From: Methylotenera sp.
GTDB lineage: Bacteria > Pseudomonadota > Gammaproteobacteria > Burkholderiales > Methylophilaceae
Direction of reading: 5' to 3'
Assembly: GCF_029946165.1 (NCBI RefSeq)
Contig: NZ_JAQSDZ010000022.1
Coordinates: 62,001 to 126,000, forward strand
Length of the DNA: 64,000 nt
Under the pieces are notes generated by a model. The model was not told where the DNA came from, did no database searches, and was given only the letters and a program-made list of their open reading frames with translations. Shown here piece after piece: positions 1-64,000 of the stretch. Each line of letters starts with the position of its first letter. Position 1 is the first letter of the stretch. A program made the position numbers and the translations under genes.

Positions 1-342
1 CGGATACAGTAAAAAGCCAATCAATGAAATGACCGTAGCAAGCAAAAGCCTAAGTGCATGCCTATCTAGCGCACTGCGTTTACGAAACAAAAACAGCGAG
101 CCTGCATAAAACGCATCAATCGACATATACGGCAACATCAACCAAGGCACAAAGGGCAGTAGATGCTCCCATACCTCGACCATGATGCCAACATCTGTGC
201 GACCACTTGTGTAGTAATTCAGCCAGCCATAACTTAAAAAGAAAAATGGCCCGAGAAGCGCGAGCCAAATGGCGCCGCGCTTCCATAAGATAGGCGGTTT
301 TAAGATAGCGGGTTTTAAGATATATGGCTTACTAACTTGCAT
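1..342 (-). CDS. YnbD-like PAP2-type membrane protein, N-terminal part
   Basis: An open frame on the minus strand runs from an ATG at 342 off the left edge of the window, so only about 114 residues are seen. They begin MQVSKPYILKP and hold several hydrophobic stretches (around residues 24-40, 60-75, 95-112), including FLSYGWLNYYTSGR. It lies 5 nt downstream of the hydrolase-methyltransferase gene, in a cluster matching E. coli ynbABCD in content and order. The matching partner would be YnbD, a membrane PAP2 domain joined to a dual-specificity phosphatase. That assignment rests mainly on position; the catalytic part is outside the window. Confidence 0.55.
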   Translation of the reverse strand, partial: MQVSKPYILKPAILKPPILWKRGAIWLALLGPFFFLSYGWLNYYTSGRTDVGIMVEVWEHLLPFVPWLMLPYMSIDAFYAGSLFLFRKRSALDRHALRLLLATVISLIGFLLYP

Positions 343-347
343 ATACT

Positions 348-2123
348 TTAGCGACGTTTTGCTAGAGATACACTAAATATTCCCCAAGTGTCTGACCATT
401 GGTCAATCTTCTCAAACCCTGCAGCCGCGACCAATTGATCCATTTCACGTTGCGTGCGTCTACGCATCACCCATGCTTTATTTTGGCGGTGGCTAGTTAA
501 TGTCCGCGCTATTAGCTCCAACTGTGGATGCCATGGCTGATTGGTATACACCAAGTATCCATCCGCCTCTAAAGCTGCGTGAACCCCTTTTAGTGAGGTT
601 TGTATTAAAGAGTTTTCAGGGAATAGCTCATATAAGCCAGACACAATCGCCAATGTTGGCTTAGGGGTTACTGCGGCGATAGAAGCCGCATCAAACGCAT
701 CAGCCAATTCAAATTGAGCAATATTTTCTAAACCATGTTGCTTAATCATTGCACGTCCAGCGGTCACATTCAGCTCGCTATAATCGCGCATTAATACATG
801 GTCGGCTTTTATGGCAAGCGCTGCATCTAATACATAACGCCCATGTCCTGCGGCAACATCCATCATGCGCACTGGCTTCTGTGCTGCTCGCAATAGCGCT
901 GCGGCCTTAGCCAACATGGCTTCGTTATGTACTTTGCGCACACGAATACCGCGCCAGCCAATGGCATTGAGATAAGTTCTGTCAATAATTTCACCCAAGG
1001 CACCACCAACAAAGGTTCTGCTTCGGGCTTTATTTTCGTAAACATAATCCAGCGTACTACCTGAATCAAAACCCGTATCCACCCCTAGTTTTAGACCATG
1101 AGACATATTGCTGCCAAATCGAATATTCGCTCTGGTCGCAGCAAAATACAGATTCTTTAGACTGAAAGTGGTTAAAGGTTTTTTAAGTTGCTCTGCTTCA
1201 TCAAACGTGTAACCTGCAATATCTGCTTTAATTAAATCTGGCTGCACCACTGGCGTTAAATATTGCTTCTCTATAAATTCACGCGCCTTTGTTAATGGCA
1301 AATGGCGATCTTTTTCACCTAATGTATCGTGAAAGAAGCCTTCAAATTCGTGATACTCCTTAGTGCTAGCACCTAGTTTTTCATATAAATCTTTTACTGG
1401 CTGTTGATGCACCACCCAATCAGTACCCGACACTAAAAACTGCGTTGGCGTGGTAATGGCTGCAGCGTCTTTGACCAAACGCTCAGCAGTACTGTAAAGC
1501 TCCAGCAATATATTCACGGCAATCGGGCGAGTGATTAGCGGGTCATTATCATAAGATTCAATGCGCTTTTCATCGTGCGTTAACCACTTTGCTTTTACAT
1601 AAGAATTCACAAAAGCGAGTGCAGGCACTAGTTTTGTAAGCCCTAAAGCTTGGATTAACGCTAGAGAGGCTCGCGCAAATGGCACGTATAACTTGACCTT
1701 AAGTGCTGGTGAAGCCAATACCAAACTACGGATATTTGGCGCGTAATCATGTACCCACGCGGCAGCAATCACCCCTCCCACGCTTTGGGCAATCACAGAA
1801 ATTTCTTCTATTTTAAAGCCATAGGTGCTGCAAATATGTCGCGCAAAAACATCGGCATCTTTCACTAATACGCCAAAGTTATCGGCATAACCACGCACCC
1901 CAGGCGACTTTCCTAGTCCACGCGCATCCCAAGCAAAACAGTCATAGTCAGGCATATTTAAGCCATCCACCACATCTTGCTGACGACCAGAATGCTCATG
2001 CCCTCGATGGAATAAAATGATTGCACGTTTATTAGCGCCCCGCTGCTGGCTCGCCCAATGGCGATAAAAAATCTCTGCACCATCTACCGCGGTAAAAGTA
2101 TGCTCTTCTGCTACTCTAATCAT
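348..2123 (-). CDS. ynbC: Bifunctional alpha/beta-hydrolase - methyltransferase (YnbC-like)
   Basis: This 591-residue protein has two domains. Residues about 8-285 are an alpha/beta-hydrolase (serine lipase-like) with a nucleophile elbow AQSVGG near residue 116 and an upstream FHRGHEHSGR motif typical of monoacylglycerol-lipase-like enzymes. Residues about 330-591 are a class I SAM-dependent methyltransferase with a glycine-rich SAM loop DVAAGHGRY near residue 425. The same fusion and length occur in E. coli YnbC (about 585 aa). It sits in a minus-strand cluster with a CDP-alcohol phosphatidyltransferase and a CdsA-like protein, so the substrate is probably a lipid or lipid head group. The real substrate is unknown. 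The start ATG has a GGAATT ribosome site. Confidence 0.85.
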   Translation of the reverse strand: MIRVAEEHTFTAVDGAEIFYRHWASQQRGANKRAIILFHRGHEHSGRQQDVVDGLNMPDYDCFAWDARGLGKSPGVRGYADNFGVLVKDADVFARHICSTYGFKIEEISVIAQSVGGVIAAAWVHDYAPNIRSLVLASPALKVKLYVPFARASLALIQALGLTKLVPALAFVNSYVKAKWLTHDEKRIESYDNDPLITRPIAVNILLELYSTAERLVKDAAAITTPTQFLVSGTDWVVHQQPVKDLYEKLGASTKEYHEFEGFFHDTLGEKDRHLPLTKAREFIEKQYLTPVVQPDLIKADIAGYTFDEAEQLKKPLTTFSLKNLYFAATRANIRFGSNMSHGLKLGVDTGFDSGSTLDYVYENKARSRTFVGGALGEIIDRTYLNAIGWRGIRVRKVHNEAMLAKAAALLRAAQKPVRMMDVAAGHGRYVLDAALAIKADHVLMRDYSELNVTAGRAMIKQHGLENIAQFELADAFDAASIAAVTPKPTLAIVSGLYELFPENSLIQTSLKGVHAALEADGYLVYTNQPWHPQLELIARTLTSHRQNKAWVMRRRTQREMDQLVAAAGFEKIDQWSDTWGIFSVSLAKRR

Positions 2124-2300
2124 AAGGAATTCCGTTTATTAGGATTTAATTTAGGGAGGGGTAACTAAAAATACCTCACAACATAACTATATAATTAGTT
2201 ATTTAGTTTTATGTGTCAAGCACTTTATAAACCTGAGTTAAAAATTAGAAAGTTACACAAATCGATTTGACAAGTTGTTTGAGTAAAAACATCAAAAATC

Positions 2301-2380
2301 CGTCATTCTCGCGTAGGTTTTTAGTAACAGCGACTTACGTTGATGCTTGGCTGGACTCCCTTCTACACGGGAATGACCGT
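2301..2380. repeat. Short intergenic inverted repeat (REP-like)
   Basis: The sequence begins CGTCATTCTCG and ends CGGGAATGACCG, so the two ends are imperfect inverted copies of each other. It lies between two same-strand genes. The end sequences resemble the widely dispersed proteobacterial repeats that start CGTCATTCCCGCG. Only one copy is in this window, so dispersal in the genome is inferred. Confidence 0.5.
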
Positions 2381-2382
2381 AA

Positions 2383-2988
2383 TTAAGATTTTTTACGACG
2401 TAAAAACACCATACCTAGCACGCCCAACAGCAAACCAAGCACTAAGCCGCCTGCCGCATAATATTTAGTTGAATCTTTCACTGCTGCAAAAATCGGATTA
2501 TCGTAAAAGTTTGTACCTATATGCAAAGCTAAAATACGCCATTTGCCATCCGCCTCTTTTACAACCGTGGCAGTCCAGCGCGTTTTCATGGCTAAATTTC
2601 GGCCATCCACTAATTGGTAGTTTTCTGTGCCTCTGCCATAAACCAAGCCCCAGCTTGGGTTCGCTGCATCACCATACAATTTCGTCAAAGCATCTGGCAT
2701 TAACTTAATGTCTAATTTCTTCAAATAGCCACCTTTGCCAAACCAGTCTTTAAAGTAAGCATCTATGCCCTCTGGCGTAGAAATCACGTTTTGGTTGATG
2801 GTGGTTATTGTTAACTTTTCATCAAAATACTGCTTTAAATCCTCATACTTCTCGGTGTTAATCGCCGTTTCTATGCCTTGCAGCAAGCCGCGCAACTCTT
2901 CATGTATCGCATGGTTAGGCTCTTCAGTGGCAGCAAGGCTCGTGCTACTCATTAACAAGCAAGCAATGACTAATAAATTCTTTAACAT
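2383..2988 (-). CDS. Secreted, C-terminally anchored NTF2/SnoaL-like protein
   Basis: The protein has 201 residues. The chosen start MLKNLLVIAC at 2988 follows an AAGGAG site at 9 nt and gives a clean signal peptide ending near SLAA; a longer frame lacks both. The middle region (about 35-165) looks like a DUF4440/SnoaL cone fold, with the pattern IDAYFKDWF and a late RWTATVVKEADGKWRILALH segment. The C-terminus has one membrane helix (GGLVLGLLLGVLGMVFL) followed by RRKKS, so it is probably held on the periplasmic face of the inner membrane. It is inserted between ynbB-like and ynbC-like genes. No catalytic function can be assigned; ligand binding or a small hydrolase or isomerase role is possible. 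Confidence 0.7.
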   Translation of the reverse strand: MLKNLLVIACLLMSSTSLAATEEPNHAIHEELRGLLQGIETAINTEKYEDLKQYFDEKLTITTINQNVISTPEGIDAYFKDWFGKGGYLKKLDIKLMPDALTKLYGDAANPSWGLVYGRGTENYQLVDGRNLAMKTRWTATVVKEADGKWRILALHIGTNFYDNPIFAAVKDSTKYYAAGGLVLGLLLGVLGMVFLRRKKS

Positions 2989-3047
2989 ACGATTAATCTC
3001 CTTTTTATTATGATGCAAATATTGCAATTTGCAGATTCAAGCAGTTT

Positions 3048-3974
3048 TCAGTAGTGCAGATAATACACAAAATGGAAAAACAATGGCGCGGTATAAGTCA
3101 GGCTATCAACACGGTCTAGAATACCACCATGCCCTGGAATCAGACGGCCTGTATCTTTGATGCCTAAATCGCGTTTAACCGCAGAAATACTCACATCGCC
3201 CACAAAACCAGTTAATCCAATCAACAGGCCTGCGGCAAGCGGCTCCCAACCAACAAGTGGCGTTAAGTAGGGTGCTAACAGCCATGACAACATGGTCGTT
3301 GTTGCGATTCCACCTAGTAAACCACCTAAGGTTTTATTCGGGCTAACTTTGGGAATCACTTTGATGCCACCCAGCAATTTCCCCCATACATACTGCATGA
3401 TGTCGTTGAATTGCGTGAGAAACACCAAAAATAAGAGTATGCCAGCGCTATTTGCAGCGGGATTCACTTGATCAGGCAATGCAAGTAAATACGCCGCATG
3501 CGAAAGTGAAAACACGGTTGTCATCAAGCCCCAATGAAGCGTACTCGACGCTCTTAGAAAGTCTTGTGTTTCGCCTTCTATCAGCATGCGGAGCGGCAAT
3601 AGTAAGAACATATAGACGGGAATAAAGATGATAAACATGCCATACCAACCCAGCCAAACCCACAAATACTAAAGCGGAATAGCGAGATACGCCCATAGCA
3701 ATGTACGTTTATCGGCGCTTCTGCTAGGAATGATACTGAAATACTCTTTGAGTGCTAGAAAGCTCACCAGCCCGAAAAACAAGACACCAAGTGTGTGGTT
3801 TACGGCAATCGCTAAAATAAACAGCCCTGCCATCACCCACCAAGAACGCATGCGTAAGCCAAGTTCATGGTCGGCTACACTTGGGCGAAAAATGCGTTTA
3901 AGCCAAATAATCAGCGTGCCTGTGATAAGGATAACGGCTATTCCCCACAAGGCAATCTGCAGATTAATCGGCAT
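3048..3974 (-). pseudogene. ynbB: CdsA/YnbB-like phosphatidate cytidylyltransferase interrupted by an in-frame TAG
   Basis: Two open stretches lie in one frame. The first codes for 101 residues starting MPINLQIALWG and ending YLAIPL. A TAG at 3669-3671 follows, then YLWVWLGWYGMF and 206 codons to the end, about 308 residues in all, the length expected for YnbB. There is no frameshift: only the amber codon separates the parts, and CAG to TAG (Gln) would explain it. The CdsA signature, with SAVKRDLGIKD and PGHGGILDRVDS, is in the downstream half. An internal TTG at 3665 could restart translation but lacks an obvious ribosome site. The family makes CDP-diacylglycerol-type lipids from CTP and phosphatidate. 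The stop may be a true inactivation, a sequencing error, or suppressed. Confidence 0.75.
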
Positions 3975-3981
3975 GTTACGC

Positions 3982-4587
3982 CTAGGCCGTTTCTTTCAAT
4001 GCGCCTTTAGCGCGATTCATAATCGTGACAATTAACAACAACAGCATCACAATCAATAGCCAATTTACCCAGGCACCCAGTGGGAAACCAACACCCAGTA
4101 CAAGAGCGATTGCGCCCAACCAAAACGCACGGTCACTTTTACCCATAGGCCCTTGATACTGACGTGTAGCGCCTATCTGCACAGCAACCACCCCCATCAT
4201 TTCGCTAATAGTCGCCAGTAATACTAGCAACACTACCAGGCTTGCGCAGATGTGCGGGAGCAAAGCTAAAGGCAGATAAAGCGCAGCATCAGCAATCACA
4301 TCGCCCAACTCATTCAATATTGCGCCTAATTTCGATTGTTGCGCATGCTCACGCGCCAACATGCCATCTATCGCATTTAAACCCATGCGCAAAAACAATA
4401 TCAAAGGCAAAACCAGCAAAGGCCAAGTAGCATGAGGCTGCCATGCAATTAAAGCCCCGCCAATAAAAGATAAAATCACGGCTGCAATAGTCACTTGATT
4501 CGCAGTGATGCCTGCACCAGCAAGGGCATTGACGATAGGCCTTAATAAAGCTTGGAATCGCGGCTTTAAATCGTAGATTGAAGGCAA
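3982..4587 (-). CDS. ynbA: CDP-alcohol phosphatidyltransferase family protein (YnbA-like)
   Basis: A 201-residue polytopic membrane protein and the first gene of the minus-strand ynb-like cluster. The CDP-alcohol phosphotransferase motif is near residues 72-98: NAIDGMLAREH, then LGAILNELGD. In the usual signature (D-x2-D-G-x2-A-R-x8-G-x3-D-x3-D) the first and third Asp are Asn here. As I recall, E. coli YnbA carries the same changes, so this is a subfamily trait and not decay. The usual family reaction moves a phosphatidyl group from a CDP-lipid to an alcohol. The next gene would supply CDP-lipid, but it is interrupted. The product lipid is unknown. Confidence 0.8.
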   Translation of the reverse strand: MPSIYDLKPRFQALLRPIVNALAGAGITANQVTIAAVILSFIGGALIAWQPHATWPLLVLPLILFLRMGLNAIDGMLAREHAQQSKLGAILNELGDVIADAALYLPLALLPHICASLVVLLVLLATISEMMGVVAVQIGATRQYQGPMGKSDRAFWLGAIALVLGVGFPLGAWVNWLLIVMLLLLIVTIMNRAKGALKETA

Positions 4588-4875
4588 AATAATTTCCTTA
4601 TTTATTTTTTGAGTTTAATTATTCAGTTTGATGATTCTAGTTGATCACTCTAGGCAGCATTATGCCATTGCATAGCGCACAAAGCACAATTGGCTGTGGT
4701 AACGCGTTTCATGTATTTGCAAAAATTAATACATGTACATTGATCAGTAAAACAATAATTTACAAATACTTAATACATATTTAATAACAATCTAAAGCCA
4801 CTAGAGCCTTACTTTAGTTGCAGATTTATGGAATAATCATGCGATTAACTTAGTAACAAAATTCAAAGGCGACAC

Positions 4876-5904
4876 ATGGACGATAATAAAAGCAAAGCAC
4901 TGAGCGCGGCACTCGCACAAATTGAAAAACAATTTGGTAAAGGCTCCATTATGCGCATGGGCGATAGCGACATTGGTGATGACATTCAAGCAGTTTCAAC
5001 GGGTTCATTAGGCCTTGATATTGCACTAGGCATCGGTGGTTTACCGCGCGGACGTGTGATTGAAATTTACGGTCCAGAATCATCAGGTAAAACTACATTA
5101 ACGCTTTCAGTGATTGCACAAATGCAAAAAACTGGTGGCGTAGCAGCGTTTATTGATGCAGAACATGCGCTTGACCCACAATATGCTGCGAAATTGGGCG
5201 TTAACGTGCCTGATTTGTTAATTTCTCAACCAGACACTGGCGAGCAAGCACTTGAAATTGTAGATATGTTGGTGCGTTCAGGCTCAGTAGATATTGTGGT
5301 GGTCGACTCTGTTGCAGCTTTAACGCCACGCGCCGAAATTGAAGGCGAAATGGGTGATTCACACATGGGTTTACAAGCCCGTTTAATGAGTCAAGCCTTA
5401 CGTAAACTAACGGGTAATATCAAACGTACTAACACCATGGTGATTTTCATTAACCAAATCCGTATGAAAATCGGTGTGATGTTTGGTAACCCAGAAACCA
5501 CTACTGGCGGTAATGCGCTTAAATTCTACGCGTCTGTGCGTTTAGATATTCGTCGTACGGGTGCGATTAAAAAAGGTGATGAAGTCATTGGTTCTGAAAC
5601 ACGTGTAAAAGTGATTAAAAACAAGGTCGCGCCACCGTTCAAACAAGCTGAGTTTGACATTTTGTATGGCGAAGGCATCTCACGTGAAGGTGAAATTATT
5701 GAGCTTGGCGCAAACTTGAAAATGGTTGAAAAAGCAGGTTCTTGGTATAGCTATAACGGTGAAAAAATCGGCCAAGGTAAAGACAATGCGCGCGAATACT
5801 TAAGATCACACCCTGATATCGCCAATGAAATTGATGCAAAAATTCGCGCCAATATGAAATCATTAAGCGAAGCGATGCCTGCAGTACGCTCTGAAGAAGA
5901 TTAA
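4876..5904 (+). CDS. recA: Recombinase RecA
   Basis: A full-length 342-residue RecA. It has the Walker A loop GPESSGKTT near residue 66, the [15 protein letters not shown] segment with Walker B, and the highly conserved [20 protein letters not shown]-binding loop 2 region. It catalyses ATP-dependent strand exchange and triggers LexA self-cleavage in the SOS response. An AAAGGCGA ribosome site precedes the ATG. The 288-nt upstream region has no match to the E. coli-type CTG-N10-CAG LexA box. recX follows in the same reading frame directly after the stop. Confidence 0.98.
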
Positions 5905-5949
5905 TCATTCGTTGAATTTGTAACGACTGAATCTGTAGCGAGGCGCGCA

Positions 5950-6426
5950 ATCGAATTCAAACCAAAAAGCTTACGGCAACGGGCGCTTGATTATCTGGGG
6001 AAGCGCGAGTATTCATACTTTGAGCTCACTCAGAAATTAAAGCCCTTTGCTGAAGAGTCTGATGAAAGCCCAGCCTCTGAGCAGATTGCGGCAATTCTGG
6101 ATGACTTTAAAAAGCGTGGTTGGCTTTCAGACGCTCGGTTTACAGAGCAGTTAGTGCATGCAAGACAAAGTAAATTTGGTAGCGCACGCGTAGCCAATGA
6201 GTTGCGAGAAAAAGGCGTAGCCGATGATTTAATCGCTAACGCGGTTGAAGAAGTAAAGATAAATGAGTTAGATTTTGCGCGCGAAATTTGTCGAAAAAAG
6301 TTTAAGGCCACACCAAGCAGCCGCGAAGATTGGGCAAAACAAGCTAGATTTTTACAAAGCCGTGGCTTTAGCTTTGATGTGATTAAAAAAGTTTTGAATA
6401 CTAAAAGTAACGAAGACAATCTGTAA
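5950..6426 (+). CDS. recX: RecA regulator RecX, start codon non-canonical or mis-sequenced
   Basis: From 5905 to 6426 the frame is open and encodes a typical RecX: LRQRALDYLGKREYS, then FELTQKLKPF, then ILDDFKKRGWLSDARFTEQ and the repeat-type helices of the family. No ATG, GTG or TTG occurs in this frame before the conserved core. The first canonical start is a GTG at 6154, which would remove about half the protein. An ATC at 5950 lies 6 nt after a GAGG ribosome site and would give 158 residues, the usual family length. The frame is also the same as recA, separated only by TAA at 5902-5904. RecX binds RecA filaments and inhibits them. The function is clear; the start is not. Confidence 0.8.
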   Translation: MEFKPKSLRQRALDYLGKREYSYFELTQKLKPFAEESDESPASEQIAAILDDFKKRGWLSDARFTEQLVHARQSKFGSARVANELREKGVADDLIANAVEEVKINELDFAREICRKKFKATPSSREDWAKQARFLQSRGFSFDVIKKVLNTKSNEDNL

Positions 6427-6474
6427 AAGCATCATTTATCAAGCTCTTACAAAAAAAACATAATTATTGAAAAT

Positions 6475-9120
6475 ATGACAATTAAACTAAGTAACAATCC
6501 AAGCAGTAACGAAATCCGCAAAGCGTTCCTCGATTTTTTCGCCTCTAAAGGCCATCAAATCGTTGCTTCAAGCTCGCTAGTTCCACACGGCGACCCTACC
6601 CTGCTATTCACCAACGCTGGGATGAACCAATTTAAAGATGTATTTTTGGGTTTTGACAAACGGCCATACACTCGCGCAACCAGTAGCCAAAAATGCGTAC
6701 GTGCTGGCGGCAAACATAATGACCTTGAAAACGTAGGCTACACCGCGCGCCACCATACATTTTTTGAAATGTTAGGCAATTTTAGCTTTGGTGATTACTT
6801 TAAAGATGACGCGATTGCCTACGCTTGGGAGTTGTTAACAGAGGTATTTAAACTACCAAAAGACAAACTCACCGTTACCGTCTATGCAGACGATGATGAA
6901 GCCTACAACATTTGGCATGACAAAATTGGTGTGCCAGCCGAGCGGATTATTCGCATTGGCGACAACAAAGGCGCACGTTACGCATCAGACAACTTCTGGA
7001 TGATGGGCGACACTGGCCCCTGCGGCCCATGTACCGAAATTTTCTACGACCACGGCGACCACCATTTTGGCGGCCCTCCAGGCAGCCCAGATGAAAACGG
7101 CGACCGTTTCATCGAAATCTGGAACAATGTATTCATGCAGTTCAATCGCGATGAGGCGGGTGTAATGCATCCGCTACCAAAACCATCTGTAGATACAGGC
7201 ATGGGTTTGGAGCGCATCTCTGCTGTATTGCAGCATGTACATGCTAACTACGAAATCGATATTTTCCAAGGCTTAATCGGCGCCGCAGCGCGTGAAACCA
7301 ATACAACAGACTTAAGTATCCCGTCACTTAAAGTTCTCGCCGACCACATCCGCGCTTGTAGTTTCTTAATCGCAGACGGCGTGATTCCTGGCAATGAAGG
7401 CCGTGGTTATGTGCTACGGCGCATTATTCGCCGTGCCATTCGTCACGGTTATAAATTAGGTGCTCGCGCAGCATTCTTCTACAAACTTGTGCCTGATTTG
7501 GTTAAACAAATGGGTGAAGCGTATCCTGAACTGGTCGCGAATCAAACGCGCATTATGGATATGTTGAAGTTGGAAGAAGACCGTTTCTTTGAAACCATTG
7601 AAAATGGGATGGAGATTTTAGAAACTGAGCTGGCAACCATGTCTAAAGCGAACAATCGCCTTTTCAATGGTGACCTAGCGTTTAAACTGCATGACACTTT
7701 CGGTTTCCCACTTGATCTAACAGCAGACATTTGTCGTGAGCGTGAGGTCAATGTAGATAGCGCCGCTTTCGACGCTGCAATGACACGCCAAAAAGAACAA
7801 GCGCGTGCCGCTGGTAAGTTCAAAATGGCAACTAATCTTGAATACAGTGGTGCGAATACCGACTTTAAAGGTTATCAATCATTAGAAGCTAGCGCTATGA
7901 TTTTAGCGCTATACAAAGATGACGTAGCTGTGAATCAATTATCAGAAGGCGAGCAAGGCGTAGTGGTGTTAGATAACACACCGTTCTATGCTGAGTCTGG
8001 TGGTCAAGTAGGTGATAACGGCGTACTTAAAGCAGAGAATGGTATTTTTGCTGTAGAGGATACGCAAAAAATCCAAGCCGCTGTTTTTGGTCATCATGGC
8101 ATTTTAAAAACTGGCAAAATTAGCGTGGGTGAAAGCCTAAAGGCGAGCGTGGATTTAACAGCTCGAGCTGATATTATGCGCAATCACTCAGCGACCCATT
8201 TAATGCACAAAGCACTTCGTGAAGTATTGGGCATACATGTGCAACAAAAAGGTTCATTAGTAGATGCGGATAAAACCCGTTTTGACTTTTTGCATAATGC
8301 ACCAATGACAGATAAAGAAATTGCCGAAGTTGAGGCAATTGTAAATGCTGAAATTCTAGCTAATGCAGCAACTCAAGCACGTGAAATGGATATTGAATCC
8401 GCGCAAAAAACAGGTGCAATGATGCTGTTTGGCGAAAAATACGGCGATATTGTGCGCGTATTAAATATTGGTAGCACCGCTGAGTTATGTGGCGGTACCC
8501 ATGTGAGCCGCACGGGTGATATCGGCCTATTCAAAATTTATGCCGAAAGTGGCGTAGCCGCTGGCGTTCGTCGCTTAGAAGCGACAACTGGTCATGGCGC
8601 GCTAAAATTGATTAACGCTCAACAAGCACTAATTTCTCAACTTTCAGCCGACCTAAAAGCACCCACTACCGAATTGGCTAACAAAGTTGCGCAATTAACT
8701 GACCATGCGAAATCACTGGAAAAAGAATTAGCGCGTTTTAAATCTAAATTAGCTTCATCTCAAGGCGATGATTTAGCCACGCAAGCCACTGAAATTTCAG
8801 GGGTAAAAGTATTGGCTGTGACGCTTGAAGGCGCCGATGCAAATACCTTGCGCGAGACGATGGATAAACTAAAAGATAAACTAAAATCTGCAACCATAGT
8901 TTTAGCCAGTGTTAACGATGGCAAAGTAAGTTTGGCCGCAGGTGTTACGCCTGACTTAACTACTAAAATCAAAGCGGGCGAACTCGTCAACTTTGTAGCA
9001 CAACAAGTAGGCGGAAAAGGCGGCGGCAAGCCTGATATGGCAATGGCGGGCGGCACTGATGCGAGCCAATTACCAAAAGCACTCGCAAGCGTAAACGACT
9101 GGGTAAGCAGTAAACTATAA
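6475..9120 (+). CDS. alaS: Alanyl-tRNA synthetase
   Basis: An 881-residue class II synthetase of normal length. The catalytic core fills residues 1-460 ([10 protein letters not shown] start, [10 protein letters not shown] and [13 protein letters not shown] motifs). The editing domain shows the zinc ligands HSATHLMH and CGGTH (near residues 570 and 672), and the C-terminus is a DHHA1-like domain with [14 protein letters not shown]. It charges tRNA-Ala and clears mischarged Ser and Gly. It follows recX by 48 nt, the common recA-recX-alaS order of proteobacteria. Confidence 0.98.
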
Positions 9121-9159
9121 TTCAACTCAACTTTAATCAAGTAAATTTAAGAGCTAAAA

Positions 9160-10386
9160 ATGGCATTGATTGTACAAAAATATGGTGGCACTTCTGTAGC
9201 GAATCCTGAGAGGATACGCAATGTTGCCCGACGCGTAGCGCGTTATAAAGCAATGGGGCATCAAGTTGTAGTGGTGGTTTCAGCCATGTCTGGTGAAACT
9301 AACAAACTTATTAGTTTAGCAAAAGAACTTATGGCTGAGCCTGATCCGCGCGAATTGGATATGATTATATCCACTGGCGAACAAGTGACCATTGGCTTAA
9401 CGGCGTTGGCGCTAATAGAATTAGGTATTAAGGCGAAAAGCTACACAGGCGCACAAGTTAAAATTCTAACGGATGATGCATATACCAAAGCTCGCATCCT
9501 CAATATTGATAAACATAAGCTAAAAGCTGATTTAGATGCTGGTTATGTATGCGTTGTTGCGGGTTTTCAAGGCGAAGATGCTAATGGCAACATCACGACA
9601 CTAGGTCGTGGCGGCTCTGACACTACTGGCGTGGCGCTAGCAGCGGCCTTGGGCGCAGATGAGTGCCAAATCTACACCGATGTTGATGGCGTTTATACAA
9701 CTGACCCACGCGTAGTGCCTGAAGCGCGGCGTTTAAAATCAATCACTTTTGAAGAAATGCTTGAATTAGCAAGCCAAGGTTCAAAAGTGCTGCAAATTCG
9801 CTCAGTTGAGTTCGCAGGTAAATACAAAGTTAAGCTACGTGTGCTCTCCAGTTTTGAAGAGGAAGGCGACGGCACACTGATTACATTTGAGGAAGAAGAA
9901 AACATGGAACAACCCATCATTTCAGGCATTGCGTTCAATCGTGACGAAGCCAAAATCACCGTGCTAGGCGTACCAGATAAACCTGGCATTGCTTACCAAA
10001 TCTTAGGCCCAATCGCTGATGCGAATATTGATGTCGATATGATTATTCAGAATACTGGCGCGGACGGCACTACTGACTTCACATTCACCGTGCATAAAAA
10101 TGAAATGAACAAAGCACTGAATATCTTGCGTGATAAAGCGCAAAGCCACATAGGCGCACGCGAAATCAGCGGCGATGACAAAATCGCCAAAGTTTCAGTA
10201 GTCGGTGTTGGCATGCGTTCACATGTAGGCATCGCTAGCCAAATGTTCCGTACATTAGCAGAAGAAGGCATCAACATAAGAATGATTTCGACTTCAGAAA
10301 TTAAAATTGCAGTTGTAGTGGATGAAAAATACCTTGAGCTAGCCGTACGCGTATTACATAAAGCTTTTGAATTAGACGCGGCATAA
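9160..10386 (+). CDS. lysC: Aspartate kinase
   Basis: A 408-residue monofunctional aspartokinase. The N-terminal kinase domain has VQKYGGTSV at residue 5 and the TTLGRGGSDTT motif near residue 145. Two ACT domains fill residues about 265-405 (ITVLGVPDKPGIAYQI and VSVVGVGMRSHVGIA). It phosphorylates aspartate at the entry to lysine, threonine and methionine synthesis, and the ACT domains normally bind Lys and/or Thr as inhibitors. It follows alaS by 39 nt and precedes two tRNA genes. Confidence 0.97.
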   Translation: MALIVQKYGGTSVANPERIRNVARRVARYKAMGHQVVVVVSAMSGETNKLISLAKELMAEPDPRELDMIISTGEQVTIGLTALALIELGIKAKSYTGAQVKILTDDAYTKARILNIDKHKLKADLDAGYVCVVAGFQGEDANGNITTLGRGGSDTTGVALAAALGADECQIYTDVDGVYTTDPRVVPEARRLKSITFEEMLELASQGSKVLQIRSVEFAGKYKVKLRVLSSFEEEGDGTLITFEEEENMEQPIISGIAFNRDEAKITVLGVPDKPGIAYQILGPIADANIDVDMIIQNTGADGTTDFTFTVHKNEMNKALNILRDKAQSHIGAREISGDDKIAKVSVVGVGMRSHVGIASQMFRTLAEEGINIRMISTSEIKIAVVVDEKYLELAVRVLHKAFELDAA

Positions 10387-10415
10387 AAAATAGTAATCTA
10401 GTCACCTATTTATCA

Positions 10416-10444
10416 TTGATTTTTAGGCGTGAATCAAGTATTAT
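10416..10444 (+). promoter_or_regulatory. Sigma-70 promoter of the tRNA-Ser gene
   Basis: TTGATT (10416-10421) and TATTAT (10439-10444) are separated by 17 nt and followed directly by the GC-rich stretch CGCGCC. The -10 box is 43 nt upstream of tRNA-Ser. A GC-rich discriminator is typical of stringently controlled stable-RNA promoters. Confidence 0.65.
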
Positions 10445-10487
10445 CGCGCCTCAATTAAGAAAATTTAATTGAAAAGCGTAAGAAAAC

Positions 10488-10581
10488 GGAGAGCTGGCCG
10501 AGTGGTCGAAGGCACTTCCCTGCTAAGGAAGCATACGGGCTTAACCCTGTATCTAGGGTTCGAATCCCTAGCTCTCCGCCA
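10488..10581 (+). tRNA. tRNA-Ser(GCT)
   Basis: The gene starts GGAGAGCTGGCCGAG and ends GCTCTCC-G-CCA, so the acceptor stem pairs fully (GGAGAGC with GCTCTCC) and CCA is encoded. The anticodon loop CTGCTAA gives anticodon GCT, reading AGC/AGU serine codons. There is a long variable arm (ACGGGCTTAACCCTGT), as expected for class II tRNA-Ser, and a normal T arm GGTTCGAATCC. Confidence 0.96.
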
Positions 10582-10637
10582 AGTAATAATTCTATTAAAA
10601 TTATCATATAGTTCTTTTAGAAACCAGCGGCATCAAG

Positions 10638-10643
10638 TATAAT
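10638..10643 (+). promoter_or_regulatory. -10 box of the tRNA-Arg gene
   Basis: A perfect TATAAT is followed by GCCGCGC, a GC-rich discriminator, 10 nt before the mature tRNA-Arg. A good -35 box is not evident; TTCTTT at 10612 is too far at a 20-nt spacing. Confidence 0.6.
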
Positions 10644-10652
10644 GCCGCGCAT

Positions 10653-10729
10653 GCGCCCGTAGCTCAGCTGGATAGAGTACTTGGCTACGAACCAAGGGGT
10701 CAGGAGTTCGAATCTCTTCGGGCGCACCA
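10653..10729 (+). tRNA. tRNA-Arg(ACG), integration site of the element
   Basis: A 77-nt gene starting GCGCCCGTAGCTCAG and ending CGGGCGC-A-CCA. The acceptor stem pairs fully. The anticodon loop CTACGAA gives anticodon ACG (inosine-modified in the mature tRNA, reading CGU/CGC/CGA). The T arm is GGAGTTCGAATCTC. The 3' 46 nt are repeated at 23711-23756, so the tRNA was used as an attachment site and kept intact after integration. Confidence 0.96.
10684..10729 (+). repeat. attL: 3' 46 bp of tRNA-Arg
   Basis: This stretch, from the anticodon loop to the CCA end, recurs at 23711-23756 with one difference (GGTCAGG here, GGTAAGG there). Direct repeats of a tRNA 3' end flanking a tyrosine integrase gene are the standard product of site-specific integration. 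Confidence 0.93.
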
Positions 10730-10739
10730 ATCAAATCAA

Positions 10740-10774
10740 AGGCTTACAGTTTAATCGCTGTAGGTCTTTTTTGT
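10740..10774 (+). terminator. Terminator after tRNA-Arg, supplied by the element
   Basis: AGGCTTACAG pairs with CTGTAGGTCT around an 8-nt loop (with two G-U pairs) and a run of T follows. It lies inside the element just after attL, so it replaces the chromosomal terminator displaced to about 25354. A homologous hairpin follows attR at 23762. Confidence 0.7.
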
Positions 10775-10784
10775 TTTTATAAGT

Positions 10785-10808
10785 TCAGGGGTAAACTCAG
10801 GGGTAAAC
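10785..10808 (+). repeat. Left arm-type tandem repeat, two copies of a 12-mer
   Basis: TCAGGGGTAAAC occurs twice in a row (10785-10796 and 10797-10808). The same 12-nt period and GGGGTAAAC core recur at 23535-23558 near the other end of the element, next to the integrase start. Paired repeats near both att sites are what integrase arm-binding sites look like; binding is inferred. Confidence 0.6.
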
Positions 10809-10889
10809 TGTAAAATTGCTAGACGCTTAAATTGGCTTTAGTAACTTAAGCAGTCGTCATTCCTAATAGTTTACCTACACCACACTTCT

Positions 10890-11052
10890 TACCGCCCAAC
10901 ACACCGCTTGAAGTAAAGCAAAAAGGTAAAATGAGGCCATAGGCCTCCTCTTGCTTCAAGAATGGCCTCAAACTCACAAAAAACTCAGTTGAAGGTGTGG
11001 ACACCTAATCTTACGAGATTTAAGAGTTTTATCTAGAGGGTGCTGGGCGGCG
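10890..11052 (+). other. Strongly structured non-coding segment inside the left element end
   Basis: The 680 bases between the arm repeats and the GGDEF/EAL gene hold no convincing gene. This part can fold. CCGCCCA (10892-10898) and CACC (10902-10905) pair with GGTG (11039-11042) and TGGGCGG (11044-11050). Inside, CTTGAAG (10907-10913) pairs with CTTCAAG (10954-10960). Within that, GAGGCC-ATA-GGCCTC (10933-10947) forms a hairpin, and GAGGCCAT can alternatively pair with ATGGCCTC at 10962-10969. Further hairpins follow (GCGGTC-TGAT-GGCCGC near 11130). It could be an RNA gene, an origin of transfer, or another replication or recombination site. No known family is recognised. Confidence 0.4.
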
Positions 11053-11487
11053 CTTACCATGGAAACAATTAAACATCGCCTTGGTTGGAAGTGAGGCAAG
11101 ACGGTAGTACTTCTACGGCGGTCTGATGGCCGCAATGTGCTCGGCAACGGCAGCTAACCGGAAGCGCATTTAGGGTAATCACCGGCAAGTCGGGGCCCAA
11201 ACCAGCCGGATATAAAATAAGTAAACGTAGCATAATGCTGTTGTCTGACCTAGGCGTAGATTTGCAATTTAAAAGACTTTTATACTTCTTTTCTCAAGCA
11301 CAAAATAATTAAAAATGTAGCAAAATCCGTTAAGGTCTGAATGACTGATTAGCACTTTGGAGTACCTGCGGATTAATTATGCCAGCTTTATTTAATATAC
11401 ATCATTTTAAAACCCTTGCTGTTTGTGAGCGAGAAGTCAACTTGCACGTCATAAACTCGACACAATGCTTAAGGTCCTACTGATAAC

Positions 11488-14400
11488 ATGAATATCCAGC
11501 AGAAGTTAGGACTGATTGTAATGAATAAGTCAGCCAAGTTAACCAACATCACAGCATCAATCCTTAAAAACTACCGCAGGGTTGATGTACCGCTGAATCT
11601 TACCGTTCTGCTTGTTTATCTGGTCATAGCAAAGCTAGGCCTAGCATTTTCCTTGATGGAATCTGGTGCCACCATTTTTTGGCCTGCAGGCGGCTTCGCT
11701 TTGGCCATACTGCTACTAGCTGGCCCAAAATATATCCCAGGTGTTTTTGGCGGTGCATTAGCTGCCGGCTTGATGATAGGTGCCACACCGACATTTTCTG
11801 TGTTGAGTGCATTAGGTAACACGCTCGAAACCGTTTGCGCTTACTGGTTATTAACGTATGTTAGACCGATTAACCGATCGCTAGATAGGCCTCAAGATTA
11901 CCTCAGCATCCTGTTCTATGGTGCAGCGATCAGTACGCTGATTAGTGCTGCCATCGGCCCCTTATCACTGGTTGTGTTACAGCTTATTGAGCCTAGTCTA
12001 TTGCACAACATTGCCCTACGGTGGTGGATGGGGGATGCTGTTGGCATTGCTTTGGTGACTCCCCTCATTTTAATCTGGCATCAATCTCATCAACAGCCTG
12101 AAAATAAAATCTCATTGGAATTGATAGCACTATTTTTGCTTACGATTCTCATGGGGCAAATAGTTCTGCTTCATGGGGTTGTTACGCCATCTCGAATAGA
12201 CCCCGATATCGCATGGCTCATCCCCTTTATTATTTGGTCAGGGTTACGCGCTGGACTACGTTATACCTCTCTTCTCATCCTCATCATTTTTTTACAAGCC
12301 CTTTGGGGTGCGAGTCATGGTGTAGGCCACTACGCCAATGATATGCAGGAAAGCGGACTGGTCAATTTCTGGATGTTCAGCATGTTGATTGCGGTAGGTG
12401 GCATGCTATTGGCAATAATGACTACTGAAAACAAGCAATCTGAATTGACGCTAAAATCTAGCGAAGAACGCCTAGTATTAGCCACCATCAGTAACGGCGT
12501 TGGCATTTGGGACTGGAACTTGCAAACGCAGGAGATGACATGGGACGATTCCATGTTCGCACTCTACCATATACGCCGCGAAGACTTCTCTGGGGCACTG
12601 GATGCTTGGGAGAAATCCTTACATCCCGATGACCATGAGCAAGCTAACCGAGAGATACAGGCTGCGCTCTCAGGTGAAAAACCTTTCGATACGGTGTTCC
12701 GAGTGATTTGGCATAATGGTGAAACTCACTTCATCAAGGCGGTGGCTAAGGTATTCCGTGATGACAGTGGAATGCCAGTGCGTATGCTTGGCTCCAATGT
12801 AGATATTACTTTGTTTAAACTAACCGAGCAGACACTGCTTGAAAGCAAGACCCAACTCAATTTTATGCATCAGCAGTTGCAAGCGCTGATTAAAGCCATA
12901 CCAGACCTGGTCTGGCTCAAAGATATTAATGGTGTGTACTTAACCTGCAATCGACGTTTTGAAAAGTTCTTCGGGGCAAAAGAGAAGGACATCGTCGGCA
13001 AAACAGACTACGATTTTGTCGATAAGGAATTGGCAGACTTTTTTAGAGCCCATGACCAGATAGCCGTGCAGACGGGTGCTGCATGCATTAATGAAGAACA
13101 AGTGACTTTTGCCGATGATGGTCACACTGAGTTTCTAGAAACAACCAAGACCCCAGTGTTAGATGCTGATGGGAGCATTATTGGAGTGCTGGGTATTGGC
13201 CATGACATCACAGAGCGTAAACAGGCCGAGGAGACTCTACAGGCCAGTCAGCAACAGTTTCGCGACCTCGTTGATTCGACCTCCGGGATTGTCTGGGAAG
13301 CCGATGCCAAAACGTTTTCCTTCACATTCATCAGTCAGGAAGCCGAGCGCCTGCTGGGGTTTGCGGTAGCCGACTGGAGTCGACCCGGCTTTTGGGTAGA
13401 GCACTTGCACCCCGATGATCGCTCTTGGGCACCAGAGTATTGCGCCTCATGCACTGGTCGCGCGGAGGCTCACAACTTTGAATACCGTTTCATCGCCAAG
13501 GACGGACGAACGGTTTGGTTGCATGACATGGTCAAAGTGGTTGTTGAAGATGGGTCACCTCGGTGGTTGCGCGGCGTCATGATGGACATCACCGCAAGCA
13601 AACAAGCCGAAGAAAAACTCTCCCTAGCCGCCAGCGTCTTCACCAATGCCCGTGAATGCATTCTGATTACCGATGCCTTTGGCAGCATTATCGAAGTCAA
13701 CGATACCTTTAGCCTCGTTACTGGTTACAGCCGTGAAGAAGCCATTGGCCAGAATCCACGCATGCTCCAGTCAGGACGCCAATCCCCAGAGTTTTATGCC
13801 GAGATGTGGAAATCCCTACTAGAAAAAGGCCACTGGTATGGCGAAGTCTGGAATCGCCGCAAAAATGGTAAAGTTTACGCTGAATTGCTCACCATCAGTG
13901 CTGTGCAGAATACTGCTGGCCAAGTACAAAACTACGTTGCCTTGTTTACTGATATTACAGCGATGAAAGAACATCAAAGTCAGCTAGAACACATCGCCCA
14001 TTACGATGCACTCACCAATCTACCCAATCGCGTATTGCTGGCAGACCGCCTCAGTCAAGCTATGGTGCAGTGCCAACGTCACCAACAGTCATTAGCGGTC
14101 GCGTTCCTGGACTTAGATGGCTTTAAAGAAGTGAATGATGCCCATGGCCATAATGTAGGCGATGAGTTACTGATTACCTTGTCACAACGCATGAAAGAAG
14201 CTCTACGGGAAGACGATACCTTAGCCCGTATTGGTGGTGATGAATTTGTTGCAGTATTGCCAGATTTAGCTAAAGTTGAAGATTGTCAGCCTGTATTGGA
14301 TCGGCTATTACAGGTAGCAGCAGATCCCGTGACTGTGGGAGAAATTGAGCTGAAGGTCACTGCCAGTATCGGCGTCGCCATTTACCCACAAGACCATGTG

Positions 14401-15300
14401 GATGCAGACCACCTCCTACGTCATGCTGACCAAGCCATGTATGTGGCTAAACAAGCTGGTAAAAACCGCTATCACTTATTTGATACCGCACAAGATGACG
14501 CGGTCAAGATTCAGCGAGAAAAATTAGTTGATATTCGTTCAGCTTTAGATAGACGTGAGTTTGTGCTGTACTACCAACCCAAGGTGAATATGCACACAGG
14601 CGAAGTGATTGGTGTCGAAGCCTTAATCCGTTGGCAACATCCAGTACGCGGCTTAGTGCCGCCTTTATTGTTCTTACCTGTCATAGAGAATCATGCCATT
14701 AGTCTGGACATTGGTGAATGGGTCATCGATACCGCCCTGATACAAATCAGCCAATGGCAAAGCATGGGGATACATCTCCCTATTAGTGTCAACATCGCCG
14801 CCTATCAATTACAACAAGATAACTTTGTTACTAGACTATCAGATCTACTGGCAGCCCATCCTGAAGTGGCACCCCATCATTTAGAATTAGAAGTGTTAGA
14901 AACCAGTGCCATCAGTGATATGAGCCAAGTTTCCGCCACCATGAATGCTTGCATCGACCTAGACGTTCGCTTTGCCTTGGATGACTTTGGTACCGGTTAC
15001 TCATCACTCACCTATCTCAGACGCTTGCCAGCGCACTTGATTAAAATCGACCAAAGCTTTGTGCGTGACATGCTGATTGACCCTGAAGATTTAGCTATTA
15101 TTGAAGGGGTTGTGGGTTTAGCTAAAGCCTTCCAGCGTGAAGTCATTGCTGAGGGCGTAGAAACCATTGAACATGGTGTAGCCCTATTGCAACTGGGGTG
15201 TGACTTAGCGCAGGGTTATGGTGTAGCACGACCGATGCCTGCTAAAGATATTCCTGCTTGGGTGGGTGGTTGGAAGCCTGATGAGTCTTGGAATATTTGA
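11488..15300 (+). CDS. MASE1-PAS(x4)-GGDEF-EAL cyclic-di-GMP signalling protein
   Basis: This 1270-residue protein has an N-terminal MASE1 sensor membrane domain (about residues 30-315; e.g. KLGLAFSLMESGATIFWPAGG). Four PAS/PAC units follow (about 325-450, 460-575, 585-700, 705-825). A GGDEF domain (about 830-1000) has an intact RIGGDEF near residue 914, and an EAL domain (about 1015-1262) has an intact EALIRW near 1042, DDFGTGYSS and AEGVET. Both output domains keep their signature residues, so it may both make and degrade c-di-GMP. It is the only large plus-strand gene in the element and is therefore cargo. An alternative start is the ATG at 11521. Confidence 0.93.
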   Translation: MNIQQKLGLIVMNKSAKLTNITASILKNYRRVDVPLNLTVLLVYLVIAKLGLAFSLMESGATIFWPAGGFALAILLLAGPKYIPGVFGGALAAGLMIGATPTFSVLSALGNTLETVCAYWLLTYVRPINRSLDRPQDYLSILFYGAAISTLISAAIGPLSLVVLQLIEPSLLHNIALRWWMGDAVGIALVTPLILIWHQSHQQPENKISLELIALFLLTILMGQIVLLHGVVTPSRIDPDIAWLIPFIIWSGLRAGLRYTSLLILIIFLQALWGASHGVGHYANDMQESGLVNFWMFSMLIAVGGMLLAIMTTENKQSELTLKSSEERLVLATISNGVGIWDWNLQTQEMTWDDSMFALYHIRREDFSGALDAWEKSLHPDDHEQANREIQAALSGEKPFDTVFRVIWHNGETHFIKAVAKVFRDDSGMPVRMLGSNVDITLFKLTEQTLLESKTQLNFMHQQLQALIKAIPDLVWLKDINGVYLTCNRRFEKFFGAKEKDIVGKTDYDFVDKELADFFRAHDQIAVQTGAACINEEQVTFADDGHTEFLETTKTPVLDADGSIIGVLGIGHDITERKQAEETLQASQQQFRDLVDSTSGIVWEADAKTFSFTFISQEAERLLGFAVADWSRPGFWVEHLHPDDRSWAPEYCASCTGRAEAHNFEYRFIAKDGRTVWLHDMVKVVVEDGSPRWLRGVMMDITASKQAEEKLSLAASVFTNARECILITDAFGSIIEVNDTFSLVTGYSREEAIGQNPRMLQSGRQSPEFYAEMWKSLLEKGHWYGEVWNRRKNGKVYAELLTISAVQNTAGQVQNYVALFTDITAMKEHQSQLEHIAHYDALTNLPNRVLLADRLSQAMVQCQRHQQSLAVAFLDLDGFKEVNDAHGHNVGDELLITLSQRMKEALREDDTLARIGGDEFVAVLPDLAKVEDCQPVLDRLLQVAADPVTVGEIELKVTASIGVAIYPQDHVDADHLLRHADQAMYVAKQAGKNRYHLFDTAQDDAVKIQREKLVDIRSALDRREFVLYYQPKVNMHTGEVIGVEALIRWQHPVRGLVPPLLFLPVIENHAISLDIGEWVIDTALIQISQWQSMGIHLPISVNIAAYQLQQDNFVTRLSDLLAAHPEVAPHHLELEVLETSAISDMSQVSATMNACIDLDVRFALDDFGTGYSSLTYLRRLPAHLIKIDQSFVRDMLIDPEDLAIIEGVVGLAKAFQREVIAEGVETIEHGVALLQLGCDLAQGYGVARPMPAKDIPAWVGGWKPDESWNI

Positions 15301-15581
15301 CAGACTCCATGACAGGCGGCTGAGGGGACTTAGTGTGCATTCGCAACTGTCCGCTATTGGGCAGCCTAATCAATGGTAGTTAAGGACGACTCTGTGCAGA
15401 CCACGAATGTAGCCGTTCCCTTCTGGATTGGCCATTGCCAACAGTATTGCAGTCATCGAAACTGAATTGTCTAGCCGGCGTAGCAGCCCTATCTTTTCAA
15501 CCAGATATTGCACGAAACAGAGTACTTGCTGATAGACGGGCATCATTCGAATCCAATATCAGATTGCAAATAGCCAATTAT

Positions 15582-16241
15582 CTACACCTCGATTTTACGA
15601 AACAGATTCAAATCATCACCAAAGCCACCTAACTTATCCTCCAGCTTTTTCATTCTCTGCTGCATCCAGCGTAAAGAAATATTGACCAACGCATCATGCT
15701 CAACGGCTAATCGCCAATAGGTTTTCCAGCGCATCCCCTTTGGTTTTTCGCCATGCCCGTTTAAAATTCCAGGCTCCCATTTGAGTCGATCACGGATTTT
15801 ATTTGCTTGCCGCGTTGCACGATCATCCACGTTCTCACGCTGACTGGCATAGGCAAGCTGATAGCAGTGCCTGCACGCAAAAATGCCGGAACTGCCAAGG
15901 AAAAGCTTAGCTACACGGCGAGTGCAGCCATCCGCTGGGCAGCGAAACCACGCCCGCGATCCGCCGTAGTTGCAGGGTGTCCACTCAATCCGAACAGGAT
16001 ATTTCACAGGCTTCCATTCGCCACCGTTGCGCTGATGCCGGTAGTCGAGAATCACCCGATCCGCTTCCGCCCGAACTTGAATGGACGCTACCTTATTGCC
16101 GTTGCGAGTCCAATCCACACTGAACGAGCGCCCTGCTGACAGCAAACCGTCTCGCTGCAAGTGCCGTACATCCAGCGCACGACAATCTTCCGTCGTGCTC
16201 TTGCCGCCTTGATCCCGCCGACCGCTATTTATGCCACCCAT
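15582..16241 (-). CDS. Zinc-ribbon-like protein of mobile islands, function unknown
   Basis: A 219-residue protein starting MGGINSGRRDQGG. Four cysteines form a probable zinc ribbon: CPADGC near residue 110 and CRHC near residue 131, about 16 residues apart. Basic, charged stretches follow (QRENVDDRATRQANKI and QQRMKKLEDKLGG). This suggests nucleic acid binding, but no named function is recognised. It is the last gene of the minus-strand element block, 155 nt from the next gene. Confidence 0.65.
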   Translation of the reverse strand: MGGINSGRRDQGGKSTTEDCRALDVRHLQRDGLLSAGRSFSVDWTRNGNKVASIQVRAEADRVILDYRHQRNGGEWKPVKYPVRIEWTPCNYGGSRAWFRCPADGCTRRVAKLFLGSSGIFACRHCYQLAYASQRENVDDRATRQANKIRDRLKWEPGILNGHGEKPKGMRWKTYWRLAVEHDALVNISLRWMQQRMKKLEDKLGGFGDDLNLFRKIEV

Positions 16242-16396
16242 TTTTTCTCCCAGATTTTGCCGAAATCATTAAGCTAACTTACATAATCTACTTACTCATG
16301 AATGAGTATTTTTAGCCAATAGCCGCACCCCGTATGGTTTTCAGCCTGTTTCCATGGGGTGATATTTTCATGCACATTCATGGCCTATTCCACGCC

Positions 16397-17206
16397 TTAC
16401 CCTCTGCTGCGAAGCTCTTTTAGCTTCAAAATCATGGCAAGTGTCCGTTCAAACTTGCGATCAAGGTGCGTTTCATAGCGTGTCAGTTTTTCCAGACGAT
16501 GCACTTGCAGCCCTTCGCCCAGAGTCTGCGCCTTGATTGCCTCATGGTGCCTAGCCTCTTTTTCCATGCCTATACAGATTGGTTCAATATGCTCGCGGAT
16601 AAAATCGGCCAGCCCTTCGGCGGTCGCCGTGTATTCCTCTTCATCAACATAGTCCTGCCACCATTCGCGTGAATCGGGCAGCAGCGCCCGCAAAGCTTTG
16701 TCATAAGCGTTCGCACCGCCACGCCGCAGGATTGCCGCCGCTTTCTGTGTCGCATCCAAATCGTGTCGCGTATCCCGCTGGCTCTCGGTTATTTCCTCCG
16801 GCGTCATGCCCACCAGATCGCGCAAGTCGGTGTTCTTGCCGGTCAGGCCAGTCTCAAACGGTGCCGCCGATGGAACCACACTCTCTGCGTTCTTCGCAGC
16901 GCCCTTCAAGCCCTGATTGATATTCGCCCCCTCGGCCTGCAAAACCCGCCGCTTGCGCCAGATGATGCCCGCCAATTCTTCGACCAGATGCACCTCGGTC
17001 ATACCCGCCGGTTGATGCTCTTCCAGCAGCGCCGACAGCAGCACCTGATACTCGCCAGCATTCTCATGGGAAAGCACGGTGTAGCGGCTCAGGATGCCGT
17101 GCTGCATGGCATTGAAGCGCACCAGATCATAGCTGCTCTGCGGTGCATCTTCGGTATTGGTTACCGGTAAAGAAATTTCGGTAGAACCGTTTTCAAGTGT
17201 TTGCAT
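16397..17206 (-). CDS. Hypothetical island protein, charged and helical
   Basis: About 269 residues if translation starts at MQTLENGSTEIS. That ATG has GGAG six nt upstream and overlaps the 3' end of the preceding gene by 14 nt, which suggests coupling; an ATG at 17218 is the alternative. The sequence is rich in Glu, Arg and Leu and lacks membrane segments or a signal peptide. A segment near residues 35-75 (YDLVRFNAMQHGILS and VLLSALLEEHQPAGMTE) looks conserved in type for integrated-element proteins. No catalytic motif is evident and the function is unknown. Confidence 0.65.
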   Translation of the reverse strand: MQTLENGSTEISLPVTNTEDAPQSSYDLVRFNAMQHGILSRYTVLSHENAGEYQVLLSALLEEHQPAGMTEVHLVEELAGIIWRKRRVLQAEGANINQGLKGAAKNAESVVPSAAPFETGLTGKNTDLRDLVGMTPEEITESQRDTRHDLDATQKAAAILRRGGANAYDKALRALLPDSREWWQDYVDEEEYTATAEGLADFIREHIEPICIGMEKEARHHEAIKAQTLGEGLQVHRLEKLTRYETHLDRKFERTLAMILKLKELRSRG

Positions 17207-17459
17207 ATTTTTCTCCATAATGTTTTTCAATGAGTTCCAGCAACACCATGCCATTGTAGGAATGTAGTGGTATTGCCAGCTCGAAAGTAGCCAGGTCTTG
17301 AATGCCGACCACCGCGATCACGGGATCGGTCTTGTCATCATCCACAAACAGGGCGAAACGTTTTCCTTCCAGCAACGCCAGCACCTTTGCACGCCTGTGC
17401 TTACGCTGTAATTCACACAGAATGTCGGTCTTGTTATTGCATTGTCGGTAGCCATTCAT
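17193..17459 (-). CDS. Small hypothetical island protein
   Basis: An 88-residue protein starting MNGYRQCNNKTDILCELQ. Its ATG lies inside the 3' end of the 42-codon gene upstream (26-nt overlap in another frame), and its own 3' end overlaps the next gene by 14 nt, so the block is tightly packed and probably cotranslated. The middle is predicted beta-rich (RFALFVDDDKTDPVIAVVGI). The function is unknown. Confidence 0.55.
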   Translation of the reverse strand: MNGYRQCNNKTDILCELQRKHRRAKVLALLEGKRFALFVDDDKTDPVIAVVGIQDLATFELAIPLHSYNGMVLLELIEKHYGEKYANT

Positions 17460-17562
17460 CTATTACCGATTGATCACCTGTGGCTTTAATATGTCCTGTA
17501 GTTGAAATCGCAAGCACCACACCTTCCTCTGCTACAAATTCAATGATTTCAGCGGGTGTCAT
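17434..17562 (-). CDS. Very small protein coupled to the primase gene
   Basis: ATG at 17562 overlaps the primase stop in an ATGA arrangement, and the frame runs 42 codons: MTPAEIIEFVAEEGVVLAIS, ending DEWLPTMQ. The pattern (helix MTPAEII, then a short strand-turn-strand with Gly) loosely resembles TubC-type docking domains that often appear as short proteins beside primases of integrated elements. That is a weak resemblance only. The overlap on both sides with real genes supports it being translated. Confidence 0.5.
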   Translation of the reverse strand: MTPAEIIEFVAEEGVVLAISTTGHIKATGDQSVIDEWLPTMQ

Positions 17563-20135
17563 ATTTCCACCTCAATCACTTCACTAGCAATATGGGTGAC
17601 AGTTTTATCAACTGGCGGACTAAAAGAGGGTAAAGGCGGCAAAGGCGGTGGATTGACCACAACTACACGCCAAGCAACGCGCCCATCTGCTGTTGACTGT
17701 TGAAATTCCATGCCTGCAACGATCCGGTTCGCATTCTTTTTCAACAACCACCCTAGCTTCGAGCGGTTGATTGATCCTTTTTCTTCTACAGGAAATTCAC
17801 GCATCGCCTCGAGCAAGTCTGATTGCGATCCCTCAGCCCGCTCCACCGCCTTGCGTACTGTTGTTGGCATAGTGCCAAATACAGCACGCCACTCAGTCAT
17901 TAACCCAGCGAGTGAATCGCCGTCAGGATCATGCTTAACCTGTTCTAACAGTGCCGTTGCCGGGTCAGGATGTCGAAGCCACATCAATGGATACCGGCAA
18001 TAATCCGACCATGCACCGCCGAAGGTAACAATGTTTTCCACGGAAGCACGCGGCGAACCAGCTTTGCGCCATGCCAGGATGATGGTCAGTACCGCAGCTA
18101 CATAACGCCCGCGATTCTTACGCACCTTATCGACAGGAAAGTTTTTGTAAGTCATGGTGGCTGGTGTAGCGCAACGTGGATCAATATGGATGGTCAGTAC
18201 CCGCCGCAGTAAATCGCGCACCGGCCCAACGTTATTACCAGAGCCAAGAAACAAAGTCCGTGTGCTCACCGTCGCCGTTTTACTCACACCCAGAATACGA
18301 TCCGTAATCTTGTCGGCAGTCAGCATGCGCTTGATTGTTCCGTGTGGTATCCAGTCCGTATCCATATCGTCAAACTCAATGACTGCTGGGCTGGTTAGCA
18401 ACAACGATAGAATAACTTTGGTTGCCTCTTCAGAGCTGGTGGGATAACTGACTTTGGCATTGCCGCCAGGGCCAGCGAATGCACCAATCAGTTCGCACAG
18501 ATAGGTTTTTCCACTACCAAACACGGGTGCTTTACAGTGAAAGGCAGGTGCATAATCGAGAGACGGTCTCACGACCGCGGTAAAGATAGCCGACAATGCA
18601 GCCGCCTTATCGGTGGCAGCAACGAAGTGAAACTCGGTGAGCAACTCTTCCAATAGGGCCAGAGCCGCTTGTGCCGCTTCAAGTGTCGGATCAGGAGTTA
18701 CGAATTGACGCGGGTCAAACACCCCAAAACGTTGGGAGGTTTTATCATATCCAGCTTGCGTAATCAGCTCGCCATCAGATTCACGGAAGTACGGCTGCCG
18801 CACCACACCTGCCAACGGAGGCAAATGGCGAAAATTTTGTGCATCGTAAAGAATCGCAGCATGCCGCGTAGGCGGATCACAGCGCACCCAATCCTCCGCA
18901 CGGCCGTCATATTTCTCCCAGGATGCAGCAACCGACAACTCCCGCGTCAGCGCGGGCGCACTGGTCGGCACAATCGAAGGGTCGCCCGAAGTCGGATCAG
19001 TCGAAACCGACACAATCAAACCACCTGATTGATAGTGCCTGCCGCGATTCGCCAACTCTTTTTCCGCCGCATCCACCACGCGATGCAAGTCACCGGCAAT
19101 TACTCGAATTACCGGCTTGTGCCGAGCCTCGGCATTACGCACACCCAGAAATTCTAACAATTGTCTAATGTGAAATTTCTCGCGGTGCGAATGTTGGCAA
19201 CAAAAACCACCCAAGGGATACAACTCGTCCGGCTCAAAGTAGGCAGCGCCCGCATCCAGTCCATCGGTATGTTCTTGCACCCATGGACAAGTAACATCAT
19301 GTCGACCAGAACCCAGCGGCGTTTTGTAAAGCCCGCGTGCCTTGAGCGCACTCACCACCGGGTTTTCCGCCGCCTTGGGTGTCAACACATCGTCCGCTTC
19401 ATTGCCCAAACTGTGCGAACTATCCCCAGCGAGTTTGGCTTCTTTCTTCGGTCGCCCAGCCGGTGCCAATTCTAACTGCAGACCATCTACAATCTCTTGC
19501 GGCGTGTAACGCTTCTCAGGCCGCCATTCGACCAGTCGGCAGCGAAACGGCACACCGGCATCGTCAATGTATTTTGGCTTACCATTGATAGCTACGGGAA
19601 GACGCGCCCAGCGACTTAATGGCCCTGTAGCACCGGCATCACAAAGACCTGCATCAATAATAGCGGTAAGCAAACGTACAGCAGCGTCACCGGCGGTAAT
19701 CGGGGCAGCAAGCATGATCCCGCCTTGATGATTACCTGGGCTAGTCTCGATCAGCCAGGATAATTCAAAACCAGCCAGTCGCTCCAGCGGAACCTTGGTA
19801 CCCAGATCATCGAGCATCAAAAAATGGCAAGCGGCAAATTGTGCCTTGCGCGCCTTGAATGAGCCATCCTCAGCGGGATAAAAACTTGAACATCCGACGA
19901 AGTTGTTATGTTTTGATGAGAGATTTTCTATGGCAGCTTCAACACGACTTGCCATCCATCCGCCCGCGGTAGGATCACCCGCCTTGGAGCACACCGCAAC
20001 AAATGCGCCCTCAGGCATAGACTGAAACACCGCCGCTACAAAATCGGCATTGCTTACCTCAAAAACACCGCCTTCACCGCCTTTGCCTGCTTCTACGGGC
20101 TCGGTTGCGAAAACTGTCAGATCAATAATAGTCAT
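17559..20135 (-). CDS. Element primase/helicase
   Basis: About 858 residues from the chosen start MTIIDLTVFATEP, which has GGAG five nt upstream; a longer frame begins at 20183. The N-terminal part (to about residue 270) looks like a RepB/archaeo-eukaryotic-type primase, with CHFLMLDDLGTKV as the acidic motif. A Cys/His cluster FCCQHSHREKFH follows near residue 315. The C-terminal half carries a Walker A-like loop FGSGKTYL near residue 565 and a Walker B-like VIEFDDMD, consistent with a helicase. It probably replicates the excised element. The last 18 residues include a Pro-rich PPPLPPLPSF segment. Confidence 0.75.
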   Translation of the reverse strand: MTIIDLTVFATEPVEAGKGGEGGVFEVSNADFVAAVFQSMPEGAFVAVCSKAGDPTAGGWMASRVEAAIENLSSKHNNFVGCSSFYPAEDGSFKARKAQFAACHFLMLDDLGTKVPLERLAGFELSWLIETSPGNHQGGIMLAAPITAGDAAVRLLTAIIDAGLCDAGATGPLSRWARLPVAINGKPKYIDDAGVPFRCRLVEWRPEKRYTPQEIVDGLQLELAPAGRPKKEAKLAGDSSHSLGNEADDVLTPKAAENPVVSALKARGLYKTPLGSGRHDVTCPWVQEHTDGLDAGAAYFEPDELYPLGGFCCQHSHREKFHIRQLLEFLGVRNAEARHKPVIRVIAGDLHRVVDAAEKELANRGRHYQSGGLIVSVSTDPTSGDPSIVPTSAPALTRELSVAASWEKYDGRAEDWVRCDPPTRHAAILYDAQNFRHLPPLAGVVRQPYFRESDGELITQAGYDKTSQRFGVFDPRQFVTPDPTLEAAQAALALLEELLTEFHFVAATDKAAALSAIFTAVVRPSLDYAPAFHCKAPVFGSGKTYLCELIGAFAGPGGNAKVSYPTSSEEATKVILSLLLTSPAVIEFDDMDTDWIPHGTIKRMLTADKITDRILGVSKTATVSTRTLFLGSGNNVGPVRDLLRRVLTIHIDPRCATPATMTYKNFPVDKVRKNRGRYVAAVLTIILAWRKAGSPRASVENIVTFGGAWSDYCRYPLMWLRHPDPATALLEQVKHDPDGDSLAGLMTEWRAVFGTMPTTVRKAVERAEGSQSDLLEAMREFPVEEKGSINRSKLGWLLKKNANRIVAGMEFQQSTADGRVAWRVVVVNPPPLPPLPSFSPPVDKTVTHIASEVIEVEI

Positions 20136-20145
20136 GACAGCTCCA

Positions 20146-20388
20146 TCAAACCGCTGCTTTGCGAGCAGCTTCCAGCTTGACAACTATCGCGCGAATTTCT
20201 TCTTCTGTTTTGCCAGCAATGCGCGCAGCATTAAGCGTGTCCACTTCATTGGCTGGCCAACCCACGGCGCGTAGTCCAATTTGCACAGGCGTTGTGAAAA
20301 GACCTTGTTGAATATCTAGATAATGGGCGCTACGTGATCTTCCTCTCTCCCGTAAAACGATTGGAAGCCTTTGGATGGTATATGTCAT
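20146..20388 (-). CDS. AlpA-like excisionase / transcriptional regulator
   Basis: About 80 residues from MTYTIQRLPIVLRERGRSRS; this ATG follows AAAGGGG at 8 nt, whereas the longer frame start at 20418 has no ribosome site. The LRERGRSRSAHYLDIQQGLF segment with following GLRAVGWPANEVDTLNA matches the small AlpA/MerR-type helix-turn-helix proteins of P4-like islands. They activate the integrase gene or promote excision. It ends 10 nt before the primase start. Confidence 0.75.
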   Translation of the reverse strand: MTYTIQRLPIVLRERGRSRSAHYLDIQQGLFTTPVQIGLRAVGWPANEVDTLNAARIAGKTEEEIRAIVVKLEAARKAAV

Positions 20389-20486
20389 GTTTGTACCCCT
20401 TTGGGTGTTGTTGAACATGACGCCAATTTTTACGGATTGCTAAGGCTACGTCACCGGGGAAATCATTTATCTATTTCCCCGTTTTC

Positions 20487-20954
20487 TCATTTCTGTCGGT
20501 GTTTGATATTGCGCTCGTAATCGCGTCGAATCGTGTCTGGCGACTTATGGTGTTTCGTTGCCACTAACTCATAAGCAGCCTGATTCTTATACCCCTCCTT
20601 AATGAGATTTATAACTTCTCTCATTCTTATAAAATAAGATATTTTGTCTTGCTTTCGCCCCGGAGGAGGAGCATGCAAAGACATACTATTCAATGTGACC
20701 TTTTTTTCCGCTGCTTCGGATATGACATCAAGGGTGATTTTTGCGAACGCTTTTTTTGCTGCCTGCGGCAACAAGTCGTCCATGAGCAAGTATGACGCGA
20801 GGATGATTTCGAATGTTGACTGGAATTTGATCTCATCGCTGCTTTGATTCGCCCAGCTATTTACGAGGTCTTCTGCAAAAGGAAGCCAATCATCAAGCTC
20901 ATCCCCAGCATAGGCGAATTTCCAGATTGCATGATCCGATGAAAATATCGCCAT
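20487..20954 (-). CDS. Hypothetical island protein with C-terminal helix-turn-helix-like end
   Basis: A 155-residue, mostly helical protein starting MAIFSSDHAIWKFAYAG. The C-terminal region (NQAAYELVATKHHKSPDTIRRDYER) looks like a helix-turn-helix DNA-binding segment. The function is unknown. Its position next to the AlpA-like gene suggests control of the element. Confidence 0.6.
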   Translation of the reverse strand: MAIFSSDHAIWKFAYAGDELDDWLPFAEDLVNSWANQSSDEIKFQSTFEIILASYLLMDDLLPQAAKKAFAKITLDVISEAAEKKVTLNSMSLHAPPPGRKQDKISYFIRMREVINLIKEGYKNQAAYELVATKHHKSPDTIRRDYERNIKHRQK

Positions 20955-21286
20955 ATGTTACTCTCCTAGTGTGATGCTCACAGTGCTGTGCCATGTATTT
21001 ACTCCTCGGGTAAGGTTAAATCAATTCATTTGGATTGTATTGGTTTACAGTAAATTAAAAAACTAAGCAGAATTAAGCACTCAGTGGGACATCTATCGAT
21101 ACAGTTCTCACAGAAATCAATAAAAACACCCCCGCAGTCGAGCAAGTACACTCGGTCAACCGTAAGTGGCCAGGTATGTGCCATATCCAAAAATACCGCC
21201 TTTACCGCCTTCGCCGTCTTTATCTACATCAACATCAGAAACTGCCACTGCGCGCATGGATTCTGCATCCATTATCCTTATAGTTT
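20955..21286 (-). other. Gene-free gap with relics of integrase and primase sequence
   Basis: No functional gene is seen. The stretch 21137-21161 matches 24 of 25 bases with the integrase gene at 22198-22222. The stretch around 21188-21260, read on the minus strand, encodes DVDVDKDGEGGKGGIFG, similar to the start of the primase (EAGKGGEGGVFEV). These look like leftovers of a related element. The second match is Gly-rich and so less certain. Confidence 0.45.
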
Positions 21287-21616
21287 TTACGAATAAGCCA
21301 GCTCAACAGTATGTGCTTCCAGACCCACATTCAAGCGCGTACGCACCGCCCCAAAAATAGCAGCAAGGTTATCCATACTAGGATTGCCCTTAGGCGATAA
21401 CATGCGGTGCAAGCTTTTACTTGGCTTATCAGTCACAACTGCCAATTGCTCAAAGCCAATAGTAGTATTCACAAGCTCACGAAGAATAAGTCGCGCTGTT
21501 TCAGACTCGCCACTTAAAAATAACGTAGCAGCTTCATCAAGCAATGCTTTAGCAAAATCAGGGTCACGCTCAACGCGCTCTACCATGGTTTTTTTGAAGT
21601 CACGGGTTAGTGTCAT
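21287..21616 (-). CDS. Antitoxin / HTH regulator of a HigB-RelE type pair
   Basis: A 109-residue protein starting MTLTRDFKKTMVERV. The segment LAVVTDKPSKSLHRMLSPKGNPSMDNLAAIF is a lambda-repressor-like helix-turn-helix as in the addiction-module antitoxins paired with HI1419-type toxins. The gene follows the toxin gene by 5 nt, the toxin-first order usual for HigBA-like systems. It should bind the toxin and repress the shared promoter. Confidence 0.85.
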   Translation of the reverse strand: MTLTRDFKKTMVERVERDPDFAKALLDEAATLFLSGESETARLILRELVNTTIGFEQLAVVTDKPSKSLHRMLSPKGNPSMDNLAAIFGAVRTRLNVGLEAHTVELAYS

Positions 21617-21621
21617 ATTGA

Positions 21622-21987
21622 TTACCTCTTACGTTTGTTTGCTGTTTTATTAGCAGAATGTTCTTTTTTTCTGAGCTTGTACTCGGCATGCAGTTCTTTC
21701 GCACGGTCAATATCTTTCTGCTGGCCACGCTTAGTGCCGCCACCGAATAGAATAATGAGCGTTTCACCATCCTTAGCAAGGTATATACGGTATCCAGGCC
21801 CCCAATTAATAACGTACTCACCAATGCTATCAAACCATTTTACGCTTGAGGTATTACCAAGTTCCATTCGCAGCTTTGCCGTAACCACTTTAGCAGCGGC
21901 TTGAGCATCAAGGCTATCAAACCATGATTGGTAAGGGCTAGTACCATCATAGCCTAGATATTCTTCAACTTTAATTTTCAATACCAT
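21622..21987 (-). CDS. RelE/HigB-family (HI1419-type) toxin
   Basis: A 121-residue protein with the family pattern YQSWFDSLDAQAAAKV, then WGPGYRIYLAKDG and ILFGGGTKRGQQKDIDRAKEL. The C-terminal tail is strongly basic (KKEHSANKTANKRKR). Such toxins usually cleave ribosome-bound mRNA. With the antitoxin it should stabilise the element against loss. The start ATG overlaps no other gene. Confidence 0.88.
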   Translation of the reverse strand: MVLKIKVEEYLGYDGTSPYQSWFDSLDAQAAAKVVTAKLRMELGNTSSVKWFDSIGEYVINWGPGYRIYLAKDGETLIILFGGGTKRGQQKDIDRAKELHAEYKLRKKEHSANKTANKRKR

Positions 21988-22098
21988 AATGGTAACCTAT
22001 ATGTTACTTATATTCAAATTATAATATAGCACACTCAAGCAAACGCCAACCTTATCATTAATGTAACTATAAGAAATTGTCGCTAGTTCATTTTCTAC

Positions 22099-23514
22099 TT
22101 AAGCTGCTTTAATCTGCACAACATTATTTGCGCCTAAAATAGCTTCAATACGATTGCCCAACGTAATCCATGCTTCACGCTTTTCATCTGCGTAGTCGTC
22201 GAGCAAGTACACCCGGTCAACCTTGCTGCCAATTACATGGTTCTGGCAGAGGTTGACCACTTCGCGGCTAACTTTTAATTTCTGCATGAGCGTTGCGCCC
22301 GTTCTGCGCAAGTCGTGCGGCGTCCATTCTACATCGCCGGTGACGAGGCTGTTATTTTCAACCCGGCATTGGAGTTTTCGGCTACGTTGCTTGAATTTCA
22401 CTTGCCTATCACCCACCTGTTTGCTGACCGTTTTTTCGCAGATATGTCCTTCTTTGTAGCGTGCAGGAAATGCCCAGTCACCGTCGCCAGTGAGGGCGTG
22501 CAGTTGTTTGAATTGATTGAGCGTGAAGTCCGATAAGTAAACAAGCTGGTCACGTTTCTGACCGCGTTCACCTTTGGTGTTAGCCGCAGGTATAAACCAT
22601 GTTCTCTGTTCTAAGTTGACATGCTTCCATTCTGTCATCAACAATTCACCAATGCGGCAAATGGTCCCTAAACATAACCATAAAGCAATTTGCGCTTCTT
22701 TTTTTAGAGGACGCTCAGTACCATACTTCTGAGAGGCGTCAGCATAGCACTTCGCCATTTCATCGAATACCATCTTCAGTTTGACGATTTCTTCAAGGCT
22801 CAATTGCCGCTTGCGTTCTTTGGTATAGTCATTAGGTACAAGTTGCTTGATGTCCACCAACTCTGCGGGATTGCCGTCGATCAGCAAGGCGCGCCAAGGT
22901 TTGCGCTTTTCCGCCCAGCGCAACATCTGTCCGATGTCCTTCGATAGTTCCACTGCCGTCGGCGTCTTACCAGCGGCGATGATCGCCCGATAAACATCCC
23001 GCAAGTGATTCTCGGTTAAATGGCGCAATTCGATATTACCCAATGCAGGAATGGCGTGCTTGCCAAGTGACTGCATAAGATATTTATTGCCGTCACTGCG
23101 GTTTACGCCATCTTTAATCCATACCGCGTAAAGATCATTGAAGGTGAGCGCTTCGGTGCGCTTTTGCTCGTCAGCACGAATGACCTCCACGATAGCGGCC
23201 TGAGCCCCGATTTTGACCGCGACCTTGTTGGCGCGTGGGTCAATGCCTGCCTTGATTAAATCACGCGCTTTGTCGCGCGCATCGCGTATGGTGACCATGT
23301 CAGTGGTTGGATAAGCTCCGCAATAATGCCATGCCAACTTGCCTTGCCATTTGAATGCATAACGAAAATGGATTGATACTTTCCCAGCAAGACGGACATC
23401 TCCGGATAGGCCGTCTCCATCATTTAACGTATCACCTTTCCAGTCTGCGCCGATTGCATCCAACTCCTTAATCGTCCACTTTTTCCCTTTTCCACTTTTT
23501 GGATACCTAGTCAT
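22099..23514 (-). CDS. int: Tyrosine integrase of the tRNA-Arg element
   Basis: A 471-residue P4/DUF4102-type site-specific recombinase. The start ATG at 23514 follows AAAGGAG at 6 nt (a GTG precedes it). The catalytic domain shows an Arg in TICRIGELLMTEW, the HxxR box PHDLRRTGATL, a later His in NHVIG, and the likely nucleophile Tyr in RVYLLDDY. It lies 197 nt from attR and reads into the element, the normal arrangement. It recombines the element with the tRNA-Arg 3' end. The arm-type repeats at 23535-23558 are immediately upstream of its start, so binding there could also autoregulate it. Confidence 0.95.
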   Translation of the reverse strand: MTRYPKSGKGKKWTIKELDAIGADWKGDTLNDGDGLSGDVRLAGKVSIHFRYAFKWQGKLAWHYCGAYPTTDMVTIRDARDKARDLIKAGIDPRANKVAVKIGAQAAIVEVIRADEQKRTEALTFNDLYAVWIKDGVNRSDGNKYLMQSLGKHAIPALGNIELRHLTENHLRDVYRAIIAAGKTPTAVELSKDIGQMLRWAEKRKPWRALLIDGNPAELVDIKQLVPNDYTKERKRQLSLEEIVKLKMVFDEMAKCYADASQKYGTERPLKKEAQIALWLCLGTICRIGELLMTEWKHVNLEQRTWFIPAANTKGERGQKRDQLVYLSDFTLNQFKQLHALTGDGDWAFPARYKEGHICEKTVSKQVGDRQVKFKQRSRKLQCRVENNSLVTGDVEWTPHDLRRTGATLMQKLKVSREVVNLCQNHVIGSKVDRVYLLDDYADEKREAWITLGNRIEAILGANNVVQIKAA

Positions 23515-23534
23515 CACATTCTCCTTTTGCGTTT

Positions 23535-23558
23535 ACGGGGGTAAACCGAGGGGTAAAC
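23535..23558 (-). repeat. Right arm-type tandem repeat, two copies of a 12-mer
   Basis: ACGGGGGTAAAC and CGAGGGGTAAAC lie in tandem with the same 12-nt period and GGGGTAAAC core as the pair at 10785-10808. GTTTAC just before makes an inverted half. The pair sits about 20 nt before the integrase start codon. Confidence 0.6.
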
Positions 23559-23710
23559 CGGTGGTCAGCTTTTATAGGAGCTTAATACACCGCATAGGAC
23601 GAACTATACATTCATTTAACACAATTAACAATATGAATATAAAGGGATTTTATGTACTATAGCATCCAATAGTGTCTATTTGTATTTTATGGGAAATTAT
23701 AATTTAACTT

Positions 23711-23756
23711 GCTACGAACCAAGGGGTAAGGAGTTCGAATCTCTTCGGGCGCACCA
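23711..23756 (+). repeat. attR (also left att of an older tandem element)
   Basis: 45 of 46 bases match the 3' end of tRNA-Arg at 10684-10729. There is no tRNA 5' half, so it is an attachment-site copy and not a gene. The sequence just to its right resembles the left end of the intact element, so this site is shared with a second element. Confidence 0.92.
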
Positions 23757-23761
23757 TAAAA

Positions 23762-23798
23762 ACAAAGGCTTACAGTTTAACGACTGCAAGCCTTTTGT
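23762..23798 (+). terminator. Terminator-like hairpin after attR
   Basis: AAAGGCTTACAGT pairs with ACTGCAAGCCTTTT, nearly perfectly, followed by TTTTGTCTTTT. It is homologous to the hairpin after tRNA-Arg at 10740-10774, which supports the idea that both mark left ends of related elements. Confidence 0.65.
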
Positions 23799-23981
23799 CT
23801 TTTCGTAGCGCCTTTGGTAAACTCATGGCTATACCTTAAATTTGCTAGAATTCTTATTATTTACTTAACACATTCAGAATGTTAGATGATTAAGTTGTAT
23901 TTTCTGTTCAATGTTTTCACTATGATAATCTCATATACTGTGACATTATCATCTTAATAATGTAGTCCATACATATACAAT

Positions 23982-24761
23982 ATGTCAGTAAAACATCCTT
24001 TCTTTGAATATCTCGGTGAAAATTATCCGTATGCTCTTGAAAAACATTTTGATCGCATTTTGATTAAGATTGAGCAATTGTGGCATACGCCAGATATCCA
24101 CGACTATTTCAGCGGACTTATCATCGATTCTCGTGGTGGACGTCAAGGATTTCCGAAAGATGTAATGGATGATATTCTTAGACTCAGGCAAGTACGTCAG
24201 TCACACTACATACGTGAGGCGGAAAGGATTGATTCCGCTATCAATGAATTACGTCTATTGGGGATTGAGCGAAGTAATGAACAATTCTTGCAAGCAATCC
24301 ATGATGATAATCGAGCCGTTGTCGATCTCTTCGTAAGAAGTAATTTCAATATTCACATTTCAGATCATGATGGCACACCAATTTTGCTAATGGCATTAAA
24401 AAGAGGCTACACAGTGATCGCTAGCATCCTAATTAGTAAAGGTGCAGATGTAAACGCCCATGACAAAATGGGAGTGACACCGCTTTTGTTAGTTTGTAGT
24501 AAGCAGTTGCCTGGTTATAAAAATATCGCAGAAATGCTGATTCAGAAAGGAGCTTATGTTAACGATCGGGATAGCAAGGGCTCTACTCCTTTATTGTTAT
24601 CGCTGTCTGGAGGCACTGCTGAGGTGGCTGAATTGTTAATTGAGCGAGGCGCAGACATCTTTGCTCGTGGTAAGGATAGAAAGTCTGCATTAGCCTTAGC
24701 TGAGAGCTCAGGTAACACTCACATCGGAGAGCTACTAAAAGCGAAAGGGGCGATAAATTAA
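23982..24761 (+). CDS. Ankyrin-repeat protein
   Basis: A 259-residue protein. Residues about 1-90 are a charged region without recognised domain (MSVKHPFFEYLGENYPYALE start). Residues about 95-258 contain roughly five ankyrin repeats, e.g. DHDGTPILLMALKRGYTV, then ILISKGADVNAHDKMG, GSTPLLLSLSGGTAEVAELL and AELLIERGADIFARG. There is no signal peptide, so it is probably cytosolic and acts through protein binding. It lies in the decayed element beside a restriction-enzyme fragment, so it may be cargo; the partner is unknown. Confidence 0.8.
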   Translation: MSVKHPFFEYLGENYPYALEKHFDRILIKIEQLWHTPDIHDYFSGLIIDSRGGRQGFPKDVMDDILRLRQVRQSHYIREAERIDSAINELRLLGIERSNEQFLQAIHDDNRAVVDLFVRSNFNIHISDHDGTPILLMALKRGYTVIASILISKGADVNAHDKMGVTPLLLVCSKQLPGYKNIAEMLIQKGAYVNDRDSKGSTPLLLSLSGGTAEVAELLIERGADIFARGKDRKSALALAESSGNTHIGELLKAKGAIN

Positions 24762-24786
24762 CCTTTTGTTTTTTAATGTCTCTAAA

Positions 24787-25326
24787 TTAAGTCGTATGAC
24801 ATATTTGTAACAATTTGAGAAATCGATAAGCTGTACTAGACCAGGTTGCTGAATTCTGAGCTAATTCTGACGCAATCAATTCGGCTTGCTTTAGTACTGT
24901 TTCAGTTGCCAGTAACTCCATATCAGGTGGGTAGCCAAACTGTCTTAGTGTTCGCCTGACGATTACCTTGAGTTTTGCTTTGACATTCTCTTTAATTGTC
25001 CAGTCAATGGATGCATTTTCCCGAACTCGTTGTAATAACACGACAGCCAATTCACGCAACTTATCTTGTTGCATCAGCTCCTTGGCACTGTCGTTATTCG
25101 CAACGGCAGTATAGAAGGCAAACTCTAATGGGCTAAGTTTTAAGCGTTCAGCTTCACTATCACCATATACGATTTCTTTACTGACGTTAATCAGTTCATC
25201 CATTAACTCGGCGGCAGTGATAATTTTGTTTTGATAACGCTTAATGGAGTTTTGTAGCATTTCCATGAGGCTGCGGCCCTGAACTACATTCAAATAAGCC
25301 TGACTTTTATTGACCAGTGCCCAGGT
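24787..25326 (-). pseudogene. 3' fragment of a type I restriction endonuclease gene (hsdR)
   Basis: The frame is open from a TGA at about 25327 to 24787, giving about 179 residues. They match the HsdR C-terminal domain (DUF3387 type): SLMEMLQNSIKRYQNKIITA, then PLEFAFYTAVANND, SIDWTIKENVKAKLKVIVRR and FGYPPD. The nuclease and translocase domains (normally about 800 residues upstream) are missing. The break falls at the att remnant, so a deletion between hsdR and the element end is likely. A TTG at 25293 could serve as start, but the fragment cannot restrict DNA. Confidence 0.8.
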
Positions 25327-25334
25327 TCATCATC

Positions 25335-25346
25335 TCGGGCGCACCA
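25335..25346 (+). repeat. Remnant att site (last 12 bases of tRNA-Arg)
   Basis: TCGGGCGCACCA is identical to the final bases of tRNA-Arg and of attR. The preceding bases diverge. It is followed at once by a terminator hairpin, as the chromosomal side of an attachment site would be. Confidence 0.6.
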
Positions 25347-25353
25347 TTAAATA

Positions 25354-25387
25354 AAAATGCTGACCATCAAGGTTTCAGCTTTTTTTA
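25354..25387 (+). terminator. Probable original terminator of tRNA-Arg
   Basis: GCTGACC (25359-25365) pairs with GGTTTCAGC (25371-25379, two-base bulge), flanked by A-rich and T-rich runs (TTTTTTTATTT). It lies right behind the third tRNA-end copy, so before the insertions it would have terminated the tRNA transcript. Confidence 0.65.
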
Positions 25388-25532
25388 TTTAAATATCAAA
25401 GTGATGAATCTGGGCACCAAATAATTTAAAGTCTGCTAACCGCGCCTCATCTAAATTCAATAGGCACCTGAATATCAAACGCAACCTCTATCGGCAGACT
25501 CTTCATGACTGCAGTTTTCTTGATCTATAGAC

Positions 25533-26273
25533 CTAACTTGACTGACGGCGTGTGGTGAAAAAACCAATCAACGTCAAGCCTATCAGCATCATGGCGTAGG
25601 TTTCAGGTTCGGGTACAGGTGTTGTGATAGGCGCATCATTAATGCGGGCTGTTACACCGTAGCTAATAAACAATATGGTATCTATCGGCGCCAGAAACGT
25701 GGCTGTTAATCTTTCGAAACTGTTATAAGGCAGAGTAGTATCTTGCTCAATTAATAAGCTGCTGAAAGAATAGTCATTAGGGTTAATCACATCTCTAAGA
25801 CCTAACGAAGCAGCACTAGTAGCAAGATGTTTACTTTCAGGATCGGGTTGAAAGTCTATGAACGCATCAGCGGAAATAGTTACGATCGTATTGGCTTGAT
25901 AGTTATAAGTATAAAATAATGTCGACTGCGCGAAAGTAAAGTGCTGATCCTGCCCAACCACATCTGCCGACATGTAAGAGTTCTGGTTATTAGGTCCGAA
26001 AGACAGTGCTGCATTTGCGTTATCTGTGACATTGGCAAGTGACGTTGACGATACAAAAGAGAAATCCGCATTGGGCGTATAAGAATAGTTTTGTTGTGTA
26101 TTTCCGATGACAGAAACATTCGTGCTCGCGAAAGAGTTGTCGCGCTGTGTAATACTGCCCCCCGATACTTCCAAACTAAAACTATCCATATAGGCAGAGG
26201 CAGAAGCCGCCAATGCTGGTGACGAAAATGCTATCATCCATAGAAAGTACAGGCTACTTTTAAATGATCTCAT
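25533..26273 (-). CDS. PEP-CTERM sorted secreted protein
   Basis: A 246-residue protein. It has an N-terminal signal peptide (MRSFKSSLYFLWMIAFSSPA ending near ALA) and a C-terminal PEP-CTERM signal: PVPEPETYAMMLIGLTLIGF followed by TTRRQSS. The middle is Ser/Asn-rich and beta-rich, without a recognised domain. PEP-CTERM proteins are processed by exosortase and displayed or released, often with exopolysaccharide in biofilms. No exosortase gene is in the window. The polysaccharide genes at the right end may be functionally related, but that is inference. Confidence 0.9.
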   Translation of the reverse strand: MRSFKSSLYFLWMIAFSSPALAASASAYMDSFSLEVSGGSITQRDNSFASTNVSVIGNTQQNYSYTPNADFSFVSSTSLANVTDNANAALSFGPNNQNSYMSADVVGQDQHFTFAQSTLFYTYNYQANTIVTISADAFIDFQPDPESKHLATSAASLGLRDVINPNDYSFSSLLIEQDTTLPYNSFERLTATFLAPIDTILFISYGVTARINDAPITTPVPEPETYAMMLIGLTLIGFFTTRRQSS

Positions 26274-27190
26274 AGGGAGTTCCTTTTTAAATCAAGCATT
26301 TAGAAAAGTTGAAAGTAATTACACTTACCCTATACCTCTTACTGATAGGTTAGCAGCTTATTTTAAAAGTAAAAATAGTCCGTATAGACTAATCTTTATG
26401 ACGCCGATAAAGCCTCCATCATATTTTTCATAAAAATATAACCGAGCTAATTCTTAGATATTACTAGGTCATTCAACCCTTATTTTTATGCAAAATCTGC
26501 ATGGATCACGTAGATAGAGAGTGGAAATTAAGTATATTGACTACTTCTCGAGCTCTACTTTAAGAGGTCGCCTGAGGAAATTATATAGATAGCAGCTTTG
26601 GCCCGAGGTGGATTTATATTATTGATACCAACTCACATTTTCTACACATTACCAACCGCATAGCTATTGTAATACATGCAACTATGTTCCAGCATGCACA
26701 TATATATCGTTAACTATGCAAGCGAAGCTCGTTATACCGTCTTTCAGTAGTGCAGCACGCCAATGTTTTAGTATTCACTTGGATAATCGAATTACCGTGA
26801 TAACTAAACACATGCGTTGGATGCTTGCCGATCTGTTCACGAATGACATTCACAGCATTACACTCAACGGAAACGCAATTGCTTTTCTTGCTTTTGCTTG
26901 ATCTTGGTGAAAGAACGACTTTCTACTCAATAAACCTAGGGATTTGGTAGAGAAAAGAGGTAGTGAAACAGTCCATCCAGATTTACCATTAATTGAGGCC
27001 AGATCCAAGCTAAAAAGTAGGTTTGCCTTATTCATATTAGAAATACGCTTCTACAGCGAGTGACTGGTTGGATGTGAACCACTATATCTTTTAAGTATAG
27101 ATCAGATATTGGGCAGATATTGGAATGAAAACTTTTTCACTAAGCTTTAGCTATGAAGAGGTTGACAAGCACGGCTGAGAGTAGGAGCTC
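26274..27190. other. Long intergenic region without convincing genes
   Basis: The 917 bases between the PEP-CTERM gene and the outer-membrane factor gene contain only short overlapping open frames of about 61 codons on both strands, without ribosome sites or recognisable similarity. The sequence is AT-rich and mostly promoter-like or decayed. I see no clear repeat or RNA gene. Confidence 0.5.
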
Positions 27191-28987
27191 CTAGTTAAAA
27201 TCTAACTTGCTATAACCAAGCAATGTACCAGTTGCATATGCTGTATCAACTAATGAAATTTGATATTCTCCAATCGCGTGAACTTCCTTAATTTGGGCTT
27301 CTCCCAAACGAGTGAGCGTTTCTAGCACCTCTGTCATCGTGCGCAGCCCTTCATTAAACTGTTTAAGTTCAGCTTCATAGTTTAAGCCAGCAATCAGTAC
27401 TTGTTGCCTTGCTGCAATTATCCGTTGCCAGTTTTGGTCAACATAATCAAGTGCATCATAAATTTCTTTTTTTACTGTCAATACTTGCAGTGTTTTAGTA
27501 GCAAGTTTTTGATTGCGCTGTTGTATAGAACTCTCAAGCCTAGCTTTACTGGCTTCGTTGGTCAATGGCATTTCAAATTTTAGCCCTACAGACCAATCTT
27601 TAAATTGCCCATCCAACACGTTTCGGTAACTATTACCAAAGCTATTATTAGTATTGGATAATGCGCCATATTGATAATCAATGGTGAAAATCGGCAAGGT
27701 TTGATTTTCAAGATAATCAATTTTAGTAAGATCGGCAGCGATTTTAAGCTCTTGTTCTAAAAGTTCCACTCGCCCAGAAAGTGCGTCGTTAAGTAATTTA
27801 CTTCGATTAAATTCATATTTGACAAGGTTAGGTGAGGTATTTGGAATGAGAGGGTCAGCCATGTAATTCGTGTCTATATCGTTCATATAAAACCGTATTT
27901 GGCGCTCCGCTAATTTAAGATTAGTTTCTGCCACGATTAGGCTATCCATTCGGTCAGCAACACCAATTTCAGCGCGGTTGATTTCAACCCTGGGACTTAT
28001 CCCTTCTTGGACACGATGTTTAACCATGGCTAAGTTTTGGTTAGCATATTCAAACTGCTGACGCCTCACATCCAACTGCCCCCAGGCTTCATACAAAGCC
28101 CAATAGGCTTTATCAACAGTCGCAATAATGCGTATGGACTGCAACCGGGTTTTAAGCTCTACAGCCTGTTGTGAGAACTCTGCAACGCGAATACTAGCCT
28201 CGTTTACACCTAAACCAGCGTTTCTGAGCAAGGGCTGACTAATTGAAAAGCGGAGAGCACTGCGGTATTCATCACTTTTAAACTTTCCATTACTCACTTT
28301 GTTCTCTAGCGGAGAACTCAATGTAACAAAGCCACCAGAGCGCAAAGGGACTTTGATGCCTGCTTCGAGCTGAAATGTGTTTACATCTTTTTCCAAATTG
28401 CTAAGTTTAACTTCTTGGTCATTAAGCGAAGGATTGTCAGATGTAAATTTCACTTTATCGCTTGAAGCTTTAGGTGCGTCTAATTGGGCATATTTAGCGT
28501 AGGCAAACAATATGTTGTCGAATTTAGCTTGCTCCTCACGGACATCCGCTGCGGCTATGAGTGGATCAATACGAATTACTTTGATTAATAAGTTATTTTT
28601 TAACGCTCTTATCCGAGCATCTGCAATACTTATTTGGTTTGAAGATTGGTTATCGGAGTTTTGTCTTAGTCTGTTTGATGGATCAGACTCATCAAAAGCT
28701 TCCAGTGCCTTTTGGATATCAATTTTTAATGGTTTCGTTTCTTTCTTGTTTCGGTCTGAATTGTAATCGTCAACGGCATCTTTAAGAGTCTTAGGTGGCT
28801 TAAGTGTGTATAAGTCTAAAGAGAGACTCTCCTCTGCTCCTAGTCGTTGCTCTGCTTGATTTACAATTACCTTGGCATTCTCCTCTGCATAAAGCAACTC
28901 AGACAGTGTGAATAAATTAAAAAAAAGAAACGAAACAAGAATCCCTGTTACCTTCTTTTGATTAAGCCTTTTAGGATGCAAACTCAT
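27191..28987 (-). CDS. TolC-family outer-membrane efflux protein
   Basis: A 598-residue protein with an N-terminal signal-like segment (VTGILVSFLFFNLFTLSELLYAEE). A pro-rich/charged linker to about residue 120 follows, then the two-repeat helical TolC body (e.g. ISQPLLRNAGLGVNEASIRV and QLDVRRQQFEYANQNLAMVKHR). It forms the outer-membrane channel for the inner-membrane ABC exporter and adaptor encoded just upstream; its start overlaps the adaptor stop by 4 nt, so the three are one operon. The secreted substrate is unknown. Confidence 0.88.
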   Translation of the reverse strand: MSLHPKRLNQKKVTGILVSFLFFNLFTLSELLYAEENAKVIVNQAEQRLGAEESLSLDLYTLKPPKTLKDAVDDYNSDRNKKETKPLKIDIQKALEAFDESDPSNRLRQNSDNQSSNQISIADARIRALKNNLLIKVIRIDPLIAAADVREEQAKFDNILFAYAKYAQLDAPKASSDKVKFTSDNPSLNDQEVKLSNLEKDVNTFQLEAGIKVPLRSGGFVTLSSPLENKVSNGKFKSDEYRSALRFSISQPLLRNAGLGVNEASIRVAEFSQQAVELKTRLQSIRIIATVDKAYWALYEAWGQLDVRRQQFEYANQNLAMVKHRVQEGISPRVEINRAEIGVADRMDSLIVAETNLKLAERQIRFYMNDIDTNYMADPLIPNTSPNLVKYEFNRSKLLNDALSGRVELLEQELKIAADLTKIDYLENQTLPIFTIDYQYGALSNTNNSFGNSYRNVLDGQFKDWSVGLKFEMPLTNEASKARLESSIQQRNQKLATKTLQVLTVKKEIYDALDYVDQNWQRIIAARQQVLIAGLNYEAELKQFNEGLRTMTEVLETLTRLGEAQIKEVHAIGEYQISLVDTAYATGTLLGYSKLDFN

Positions 28988-30303
28988 TTGGTTTTGCTTG
29001 AGATTTCTTCATTAAGATAGGATTGCAGCTCAGGAATGCGAGGAGGGAAACCATTGAGCTGGCGCCATATCTCATAACCAATCGTTACATTTTCCAATAA
29101 AATCCAGCCTTTAGCGCTAACGCCCTGCCGTATAAATCTTTCCGAAGGCCAACTCGGATAATCACTATGAGGAATCACCATGACACGAAAACTCCCCTTC
29201 CCGTTATCAGTAGGATCGATAAACGATACTTTTCCAACAAAGGTGCCTATTCCCACCTTAGCCCAACCAGGCACCTGAATTGCAGGCCAGCCCTCAAATT
29301 CAACTCTGACCATGCTGTCTTTAGTAATGAGGGATGCGTCACGACCATTTACCCAAAGCTCGATAGCTCTTTCCTTGGTGTCAGGTAAAATGACCAGTAA
29401 TGGTTCTCCTTGAGAAATCATTTGGGATTGCGAGTTAACTGGCAACCTGAATATGGTGCCAGCGCGCGGCGCAATTATCTTTTGCATATTTTGCCGAGAT
29501 AAATTAATTTCAGAAGCAGTGAGGCCGTTCTGACTATCCGCCAGCTCTCCCTTTATCTTATTAATTACAGCAGCGCTAGAATCAATTGATGCTTGAGTAT
29601 CAGCGCCTATTTGCTGAATTTCGGCTTGTGCGGAATTTGCCTCTGCTTTAGCAGAGTTTTGTTGTGCTTGTGCACTTGTGAAGTTCCTATTTGCAATAAT
29701 CAAATCTCGTTGAGAGATTTCAAGATCCCGCTGGGATACTAATCCTTCCGCAAATAAACGTTGCATACGATTATTTTGAAACTCGGCAGCGTCTGCAGTT
29801 GCTTTGGCTGAGCTAATTGCTTCAGTCGCTGAGATTATTTTCTGTTGAGCGACATCTAGCTTGAATCGTGCAGCGGATATTTTTGCATCACGCGATGAAA
29901 TAAAATTAAGTTGCTGAACTTGATAAGACTTTAACTCATCTTGTTTTGCCATTAGCTTGGTTTCAAGATTGCTTTTTTGACTTTCTAATCTATCTTTGAA
30001 CCTAGGATCAATATCACTGATTTCAACTAAAACATCTCCCTCTTTAACATTGCTACCCTCCTGCACGTGCCATTTGCTGATCACACCATTCAAAGGAGCA
30101 TCTATAGTTTGTACCCTTTCAGAGGGAGAAAATGCTGTTACTTTCCCACTGGCAGTGACATTTTGTTGCCAAGGCAGAAACAAGGCCATTAAAGGCAGTA
30201 CAAAGAAGACTAATCCCAAAATTTTTACGCAACGTACAACATATCTTGGGGTTTCGGAAGACACCAACGCATCGATTTGCTTGTTATTTTCCCAATTCAC
30301 TCG
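28984..30303 (-). CDS. HlyD-family membrane-fusion (adaptor) protein
   Basis: About 439 residues from a GTG start with GGGGA five nt upstream; ATGs at 30312 and 30363 are alternatives. One N-terminal membrane helix (ILGLVFFVLPLMALFLPW) is followed by a biotinyl-lipoyl-like segment (GVISKWHVQEGSNVKEGDVL). A long coiled coil then runs to about residue 260, and a beta-barrel domain with GEPLLVILPD follows. It bridges the ABC exporter to the TolC-like channel. Its start overlaps the ABC gene's end. Confidence 0.9.
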   Translation of the reverse strand, partial: RVNWENNKQIDALVSSETPRYVVRCVKILGLVFFVLPLMALFLPWQQNVTASGKVTAFSPSERVQTIDAPLNGVISKWHVQEGSNVKEGDVLVEISDIDPRFKDRLESQKSNLETKLMAKQDELKSYQVQQLNFISSRDAKISAARFKLDVAQQKIISATEAISSAKATADAAEFQNNRMQRLFAEGLVSQRDLEISQRDLIIANRNFTSAQAQQNSAKAEANSAQAEIQQIGADTQASIDSSAAVINKIKGELADSQNGLTASEINLSRQNMQKIIAPRAGTIFRLPVNSQSQMISQGEPLLVILPDTKERAIELWVNGRDASLITKDSMVRVEFEGWPAIQVPGWAKVGIGTFVGKVSFIDPTDNGKGSFRVMVIPHSDYPSWPSERFIRQGVSAKGWILLENVTIGYEIWRQLNGFPPRIPELQSYLNEEISSKTK

Positions 30304-31957
30304 CGTCCCCATTCTGCAGAGTAAGTGCAATTGTACGATTGAATTGATTGGCAATATCTTCAAAACGAGTCGTCACCAGAAGCATCCACTCTGATTTATG
30401 CAATTCAAGAAGATTTAGCACTGACCTGAGTTCGGTATTTGTTAAGTTGTCTAAAAGACCATCTATTATCAACAGCTTAGGTTTACCAACAATCGCTCTA
30501 GCCAACATTAAGCGTTGTAATTGAGCAGTGGATAAAGGGGCACCAAAGGCAGTTAATTGTGTATCTAGGCCTTTTTCTAAACTCGTAAAATATGTATGTA
30601 AGCCTAACTCTCTCAAGACTAAATTAACGTCACTTAAATTTATATTTGCACGTTGAAGAACGATGTTCTCTAAAATCGACCCTTCAATCACCTCAACCCT
30701 GCCAGCTATACCTATAGAGTTTCGCAGAATATTTTTATTAAGTTGCCTTAAGTCGTTTCCATCAAATTCGACATGTCCAAAAGATGGCTTTCTGAGACCC
30801 GTTATTAAATCAATCAAAGTTGTTTTACCAACGCCAGATGCGCCGAAAATCGCTAAGTTATCGCCCTTGGAAAGAAGAAATTTTACGTCTTTAATTAAGT
30901 CGGCCCCGTCAGAAAAAGTAAACGAAAGATTGCACGCCTCAATGAAGCTCAGGTTATCATTTGAAACTTTAAATGATCCTAGGGGCTCTTGTGGCAAGTC
31001 GTCAATAAAACCAAGTTTGTCGAGAGCTGCCAACATGTCGTAAAAATCTTCGAGCTTATTAATAAAACGAACGAACGCAGCTAAAACGCCAAAAATGATC
31101 AACTCAGCTGCAACAAACTGGCCTAAATTAATCTGACCTTTAATTACTAACCACCCGCCCTGGGCAAGCATTAATGTTCCCACAATTGCATAAAGAGACA
31201 CTGCACCAATGTTTTGGAAAAGTAAGGTACTGAAATGAATTTGTCTAAATTTTAGATAGTTGCTAGCAAGCTGATTACTAATCGCTCTTTCACGCTCTTG
31301 ACCATTAAAAAATTTGAATACATACAAATTTCTAGCAATAGTCTCGAGCCATTCTGCTGTAGCGTATTTCGATTTTGATTCATCAATAGCTGTATCAACC
31401 CCTTTCTTGCCCAAAACAAAGATGATGAATGCCAACATAGCTAACAGTACCACTATAATAATGGCAAAATATAAACTATAAAAAATCAAAATCACACTGC
31501 CAATTACCCCTTGTAACAAAGCTACTAAACCACTCGTAAGTAACGTTGCCATTGCTTTTTGTAGGGTACTGATATCGAAAAATCGATTCATGAGCTCCAC
31601 TGGGTTGCTATGATCATAGACAGAGGGATCGATGCCTTGTGCATTCTTCGCTACGTTAAGTGAAGTTCTAACAAATAACCTCCTCTGTATTAACTCTACG
31701 ATGTATATCTCAAATACATAAAGAACTCCTGCTAAAACCAGCAAGACAAATAGAATAAATGTCACTGTGAAAAGAGGTTGAAATACGCCTCCCATCGCCA
31801 CAATATTCACCAGCGCTTGAACGGCGATAGGGGTAGCAATGCCAAGAAGCCCATAACCAAAAGTTAAAGCAATCAATAAGTGAATATCTTTTTTCTCGAG
31901 ATCGATAAGTTCAGATAATCTATTAATGGGGGTTTTACCCTTGTTTATTTTTCCCAT
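30284..31957 (-). CDS. ABC exporter with a degenerate ATPase domain
   Basis: A 557-residue fused permease-ATPase. About five to six membrane helices lie in residues 25-300, and the nucleotide-binding domain runs from about 340 to 550. Walker A is normal (GASGVGKTT, about residue 371). Other catalytic elements are altered: the signature reads LSTAQ (about 473), Walker B is LLIIDGLLD with Gly in place of the catalytic Glu, the Q-loop position reads GIAGR without Gln, and the H-loop is LLVTTRF with Thr for His. It has no N-terminal C39 peptidase. First gene of a type I secretion-like operon. It may work as half of a heterodimer with another ABC protein, or be a slow or regulatory transporter. 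Confidence 0.85.
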   Translation of the reverse strand: MGKINKGKTPINRLSELIDLEKKDIHLLIALTFGYGLLGIATPIAVQALVNIVAMGGVFQPLFTVTFILFVLLVLAGVLYVFEIYIVELIQRRLFVRTSLNVAKNAQGIDPSVYDHSNPVELMNRFFDISTLQKAMATLLTSGLVALLQGVIGSVILIFYSLYFAIIIVVLLAMLAFIIFVLGKKGVDTAIDESKSKYATAEWLETIARNLYVFKFFNGQERERAISNQLASNYLKFRQIHFSTLLFQNIGAVSLYAIVGTLMLAQGGWLVIKGQINLGQFVAAELIIFGVLAAFVRFINKLEDFYDMLAALDKLGFIDDLPQEPLGSFKVSNDNLSFIEACNLSFTFSDGADLIKDVKFLLSKGDNLAIFGASGVGKTTLIDLITGLRKPSFGHVEFDGNDLRQLNKNILRNSIGIAGRVEVIEGSILENIVLQRANINLSDVNLVLRELGLHTYFTSLEKGLDTQLTAFGAPLSTAQLQRLMLARAIVGKPKLLIIDGLLDNLTNTELRSVLNLLELHKSEWMLLVTTRFEDIANQFNRTIALTLQNGDASELGK

Positions 31958-32294
31958 TATTTTATTTTATGTGTATATTTCAAAAGAAGATAAATGTTTA
32001 ATGTCATGGGTAAGTAAATGTATCTATTATCTGAAAGAAATTTGAAGAGCACTTTTAAAGTACTGCAGAGGTTACGTCATTCTCATGTAAAGGCTTAATA
32101 ATGTAAATATTTAAATAGTATTTAATCATTCAAATTTATAGAACTAAGTCCTGCCTAAACTATCAATATTTAACTCTTCTGGGCATGCAATTAAAATCGG
32201 TAATTTATCTAAATCAGCTAAATTTTTGCAGGCAATACTGTGTCAATATTTATATAGTAAATACGTATTACTAATTTGCCAATTAAAGCTTAAA
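31958..32294. other. AT-rich intergenic region
   Basis: This is the upstream region of the secretion operon and the downstream region of the metal transporter gene. Nothing beyond AT-rich promoter-like sequence is recognised, and no hairpin terminator is obvious. Confidence 0.4.
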
Positions 32295-32912
32295 TTACCC
32301 TGAGAGCTCAGTCCGTGCATGCATAATCACACTCCCTGCTGATTGCAATGCTAGGCTTGCCATGATAATAGCTACTAACAAATCTGGCCAAGCAGCGCCT
32401 GTGCCAAAAACACCTATTGCAGCAAGAATTACGGCTACATTACCAATAGCATCATTGCGGGTGCAAAGCCAAACACCACGCATATTGCTGTCGCCTTCTC
32501 TATAGGCATAAAGCAATGCGGCTACGGCTAGATTGGCGATTAATGCCACCACACCAATGATCCCCATGGTTTCTGCGCTTGGAACAACGCCATTAATAAA
32601 ATGCCATACTGCACTAACCAGCACCCAAACCCCAAAAGCCGCCATCGATATGGCTTTGATTAATGATGCCTTGGCTCGTATTGTAATCGCCATGCCTAAA
32701 ACCCAAAGGCTTATACCGTAATTAGCGGCATCACCTAGAAAGTCTAAAGAGTCAGCTAACAAAGATACTGAGTTAGCTTTCACCCCTGACACAATTTCAA
32801 CCACAAACATGCTGAAATTGACTATTAAAGCAATCCACAATATTTTACGATAACGTCCGTCGTGACCATTGCCTTGTTTAGGCTCAGTAGGTGAACAACA
32901 ATTTGCGCTCAT
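32295..32912 (-). CDS. Cation diffusion facilitator family metal transporter
   Basis: About 205 residues from MSANCCSPTEPKQ, which has AAGGAAGG upstream; a longer frame start at 32978 lies before the promoter and is rejected. Five to six membrane helices are evident. The metal-site Asp pairs are seen in LLADSLDFLGDAANY and LCTRNDAIGNVAV, the paired D-x3-D pattern of CDF proteins. The short C-terminus ends HARTELSG, so the usual cytosolic dimerisation domain is missing. The N-terminal CC may bind metal. It probably exports a divalent or heavy metal; a MerR-type promoter is directly upstream. Confidence 0.85.
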   Translation of the reverse strand: MSANCCSPTEPKQGNGHDGRYRKILWIALIVNFSMFVVEIVSGVKANSVSLLADSLDFLGDAANYGISLWVLGMAITIRAKASLIKAISMAAFGVWVLVSAVWHFINGVVPSAETMGIIGVVALIANLAVAALLYAYREGDSNMRGVWLCTRNDAIGNVAVILAAIGVFGTGAAWPDLLVAIIMASLALQSAGSVIMHARTELSG

Positions 32913-32942
32913 CAAATATCCTTCCTTAAGTAGAGAGTCATT

Positions 32943-32973
32943 ATCATAATGCCTGTATTGAATATAGGGGCAA
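32943..32973 (-). promoter_or_regulatory. MerR-type promoter with 19-bp spacer and operator dyad
   Basis: On the minus strand TTGCCC (32968-32973) and TATGAT (32943-32948) are separated by 19 nt. The spacer holds the dyad CCTATATT-C-AATACAGG (32952-32968; 7 of 8 pairs symmetric). A 19-bp spacer with a central dyad is the hallmark of metal-responsive MerR-family promoters. No merR gene is adjacent. Confidence 0.6.
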
Positions 32974-33269
32974 GCCAAGTTAGATAAATATACGATTAGC
33001 GCTTAAAGCCATAAGATATGCGGTAATTTTGAAACAATTCGATATTACGAGAAAGTTAACTTAATCAGTAAACCTTACTGTGCCGTGACTGGCTATCGCC
33101 ACTAGATGAATCATTTGTCATCAGCAATTAAGCGGCTGCGTTTCAATCGCAGAGGCTGGGAGTTGCGATGTGTTATTGCATAAATCCAAACGCTATCTGA
33201 ACTTGAATATCGCCCAAAGCAACCATGCAAAGAAGCAGACCAATTAGCATAAGAAAATTTATCGCCAAA

Positions 33270-33986
33270 CTATTTATTTGCCATAGAGCGTATTTCGTTC
33301 ATGGCTTGCGTGGTCCGCTCTGATAGTTTGCGCACTTCAGTGGCTACCACTGCAAAACCTCTGCCAGCTTCCCCTGCGCGAGCGGCTTCAATCGCGGCAT
33401 TAATTGCCAGAATATTAATTTGCATGGCGATTTGATTAATCGTATCCGCCACACTTAATATTTTTCGCATGTTCTCTTCATTGCGAACAACATTCAATTG
33501 ATGAAGCTCTTTGGCGTTTCTCTCATCACTAATATCCCGAATTGCACCTGCGGAACGAAGCGCTATACCAGATGGACTACGAGCGGTGACAGCACGTTCA
33601 CGAAACCACACATAGCCACGATTTGCAGTCTTTAATCGGTACTCAACATTGTAAGGAGTATTTCCACCAGCATCGTTCAAATGCGCACTAAAAGCATCCA
33701 ATGCTTGTTGCTTATCTTCATTATGAATAGCATTCAGCCAACTTTCCCAACCATTAGGAAAATCATCTACTCGCTCATGCCCTAATAACGTTCTAAACTG
33801 CTTAGACCATTCAATTTTGCTGTCTTTATGGTCAGGATCACCATTCACCATATGCAAAACCCAAATGCCTTCAGTAATTGCCTGACCTGCAAGCTCTAAA
33901 TCCTCAAGATTTTTCTTAATAGCAGTTAATTCAGCAGATAGTTTGTCTTGTTTTGCGTCACTGCCATTCATCTCTTTTTGTAACAT
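33270..33986 (-). CDS. Soluble PAS - methyl-accepting (MCP tip) protein
   Basis: A 238-residue protein without membrane segments. A coiled coil (about 8-35) is followed by a PAS fold of type PAS_3 (about 45-155; [12 protein letters not shown] and [13 protein letters not shown]). A very short MCP signalling hairpin fills about 175-238 and holds only the conserved tip ([20 protein letters not shown], then EVRKLSERT). Full MCPs have a far longer coiled coil. It could couple a cytosolic signal to CheA/CheW arrays or act as a decoy. No che genes are nearby. Confidence 0.85.
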
Positions 33987-34120
33987 TTAATGCTCACAAT
34001 CTTTAAAGTATAAAAGAGATTGTCCTACAAAATGCTTACAAAACTTATACTTCTTAATGAGTATTAAAAGTAAATTCGAAACGAGAAATGCGCAATAGCG
34101 GCTTAAGTTAACCTTTTAAA

Positions 34121-34714
34121 CTATTTGGCTTTAGCTAAAAAGTGAAACTTGATTTGAATTTCATTGGCTACCGTACCAAAGTCTGCCCAAGACCCTTCAC
34201 CAATCGCAAAATCAGCGCGTTTTAGCACAAATGCACCATCGACTAAGCTTTGGGTTCCCGATGCTTGAGGATTAAATGTAAAAGGCGCACTCACCGTCTG
34301 GCTACGTCCTTTAATGGTCATCTTACCCGTCACTTCATATCGATTTGCACCTAATGATTTAAAGCTTGAAGATTCAAATTTTGCATGTGGAAAGGCTTTA
34401 GCATTAAACCACTCCTTGCCAGCAACCTCATCATTCGCTTCATCTGAGCCTGCATCAATACTTGCAAGGTCTATATCTAAAGTGGCTTTTGCTGCGGCAA
34501 GCTTGGCTGGATCAAAACTAAGTTGTGTAGTAAATTTCTTAAAGCTACCGTCGATTGGCACACCCATTTGTTTATAGACAAAACCAAGGCTACTTTTGTC
34601 TTGTTGAATGCTGGTATATTCAACGGCTTGAGCCAAGGACGATATTACCAAACTGCCGATTAAGATAGCCAGAATTTGTGTCATAGTTAGTTTTGTAATT
34701 AGTTTTTTTATCAT
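34121..34714 (-). CDS. YceI-family periplasmic lipid-binding-type protein
   Basis: About 197 residues from MIKKLITKLTMTQIL; the frame also opens from a TTG at 34729. The signal peptide ends near SLAQA-VEYTS. The mature part has YceI features: SSLGFVYKQMGVPIDGSFKKF at the start, DEANDEVAGKEWFNAKAFPH in the middle, and IKGRSQTVSAPFTF. YceI proteins bind isoprenoid or amide lipids in a lipocalin-like barrel. The cytochrome b561 gene ends just upstream, a common pair. Confidence 0.92.
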   Translation of the reverse strand: MIKKLITKLTMTQILAILIGSLVISSLAQAVEYTSIQQDKSSLGFVYKQMGVPIDGSFKKFTTQLSFDPAKLAAAKATLDIDLASIDAGSDEANDEVAGKEWFNAKAFPHAKFESSSFKSLGANRYEVTGKMTIKGRSQTVSAPFTFNPQASGTQSLVDGAFVLKRADFAIGEGSWADFGTVANEIQIKFHFLAKAK

Positions 34715-34729
34715 ATTTTCTTTCGTCAA

Positions 34730-35290
34730 TTAATGTTTACGTTTGGGCAAAATACGCGTCAGTACGTCGTCTTTATCAATAAAATGATGCTTAAATGCTG
34801 CGCCAGCGTGCCCAATTACAATTGCAATCAGCACAAAATTCAACGTTTCATGCACATCTCTTAACAAACTGCCAAGCTCCTTATTTTTAGCCAGCAGGTC
34901 AGGGATAGGAATAAGGCCAAAATAAACCGTTTGAAAACCTTTTGCCGAACTCATCAACCAACCAGTGAGCGGAATCGCAATCATCAACAAATAAAGTAAG
35001 CCATGCCCAATATGCGCCGCTAATTTAACGGATTTAGACATGCTAATTGGCAGTGGAGGTGGGCGATGCGTAAACCTCCACCCCAGCCTTATCATCACGA
35101 GTAAAAATGCCGTCACCCCCGCCCATTTATGCCAAGAAAAGATTTTCAGCTTCCAAGGCGATAAAGGCAAATCATGCATATAAAGACCGACTGCAAATAA
35201 CGAAATAATGAGCAATGCCATCAGCCAATGTAAGCCTATCGCTATTAATGTATAACGGTTATTGAAGTTCAATTGTTGTGAATGCTTCAT
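34730..35290 (-). CDS. cybB: Cytochrome b561
   Basis: A 186-residue, four-helix diheme membrane protein. Likely heme ligands are seen in IGLHWLMALL (His 20), FSWHKWAG, AHIGHGLLYL and VIGHAGAAFKHHF. It transfers electrons from quinol across or within the inner membrane. It is in one operon with yceI, a pairing common in proteobacteria and linked to redox or lipid-quinone handling. Confidence 0.93.
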   Translation of the reverse strand: MKHSQQLNFNNRYTLIAIGLHWLMALLIISLFAVGLYMHDLPLSPWKLKIFSWHKWAGVTAFLLVMIRLGWRFTHRPPPLPISMSKSVKLAAHIGHGLLYLLMIAIPLTGWLMSSAKGFQTVYFGLIPIPDLLAKNKELGSLLRDVHETLNFVLIAIVIGHAGAAFKHHFIDKDDVLTRILPKRKH

Positions 35291-35640
35291 GATTTTATTT
35301 CTATAGATTAGGATAATTAGTATTAAACCACTATAAAATTGGATGTAAAAGTATAAATATTAGCGCTAATTAATCTAGTTTTTAGATAGTTATGACGCGA
35401 AGGGTAATGTGAATTAAGATGAATTTTTTTAGCTTGAGCTCAAATGGATATTTATTAAAAGCGTTAATTTAATAAAAGGAATATTGCTTTAAAGTTCGAT
35501 GAAGCATGTGTAAAAGAGAACTTAACTAGACTTTCTTCTAGCATCAGGGTTGAAACGATTATTTATATCGTAGCGTTCATAATTAAAATTAGGAATTAAA
35601 TGAGCAGAAAATGATCCTAAAGTTAATGCTATTAGAACCA
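35291..35640. other. AT-rich intergenic region
   Basis: About 350 bases between cytochrome b561 (its promoter side) and the 3' end of the acyltransferase gene. No gene, RNA or clear hairpin is seen. Confidence 0.4.
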
Positions 35641-36756
35641 TTAAGCCTTGTTACTTTTATCTAATATTCTCCCATAATTTCTGGCCCAAGCAATCGTCGG
35701 CTTTTCAATATAGGTGTAACAAAGTGCAGTGAAAACTAATACTAGCGGCGTACTTATGACAAGAATTGAAATAAATACTAAGCTGCGGCTGTTGCTGAAT
35801 GTGGGCAATGCAATGTAATAAGCCACAGCTAACATGATAGGCATATGCAGGACATATAAACCATAAGACCTATCTCCAATCCAAACGGCCAATCTTGAGC
35901 TCAAAATTTCATTTAACAAGCCCGTTAACTTATAAGTTGTGCCAGCACATGCAGTTAAATAAACAGCAAACCACATTAATAATGGAAGCTTGTTGTGATG
36001 AAATCCATACCGATATACTAATATCGCGACAAAAGAAAATACTGCGGTTTTAAGAATGTGCGACCTCAAAGCGGTATTCCAAGATATTCCACAAAGAACA
36101 CCCAATACAAAAAGGTCGATGCGTTGCCCCAGGAAAGCTGGAACAATGCCTGGAGTCCAAAAGCGAGCGCTAATAATTGCTGAGCTTAAGAGCAGGACTA
36201 CCATTGAAGTTACAATATAAGGATTCTGTTTACGCCAATCCAATCCCCAAATTATTAAAGGGGCAAACAAATAGAATTGCCATTCAAGTGAAATTGACCA
36301 GAGAGGCCCAGAAAATGCCAATGATGATTGAGGAAGATACTTATCAGGTATTGCGCCATGAAGCATTGTTAAATGAGCAGCAATATGTTGCCAGAAATAA
36401 TTTTCTACGCTTAAATCGCGGGCAATAAATTTTTCTGCATTCCCAGTGAAAAGAGGAGTTTGACCCAATACTGGTAGATAAAGATGCATAGTGGCTAACC
36501 CCATTAATAGCGCTACTAAAAATAGTGGGTAAAGGCGCATGAATCTTCTGAATAGGTAAGCATCGTAAGATTCTTCTTTGCTTATTCTAAGTAGGGTAAT
36601 AACGAAGCCACTTAGAATCATGAAAAGCTCTACTGCTAACTCACCAGATGGAACAAACCGGGAACTTATGCCACATATCATTATTGCATGGCCAATATAA
36701 ACCCAAACTGATGCAAAACCTCTAAGCACAGCGAATTGCGGATAATGCTTCATCAT
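35641..36756 (-). CDS. Acyltransferase 3 family membrane protein (OafA/YrhL type)
   Basis: A 371-residue protein with about ten membrane helices. The N-terminal FAVLRGFASVWVYIGHAIM contains the conserved RG and His of acyltransferase-3 enzymes; GELAVELFMILSGFVITLLR follows, then SGPLWSISLEWQFYLFAPLI. The C-terminus has the GDRSYGLYVLHMPI motif. Such enzymes move acetyl or other acyl groups onto surface sugars or lipids. The acceptor is unknown. It stands alone, 67 nt from the PerM gene. Confidence 0.9.
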   Translation of the reverse strand: MMKHYPQFAVLRGFASVWVYIGHAIMICGISSRFVPSGELAVELFMILSGFVITLLRISKEESYDAYLFRRFMRLYPLFLVALLMGLATMHLYLPVLGQTPLFTGNAEKFIARDLSVENYFWQHIAAHLTMLHGAIPDKYLPQSSLAFSGPLWSISLEWQFYLFAPLIIWGLDWRKQNPYIVTSMVVLLLSSAIISARFWTPGIVPAFLGQRIDLFVLGVLCGISWNTALRSHILKTAVFSFVAILVYRYGFHHNKLPLLMWFAVYLTACAGTTYKLTGLLNEILSSRLAVWIGDRSYGLYVLHMPIMLAVAYYIALPTFSNSRSLVFISILVISTPLVLVFTALCYTYIEKPTIAWARNYGRILDKSNKA

Positions 36757-36823
36757 TTACCTCAGGTCTTAATAAACATTTACATTTAATCATAAAAAAA
36801 AGAACATAATACAAACGCAGCCG

Positions 36824-38008
36824 CTACTCTCCCAGCAACTCCGCAATTGATTGTAAATGTTCAATTCGCTCAGATACCACTTTAATAATCACAATAATAG
36901 GTACGCCTAGTAGCATACCTCCTACGCCCCACAGCCATGCCCAGAAAAGCAAGGAGATAAATACTGCTGCTGAGTTCATTTTTGCGATGCGCCCTGTCAT
37001 CCATGTGGTGACGAATATGCCGATAATTGCAGAAATTACCATAGAGGCGCCAGCAACCAATAATGCGGGGTATAACGTGCCGAACTGCATATAGGCTGCC
37101 ATACTTGTCGCGGCAGCCGTTGCCACGGGGCCGAAGTAGGGAATGATGTGTAGGAACCCTGCGGCGGCGGCCCATGCTCCTGAATTATCCAAGCCCATTA
37201 AGCGAAATACCGCCAAGCTTAAAATACCAACCATTAAATTAGTAACTAGCAGCATAAACATATAGCGCTGAATGGAGTTGTTAATGTCATCTAGTATATG
37301 CACGGTGATTTTTTTACGTGTAAGCGTAGGCCCAGCTAGCTTAACTAATTTACGTTTAAAGGTGTTGCCCGAAAGCAATAAAAAGTAAGCAAGAAAAACC
37401 ATCATGATGGTTTGCCCAACAAAACCAAAAATCCCGAGTGAGCCACGCCATAGATAATCGTTAATCTTAAATTTAGGTTCATCCACAACTACATGCAACG
37501 TGGATTTTTTATGAGTCACTGAAGCACCGTTGACATTATTGGTGGCTTTTTCCATCTCATTAGCAACCATCTGCACTTGTTGAATACTGGTTAGGGGATC
37601 GCCTTTTTTATGCATAAACTCAGCACTCAACTTGCTGGCAGCTTCGGGGAGCTTAGCAATGATGGATTGTATTTGCCCGTTTAGCGTATAGCCTGCAAAA
37701 ATGATAGATGCAATTACCATGAGGATGACAATAGTTGAACCAACCAATCGTGGAATTCTAATTTTTTCCATTAAGACGACCAGCGGATTCAAAGTATAAG
37801 CAAATAATATCCCCAGCATTAAGGTGATGAGGAAGCTTTGCGCCCAATCTAAGAACCAGATAATGCTTAGTGTGGCTATGATGATCATTGCCACACTGTT
37901 AACTTTTATGGGGTCTGCCAGAGACGGCAATACAAAATCTGAGGGCTGCTCTTGTAAGCTTTCTGGAAGCATAGCGTTTTCTGTACCTAAATTTTTACTA
38001 TCTGTCAT
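36824..38008 (-). CDS. AI-2E / PerM-family transporter
   Basis: A 394-residue protein with paired N-terminal helices (IIATLSIIWFLDWAQSFLITLMLGILF split over residues 43-70). A soluble insertion (about 120-190) follows, and the C-terminal helices carry FLHIIPYFGPVATAAATSMA, the conserved PYxGP motif of AI-2E transporters. Substrates in this family are poorly known (autoinducer-2 or Na+/H+ exchange in some members). It ends LLGE. Confidence 0.88.
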   Translation of the reverse strand: MTDSKNLGTENAMLPESLQEQPSDFVLPSLADPIKVNSVAMIIIATLSIIWFLDWAQSFLITLMLGILFAYTLNPLVVLMEKIRIPRLVGSTIVILMVIASIIFAGYTLNGQIQSIIAKLPEAASKLSAEFMHKKGDPLTSIQQVQMVANEMEKATNNVNGASVTHKKSTLHVVVDEPKFKINDYLWRGSLGIFGFVGQTIMMVFLAYFLLLSGNTFKRKLVKLAGPTLTRKKITVHILDDINNSIQRYMFMLLVTNLMVGILSLAVFRLMGLDNSGAWAAAAGFLHIIPYFGPVATAAATSMAAYMQFGTLYPALLVAGASMVISAIIGIFVTTWMTGRIAKMNSAAVFISLLFWAWLWGVGGMLLGVPIIVIIKVVSERIEHLQSIAELLGE

Positions 38009-38178
38009 GGTTACAATTACCAGTGATTAAGTCATTCCTGTCACTGATATTCCTTATTTGATGAATTTCATTAAGACTAGACACGCATCTTATCTCAACT
38101 AAGAATAGGTGCAATGCCGCGTTACTATGGTGTTTATTATAGGGCTTTAAGCACTTTAACTTTCAAATCTGGCTGAGG

Positions 38179-39963
38179 CTAAGCTTTGTCCGCACTCTTA
38201 ACCTTACTTTCAACTTGCTCTAATTCGAAAAGCGTTTTGATATCTTGACGACCTTTTTCAGTTAAGTTGTAAATTGCACTTCTATCATGCCTAATGCTTC
38301 TGGTCGCTTCAAGTTGCTCTAAGTCGTGAACTTCAAAATGTTTAATGATGTTAGCGGCGGAAGTGGCTGACTCGCCAATTGCTATTAACGCCTGTCTTGC
38401 GGCTTCAAGTGATGAGTAAAAAGTCTCACGTATTGGGTGCAATTCTAAATCACGGATGTCAAATGCTTCTGTTCGGCTTCTTACTCTCACAACAATTGCC
38501 ACGTTTGGCCAGCGCTCTTTTACCAGTTTAGCCATGTTCAGCGTGGCTTCTGGGTCATTAACTGAAATAATGAATAGTTTTGCTTTAGCTATGCCGGCTT
38601 CTTCTAATAAATCTAATCTTGAAGCATCGCCATAATAACAGCGCCAACCAAACTCACGCATTAAATCAACTTGGTTTGGGTCGTTATCAATCAATGTGGG
38701 GGTAATGCCTTTTGCGAGCAACACTCTACCAACAATTTGCCCAAATCGACCAAAGCCAGCAATGATGACGCCGTTATTTTCTTCGATAGTATCTTTGGGG
38801 CGCACGCCACAATCTAAGGCTAAAAATCGGTCGTAAATTAATAATAAAATTGGCGTAATAAGCATTGATACAGCGACTACTGCGTTGAGAATATTGTAGG
38901 TTTCACGCGGAATAGTTTGTTGCGTGAAAGCCGCGCCAAATATAACAAAGGCAAACTCGCCTATTTGAGAAATGGTTACACCAAATAATAAGGCATCACG
39001 CATTGTGTATTTAAACGAGCGTGCCAGACCAATTAAAATGGACATTTTAGTGGCTACTACTAACAAGGCTAGGCCAAAAATCAGCAGTGGTGAATTAGCT
39101 AATAGCGATAAATCAACTGACATTCCCACGGCAATAAAGAATAAGCCTAAGAGCAAGCCTTTAACTGGCTCAATGTCTAGCCTAAGCTCGTATCTATATT
39201 CTGAGTCTGCTAACAAAACCCCTGCGAGAAATGTACCTAGCGCCATAGATAAGCCAACAGACTGCATTGCCAGCGAAACGCCAATGACCAAAAGTAATGA
39301 AAACGCCACGAAAATTTCACGAATGCCCGTTTTTGCAACAATGCGCATAATGGGGCGTAATAAGGTGCGGCTAGCTATGATAATCGCCAAAATGACGGCA
39401 ATCGCTTTAGCCACCGCCCATATATTAAAGCCAGATTCTGCATTGTTAGGTGCAATCAATGCCAGTAGCATAAATATTGGAATGACTGATAAATCCTGAA
39501 AAAGCAGTGTTGCAAATGAAGCTTGGCCGCCAGGCGTGCTTAGTTGTTTTTTCTCGGCTAACGAGGTCAACCCAATAGCCGTGGAGGACATCGCAACCCC
39601 CATGCCAATTACAATGGCAGTTGGCCATGTAAAACCCATCATATGTGTAGCGAATGTGACTAGCGCAGCCGTGCTAAGCACTTGCAAACCGCCTAAGCCA
39701 AACAACGTTTTACGTAATTCCCAAACTTTTTGAGACTCAAGTTCCAAGCCCACCAGAAAAAGCATTAACACCACGCCAAACTCGGAAAAGTGAAGCACTT
39801 GTTCAGGGTCTGGAATCAGCTTTAATGCATAAGGCCCAATTAATATGCCAGCAAGTAAGTAACCAAGTACAGAGCCTAAGCCTAGCCGTTTAAACAAAGG
39901 CACCAGAATAATGGCGGAAGCAAGATATATCGTAGCTTGAACAAGAAATTCAGGTGAATTCAT
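38179..39963 (-). CDS. CPA2 cation:proton antiporter with TrkA-N domain (KefB/KefC-like)
   Basis: A 594-residue protein. Residues about 1-380 form 12-13 membrane helices of the Na+/H+ exchanger fold (GYLLAGILIGPYALKLIPD, then LFQDLSVIPIFMLLALI, where the QD pair is the ion-binding motif). Residues about 400-530 are a Rossmann RCK/TrkA-N domain (IIAGFGRFGQIVGRVLLAKG). The tail after 550 is charged, starting near IKHFEVHDLEQLEATR. It probably exports K+ in exchange for H+ under electrophile or pH stress. No KefF/KefG partner is beside it. Confidence 0.9.
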   Translation of the reverse strand: MNSPEFLVQATIYLASAIILVPLFKRLGLGSVLGYLLAGILIGPYALKLIPDPEQVLHFSEFGVVLMLFLVGLELESQKVWELRKTLFGLGGLQVLSTAALVTFATHMMGFTWPTAIVIGMGVAMSSTAIGLTSLAEKKQLSTPGGQASFATLLFQDLSVIPIFMLLALIAPNNAESGFNIWAVAKAIAVILAIIIASRTLLRPIMRIVAKTGIREIFVAFSLLLVIGVSLAMQSVGLSMALGTFLAGVLLADSEYRYELRLDIEPVKGLLLGLFFIAVGMSVDLSLLANSPLLIFGLALLVVATKMSILIGLARSFKYTMRDALLFGVTISQIGEFAFVIFGAAFTQQTIPRETYNILNAVVAVSMLITPILLLIYDRFLALDCGVRPKDTIEENNGVIIAGFGRFGQIVGRVLLAKGITPTLIDNDPNQVDLMREFGWRCYYGDASRLDLLEEAGIAKAKLFIISVNDPEATLNMAKLVKERWPNVAIVVRVRSRTEAFDIRDLELHPIRETFYSSLEAARQALIAIGESATSAANIIKHFEVHDLEQLEATRSIRHDRSAIYNLTEKGRQDIKTLFELEQVESKVKSADKA

Positions 39964-40099
39964 TAATGCCTTTAATCTTTAATGCGTGAAAAAATTTTCT
40001 ATATATTTTTTTGCAGATTGCAATCTCTAAAAACATTCAATCTAAAGTAACTTTCGATTCCTTACAACGGCAAAAATAAATTATATTAAGACATTAAAT

Positions 40100-40831
40100 T
40101 TACAACAACGGTCGATTCCGTAACGGCAAAGAATAATATTCCGCTAATCGCGCTATTTTATCTAAACTTCTGATTTTAATCCTATTATTTGTAATTTCTT
40201 GAACGCCATATAGCTTAAGCTTTGCCATTGTTTTATTAGTATGAACCAATGACAAACCCATTGAATCTGCAATATGTTGCTGAGTTATTGGAAAATTAAA
40301 ACTTTCATCTACAACTTCGCCAATCGAACTTGCCCTTTTATATAAGCTAACTAAAAGCATCGCTATTCGTTGTAATGCGTTACGACCCCCAACAGAAATT
40401 AAATTTTCATCCACAATTAACTCGCCGTGAGCTGCGAGCCAAGTTAGATCGTAACCTAAAGTTGGATATTGAGAGTAAACATCCATTATCCTATCTTGTG
40501 GAAATACACAAAAGACGCACTCTGTTAGAGATTCGATTCCATAATTTAATTCTTTATCTAACTCAGCTTGTAAACCGATAAAGTCACCTGGCAATATAAA
40601 ATTTAATATTTGCCTCTTTCCGTTTTCCAGCAAGCTATATCTAAATGCCCATCCTGATTTCAGGGTATATAGTTCAACATTTCTGCTACCTTGATGAACC
40701 AAGGTTTTGCCCGCACTTAGTTTAATTTCGGTTTTTTTGTAAGACTGTATAAATGAAATTTCATCAGAAGTCGCCTTAGAAAAACATTCCAATTTTCTAA
40801 GAGAGCACTCTGAACATGGGGTAATACGCAT
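40100..40831 (-). CDS. FNR/CRP-family transcriptional regulator
   Basis: About 243 residues from MRITPCSECSLRKLEC; GGA precedes this ATG, and a start at 40858 is less likely. A cNMP-binding-type barrel (about 30-120) is followed by a dimer helix and a winged HTH (ITQQHIADSMGLSLVHTNKT, about 190-220). The N-terminal cysteines C6-x2-C9-x6-C16 plus C105/C108 resemble the iron-sulfur ligands of FNR (C-x2-C-x5-C and a fourth Cys before the IPF-like strand). It may sense oxygen or redox state. Divergent from the BLUF-like gene. Confidence 0.85.
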   Translation of the reverse strand: MRITPCSECSLRKLECFSKATSDEISFIQSYKKTEIKLSAGKTLVHQGSRNVELYTLKSGWAFRYSLLENGKRQILNFILPGDFIGLQAELDKELNYGIESLTECVFCVFPQDRIMDVYSQYPTLGYDLTWLAAHGELIVDENLISVGGRNALQRIAMLLVSLYKRASSIGEVVDESFNFPITQQHIADSMGLSLVHTNKTMAKLKLYGVQEITNNRIKIRSLDKIARLAEYYSLPLRNRPLL

Positions 40832-40933
40832 GGGGAATTCCAAAAAATTAATTTTCAAAATCTACGTCTTTTGACATAAAGACCATAGGTTTAATAACTT
40901 AGTATGAATATTTATCTCAACTAAGAATGTCTA

Positions 40934-41332
40934 ATGACTAATCTTTATAGCTTATTATTTACAAGCAAAATAAATCCTGATTTCGAAATTAACTCAATAT
41001 TAAACACTATTAAAGAACTAAGGGCTCACAACAATAAAAACAATATTACTGGATTAATGGTGTTTGATGGCTGTAATTTTATACATTTTTTGGAAGGGGA
41101 AAAAAATAAAATATTTGAACTGTTGAATTTGATGAAAAATGATCTAAAACAATTAGATTTAGAAATCCGTATTGAAGGTGAGTTAAGTAACAAGAGATTA
41201 TTTCCTACTTGGTCCGTAGGTTATTCTTATGATGACGATGGTGAATTTATGGAAATAATACTCAATTTAAAATCTAAAAACTTATTTGTAGAATTGCCTA
41301 AACATGCAATTAAATTAGATCTAGAACCTTAA
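40934..41332 (+). CDS. BLUF-like protein lacking the photoactive Tyr and Gln
   Basis: A 132-residue stand-alone BLUF fold: LYSLLFTSK, then NNITGLMVFDGCNFIHFLEG, then a late FPTWSVGY. In PixD/AppA-type domains a Tyr (LIY), an Asn (NGITG) and a Gln (FLQVLEG) around the flavin are required for the light reaction. Here the Tyr is Phe9 and the Gln is His51; only Asn37 is kept. The protein may bind flavin without the normal photocycle, or have lost light sensing. It lies 102 nt from and divergent to the FNR-like regulator, so the two may share control. Confidence 0.85.
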   Translation: MTNLYSLLFTSKINPDFEINSILNTIKELRAHNNKNNITGLMVFDGCNFIHFLEGEKNKIFELLNLMKNDLKQLDLEIRIEGELSNKRLFPTWSVGYSYDDDGEFMEIILNLKSKNLFVELPKHAIKLDLEP

Positions 41333-41481
41333 TCTAGATTGTGATTAGTTTCCTAATCAAATCCCAAGAGAGTCTGCACTTAAGCTTGCCTATGCTGTAC
41401 TTAAAACTATCGCTAAAGACTGGATTAGTTAATCATAATATCGAGTATGATTTAGCCGTTATCAACGAATAATGTATATCT

Positions 41482-41559
41482 ATGGGATATATCGCAGAAC
41501 TCATTCAGCCATTTGGCTTAATCATCGTATTTGTGAATGTTTTTGAGAGGCTAAAATAA
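41482..41559 (+). CDS. 25-residue membrane peptide, DedA-like remnant or leader of marC
   Basis: ATG at 41482 opens a frame of 25 residues (MGYIAELIQPFGLIIVFVNV, then FERLK) whose stop overlaps the marC start as TAATG. The sequence resembles the N-terminus of DedA-family proteins (a helix ending FLNVLLEQLG), cut after that point. Translation through it would couple to marC. It may be a relic, a regulatory leader or a true micropeptide. Confidence 0.4.
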   Translation: MGYIAELIQPFGLIIVFVNVFERLK

Positions 41560-42197
41560 TGGATTGGGCTTATCTATTTAAGATTGGAATAGCACTGTTT
41601 GCAATTGTGAACCCCATTGGAAGTGTGCCAATATTTATCAGCGCCACAGACGGATGGAATAGGAAAGACAAGTTAAGAACAGCAAATGTTGTTGCTATTA
41701 CAGTGTTTCTGGTGCTACTAACTTCTGCCTTATTTGGCGATGGGATTCTTGCGTTTTTTAGTATCACGATTCCATCGTTCCAAGTGGGTGGAGGGATCTT
41801 AATACTATTAATTGCAATCAATATGCTGCATGCCAAACAAAGTCACTCTAAGCAAACTCCTGAAGAGGCTAAAACACTGGAAGAGCGCGATGTGATTGCT
41901 ATTGTGCCACTGAGTATTCCTTTGCTCGCGGGACCTGGCGCTATAGGCAGTATGATTATTGCATCACAACAAAGTAAAACCTTTTTTGGACACCTCTCGT
42001 TAGTGATTCCAATATTTGTAGTTGTTATTCTTATTTGGCTAACTTTGCAGCTTTCTAGTTATATTGCGGATAAATTAGGCACAATAGGCATTAATATTGT
42101 GACGCGATTAATGGGGTTGATTCTTGCTGCAATGGCAGTTGAATTTATCGCTCACGGCCTCACAGGGCTTTTTCCTGCGCTAGGTAACATGCACTAG
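41559..42197 (+). CDS. MarC-family integral membrane protein
   Basis: A 212-residue protein with six membrane helices. Family marks are FAIVNPIGSVPIFISAT near the start and VPLSIPLLAGPGAIGSMIIA in the middle. GAGAGG lies 8 nt before the ATG, and the start overlaps the preceding short frame by one base. The molecular role of MarC/YchE/YhgN proteins is not known (amino-acid export has been suggested for some). Confidence 0.9.
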   Translation: MDWAYLFKIGIALFAIVNPIGSVPIFISATDGWNRKDKLRTANVVAITVFLVLLTSALFGDGILAFFSITIPSFQVGGGILILLIAINMLHAKQSHSKQTPEEAKTLEERDVIAIVPLSIPLLAGPGAIGSMIIASQQSKTFFGHLSLVIPIFVVVILIWLTLQLSSYIADKLGTIGINIVTRLMGLILAAMAVEFIAHGLTGLFPALGNMH

Positions 42198-42420
42198 GGA
42201 AATACAATTAATTTAACAGCGTCTTAGTAAATTAAACATTGCTTAACGCTTGATAGCTTTTACTCAACAAATAGCCCCTAATTGATTTAGCTCAAACACC
42301 CTTCAATTAAAGCCCTATCCGCTTGACTTACAAGGCTGTATCACCAAAACTTGGCGCCTGTTTTAACAGTCACGCGCAATGACACTAGATACTCTTGGAT
42401 TGAAGGACAATTAAAGTAAC

Positions 42421-43194
42421 ATGGCTAACGAACTTTTTAATAATGGCAAACACATCTGCATAAAATTCAGCGATTTATCCGACTCTGACGCTTCTCAAGA
42501 TGCGGTTCAATCAAATCAATTTCTGATAGTAAGTGACGGCCATGGCGCGCTGATAGACCCAGGTGGCAATATGACTTATAACGCCTTAATGATGGGCATG
42601 GGGAAATATTTTCATTTTCGTAAGTTGAACTATATTTTAGCTTCGCATCAGGATCCAGATATCGTTGCGTCAATTAACAAATGGTTAGTCGGTACAGAGT
42701 GTAAAGTGCTTGCACCCGCCATTTGGGAGCGTTTTTTACCGCACTTTTGTAGCGTGGGAAATACTGAAAATCGCATTATCGGCATTCCAGACAAAGGCAT
42801 GGACATTAAACTGGGCAACGCTACGATTAAAGCGATTCCAGCTCATTTTTTACACTCTGAAGGTAATTTTCAGTTTTATGATGTGACCAGCAAAATATTG
42901 TTTTCAGGCGACTTGGGCGCATCATTAGTGCATCACGATTTAGCGGCTGAGCCTGTGACAGATTTTAATGCGCATCTGCCAACCATGCTGCCATTTCACC
43001 GCCGTTATATGACATCAAACCGCGCCTGTCGCTTTTGGGCAAACATGGTGCGCGAGCTTGAAATTGAATCTATCGTCCCGCAACATGGGCGCGCCTTTGT
43101 CGGCAAGCCCATGGTTAATCAGTTTATCGATTGGGTTGAAAAGCTTGAATGTGGGATCGATTTAATGACGCAAGATAATTACAGGGTGCCATGA
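42421..43194 (+). CDS. Metallo-beta-lactamase fold protein of the ODP (diiron) type
   Basis: A 257-residue single-domain protein. Metal ligands typical of flavodiiron-like ODP domains are present: HQDPD near residue 76, AHFLHSEGNFQFYD near 140, FSGDLGAS near 162 and PQHGRAF near 219. There is no flavodoxin domain, unlike true flavodiiron NO/O2 reductases. Related stand-alone ODPs bind oxygen at a diiron site and may act as sensors. It lies between marC and the convergent guanidine operon. Confidence 0.85.
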   Translation: MANELFNNGKHICIKFSDLSDSDASQDAVQSNQFLIVSDGHGALIDPGGNMTYNALMMGMGKYFHFRKLNYILASHQDPDIVASINKWLVGTECKVLAPAIWERFLPHFCSVGNTENRIIGIPDKGMDIKLGNATIKAIPAHFLHSEGNFQFYDVTSKILFSGDLGASLVHHDLAAEPVTDFNAHLPTMLPFHRRYMTSNRACRFWANMVRELEIESIVPQHGRAFVGKPMVNQFIDWVEKLECGIDLMTQDNYRVP

Positions 43195-43236
43195 ATCAAG
43201 GGTTTCAATAATTAAGGGTGCCGTAAATCAGAAGGT

Positions 43237-43641
43237 TTAATCTGACGTTTTAAGGAAATTGCGCCATCCACTTAAATCGGAAATATCCGTCGAGTTAAGT
43301 GTGGCGTAATGCTCACATAAAAAGCCATTTACAGCGCGACCATCCGCAAGTGTCAGCGTGCCAAAACCTAATGGCGCAGGTACGCCTGATACAAATGTGC
43401 CGTAATTTTCAATTGGCAGTTGCCATACTTCTAGCGTGATTGCCGCACCGCCGCTCACAACGCGCAGCAAACCTGGACGCACGGGTGTGAAGCCGTTTAG
43501 TTTATATAACTTATACTCTGGCGCGGTGGTGGTTTCCTCAATAAAAGTGCCGCCTAAACTGGTGAGTTGCGTATTTAATGGCAAGCCTGTCATGTGTGCG
43601 CCGCAGACAGCTACTTGGATAAATTTTTGATTACTGGTCAT
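43237..43641 (-). CDS. Stand-alone C-terminal domain of allophanate hydrolase
   Basis: A 134-residue protein that matches the C-terminal domain (gamma-glutamylcyclotransferase-like fold) of AtzF/urea amidolyase: VCGAHMTGLPLNTQLTSLGG, then APEYKLYKL, ITLEVWQLP, and VNGFLCEHY near the end. In AtzF this domain follows the amidase domain in one chain and completes the breakdown of N-carboxycarbamate to CO2 and ammonia. Here it is a separate gene 39 nt after the amidase gene, with its own start. Last gene of the guanidine operon. Confidence 0.9.
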   Translation of the reverse strand: MTSNQKFIQVAVCGAHMTGLPLNTQLTSLGGTFIEETTTAPEYKLYKLNGFTPVRPGLLRVVSGGAAITLEVWQLPIENYGTFVSGVPAPLGFGTLTLADGRAVNGFLCEHYATLNSTDISDLSGWRNFLKTSD

Positions 43642-43680
43642 ATTGGTTCGTTTCTATTCTAGATATTAATTTAATTTAGT

Positions 43681-45054
43681 TTACTTAATGAACGGCAAGC
43701 CCATTGCACCTAATGTTTTTGCAGACATCTTTTGCATTTTGGCGGCTAAAGTGAGTAGAGACATATCTTTAAATGCAGGCGCAGAAATGGTGACGCCAAA
43801 AGGCAAGCCATCTTGTTGAAACCCCGTTGGCACGGCGGTTGCGGACAAATCTAATAGGTTCATAAAGTTGGTGTAGTAACCTAAATTAGAATTACATTTT
43901 ACTGGCTCAGCGTTCACTTCATCAATGGTATATATGGTGCCCGCAGTTGGCGTCACCAATAAATCAATGGTCTGCCAAACGGCTTCGGCTTTACGTTGCA
44001 GCGCTTTCAGTTTGTACTGCGACACATAAGTATCTGCCGCACTAAACTTAGTGGCACCGCCTATGATTTGTTTAGTCACGGGAAAAATCGCTTCAGGTTT
44101 AGTTTCAAAAAAATCACGAATCGCGGCATATCGCTCTGCCACCCATGGGCCTTCATAAAGCAAACGCGCTGTTTCTAAAAATGGCTCAAAATCAATCTCT
44201 ACAGATTTACCGCCCAAGGCTTCTAACTGTTTAATCGCTTGCTTAAAAAGTTCGGGGGTTTCGGTGTTGTTAAAGAAAGCCAGTTGTTCTGGCTTTGGCA
44301 CACCAAATGAAAATGGCTTGCCTGACAACGCGTTAAGTCTAATAATCGCTTTTCGTGAGTAAGCATCTTCTTCATCAAACCCTTGAGCGCTTTCAAGCAC
44401 TTTGGCCACATCATCAGCAGTGAGCGCGAAGATTGAAACGCAATCAAGTGTCCGACAGGCAGGTACGACACCGCTGGTGCTCAACAAGCCGCACGTTGGT
44501 TTATGTCCAACCAAATTATTAAACGCTGCTGGCACTCGGCCAGAACCTGCGGTATCCGTCCCCAAGCTAAAGCTTGCCAACCCCAATGCCACAGAAACGG
44601 CTGAACCTGCGCTTGAGCCACCAGAAATATATTCAGAGTTAAAGCTATTTTGGCAGGCTCCGTATGGTGAGCGTGTGCCGACTAAGCCAGTGGCAAACTG
44701 GTCTAAATTGGTCTTGCCTACAGGAATTGCACCTGCATCAATCAACTTTTGAACGACAGTAGCACTTTTGGTAGGCGTATAAGCATATTCTGGACAAGCG
44801 GCAGTGGTGGGTATGACTGCTAAATCGATATTATCTTTAATGGCAAACGGTATGCCGTACAAAGGTAACTCTGCAATGTTTTTTCCTTCTAGGTTTTTAG
44901 CAAAAGCCTGCATCTCTTCAAGCGTTAAACGCCTAATCCAAATATGACGACTGTCTTCACTACCAATTTCTGCATCCAGTTCCTTCACTAAATCAGTTGG
45001 TTTCAGCGCACCAGAAAGGTACAGGTTTCGTAAATGTGAGATTTGTAAGTTCAT
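43681..45054 (-). CDS. atzF: Allophanate hydrolase, amidase domain only
   Basis: A 457-residue amidase-signature enzyme. The catalytic Ser-cisSer-Lys triad is visible: Lys in GIPFAIKDNID (near residue 78), and the serines in GGSSAGSAVSVALG and LGTDTAGSGRVP (near 146-170). It hydrolyses allophanate in the last step of guanidine or urea carboxylation pathways, releasing ammonia. Normal AtzF proteins are about 600 residues; the missing C-terminal domain is encoded by the next gene. It starts 6 nt after the carboxylase stop. Confidence 0.93.
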   Translation of the reverse strand: MNLQISHLRNLYLSGALKPTDLVKELDAEIGSEDSRHIWIRRLTLEEMQAFAKNLEGKNIAELPLYGIPFAIKDNIDLAVIPTTAACPEYAYTPTKSATVVQKLIDAGAIPVGKTNLDQFATGLVGTRSPYGACQNSFNSEYISGGSSAGSAVSVALGLASFSLGTDTAGSGRVPAAFNNLVGHKPTCGLLSTSGVVPACRTLDCVSIFALTADDVAKVLESAQGFDEEDAYSRKAIIRLNALSGKPFSFGVPKPEQLAFFNNTETPELFKQAIKQLEALGGKSVEIDFEPFLETARLLYEGPWVAERYAAIRDFFETKPEAIFPVTKQIIGGATKFSAADTYVSQYKLKALQRKAEAVWQTIDLLVTPTAGTIYTIDEVNAEPVKCNSNLGYYTNFMNLLDLSATAVPTGFQQDGLPFGVTISAPAFKDMSLLTLAAKMQKMSAKTLGAMGLPFIK

Positions 45055-45060
45055 ATTTTT

Positions 45061-48000
45061 CTATTCCTCTTCAATCACAATTAAGTTTTGACCTGCAGAC
45101 ACAGACATACCTTCACTGCATAAAATTTTAGTCACCTTGCCTGCAACCGTTGCGGTGACAGCGATTTCCATTTTCATAGATTCTACAATCGCTACTTCAT
45201 CGCCCTCTTGCACGAAGTCTCCTTCTTTCAATTTAACTTGCCATAAGTTACCTGCAACATGTGAGGCTATTGCACGGCTACCTGCTGGGATTTCCAATGC
45301 ATCAATGGCACTTGTAGACTCTGCTTCATTGCTGTAATTGGCTTGTCCACTCGCAATCCAACGTTCACGTTCTGCATCAAAAGAATTTTGCTGTTTGGTT
45401 TTAAAGGCGTTAATGGTGGCCGCTTCATCGTTTAAAAACTGCTTGTAATCTTTTAGTCGGAAAGTTTGTTCTTCAATCTTGAGTTTGAATTTTCCATGCA
45501 AAAAATCCTCGCGCATTTGTAAAAGCTCATCGGCTGCTACTGGATAAAAGCGAATTTGATCGAAGAAGCGCAATAACCAAGGTTTACCATCTACAAAGTC
45601 TTTAGTCTGGTTCCATCTGTTCCACATTTGTATCGTACGACCCACAAACTGATAGCCACCAGGGCCCTCCATGCCATACACGCACATATAAGCACCACCA
45701 ATACCCACTGCATTTTCAGGCGTCCAAGTTCGTGCTGGGTTGTATTTAGTCGTCACCAAACGGTGACGCGGATCCACTGGCGTTGCTACAGGCGCACCTA
45801 AGTAAACATCACCTAAACCGAGCGTTAAGTAGCTCGCATTAAAGACAATATCTTTCACTTGTTGAATAGAATCTAAGCCATTAATGCGGCGAATAAACTC
45901 AATATTACTCGCATGTCCATCGACCATTTCGCACCAAGGCGCGTCTTTACGCACAGACTGCATATACTTTTCAATGGCTAGCTGGGTAGCAACATCATCC
46001 CAAGAAAGTGGCAGATGTACGATGCGCGTAGGTACTTCCATCTCATCGATACTGGGTAGTTCAGATTCGCCTGTTTGCAGAATTTGAATCAGTTGTTTGA
46101 CAGGGAGCACCAAGCTTTCAAAATGCACTTGTAGTGAACGAATACCCGGCGTGAGGTCGATAATGCCTTTGATGGCTTGTTGTTCTAGCCATTGCATGAG
46201 CGCATGCACACGGAACCTTAAATTCAAATCCAGTACCAACTCACCATACTCAATCAACAAATATTTGTCACCAGATTGTCGGTAAACGACTTTAATTTGA
46301 TCTGCCGTTTCGGCAGTTTCAGCCAGAATTGGGCTGTGTGAAATGCTTGTATTAACCGCTAATGCTGCTGGCTCGCCAATCAGACTCTCTATTGAGCGGT
46401 TTTGAGCTATCTCATAGCTCGCAGCATCTTCTTGAGTCACTCTTATAAAGCGCACTTTATCGCTCGCTTTGAGCTGCCCCATTTTCCATAGCTCAGCCTG
46501 AATGATGGTTGCAGGGCACACAAAGCCTCCCAAGCTTGGGCCGTCTGGCCCTAAAATCACGGGCATATCGCCAGTAAAATCTACTGCGCCAATGGCATAA
46601 GCATTGTCGTGGATATTAGACGGATGCAAACCCGCTTCGCCACCATCTTTACGTGCCCATGTTGGCTTAGGGCCAATCAAGCGAATGCCAGTGGTATTGG
46701 AGTTGTAATGCACTTCCCAATCGGTAGAGAAGAACATTGTGATGTCATCGTCGGTAAAGAAGTCTGGCGCACCATGTGGGCCATACAACACGCCGATTTC
46801 CCAATACTTACTGTATTTCGGCTGCAGGGTTTGCGGTAAAACTTGGGGAATGTAAGTAGTTACTAGCGGTAGAATATGTAAAACATCGCCAACGCGTAAA
46901 GTTCTGCCACCATGCCCACCAAATTGACCTAATGTGAAAGTTGATTTACGGCCTAAATAGTTAGGCACATCAAAGCCACCTTGCACAGCCAAATAAGTAC
47001 GACAGCCTGCATCAATCACTTTGCCTAACTTTAAAACACTGCCTGCTTTAATGTGATGCGATTGCCACATTAAAATAGCTTCACCATCTAATGTCGCCTC
47101 AATCGGCGCACCTGTAATCGCAATCACCGCATCGGTATTAAATTTAAGTTTTGGGCCGATTAAAGTCACTTCTAATGCTGCAACGCCTTCCGCATTACTT
47201 ACCAACTTATTTGCCAACCTAAAGGCTAAATGATCCATAGGCCCTGAAGGCGGCACACCAACTGCCCAATAACCAGTGCGGCCTGGATAATCTTGAATAG
47301 TCGTCATCACACCACCATCTTGCACGTCGATGGTGTGTGGTTTGTAGCTAAAGCTATTCAAATAGCGTGTGATTTGTTTGCCCGCGGGGAATACGCTATC
47401 CATCAATACTTGGCGCAGATACTCCAAATTGGTTTCGATACCATGTAAAGCCGTTTCATCTAATGCGTTGCGCATTTTTGCTACTGCGTTATCGCGGTCT
47501 GGCGCATGCACTAATACTTTGGCAATGAGTGGGTCGTAAAATGGTGAAACATCACTACCCGTTTCTACCCAAGTGTCGTTACGTGCTTTGGGTGAAAACT
47601 TAACCTCAGTCAACACCCCACTTGAAGGCTGAAAGTTTTTATTTGGGTCTTCCGCATACAAGCGGACTTGAATGGCATGTCCTGAGGGATTGTGTGAATA
47701 AGCATCCAGCGCATTAGTTTCACTCGCGGCGATACGTATCATCCACTCCACTAAATCTACACCTGTCACCAATTCCGTTACGCCATGCTCTACTTGCAAG
47801 CGCGTGTTCACTTCTAAAAAGTAAAATTGACCTGAATCGTTATCGTAAACAAACTCAACCGTACCTGCTGAACGATAATTTAACGCCCTGCCCAGCTTAA
47901 CTGCCGTATCTGATAATGATTTTCTAACCGCTTCGGAAATATTCGGCGCTGGGGTTTCTTCAATCACTTTTTGATTGCGACGCTGCACAGAGCAATCGCG

Positions 48001-48675
48001 CTCACCCAAGGCAATGACTTTACCAAGACCATTGCCAAAAATTTGCACCTCAATATGGCGTGCGGCTTGCACATACTTTTCTAAATAAATACCAGTTTCT
48101 TTAAAGTTAGCACGAGATAGTCGTTGAACAGACTCAAAAGCGGCATGCAATTCGTCTTTAGACCAAATTAACTGCATACCAATGCCACCGCCACCAGCTG
48201 TACTTTTTAGCATCACGGGGTAACCAATGCTTTCAGCTTTAATGTAGGCCTCGTCTATATCGGCCAGTAAACCTGTGCCGGGCAACAAAGGTACACCATT
48301 TTTTTCTGCTAACTCACGTGCCGTATGTTTTAAGCCAAAGTCGCGCATTTGCTGAGGCGTTGGGCCGATGAAGGCGATGCCTTTTGCTTCACACTTTTGG
48401 GCAAAATCTGCATTTTCTGATAGAAAGCCATAACCAGGATGAATCGCCTCTGCGCCAGTTTCTATAGCCACTTGCAGAATTTTATCGGCATTTAAATAGC
48501 TTTGTGCCGCAGGAGCAGCGCCTATGCAAACGGCTTCATCAGCATCTAACACATGGCGAGCGCCAGAATCTGGCTGCGAATACACTGCAACAGATTGAAT
48601 GCCCATTTTCTTAAGTGTGCGAATCACGCGACAGGCGATTTCGCCACGGTTTGCTATTAGGACTTTTTTAAACAT
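45061..48675 (-). CDS. Urea-carboxylase family enzyme, probably guanidine carboxylase
   Basis: A 1204-residue biotin-dependent carboxylase. Domains in order: biotin carboxylase (1-450; [15 protein letters not shown] loop, [16 protein letters not shown]), KipA-type carboxyltransferase part (about 470-770), KipI-type part (about 800-1020), and a C-terminal biotin carrier with VESMKMEI near 1165. Family members were first named urea carboxylase. Those in guanidine-riboswitch operons with DUF1989 genes prefer guanidine and make carboxyguanidine. The riboswitch upstream of this operon and the two DUF1989 genes point strongly to guanidine; the sequence alone does not prove substrate choice. Confidence 0.93.
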
Positions 48676-48756
48676 ATTGTTTTTCTCACTGCGTTGCGAG
48701 CCGTCTCGCTTTTTTCAATCCGTATCAGGTCGTCCAGACACGGTTGCTTTATTGGG

Positions 48757-49404
48757 TTAATTCCAAACCAACAATTGAATAGGCGTTGGGTTGTAGGCGT
48801 TACAAGGGTTGTTAAGTTGCGGGCAATTTGAGATGAGCACCAGCACATCCATCTCTGCACGCATCTCAACGTATTTACCGGGTGCCGAAATACCATCCGC
48901 AAAGCTTAAGCCGCCATCTGAGGTCACAGGGACATTCATAAAAAAGTTGATGTTTGCAGTAATGTCGCGCTTAGTAATATTGCGCTCAATCACACAAGCT
49001 GAATGTGTAATGGCATGCATAAAACTATCGCGGCAACTATGCATGGGGCGTTTAGATAACGCATAACGCGTGGTATTGCTTTCAGCCGAACAAGCGCCGC
49101 CTATGGTGTCGTGGCGACCGCAGGTATCAGCCGTAATCGTGAGCATAGGATTGCCTTCACTAGAGTACAGCACCGAGCCTGTGGTCAGATAAATCTGCCC
49201 TTGGCGTTGAATCGTATCAACTGCGCTGTAGCGCTCCGTCGCATCATTTGCGTTGTAAAACAGCGTATCAACCGCTTGGTTACCATCTAAATCCAGAATG
49301 CGGAAGGTTTGACCTTTTTTAACGATGCCAGTCCATGGGTCACCTGCAAGGCAGGTTTCATTAACAACAGCATCCGAAACTACAAATTGGCTTTCAGTTA
49401 ACAT
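48757..49404 (-). CDS. DUF1989 protein, UAAP2 type (carboxyguanidine deiminase subunit)
   Basis: A 215-residue protein of the urea-amidolyase-associated family 2. Characteristic stretches are [41 protein letters not shown], and [21 protein letters not shown]. Two DUF1989 proteins together have been described as the carboxyguanidine deiminase (CgdAB), which converts carboxyguanidine to allophanate and ammonia. It lies directly before the carboxylase gene and 9 nt after the UAAP1 gene. Confidence 0.9.
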
Positions 49405-49413
49405 ATCTAAGTC

Positions 49414-50142
49414 CTAATTAGCGTAAAAGCGTTCAGTGTTAATAAATCCACGCTGATTTTGCTCACAGGCGTTGCGGCAGATATCATTTTCAGGCGCATG
49501 GCCTGCATGCCAAGAGGTCAGTAAAACATCTGATGGTTTGTAAATGGCGGCGGTATCTAGCGGATGTGGCGCGGTGGATAACACGACCAATACGTTCATA
49601 TCAAAGCGCAAATCCACCACATCGCCCGCTTGGCTATTGTCTGCGTTAAAAACCAAACCGCCCGTATCGTTTGCACTCACTTTGCTAAATAAATTCATGT
49701 TAGCGACCAAATCACGCTGACCTAAACCATGCTTGGCAAGCTCGATTAATAAGCCATCTTTTGCACTGCGGTACATGTCGTTACGATGCGTTTGATAATT
49801 GGCTACACCATACTTTTGTTCGATAAGTTTGGCATCTGAGATGCCGCACATGGTGTCGTGCCAGCCAACAGTGTCGCGAATAAATGAGCACATCACGCGC
49901 CCCATGTCGGAATAACAGACATTGCCTGTTGTTAGAAAAGCCGTGTGCTGGGCTTTTAAGCTATCAGGCATGTTGTAGCGCTCTAGCTTTTCTTCGAAGT
50001 TATAAAGCAGCAACGATACATTCGCGCCACCTTGCAAATCGGTAAAGCGCAGTGCAGACCCTCTACGCATTAAACCAGACCAGTGATTTCCACCTGGTAC
50101 GGTTTCTTCCCACAATATTTCATTTGGATTAAATGTGCTCAT
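49414..50142 (-). CDS. DUF1989 protein, UAAP1 type (carboxyguanidine deiminase subunit)
   Basis: A 242-residue protein of the urea-amidolyase-associated family 1. Marks are GGNHWSGLMRRGSALRFTDL near residue 17, then GRVMCSFIRDTVGWHDTMCG, and QRDLVANMNLFSKV. It shares the fold of the next gene product, its probable partner in the carboxyguanidine deiminase. It follows the glnT-like gene by 42 nt. Confidence 0.9.
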   Translation of the reverse strand: MSTFNPNEILWEETVPGGNHWSGLMRRGSALRFTDLQGGANVSLLLYNFEEKLERYNMPDSLKAQHTAFLTTGNVCYSDMGRVMCSFIRDTVGWHDTMCGISDAKLIEQKYGVANYQTHRNDMYRSAKDGLLIELAKHGLGQRDLVANMNLFSKVSANDTGGLVFNADNSQAGDVVDLRFDMNVLVVLSTAPHPLDTAAIYKPSDVLLTSWHAGHAPENDICRNACEQNQRGFINTERFYAN

Positions 50143-50184
50143 TTTTTCAACTTAATAGTATTTACAATTAGCGAATATCACTGC

Positions 50185-51546
50185 CTAGAACATGTAACTG
50201 TAGCGATCGATTTCCCATTGGCTGACCGTTAAATGGTAGGTTTCCCATTCTTCCGTTTTGTATTTTATAAATTCATCACGCAGCTCTTTACCTAATGTTT
50301 TTTCCACCAATGAGTCGGCTGCAAATGCAGAAACCGCTTCGATGAGTGTTTGCGGCAAAAATCCAATTCCACGCGCTTGGCGTTGCTCTTCATTCATATC
50401 ATACAAATTGTCTTCGTTTGGCTTACCCGGATCTAAGCCTTCTCGAATACCTTCCAAACCCGCGGCTAAAGCTAATGTGGCAGCAAGGTATGGATTTACC
50501 GCGCCATCGGCGTTGCGTGACTCACAACGCCCGCCGCCCATTGGCACACGCACAGAGTTGGTACGATTATTTGAGCCGTAGGAATTAAACACGGGTGCCC
50601 AGCTGAAATAACTCATAGCGCCACGTCGAACCAAGCGCTTATAACTATTCACTGTTGGTGCAAATGCAGCACACAAAGCTGGGCCATGTTTTAAGATGCC
50701 CGCGATAAACTGATAACCAAGCGTAGTTAAACCAAGCCCACGTGGATCATCTTTTGGATCACAAGCAAACAAATTTTTGCCAGTTTCTAAATCATAAAGC
50801 GACATATTAAAATGCGCGCCTGTACCCGTTTTATCCGCAAATGGTTTTGGCATCATGGTGGCGACTAAGCCATCTTCTTTAGCGTAGTGTTTCGCCATAT
50901 ATCTAAAGAAAATCATTCTGTCGCACGTGGTTAATGCGTCGCTGTAATTGAAATCAAATTCAAATTGGCTATTGGCGTCTTCATGGTCAAAAGAATACAA
51001 ATCCCAGCCCAAGCCATTAATAGCCGTAGCCATTTTATCCAACCAAGCAAAATTATCCATAAAGCCACGTACGTCATAGCAGGCTTTATCCAGTTTATCG
51101 TCTGGGTTAGGTACGCTTAAACTACCGTCAGCATTTTGTTTTAACAAATAAACTTCGCACTCAATGCCCAAATTCATGCCAAAGCCCATTTCAGCAGCCT
51201 GCGCTAAAACATTTTTAAGCGCCACGCGCGTATTCAAGGCATAAGGCTGACCTTGAAAATGATTATCCGCTGGCATCCAAGCAACTTTAGGTTCCCAAGG
51301 CAATTGAATAATATGGTCTAAATCAGGCACGGAATTTAGCTCATCATCACTCGGCGCCTGTCCCAAGCCATCTAAGGCATAACCCGTGTAACGTTCAGAA
51401 CCAGCAGCCATTTGTGGCAAATGGTCGATAGGTACTACTTTGGCTTTTGGGATACCATAAATATCGACATAAGCGCCTATGCAATACTTAACGCCTTGGT
51501 CTTGCAGTTTTTGCTGTATTTCTGAAACTTCTTTTGCTGATTTCAT
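50185..51546 (-). CDS. glnT: GlnT-type (type III) glutamine synthetase homologue
   Basis: A 453-residue glutamine-synthetase fold protein. Active-site motifs: [10 protein letters not shown] near residue 127 (Glu metal ligand), [17 protein letters not shown] near 195, GTGAHFNMS near 245, and [20 protein letters not shown] near 350. The length and motifs match the GlnT group, which also contains gamma-glutamylmethylamide synthetase GmaS of methylotrophs. In this operon it may capture the ammonium released from guanidine, or ligate another amine to glutamate. Activity cannot be told from sequence. Confidence 0.85.
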
Positions 51547-51562
51547 GAATAACTCTTTTCAA

Positions 51563-52333
51563 TTACTTGTGATTAGAAAAATAAGAATTTGCTAAAGGGG
51601 GTGTTTCGTTTAAACCTTGGTGAATGAGTTTGCTGAGATCTTCAACCATCCAAGCAAACCATTCCTGACCTTTTTCTACCGTTGAAATACTAGGGGTACC
51701 AGTGACACCGTTTGTACTGGTGCGATTGACAGGGTGTGAAAAAACTAAGCCCTCTGTACGGTCGGGGTCATCTGCATTACTTAATAAATCGATGCGTACC
51801 ATATGCGGTGCGGTGGCGAGCATGAGCGAAGTTTCTGCATCATTGGCGTGCCAATCGTCGCCATCGGCATGATGAAACTGTTTAACTCGCTCGCTAATAT
51901 GAGCAGAATTAATCACCGTCACCATCATGTCATCGTGTTCTGCACGTAACATTTCCAAAGCACAGCGCAAAGGTGCGGCATTGGTCACATGCGTATTCAC
52001 AATAAATAAGCGACGAATTCCGCTGTGATAAGCCCAATCCCCTAAATCTTTTATCAGGTTAATTAAGGTAATCGGTTGAATCGCCAAAGTACCAGGCCAG
52101 CGCTGACTATGCCCTATCGAGCAGCCATAAGGCATGGTGGGCAACATTGGCACATGGGTTAATTTTGATACAGCGCTGCATAAAATGTCTGCAAGCACAT
52201 AGTCCATGCCACAGCCCATGTGCGGCCCATGTTGCTCTGTGGCGCCAATTGGTAAAATAGCGGATTGGTTAGCGGCTTCAATTTTTTCAGGCAACTCTGC
52301 CCATGTGAGTTCAGACCAAAACATGTTATCCAT
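51563..52333 (-). CDS. Creatininase-family amidohydrolase
   Basis: About 256 residues from [15 protein letters not shown]. Its ATG overlaps the ABC ATPase stop by one base (TGATG). Creatininase metal ligands are seen in LPIGATEQHGPHMGCGMDY (His, His, Asp) and HANDAETSLM (His, Glu). The usual NGHGGN segment reads NTHVTNAAPLR. Family members hydrolyse creatinine or cleave amide bonds in cofactor pathways. In a guanidine operon it may act on a guanidino compound, opening a wider substrate range. The role is inferred. Confidence 0.85.
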   Translation of the reverse strand: MDNMFWSELTWAELPEKIEAANQSAILPIGATEQHGPHMGCGMDYVLADILCSAVSKLTHVPMLPTMPYGCSIGHSQRWPGTLAIQPITLINLIKDLGDWAYHSGIRRLFIVNTHVTNAAPLRCALEMLRAEHDDMMVTVINSAHISERVKQFHHADGDDWHANDAETSLMLATAPHMVRIDLLSNADDPDRTEGLVFSHPVNRTSTNGVTGTPSISTVEKGQEWFAWMVEDLSKLIHQGLNETPPLANSYFSNHK

Positions 52334-53253
52334 CACTCCACATTATCCGCAACATTCACAAAGCGAATCATGCGCTGGGTAATGGCTTCATCTTCAGCAT
52401 CCTTCTCCGCGGCTGTTTTAGGTGGGTGGATAAGCGACTCCAACCGCGCCTTGGTAGCTAAGAACTCCGGGCTAGTAAAATCTCTAACGCTACGTGGGCG
52501 TGGCACTGGCACTTCAATTAACTCTTGCACTTCGCCTGGGTGGGCTTTTAGTACCAGAATTCGGTCTGCCAGAAAAATAGCCTCATCTAAATCGTGTGTA
52601 ATAAACAAAATCGTCACATCGACATTGCGCCAAATTTCAAGCAAATGTGTTTGCATCTTGGCGCGAGATTGCGCATCTAATGCGCCAAAAGGCTCATCCA
52701 TTAATAAAATACGTGGTTGATTCACTAGCGCACGGGCAATAGCGACTCGCTGTTTCATACCACCAGAAAGCTCATGTGGATAAGCATTTGCAAACTTCTC
52801 TAGGCCAACCAACTCCAACCACATATCAGCTTCTTTTGCGGCTTCATCACGACTGGCATTGTTCATTTCTAAACCGAACATGACATTTTTCTTAACACTT
52901 AGCCACGGAAATAAAGTGTAGCCTTGGAATACCATTCCGCGGTCACGCCCCGGGCCAGTGACAGGTTTTCCATCGAGTAAAACATCGCCAGAAGAATGTG
53001 ATTCCAAGCCCGCTAAGATACGAATTAACGTCGATTTACCACAGCCAGATGGCCCAATCACACAAACAAATTCACGCCTATGCGTTTTGAAGTTAATGTT
53101 ACTTAAAGCGGTAACCTCACCTTTGGCAGTTTTGTAAACTTTACCTAACTGCTTCACCTCTAAAATAACTTCGCGTTTTTTGAATTTATCAAAGCGACTT
53201 TTAACAGCTTCGGATTGCTCTAAGTAACTCGGAAGAATTGTATTGTTTTCCAT
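52333..53253 (-). CDS. ABC transporter ATPase (SsuB/TauB/NrtD type)
   Basis: About 306 residues from [13 protein letters not shown], with AAGGG five nt before the ATG. Walker A is [18 protein letters not shown], the signature is [15 protein letters not shown], Walker B is [12 protein letters not shown], and the H-loop is [10 protein letters not shown]. All are intact. It energises the permease encoded just upstream. Three-gene importers of this group, with urea-carboxylase and DUF1989 genes, are the expected guanidine uptake system. Confidence 0.95.
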
Positions 53254-53261
53254 ATGCACCC

Positions 53262-54227
53262 TTACTCTTTATTCGCAGACCTGTCCCAAGGGAACAAGCG
53301 CTTACCTAGCCAAGCTAAAATCAAATCACCGCCTAAGCCAATCACGCCGATGATAATGATTGCCGCATAAACGTTATCAAAATGCTGATAGCGTGCCTGT
53401 TGCGTGATAAACCAAGTGATACCAGAAGATGTGCCAATCAGTTCCGCCACAATTAAATATGTCCAAGCCCAGCCTAATAAAATACGTTGGTCACGATACA
53501 ACTCGGGCAAAATGCCAGGAATAATCACATGCATCATCAGTTTCCATTTACTTGTGCCTAGCGTGAGTGCGGCTTCAAGCAAGGAGTAATCGAGCTTACG
53601 GGTGGTATTAGCTATTATCAGAATTTGCTGAAACAAAGTACCAATCACAATAATGGCTATTTTCGGCCCGTCATAAATCCCTAAAATAGCCACAGCTAGT
53701 GCCCCAAAGGCCGGTGCAGGTAAATATCTAAAAAACTCTATGAAAGGCTCAAAAAGCCTAGATACGGCACTGTATGTTCCACATAAAATACCTATTGGCA
53801 CGCCAATCAATGATGAGATAAAAAATCCCCAGAATATGATTTGTATACTATGCCAAAGACTTTCATGCAGCCATTTACCATCGCGTTGCTCAGGGGCTGT
53901 GGTAAACCCTGTATACAATGCGCTGGCAACTTCATGAGGGGCAGGTAAATATATCGGGTTAGCTGGCTTACCTTCTGGAATCGCCTTACCAGCAGCTTGC
54001 ATGTTGGCGGACTCTTCTTTGAAAGAGGCCTTATCCACCAGCATGTCTACTTGAAAATAATCCACATCTCCTGGTTTATTTATCATCACCATTGGATGCC
54101 ATACGAACGGCACATAACTGACTACACACCAAATTAACAAGGGCAACAGAAATGAGCCTAAACCCAATAATTTTTGCCTACGCGGTGACAACTCTCTTCG
54201 CACCGCAAACCAAGACTCTAGACTCAT
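53262..54227 (-). CDS. ABC transporter permease (SsuC/TauC type)
   Basis: A 321-residue inner-membrane protein. One N-terminal helix ([20 protein letters not shown]) and a periplasmic loop of about 80 residues precede the BPD permease core. The EAA loop is near residue 200-225 ([20 protein letters not shown], then [11 protein letters not shown]). The long loop before the core is a feature of this subfamily. It carries the substrate across the membrane with the ATPase, whose gene follows 8 nt later. Confidence 0.93.
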
Positions 54228-54284
54228 TCTGCAACCAATCTATTTAACTTTAGACTATCAATAATAAAAATCTAAGCAGACAAA

Positions 54285-55286
54285 CTATTTAGCTAGCAAT
54301 GAGGGATCAATGGCTTTCTGAATATCCATAGGCTTTTTATACACACCATATTTAACATTGAAGTCATCAGAGATTTTTGAAGAACCGTATAAAGATTTAA
54401 AGCCTGGCGCCTTAACAAACACCTTTCTACCTTCTTCTATGCTAAGTAGTTTGGTACCTTTTAATAACGGTAAATAGGCTTCTGGTTTAATGCCAACACG
54501 CGCGGCCATGATTTTTACTGCATCTGGCTGAGTTTTAGGATCATTGATGTACATCACTACTTTGTCCCAAACTTTTACCACTTTTTTCCAATCGGCTTTA
54601 CGGCTGGATAAACTTGTTGGGCTTACCGTCAAAACGTCATAGATAAGACCAGGTTCATCAGCCGAGGTATAGATTGGCTTAGCACCTGGCACACGACTCA
54701 TGGCTTCACCCGAATTTGGCTGCCAAGCCCCAATAGCAACCAAATCGCCTGAAGCTAAGGCTTGCGGTGTTTCGTTGGTTTTGGTGTTAACAATGGTGAC
54801 ATCTGACTCTTTCATGCCGACTTTTTCTAAGCCATTGAGCAGTAAAAGGTGTTCAACAAAACCAGTTTCTAAACCAATTTTCTTACCTTTTAAATCCTTG
54901 AGGCTTTTAATGCCTTGTTTACCGACAATCATATCGTTGCCATTAGAATAATCTGTCAAAAGAATCATGACATTTTTTGCTCCGCCAGCACCTGTCACCA
55001 AAGCATCACCATTGGTAACAGTCACGCCGTCAATTTTACCTGCAGCAAAAGCATCCATAGAAGCAACGTAGTCGAACCACTCAAATTGCACATCGACACC
55101 AGCTTCTTTAAACCAACCCTTATCAATCGCTACTTGCCAAGCTACCCATCCAGGCCAATCGCTGTAACCAACCTTTAAAGGGGCGGCAGCGTTAGATAGA
55201 TTGGTAAAAAGTAAAGATGCGGTGAATGCAGTGGCAGTTAATACAGTACGGGCAGAAAATCGTTTGATAAGACTTGTAGTATGCAT
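54285..55286 (-). CDS. Substrate-binding protein of the probable guanidine ABC importer
   Basis: A 333-residue NMT1/SsuA-type periplasmic binding protein. The signal peptide ([20 protein letters not shown] onward) ends near [17 protein letters not shown]. The fold is seen from [20 protein letters not shown] and [19 protein letters not shown]. It is the first gene of the operon, directly after the riboswitch, so it should bind guanidine or a related cation. Confidence 0.9.
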
Positions 55287-55305
55287 GGCTGACTCCTAGG
55301 TTGGT

Positions 55306-55345
55306 AAAAAGTCGAGAAGGCGGCATTTATATAAACGCTTCCTCC
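55306..55345 (-). terminator. Intrinsic terminator of the riboswitch expression platform
   Basis: On the minus strand, just behind the aptamer, GAAGCGTTTA can pair with TAAATGC and the following CGCCTTC, forming a long hairpin that ends CGACTTTTT. Its 5' arm overlaps the last conserved aptamer bases (GCCCGGGAGG). Ligand binding should therefore block hairpin formation and let transcription continue. Confidence 0.7.
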
Positions 55346-55440
55346 CGGGCTTTTATCCCTCCGTGTAGCCACATGATAATTGGCCGACAACTCTCGGTCC
55401 AGACGCTTTTAAAATACAAAAGCCGGAACCCTAGTCATCT
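55337..55440 (-). promoter_or_regulatory. Guanidine-I (ykkC/yxkD) riboswitch
   Basis: Read on the minus strand, the leader of the ABC operon holds the conserved blocks of the ykkC class in order: CTAGGGTTCCGG (55423-55434), CTGGACCGAGAGTTG, ACACGGAGGGATAAAAG and GCCCGGGAG (ending near 55341). Spacing and sequence fit the guanidine-I aptamer very well. The class switches on genes when guanidine binds. It controls all genes down to 43237. Confidence 0.95.
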
Positions 55441-55495
55441 TTTTGAAACTTCAGCGGTTAGTAAACACTATCCGCTTTCTCGCTGTTTATTAATA

Positions 55496-55511
55496 AGCAA
55501 TCAGCATGCCA
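55496..55511 (-). promoter_or_regulatory. Sigma-54 (-24/-12) promoter of the guanidine operon
   Basis: On the minus strand TGGCAT-GCTGA-TTGCT matches the RpoN consensus TGGCAC-N5-TTGCW, with the essential GG and GC at the correct 10-bp spacing. Transcription would start near 55485, about 50 nt before the riboswitch. Confidence 0.8.
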
Positions 55512-55594
55512 GTTAGATAAATAAAAAAACAACTATATAAATCATATAGTTGATAGTTAACAACTTAAGTATCAATAAGGAAACTTGAACTGAT

Positions 55595-55614
55595 TTGCAC
55601 CAATATAGTGCTGC
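55595..55614 (-). promoter_or_regulatory. NtrC-type activator site
   Basis: TTGCACCAATATAGTGCTGC contains GCAC-N7-GTGC, the dyad of NtrC sites (E. coli glnA: GCACCAACATGGTGC). It lies about 110 bp upstream of the predicted sigma-54 start, a normal enhancer distance. A further half-site-like TTGCACTAAAGT lies at about 55624. Confidence 0.65.
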
Positions 55615-55770
55615 ATAATGATAATTGCACTAAAGTAACTTGCATTGGCAAGAAAATAATTTACTGCTATTTATGATAGCTGGTGATGTGCTCAATGCAG
55701 TTGAAATGGGTTTCAAAAGTGCAGTGGCTAAAGTGCAGTGGCTTATGCCAGTGAAGTAAAATCGGTAGCG

Positions 55771-55803
55771 AAAAAAAATGTCCGCATCTCTGCGGACATT
55801 TTT
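55771..55803 (-). terminator. Intrinsic terminator, probably of galU
   Basis: ATGTCCGC-ATCTCT-GCGGACAT is a perfect 8-bp hairpin flanked by an A run and a T run, so it works in either direction. It lies just downstream of the galU stop. Confidence 0.9.
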
Positions 55804-55825
55804 AAACAAAAGCCAAACTCAGACT

Positions 55826-56713
55826 TTAGCTAGCTTTCTTTTTATCGTTCACAATAGATTCTAACAAAGCACGCAAGTCTTTAGAAACTTCAGGATGTTT
55901 TAGTCCTAAACGAATCGTTGCTTCTAAATAACCAAATTTAGAGCCGCAATCATAGCGAACACCATCAAATCGATAGGCTAATATTTGCTCTTCAGTCAGC
56001 AACCCTGAAATACCGTCAGTTAATTGAATTTCACCACCAGCACCCGCTTTCACATTATCTAAATGATGGAAAATTCTAGGAGTGAGAATATAACGTCCGA
56101 CCACTGCCAATGTTGATGGTGCATCTTTTGGCTCAGGCTTTTCAATAATAGCTGAAACCTGTTCGATATTTTTATTAAGTGGAGATGTGGCTACAATACC
56201 GTAACTCTTGGTTTGGTCGGCGGGCACATTTTCCACGCCTAACAACGAGCAGCGGTAATAATCATAAGCTTCAACCATTTGCTTCATGATAGGTGTTTTA
56301 CCATCGAGTAAATCATCTGCCAAAATCACGGCAAAAGCATCATCATTCACCACAGGCTTAGCTAAACGTACAGCATGGCCTAAACCTAAAGCCTGCGTTT
56401 GGCGAATATAAATACAGTTAACACTTTTAGGTACAATATTCTGTACAATTTTGAGCAATTCGGTTTTACCATTGCGCTCAAGCTCATTCTCTAACTCATA
56501 GGCCATATCAAAGTGATCTGATATGGAACGTTTATTTCTACCTGTAATAAAAATTAAATCAGTAATACCCGCTGCTACAGCCTCTTCAACAGCATATTGA
56601 ATCAAAGGTTTATCAACAATGGGTAACATTTCCTTTGGATTTGCTTTTGTCGCCGGTAAAAATCTTGTGCCTAAACCGGCAACTGGAAAAACTGCTTTAG
56701 TAACTTTTTTCAT
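55826..56713 (-). CDS. galU: UTP-glucose-1-phosphate uridylyltransferase
   Basis: A 295-residue nucleotidyltransferase of usual length. It has the N-terminal [17 protein letters not shown]-type loop and [19 protein letters not shown]. The residues [15 protein letters not shown] and [12 protein letters not shown] follow. It makes UDP-glucose for surface polysaccharides. It faces away from the heptose operon and ends in a strong terminator. Confidence 0.96.
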
Positions 56714-56776
56714 TATAACAAACCACCTAAAAATTAAAAAAATAGTATTTTAAATAAAGCATCTGCATAAGCCATG

Positions 56777-56805
56777 TTGACTATAAATGAGTGCGGATTT
56801 ATTAT
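56777..56805 (+). promoter_or_regulatory. Sigma-70 promoter toward the heptose operon
   Basis: TTGACT (56777-56782) and TATTAT (56800-56805) are separated by 17 nt, each 5 of 6 to consensus. It would leave a leader of about 220 nt before hddA. The rest of the 318-bp gap between galU and hddA shows only AT-rich sequence. Confidence 0.5.
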
Positions 56806-57031
56806 AAACTATAAAATTAATCTGTAAATTCTAAATTTTTGGATGATTTTTTACCCGTCAGTTAGTTTCATCGTTATGATAGATACATCTGCAATTAATC
56901 AAACCTTTGTAAAAAAACCGCAATTTTTACTTACTATAATTGGCATTTTGCTGGCTAATATTCACAGCAATCTCATGAAATTTAAGTATGCCTAAGATTT
57001 AACCTCATCAACAAACATTAAATATGGTCAT

Positions 57032-58072
57032 ATGAACAACGATAATTCTACGATAAGAGCTAGAGCCCCATTAAGACTAGGTTTAGCAGGAGGAGGCACG
57101 GATGTATCCCCTTACTCAGATGAGTTTGGTGGCTTAGTCCTTAACGTTACGATAGATAAATATGCTTACGCAACCATCATTCGTCGTCAAGATGATCAAG
57201 TAGAACTAATTGCTGCAGATAATAACGATCGTTGGATTGGCAAAATGTCGCCGAAACTCGAGCGTGTTTCTGGCGTGGATTTACACGTTGGTGTGTATAA
57301 CCGCATCATTAAAGAATTTAATAACAACCAGCCACTAGCATTAAGCATTATTACTCACTCCGAAGCGCCGCCAGGATCAGGTTTAGGCTCATCATCAACC
57401 ATGGTAGTGGCTTTAGTACAAGCATTCTGTGAGCTGCTTTCCTTGCCAATAGGCGAGTATGAAATTGCGCAGCTTGCCTATCAAATCGAGCGAAATGACT
57501 TAGGTTTAACGGGTGGTAAACAAGACCAATACGCAGCGACTTTCGGTGGTCTGAATTTTATGGAATTTTATAAAGATCGCATCATTGTTAACCCGCTTCG
57601 GATTAAGTCTCACATTAAGGCGGAGTTAGAGTCGTCGTTAGTGTTGTTTTACACTGGGGTTTCTAGAGAGTCTGCTAAATTAGTTGATGAGCAAACGACC
57701 AATGTAAAAACAGGTGATGCTAAATATTTAGAACCTTTACATGCGATGAAAGCAGAAGCCATCAGCATGAAAGAAGCGATATTAAAAGGTGATTTCGATG
57801 CTTTTGCAGCGTCTATGCAGCATGGCTGGGAATCTAAAAAGAAAATGGCCACGAGCATTTCTAATCCAATGATAGAAGAAATCTATAATGCTGCTATGTT
57901 AGCAGGCGCTAAAGCGGGCAAGGTTTCTGGCGCAGGCGGCGGTGGATTTATCATGTTTTTTGTTGATCCAGCGCAGCGCCCCTATGTAATGCGCGCACTT
58001 TCTAAATTTAACGGCCAAGTATCAACCTGTAACTTTACAGATACAGGTACACAATCATGGAGAAAAGCATGA
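57032..58072 (+). CDS. hddA: D-glycero-D-manno-heptose 7-phosphate kinase (GHMP family)
   Basis: A 346-residue GHMP kinase. It has ARAPLRLGLAGGGTDVSPYS near the start, the phosphate-binding PPGSGLGSSSTM near residue 110, and KVSGAGGGGFIMFF near residue 290. In the neighbourhood of gmhA, gmhB and a nucleotidyltransferase it phosphorylates heptose 7-phosphate at C1 for GDP-heptose synthesis. Its stop overlaps the gmhA start (ATGA). Confidence 0.92.
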   Translation: MNNDNSTIRARAPLRLGLAGGGTDVSPYSDEFGGLVLNVTIDKYAYATIIRRQDDQVELIAADNNDRWIGKMSPKLERVSGVDLHVGVYNRIIKEFNNNQPLALSIITHSEAPPGSGLGSSSTMVVALVQAFCELLSLPIGEYEIAQLAYQIERNDLGLTGGKQDQYAATFGGLNFMEFYKDRIIVNPLRIKSHIKAELESSLVLFYTGVSRESAKLVDEQTTNVKTGDAKYLEPLHAMKAEAISMKEAILKGDFDAFAASMQHGWESKKKMATSISNPMIEEIYNAAMLAGAKAGKVSGAGGGGFIMFFVDPAQRPYVMRALSKFNGQVSTCNFTDTGTQSWRKA

Positions 58073-58665
58073 GATCTTTCATCAATCAAGAAATAGAGAA
58101 ATCAATCAGTACATTTTCTAGCATTCTGAGCAATGAGAAACTACTTTCTCAAGTTGAAGTTTGTGTGACTGAAATTTGCAAAGCCCTTGGCAATAAAAAT
58201 AAGGTTTTGCTGGCTGGTAATGGCGGCAGTGCGGCCGATGCGCAGCATATTGCAGGTGAGTTTGTCAGCCGCTTTAATTACGACAGACCTGGTTTGGCCG
58301 CATTTGCGCTCACGGTAGACACTTCAATCTTAACGGCGATTGGCAATGATTATGGCTACGAAAAACTATTTTCTAGGCAAATTCAAGCAGTCAGTATTCC
58401 TGGGGATATTTTCTGGGCATACTCAACCTCAGGTAAATCAGCCAACATTATCGCCGCAATGGAAACTGCAAAACAACTAGGTTTAAAAGTCATTGGTTTT
58501 ACGGGTCAAAACGGCTGGAGCAGACCAGACCTCGTCGATTTCTCCATAGAGATCCCGTCTACTGAAACCCCAAAAGTACAAGAAGGTCATTTGCTTTTAG
58601 GCCATATCATTTGTGGCTTGGTAGAGCTTAAAATATTCCCTCGCGAACAATACGCACCAACATGA
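58069..58665 (+). CDS. gmhA: Phosphoheptose isomerase
   Basis: About 198 residues from MRSFINQEIEKSIS. The ATG overlaps the hddA stop and has GGAG seven nt upstream, which favours it over an in-frame ATG at 58057. The SIS fold has LLAGNGGSAADAQHIAGEFV near residue 46 and AYSTSGKSANI near 117. It converts sedoheptulose 7-phosphate to heptose 7-phosphate, the first step of the pathway. Confidence 0.95.
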   Translation: MRSFINQEIEKSISTFSSILSNEKLLSQVEVCVTEICKALGNKNKVLLAGNGGSAADAQHIAGEFVSRFNYDRPGLAAFALTVDTSILTAIGNDYGYEKLFSRQIQAVSIPGDIFWAYSTSGKSANIIAAMETAKQLGLKVIGFTGQNGWSRPDLVDFSIEIPSTETPKVQEGHLLLGHIICGLVELKIFPREQYAPT

Positions 58666-59369
58666 TGTATCCAGTTCTAATCCTTGCAGGCGGCTTCGGT
58701 ACGCGTCTTAAAAGTGTTGTGCCAGACCTACCAAAACCTCTGGCTGATGTGAATGGCAAACCCTTTTTATGGTGGTTATTAAAGCAACTTGAAAACCAAG
58801 GTGCACAAGACGTCTACCTATCAGTGGGCTATATGCATGAACATATTCGAAGTTACTTTGGCGAAAAATTCAATCAAATCAATCTCCACTATATTGTGGA
58901 AACTGAACCGCTTGGCACTGGTGGTGCGATTCTGAATGCTTGCCAACAGATTCCTGAGCAAGATATTTTAGTTTTAAATGGCGACACACTAGCCATGATA
59001 GATTTAAATAACTTTATAAAATTTGCCAAGAATTACAGCTCTAAACTATTTTTAGCCATCGCTAAAGTTGCAGATGCAGGTCGTTATGGCACAGTTATTA
59101 TCGATGGCAGCCAGATTACTGGCTTTGCTGAAAAAGGCAAAACAGGGGCAGGCTTAATTAATGCTGGTATTTACTTGCTAAATAAATCATTATTTAATGA
59201 TTTTAATCTGCCACAAAAATTTTCATTTGAAACTGACATTTTAATGAAACACCTCAACAGCTTAAACTTAATTGCCTATAGTGAAGTGACTGATTTTATT
59301 GATATTGGAATCCCTGAAGACTATGCGCTAGCCCAAGTAAAAGTACCCAATATGGTGTTAAAAAAATAA
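58662..59369 (+). CDS. hddC: Heptose 1-phosphate nucleotidyltransferase (GDP-heptose forming)
   Basis: A 235-residue sugar nucleotidyltransferase with LILAGGFGTRLKSVVPDLPK at residue 6, VLNGDTLAMID near 105 and FIDIGIPEDY near the end. It should use GTP and D-glycero-alpha-D-manno-heptose 1-phosphate. Its ATG overlaps the gmhA stop by 4 nt (ATGATG), so translation is probably coupled. The nucleotide specificity is inferred from operon partners. Confidence 0.88.
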   Translation: MMYPVLILAGGFGTRLKSVVPDLPKPLADVNGKPFLWWLLKQLENQGAQDVYLSVGYMHEHIRSYFGEKFNQINLHYIVETEPLGTGGAILNACQQIPEQDILVLNGDTLAMIDLNNFIKFAKNYSSKLFLAIAKVADAGRYGTVIIDGSQITGFAEKGKTGAGLINAGIYLLNKSLFNDFNLPQKFSFETDILMKHLNSLNLIAYSEVTDFIDIGIPEDYALAQVKVPNMVLKK

Positions 59370-59394
59370 CCTTCAATAAACAAGTTAATTATTC

Positions 59395-59961
59395 ATGACA
59401 CTCACACCCGCGCTATTTCTAGATAGAGATGGCGTTATCAACATAGATACAGGTTACGTACATCAAGCCGCAGATTGCGAATTCGTAGAAGGTATATTCG
59501 ACTTAGTAAAACGTGCAAACTCACTAGGTTATAAAGTGATTGTTGTGACTAACCAAGCGGGTATTGCACGTGGTTATTATACTGAAGCACAATTTTTAGA
59601 TTTCAGTGCATGGATGAAAAGTGAGTTCAACCGTAACGAAGCCCATATTGATGAAATCTACTTTTGCCCACACCACCCAGTGCACGGTTTGGGCCAATAT
59701 CATATTGAGTGCGATTGCAGAAAGCCTGCGCCCGGCATGTTTTTAAAAGCGCAAGCCGCATTTAATATTGATATGCAGGCCTCAGTGATGGTTGGCGATA
59801 ATATCTCTGATTTAGAAGCTGCAATAGCGGCCAACGTAGGGAATTTGAATTTATTTATCAGCAATAGCATAGACCGAGCTATCACTGATATAGAGCAAAC
59901 TCAAACAAAACTGCTGCAAATTAATGCCGTAACCTCACTTAGTGAAGTTAAGTTAAGTTAA
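59395..59961 (+). CDS. gmhB: Heptose 1,7-bisphosphate 7-phosphatase
   Basis: A 188-residue HAD phosphatase. Motif I is LFLDRDGVINID near residue 8, motif II is VVTNQAGIARG, and motif IV is MVGDNISDLEAA. A Cys/His zinc cluster CPHHPVHGLG and CDCRKP is typical of GmhB. It removes the 7-phosphate after hddA, completing the substrate for hddC. Last gene of the four-gene operon; the stop is 18 nt from the convergent glycosyltransferase end. Confidence 0.94.
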   Translation: MTLTPALFLDRDGVINIDTGYVHQAADCEFVEGIFDLVKRANSLGYKVIVVTNQAGIARGYYTEAQFLDFSAWMKSEFNRNEAHIDEIYFCPHHPVHGLGQYHIECDCRKPAPGMFLKAQAAFNIDMQASVMVGDNISDLEAAIAANVGNLNLFISNSIDRAITDIEQTQTKLLQINAVTSLSEVKLS

Positions 59962-59978
59962 GCTAGCTGCAATTTAAG

Positions 59979-60758
59979 TTAATGACGGATCTTCCACTCT
60001 TTCCAAACCAAGCGCGGAAATACTAAGGCATCGCTTGCATAGCGCTTTCCTAATCGTCTAGGTTCAGTCACCATGCGGTAAAACCATTCAATGCCCATCT
60101 TACTCATCCATACTGGTGCGCGAGGCTTATTACCAGCTAAAAAGTCTATAGTTGCACCTGCGCATATTGCGACCTTTACTGGCAATTGCTTGGCATACTG
60201 ATTAACCCACGTTGCTTGCTTTGGCGCGCCAAGACCTATCAGCAAAAAATCTGCCCCAGAATCACTAATTAACTGACGAATTCGCTCACACTCAACTGTA
60301 TCTTTTTCAAAACCAAATGGCGGGCTATACAAGCCTGTTACTTTTACATGTTGATATGTTTGTTCAATGTTTTTTGCGGCAACTTCGGCCACGCCTGGCA
60401 TCGCACCTAGTAGAAAGACTTTTAACTCAGCATCCGCACACTCATGGAAATGTTGAAAAATCGCAGGTACTAAATCACTCCCAGTGACCGTGCCAGGAAT
60501 TTCCTCCCCCATTAACCTTGCAGTCCATACTACGGGTTTACCATCAGCCACGACCATTGAAGCATTTTCAAAGGCATCTCGGTAAGCTTGGTTTTTACTT
60601 AACTGCACCACGCAGTTTACATTTGGCGTCACTATAAATTTACAATTACTCTCTGCAAATTTTACCCATGTACTGACCAAATCCACAGCTTCATCCATCG
60701 TGAGCGGATTAATCGTAATGCCGAATATATCAATTTTCTTTGCAATAGTATTTTTCAT
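59979..60758 (-). CDS. WecG/TagA/CpsF-family glycosyltransferase
   Basis: About 259 residues from MKNTIAKKIDIFGI; ATG 60767 and TTG 60785 are alternatives without clear ribosome sites. Family motifs: FIVTPNVNCVVQLSKNQAYR, MVVADGKPVVWTARLMG, and FLLIGLGAPKQATWVNQYA. GT26 enzymes add a sugar to a polyprenyl-linked intermediate in surface polysaccharide synthesis. It is the distal gene of a minus-strand polysaccharide cluster. Confidence 0.9.
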   Translation of the reverse strand: MKNTIAKKIDIFGITINPLTMDEAVDLVSTWVKFAESNCKFIVTPNVNCVVQLSKNQAYRDAFENASMVVADGKPVVWTARLMGEEIPGTVTGSDLVPAIFQHFHECADAELKVFLLGAMPGVAEVAAKNIEQTYQHVKVTGLYSPPFGFEKDTVECERIRQLISDSGADFLLIGLGAPKQATWVNQYAKQLPVKVAICAGATIDFLAGNKPRAPVWMSKMGIEWFYRMVTEPRRLGKRYASDALVFPRLVWKEWKIRH

Positions 60759-60791
60759 ATTTCTCATATTTTTAAGATTTCTCAAGATGCT

Positions 60792-61973
60792 TTAATTATC
60801 GCGCTTAGAGCGCACCCATTCAGATTGGCGTTTAAACACAAATTTGATATACAACGGGATTTTCGCAAGAACATAAAACGGCACCATTAATAGCTCGGAG
60901 AACTTAACGATATTGCGGCCAAATTTAGCCCATGCCAATATTACCGAGGTAGCGACTAATAGCAAATCTAACAGAACCCAAGACCATGGTGTCGACTGCC
61001 CTGTCAATATCAGCATCAAAATACCCACTGCGCTCAGCGAAGAAATAATCAGCACAAGCAAAGCTAGTGGCGGCACACACATATCAAGCGCTAGAGTCAA
61101 CATATTCAAGTTAGCCTGTTGAATACTTTGCCTTATTAAAGGCAAACCCTCTTTAACAATCATGCCAATATGACCGTGTTCCCAGCGCGTACGCTGGGTT
61201 TTTATACCCTCAGCACTGCTAGGAAACTCGCTAGTAATAAGCGCCTTAGGGCAAAATATCGGTGCAAGTTTTAGCTTAGCTAAATCCACGCCCAGCTTCA
61301 TATCCTCCACAATATGACCGCTCGCTAAATTAACTTGGCTTATGACCGGCCAAGGGAATGCCATTCCAGAACCCATCAATTGACAAGGTAAACCTAGTCG
61401 ATGAAACCCTAGCGGTCTAGCCCAATTCTTAACTGCCCAAGCAAAGGCTGCAATCTTTATTTTCAGTGGTGAATCAGCTCTGGCATGCATTAAATATAAG
61501 CCCTGAATAGGACGCTTATATAGTATTGCTTCATGGACTAAGGTTGAAATTGTACTCTCGCCAAGTACGCAATCTGCGTCAAGTATCAATACAATCTCAG
61601 GCGGATTGTTAGCTAAATGTTTAATACCATAATCAAGCGCAAAGCCTTTACCGCGTTTAGTCTCATGAAACCGTTCAATCACTTCAACATTATGGCTTCT
61701 AGCGACTGCCGCAGTATCATCATTACAATTATCGGCGACAACCAACACTTTAATATTAGGTGTTAACTGGGACTTAATAGACAATAAAGTTTCAGTGATG
61801 CCTGTAGATTCATTATGTGCAGGAATCAATATGGTTGTGAATGATGTGAGTTTTGCATCGCGACTTTTATTGCGCGAAGGCATCAGCGACATGATGATTT
61901 GCACAAAAAAAGTAAGCACTGGGATGCTTATCAAAACAATTGCTAGCCAGAAAAATATCTCAAGAACTATCAT
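60792..61973 (-). CDS. Membrane glycosyltransferase family 2
   Basis: A 393-residue processive-type GT2. An N-terminal helix (LEIFFWLAIVLISIPVLTFF) precedes the catalytic domain, which has ILIPAHNES, LILDADC (the DxD) and QRTRW (the QxxRW motif). Two to three C-terminal helices follow. It probably builds or extends an exopolysaccharide chain at the inner membrane. Its start overlaps the preceding gene's stop by 4 nt. Confidence 0.92.
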   Translation of the reverse strand: MIVLEIFFWLAIVLISIPVLTFFVQIIMSLMPSRNKSRDAKLTSFTTILIPAHNESTGITETLLSIKSQLTPNIKVLVVADNCNDDTAAVARSHNVEVIERFHETKRGKGFALDYGIKHLANNPPEIVLILDADCVLGESTISTLVHEAILYKRPIQGLYLMHARADSPLKIKIAAFAWAVKNWARPLGFHRLGLPCQLMGSGMAFPWPVISQVNLASGHIVEDMKLGVDLAKLKLAPIFCPKALITSEFPSSAEGIKTQRTRWEHGHIGMIVKEGLPLIRQSIQQANLNMLTLALDMCVPPLALLVLIISSLSAVGILMLILTGQSTPWSWVLLDLLLVATSVILAWAKFGRNIVKFSELLMVPFYVLAKIPLYIKFVFKRQSEWVRSKRDN

Positions 61974-63223
61974 GCGTTAGCCTGATTATTAGCAACTGTT
62001 TCATTAAATAATTGCGCCAATTTATTCGCTTCCGTACTCGCTGAATGTCTTTCTAGTACACGTTTATATGCTAACTCACCCATTTGGGTTAACTGCTCAT
62101 TGGGCAACGCTAAAAATTTCTCTAATGTTTCAGCTAAAGCATCAACATCTCCTGCAGGGAAAAGAAAGCCATTCTCACCAGTAATCACTAATTCAGGAAT
62201 CGCCGCGATGTAGGTGCTAATTACAGGTCGTCTAAGTGCCATCGCCTCCATAATTACTACAGGCAAACCTTCAGCAAAACTAGGCAATACCAAAGCTTTT
62301 GCATTTAAAATTTCATTGCGTACTTGGTCGCTACTAATCCAGCCCGTAATACGCACTTTGTCGTTCAGGCCATGGCGTTTAATTTGTGCCTCCACCTCTT
62401 GGCGCATTTCACCATCACCACCTAATACCAACTCAAAATCGATGCCTTTTTTGGCTAAAATATTAGCTGCATCGATCAACAACAGTTGGCCTTTTTGCTC
62501 ACAAATTCTGCCTATACACACCAACGCTGGCTTAGCCGTAATAGGTACTGGGCTAATATTATGAAATGCATCTTCAATACCACAATGCACTTCTTTTACT
62601 TTTGACCACTGTGAGTAAGGAATCCAGCGGTAAATTTGACTGCGACAATAAGATGAAATCGCCACGACAAAAGCACATCCATTAATCTTTTCAGCAAGCT
62701 TGATAAACTCTGGCTTATCAAACTCTTCCGGGCCATGAATAGTAAAACTATAACTAGGCCCACCTAAGGTACGCACTAGCAAGGCCACCTCAGTGGCATT
62801 TGCGCCAAAATGTACATGCATATGCTGTGCCTTGCTTTGTTGGAGCCACAATAGCACTTGGCATGCCTCTAGTACATAAACTAAATGATACGGCCATGAC
62901 CTATCAGCCCTAATACCCAGTTTAATCGCTAAACCAAGCGTTTTAAAAAAGCTAATGGGGGTATTCAAAAAAACTTTTAAAGTAGCAGACAACAAACCTG
63001 CAATACCGTTTTGTAAAACATATTGCGTTTTTTTTCGCTCGTCTATATCTACAGGATCCACTAGCTCGCCATCCCACCCTCGAACGGATATTCGGCTCAC
63101 TTCAACATTATTAGTTTCTAGTGCGAGAATTTCTCGTCTAATAAAGCTATGGCTCACTTTAGGATATTGACTAGTTAAATATGCCACCTTCATTTTGTTC
63201 AAATTCACTTCCTTGTTATTCAT
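61970..63223 (-). CDS. Glycosyltransferase family 4
   Basis: A 417-residue GT4/GT-B protein with KVAYLTSQYPKVSHSFIRRE near the N-terminus. The C-terminal donor domain has ICEQKGQLLLIDA, VLPSFAEGLPVVIMEAMALR and an E-x7-E type pair. It resembles WcaL/EpsF-like enzymes of exopolysaccharide clusters. The start may be MKVAYL at 63193. It overlaps its neighbours on both sides (8 and 4 nt), so the cluster is one operon. Confidence 0.92.
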   Translation of the reverse strand: MNNKEVNLNKMKVAYLTSQYPKVSHSFIRREILALETNNVEVSRISVRGWDGELVDPVDIDERKKTQYVLQNGIAGLLSATLKVFLNTPISFFKTLGLAIKLGIRADRSWPYHLVYVLEACQVLLWLQQSKAQHMHVHFGANATEVALLVRTLGGPSYSFTIHGPEEFDKPEFIKLAEKINGCAFVVAISSYCRSQIYRWIPYSQWSKVKEVHCGIEDAFHNISPVPITAKPALVCIGRICEQKGQLLLIDAANILAKKGIDFELVLGGDGEMRQEVEAQIKRHGLNDKVRITGWISSDQVRNEILNAKALVLPSFAEGLPVVIMEAMALRRPVISTYIAAIPELVITGENGFLFPAGDVDALAETLEKFLALPNEQLTQMGELAYKRVLERHSASTEANKLAQLFNETVANNQANA

Positions 63224-64000
63224 TTTTAGCAGCTTGATCTAAGGCGTCAAGCAATTGAGAGTGATTTTCAATATATACTTTTCTAGCAAACAGCTTTTTG
63301 CGACCATATCCACCTACTTTAGAACCGTCTTTTCCTGCTCGGATCAACTCTGGCGCATCTTCAATTTTCAGTTCATCGGGATGCGGGCTACCCGGATTTG
63401 ACCACCGAATATAAGATAAACTTTCACCTATCACAGAATCTTTGTATGCACTATTCATCACTACGGTACTGATGAATAGCTCATCTGGAATCCAAACGTG
63501 CTTATAAAAATTGGTTATCTCCGGTTCTCTCTGTGTAAACGAAATCACTTCGTTAGCCATTTCTCTACTTAAACAACTGAACATAGACCCGCCCACATGC
63601 TTAATGCCTTTGGGTTGGCGTCTTGGAATTGGTATAAAGACTCGCCTGCCTTTAAATGGTGTATGCCAATATTTAACACGATACATACCTCCATCACCGC
63701 CCCATAACTTGGATGGCAGGTACCAATGAGCTAAGAAAGACTGACCAATATGCTGATTGAAGAAATCCTCCATTTGGCTTGAACTCATTAATGGATAATC
63801 TTGACCACTGATGACCATGACATGGGTCCAAGGAGCTTGATCTAGCGCGGTTTTTATCCCTTCCAGCACTGCTGCTACTATACCCCAAGACGCCCATGCA
63901 GATCGGTGTCGCTTAATTAAGGTGACATGTGGAAGATTTTCAAGCAGACGGCAAAACTCACTGTAAAGACTATCGTCTACATTGATGTCTATATGGACAA
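63216..64000 (-). CDS. GT14-like (core-2/I-branching type) glycosyltransferase, 5' end outside window
   Basis: The frame is open from the right edge (64000) to a stop at 63216, giving more than 260 residues. Upstream of an internal GTG it continues with DINVDDSLYSEFCRLLENLP and WASWGIVAAVLEGIK, so the gene begins beyond the window. The Branch domain is evident in HVMVISGQDYPLMSS, PRRQPKGIKHVGGSMFSCLS and VWIPDELFISTVVM. Such enzymes transfer beta-linked GlcNAc or xylose. It belongs to the polysaccharide cluster. Confidence 0.9.
   Translation of the reverse strand, partial: VHIDINVDDSLYSEFCRLLENLPHVTLIKRHRSAWASWGIVAAVLEGIKTALDQAPWTHVMVISGQDYPLMSSSQMEDFFNQHIGQSFLAHWYLPSKLWGGDGGMYRVKYWHTPFKGRRVFIPIPRRQPKGIKHVGGSMFSCLSREMANEVISFTQREPEITNFYKHVWIPDELFISTVVMNSAYKDSVIGESLSYIRWSNPGSPHPDELKIEDAPELIRAGKDGSKVGGYGRKKLFARKVYIENHSQLLDALDQAAKNE

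Follow-up and report, generated by a model that had tools for sequence, protein, structure and literature searches.

Which signals have to be present before the ten genes running from position 55286 down to 43237 are transcribed is the question raised by this locus. All ten lie on the minus strand of the window, i.e. the whole stretch of 64,000 nucleotides that was analysed. A preliminary description had read the region above them as AND logic, in which nitrogen starvation starts transcription and guanidine lets it continue. The arrangement of sites and genes (Table 1) makes it very likely that they form a guanidine-assimilation operon under serial control, by nitrogen limitation and then by guanidine.

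Table 1. Upstream elements and genes of the operon, in the direction of transcription.
Feature	Position	Strand	Basis or remark
NtrC half-site TTAGTGCA	55626..55633	-	centre of implied site 30 bp above main dyad
NtrC-type dyad AGCACTATATTGGTGCA	55596..55612	-	centred about -119
A+T-rich conserved block, IHF-like (8/9 positions)	55540..55552	-	between enhancer and promoter
Predicted sigma-54 promoter TGGCATGCTGATTGCT	55496..55511	-	start predicted about 55485
Leader hairpin AGCGG...CCGCT	55453..55476	-	between predicted start and aptamer
Guanidine-I riboswitch aptamer	55340..55445	-	RF00442 covariance match
Intrinsic terminator	55306..55347	-	overlaps aptamer 3' end; CGGGAG arm; U5 55310-55306
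ABC importer substrate-binding protein	54285..55286	-	TIGR03427 and SsuA-family matches, below cut-offs
ABC permease	53262..54227	-	PF00528
ABC ATPase	52333..53259	-	PF00005
Creatininase-superfamily hydrolase Crn	51563..52336	-	PF02633, 225 bits
GlnT, type III glutamate-ammonia/amine ligase	50185..51546	-	TIGR03105, 655 bits
CgdA-type DUF1989 protein (UAAP1)	49414..50142	-	TIGR03425, 339 bits, cut-off 206
CgdB-type DUF1989 protein (UAAP2)	48757..49404	-	TIGR03424, 343 bits, cut-off 285
Guanidine-II-like element	48697..48741	-	two hairpins, ACGA and ACGG loops, before gca
Guanidine carboxylase gca	45061..48675	-	TIGR02712, 1921 bits; D699 and D956
Allophanate hydrolase, amidase part	43681..45054	-	TIGR02713, profile 2-419 of 563; 457 aa
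Allophanate hydrolase C-terminal domain, separate gene	43237..43641	-	PF21986, 163 bits; 134 aa

The gene content agrees with what had been described: an importer, a creatininase homologue, GlnT, a DUF1989 pair, a carboxylase and allophanate hydrolase. The placing of the urea-carboxylase-family enzyme in the guanidine pathway is borne out by both diagnostic aspartates, found on a urea-carboxylase scaffold at the positions corresponding to 1330 and 1584 of K. lactis (numbers derived from the two chains in the comparison). D699 stands opposite Asn 1330 of the K. lactis urea enzyme, and D956, the second diagnostic Asp, is invariant in the 12 aligned sequences; the pair is the guanidine carboxylase signature in the available portion of PMC11410670. 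Beside gca lie two DUF1989 subunits over the TIGR03425 and TIGR03424 cut-offs, as in CgdAB, the naming of one as CgdA and the other as CgdB being ours. Allophanate hydrolase is present, but its division between two ORFs had been overlooked. The split recurs in 8 of the 8 genus loci that reach the gene; a single frame of 533-609 codons was found in 18 other distinct loci, and one more runs off its contig. Together, the products would import guanidine, carboxylate it, deiminate the product to allophanate and split this to ammonia for possible capture by GlnT.

The RpoN/NtrC motif scan recovered both proposed sites above the aptamer. The sigma-54 promoter lies exactly where it had been placed (55496-55511) and scores 11/12 positions of the -24/-12 site. 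In the 2.94 Mb genome there are 10 matches to the strict pattern TGGCAYGN4TTGCT and none to its reversed form; the strict pattern missed the glnA site, which was picked out by eye. The GG/GC -24/-12 element is accompanied by an RpoN over its cut-off in the host genome. The NtrC-type dyad, a 17-mer within the 20 bases originally indicated (55595-55614), is the sole zero-mismatch dyad of this type genome-wide, and a pattern scan found GCACYN3TTGGTGC once in the whole genome. Allowing one mismatch takes in the upstream region of the host's own glnA. Weak matches mean little, because at two mismatches the reversed pattern already yields 46 and 55 matches, against 86 and 87 for the dyad.

The host glnA (named by eye) carries two dyads 31 bp apart and, further down, a sigma-54-like TGGCACGTTTCCTGCT, an arrangement that serves as an internal control for the NtrC motif. 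The genome encodes an NtrC family protein (699 bits against a cut-off of 558.6), whose gene is located beyond glnA together with an NtrB-like ORF. A dyad shared with this standard target and an NtrC gene in the same genome make the operon a predicted member of the NtrC regulon. Within the genus, a dyad of at least 11/14 positions accompanies 13 of 13 riboswitches. The dyad first described is real, but the conserved half-site 30 bp higher had escaped notice; its GTGC is kept in 12, and GTGCA in 11, of the 13 aligned genus promoters. An IHF site in the A+T-rich block was considered and dropped: the block is conserved, but the match is weak, being equalled in shuffles at a frequency of 0.17.

The guanidine-I aptamer, proposed at 55337-55440, was returned by the Rfam covariance search as a full-length ykkC-type match (RF00442, positions 1-107) of 89.5 bits, over the gathering cut-off of 63 (E 9.6e-15). 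The terminator had rightly been described as overlapping: the CGGGAG of the aptamer serves as the terminator arm by pairing with CUUCUCG ahead of the U5 run, an expression platform that is exclusive with the aptamer, while the folding energy of the terminator alone is ordinary (z -1.5 to -1.8). Our own hairpin test finds the CGGGAG terminator in 12 of the 13 genus leaders, and in the one remaining leader, that of G009, the hairpin is also present, but four consecutive T do not immediately follow. By that test only 27 of 59 riboswitches have a terminator of this form, and a universal terminator platform for Guanidine-I was rejected. The additional hairpin between the predicted start and the aptamer folds in the leader, and most genus rows were judged similar by eye. 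The succession of dyad, sigma-54 promoter, aptamer, terminator and guanidine operon is confirmed, and it is conserved.

Another guanidine sensor is probably located ahead of gca, where two ACGR-loop hairpins with covarying stems are found. The RF01068 match (25.4 bits, E 0.11) stays below the gathering cut-off of 32, and five of the seven relatives searched reach the Rfam cut-off for Guanidine-II at the same place. Eighteen elements, picked by eye among 54 upstream regions, were aligned on a structure based on the sequence of the window itself; their covariation is 0.525, against 0.173 when shuffled and at most 0.184 when slid. Paired cells make up 87.0% (67.1% in shuffles), and 60 cells are changed on both sides (20.7 in shuffles). 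The automatic hairpin test called 25 of the 54 regions and missed several genus members through its mismatch rule.

Because the order of sites is real and conserved and the pathway passes the residue tests, we infer that control by nitrogen limitation AND guanidine fits the locus best. When nitrogen is limiting, NtrC bound at the upstream sites would activate sigma-54 polymerase at 55511-55496. Judging from the anatomy and the riboswitch class, transcription would stop without guanidine, as the CGGGAG of the aptamer joins the terminator; with guanidine, the aptamer would keep this strand and transcription would enter the operon. The AND logic first proposed is therefore supported in its order and pathway but incomplete, since the Guanidine-II element probably makes translation depend on guanidine as well.

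The promoter part of this scheme is general: a sigma-54 site is found some 20-100 nt above most of the Pseudomonadota Guanidine-I riboswitches examined. Guanidine-I matches were obtained in 15 of 61 genomes of relatives, 34 of 370 of the class and 57 of 397 of the phylum. The survey set, drawn from 95 genomes, comprised 125 Pseudomonadota riboswitches for which 400 nt of upstream sequence was available; three rows were left out, G061 for its short upstream region and G587 and G757 as weak matches. In 102 of the 125, the 120 nt preceding the aptamer contain a sigma-54 site of at least 10/12 positions; the two 120-nt bins further up, taken as control, do so in 0 and 3 of the 125. At least one riboswitch with such a site was found in 46 of 64 genera and 40 of 48 families, and 89 of the 112 riboswitches outside the host genus have it. 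For the first 58 riboswitches, 40 sites were observed between -100 and -41, whereas dinucleotide shuffles gave 0.22 on average and never more than 2. The NtrC dyad (at least 11/14) accompanies 60 of 125, compared with 1 of 125 for the reversed motif and a mean of 2.0 for shuffles; dyads of 12 or more occur in only 15 of 112 outside the genus. Among the named loci, 61 of 80 were searched for Guanidine-I, and 11 of the 12 with a match have a sigma-54 site, including those of Pseudomonas, Acinetobacter, Caballeronia, Neorhizobium and Hyphomicrobium; Aliarcobacter is without one.

Some Guanidine-I riboswitches have other surroundings. Two (L074 in G162, L077 in G084) are internal to the operon and precede cgdA; a sigma-54 site matching at 12/12 positions accompanies that of G084, and that of G162 has none, though G162 has RpoN. 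A further riboswitch, in genome G010 (L020, 1013-5040), stands over different genes, by eye desaturase-like, metallo-beta-lactamase-fold, 2-oxoglutarate dioxygenase-like and EamA-like transporter genes, and genes similar to some of this set are present in L222 and L224.

Could the sigma-54 and NtrC sites be chance matches, or serve another unit, with the operon transcribed from a sigma-70 promoter and responsive to guanidine alone? A sigma-70-like site (9/12) does exist at 55560-55532, and no sigma-54 site of 9 or more stands above 20 of the 125 riboswitches, four of these rows being themselves below the Rfam cut-off. Six of the siteless riboswitches make up the whole of family f225 (6 of 6), in which 0 of 6 genomes have RpoN over the cut-off: three gave no match and two nothing but fragments, and in G735 there are two matches of full length, both of them (275.1 and 225.5) below 277.35. 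Eight siteless genomes outside this family all have RpoN (G741, G506, G509 and G639 are not among the eight), so that absence of sigma-54 explains only part of the exceptions. However, sigma-70-like sites in the region number fewer than expected from shuffling (15 versus 25.5), and the crowding of sigma-54 sites just above the aptamer, with almost none further up, speaks against chance. We consider control by sigma-70 and guanidine alone very improbable, and retain serial control. If most Pseudomonadota Guanidine-I operons sit behind sigma-54, guanidine alone should not induce them in nitrogen-rich medium; growth and reporter tests would have to be run differently, and the logic would fit guanidine as a last-resort nitrogen source.

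The role of Crn and GlnT invites two further alternatives. GlnT might be a gamma-glutamylmethylamide synthetase for methylamine, as the solved structure nearest to it is that of a glutamate-methylamine ligase (388 bits). However, a separate GMAS-like copy in the genome, 41% identical to GlnT, scores 807 bits to the same structure and adjoins genes that by eye resemble those of the N-methylglutamate pathway, a cluster that fits a methylotroph host. GlnT is 30% identical to GlnA; like GlnA, it has an Asp where the GMAS-like copy has Trp, and 7 of 7 aligned operon GlnTs carry it. An Asp at this position helps to bind ammonium in glutamine synthetase. GlnT and the GMAS-like copy are distinct paralogues; the separate copy and the Asp weaken methylamine assimilation to an improbable role, and we read capture of ammonia as more likely.

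Alternatively, the operon might serve another guanidino compound, e.g. a methylated or acylated one, which Crn and GlnT would process before the known guanidine pathway takes over. Crn matches at E 1e-30 or better occur in 12 of 370 class genomes, and GlnT adjoins in all 12; we regard the pair as a co-occurring accessory. In 9 of the 12, the window included, Crn is at least 60% identical, and the importers of the other 8, where found, are likewise close (63-75%). Methylguanidine operons with extra enzymes do exist according to the accessible text of PMC12508155. Against this, Crn of 38-40% identity is paired with an importer of distant type in the remaining three (G084, G273, G398), so that Crn is not tied to one importer and this alternative is lowered; L022 keeps the close importer without Crn and GlnT, and, in the same text of PMC12508155, V. 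boliviensis Guanidine-I showed no binding of methylguanidine over the range tested. We regard a different substrate as unlikely, though with more weight than a methylamine role for GlnT, and prefer guanidine itself. Creatinine degradation was discarded, given that Crn reaches 116.9 bits against the creatininase equivalog (cut-off 235) and no creatinase-like gene is among the ten operon genes. In alignment, Crn retains most of the creatininase positions that we take to be metal ligands, and Crn and GlnT together suggest an uncharacterised step.

Some sister operons with Crn and GlnT may have exchanged the sensor. In five of them (L131, L223, L226, L227, L228) a NikR-family gene follows glnT, L131 and L223 being those covered by the family-library scans, and an RF00442-type search found Guanidine-I in none of the five. 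In all five, GTAWTAC-N14-GTAWTAC precedes the importer gene (0, 0, 0, 1 and 2 mismatches), below a sigma-54-like site recognised by eye; L226, L228 and L222 have extra copies in front of cgdA, gca or crn. A NikR-family gene with its own operator stands in place of Guanidine-I. Neither gene nor operator was found in L224, L229, L105 and L110, nor seen in L225 and L107, both cut by contig ends. L222, with operators but no NikR-like match in the stretch examined, argues against a perfect rule. Genome-wide, at no more than one mismatch, the sites of G188, G170, G400, G133 and G232 all fall within the operon; G323, G394, G000 and G050 have matches elsewhere, and the reversed pattern is commoner in G400 (3 vs 1) and G232 (2 vs 1). 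For these reasons it is the position of the operator, not its number, that constitutes evidence. L223 has changes at the residues aligned to the histidines of 2bj1 that presumably bind nickel, and L131 keeps two of them. It is possible, and we suggest it tentatively, that interchangeable sensors act on one nitrogen-gated promoter: Guanidine-I, or in the sister operons a repurposed NikR-family repressor sensing guanidine or a guanidino compound rather than nickel. If so, the exchange would be a swap of protein and RNA sensors within one pathway.

The window's operon has no NikR-family gene among its genes, and a NikR-type operator was rejected for the window, the single match having 2 mismatches and lying far from the operon. 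A NikR-like gene was also observed near gca in Acinetobacter and Novosphingobium (L132, L133, L142, L143), and the three Acinetobacter loci have Guanidine-I as well.

Among known systems, the closest is the Vreelandella boliviensis operon (PMC12508155, available portion), which shares the ABC importer, cgdAB, gca and allophanate hydrolase, with Guanidine-I at the head and Guanidine-II before gca, so that this arrangement is a known one; it has mgdH/mgdL where Crn and GlnT are found here, and the allophanate hydrolase is split here. In the enterobacterial operons, as covered by the accessible part of the review PMC12186494, importer and deiminase are likewise under Guanidine-I and carboxylase and hydrolase under Guanidine-II, whereas Crn and GlnT are present here. 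Both sources, as far as their accessible text goes, treat guanidine riboswitches as the operon's sensor with no nitrogen-status layer: that of PMC12186494 mentions neither sigma, NtrC nor nitrogen limitation, and that of PMC12508155 does not mention NtrC and has sigma only as a chemical supplier. Titles and abstract openings, which leave some key papers outside the survey, gave no report of NtrC/sigma-54 control of guanidine riboswitches. The preliminary description called the double control less described; it is not peculiar to this locus. The operon is a genuine and conserved case of a known pathway, behind a widespread promoter logic that we did not find described in the literature searched. 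Known NikR operators have a two-half-site layout, and the sister operons resemble NikR-controlled ones in combining a NikR-family gene with such an operator; they differ in the operator sequence and in the nickel-site-aligned residues of L223. With glnA-type NtrC/sigma-54 promoters, such as that of the host glnA, the operon has in common the spacing of about 30 bp between NtrC sites, as well as the -24/-12 promoter; here, however, a riboswitch terminator follows, and the upper NtrC site is a conserved half-site only.
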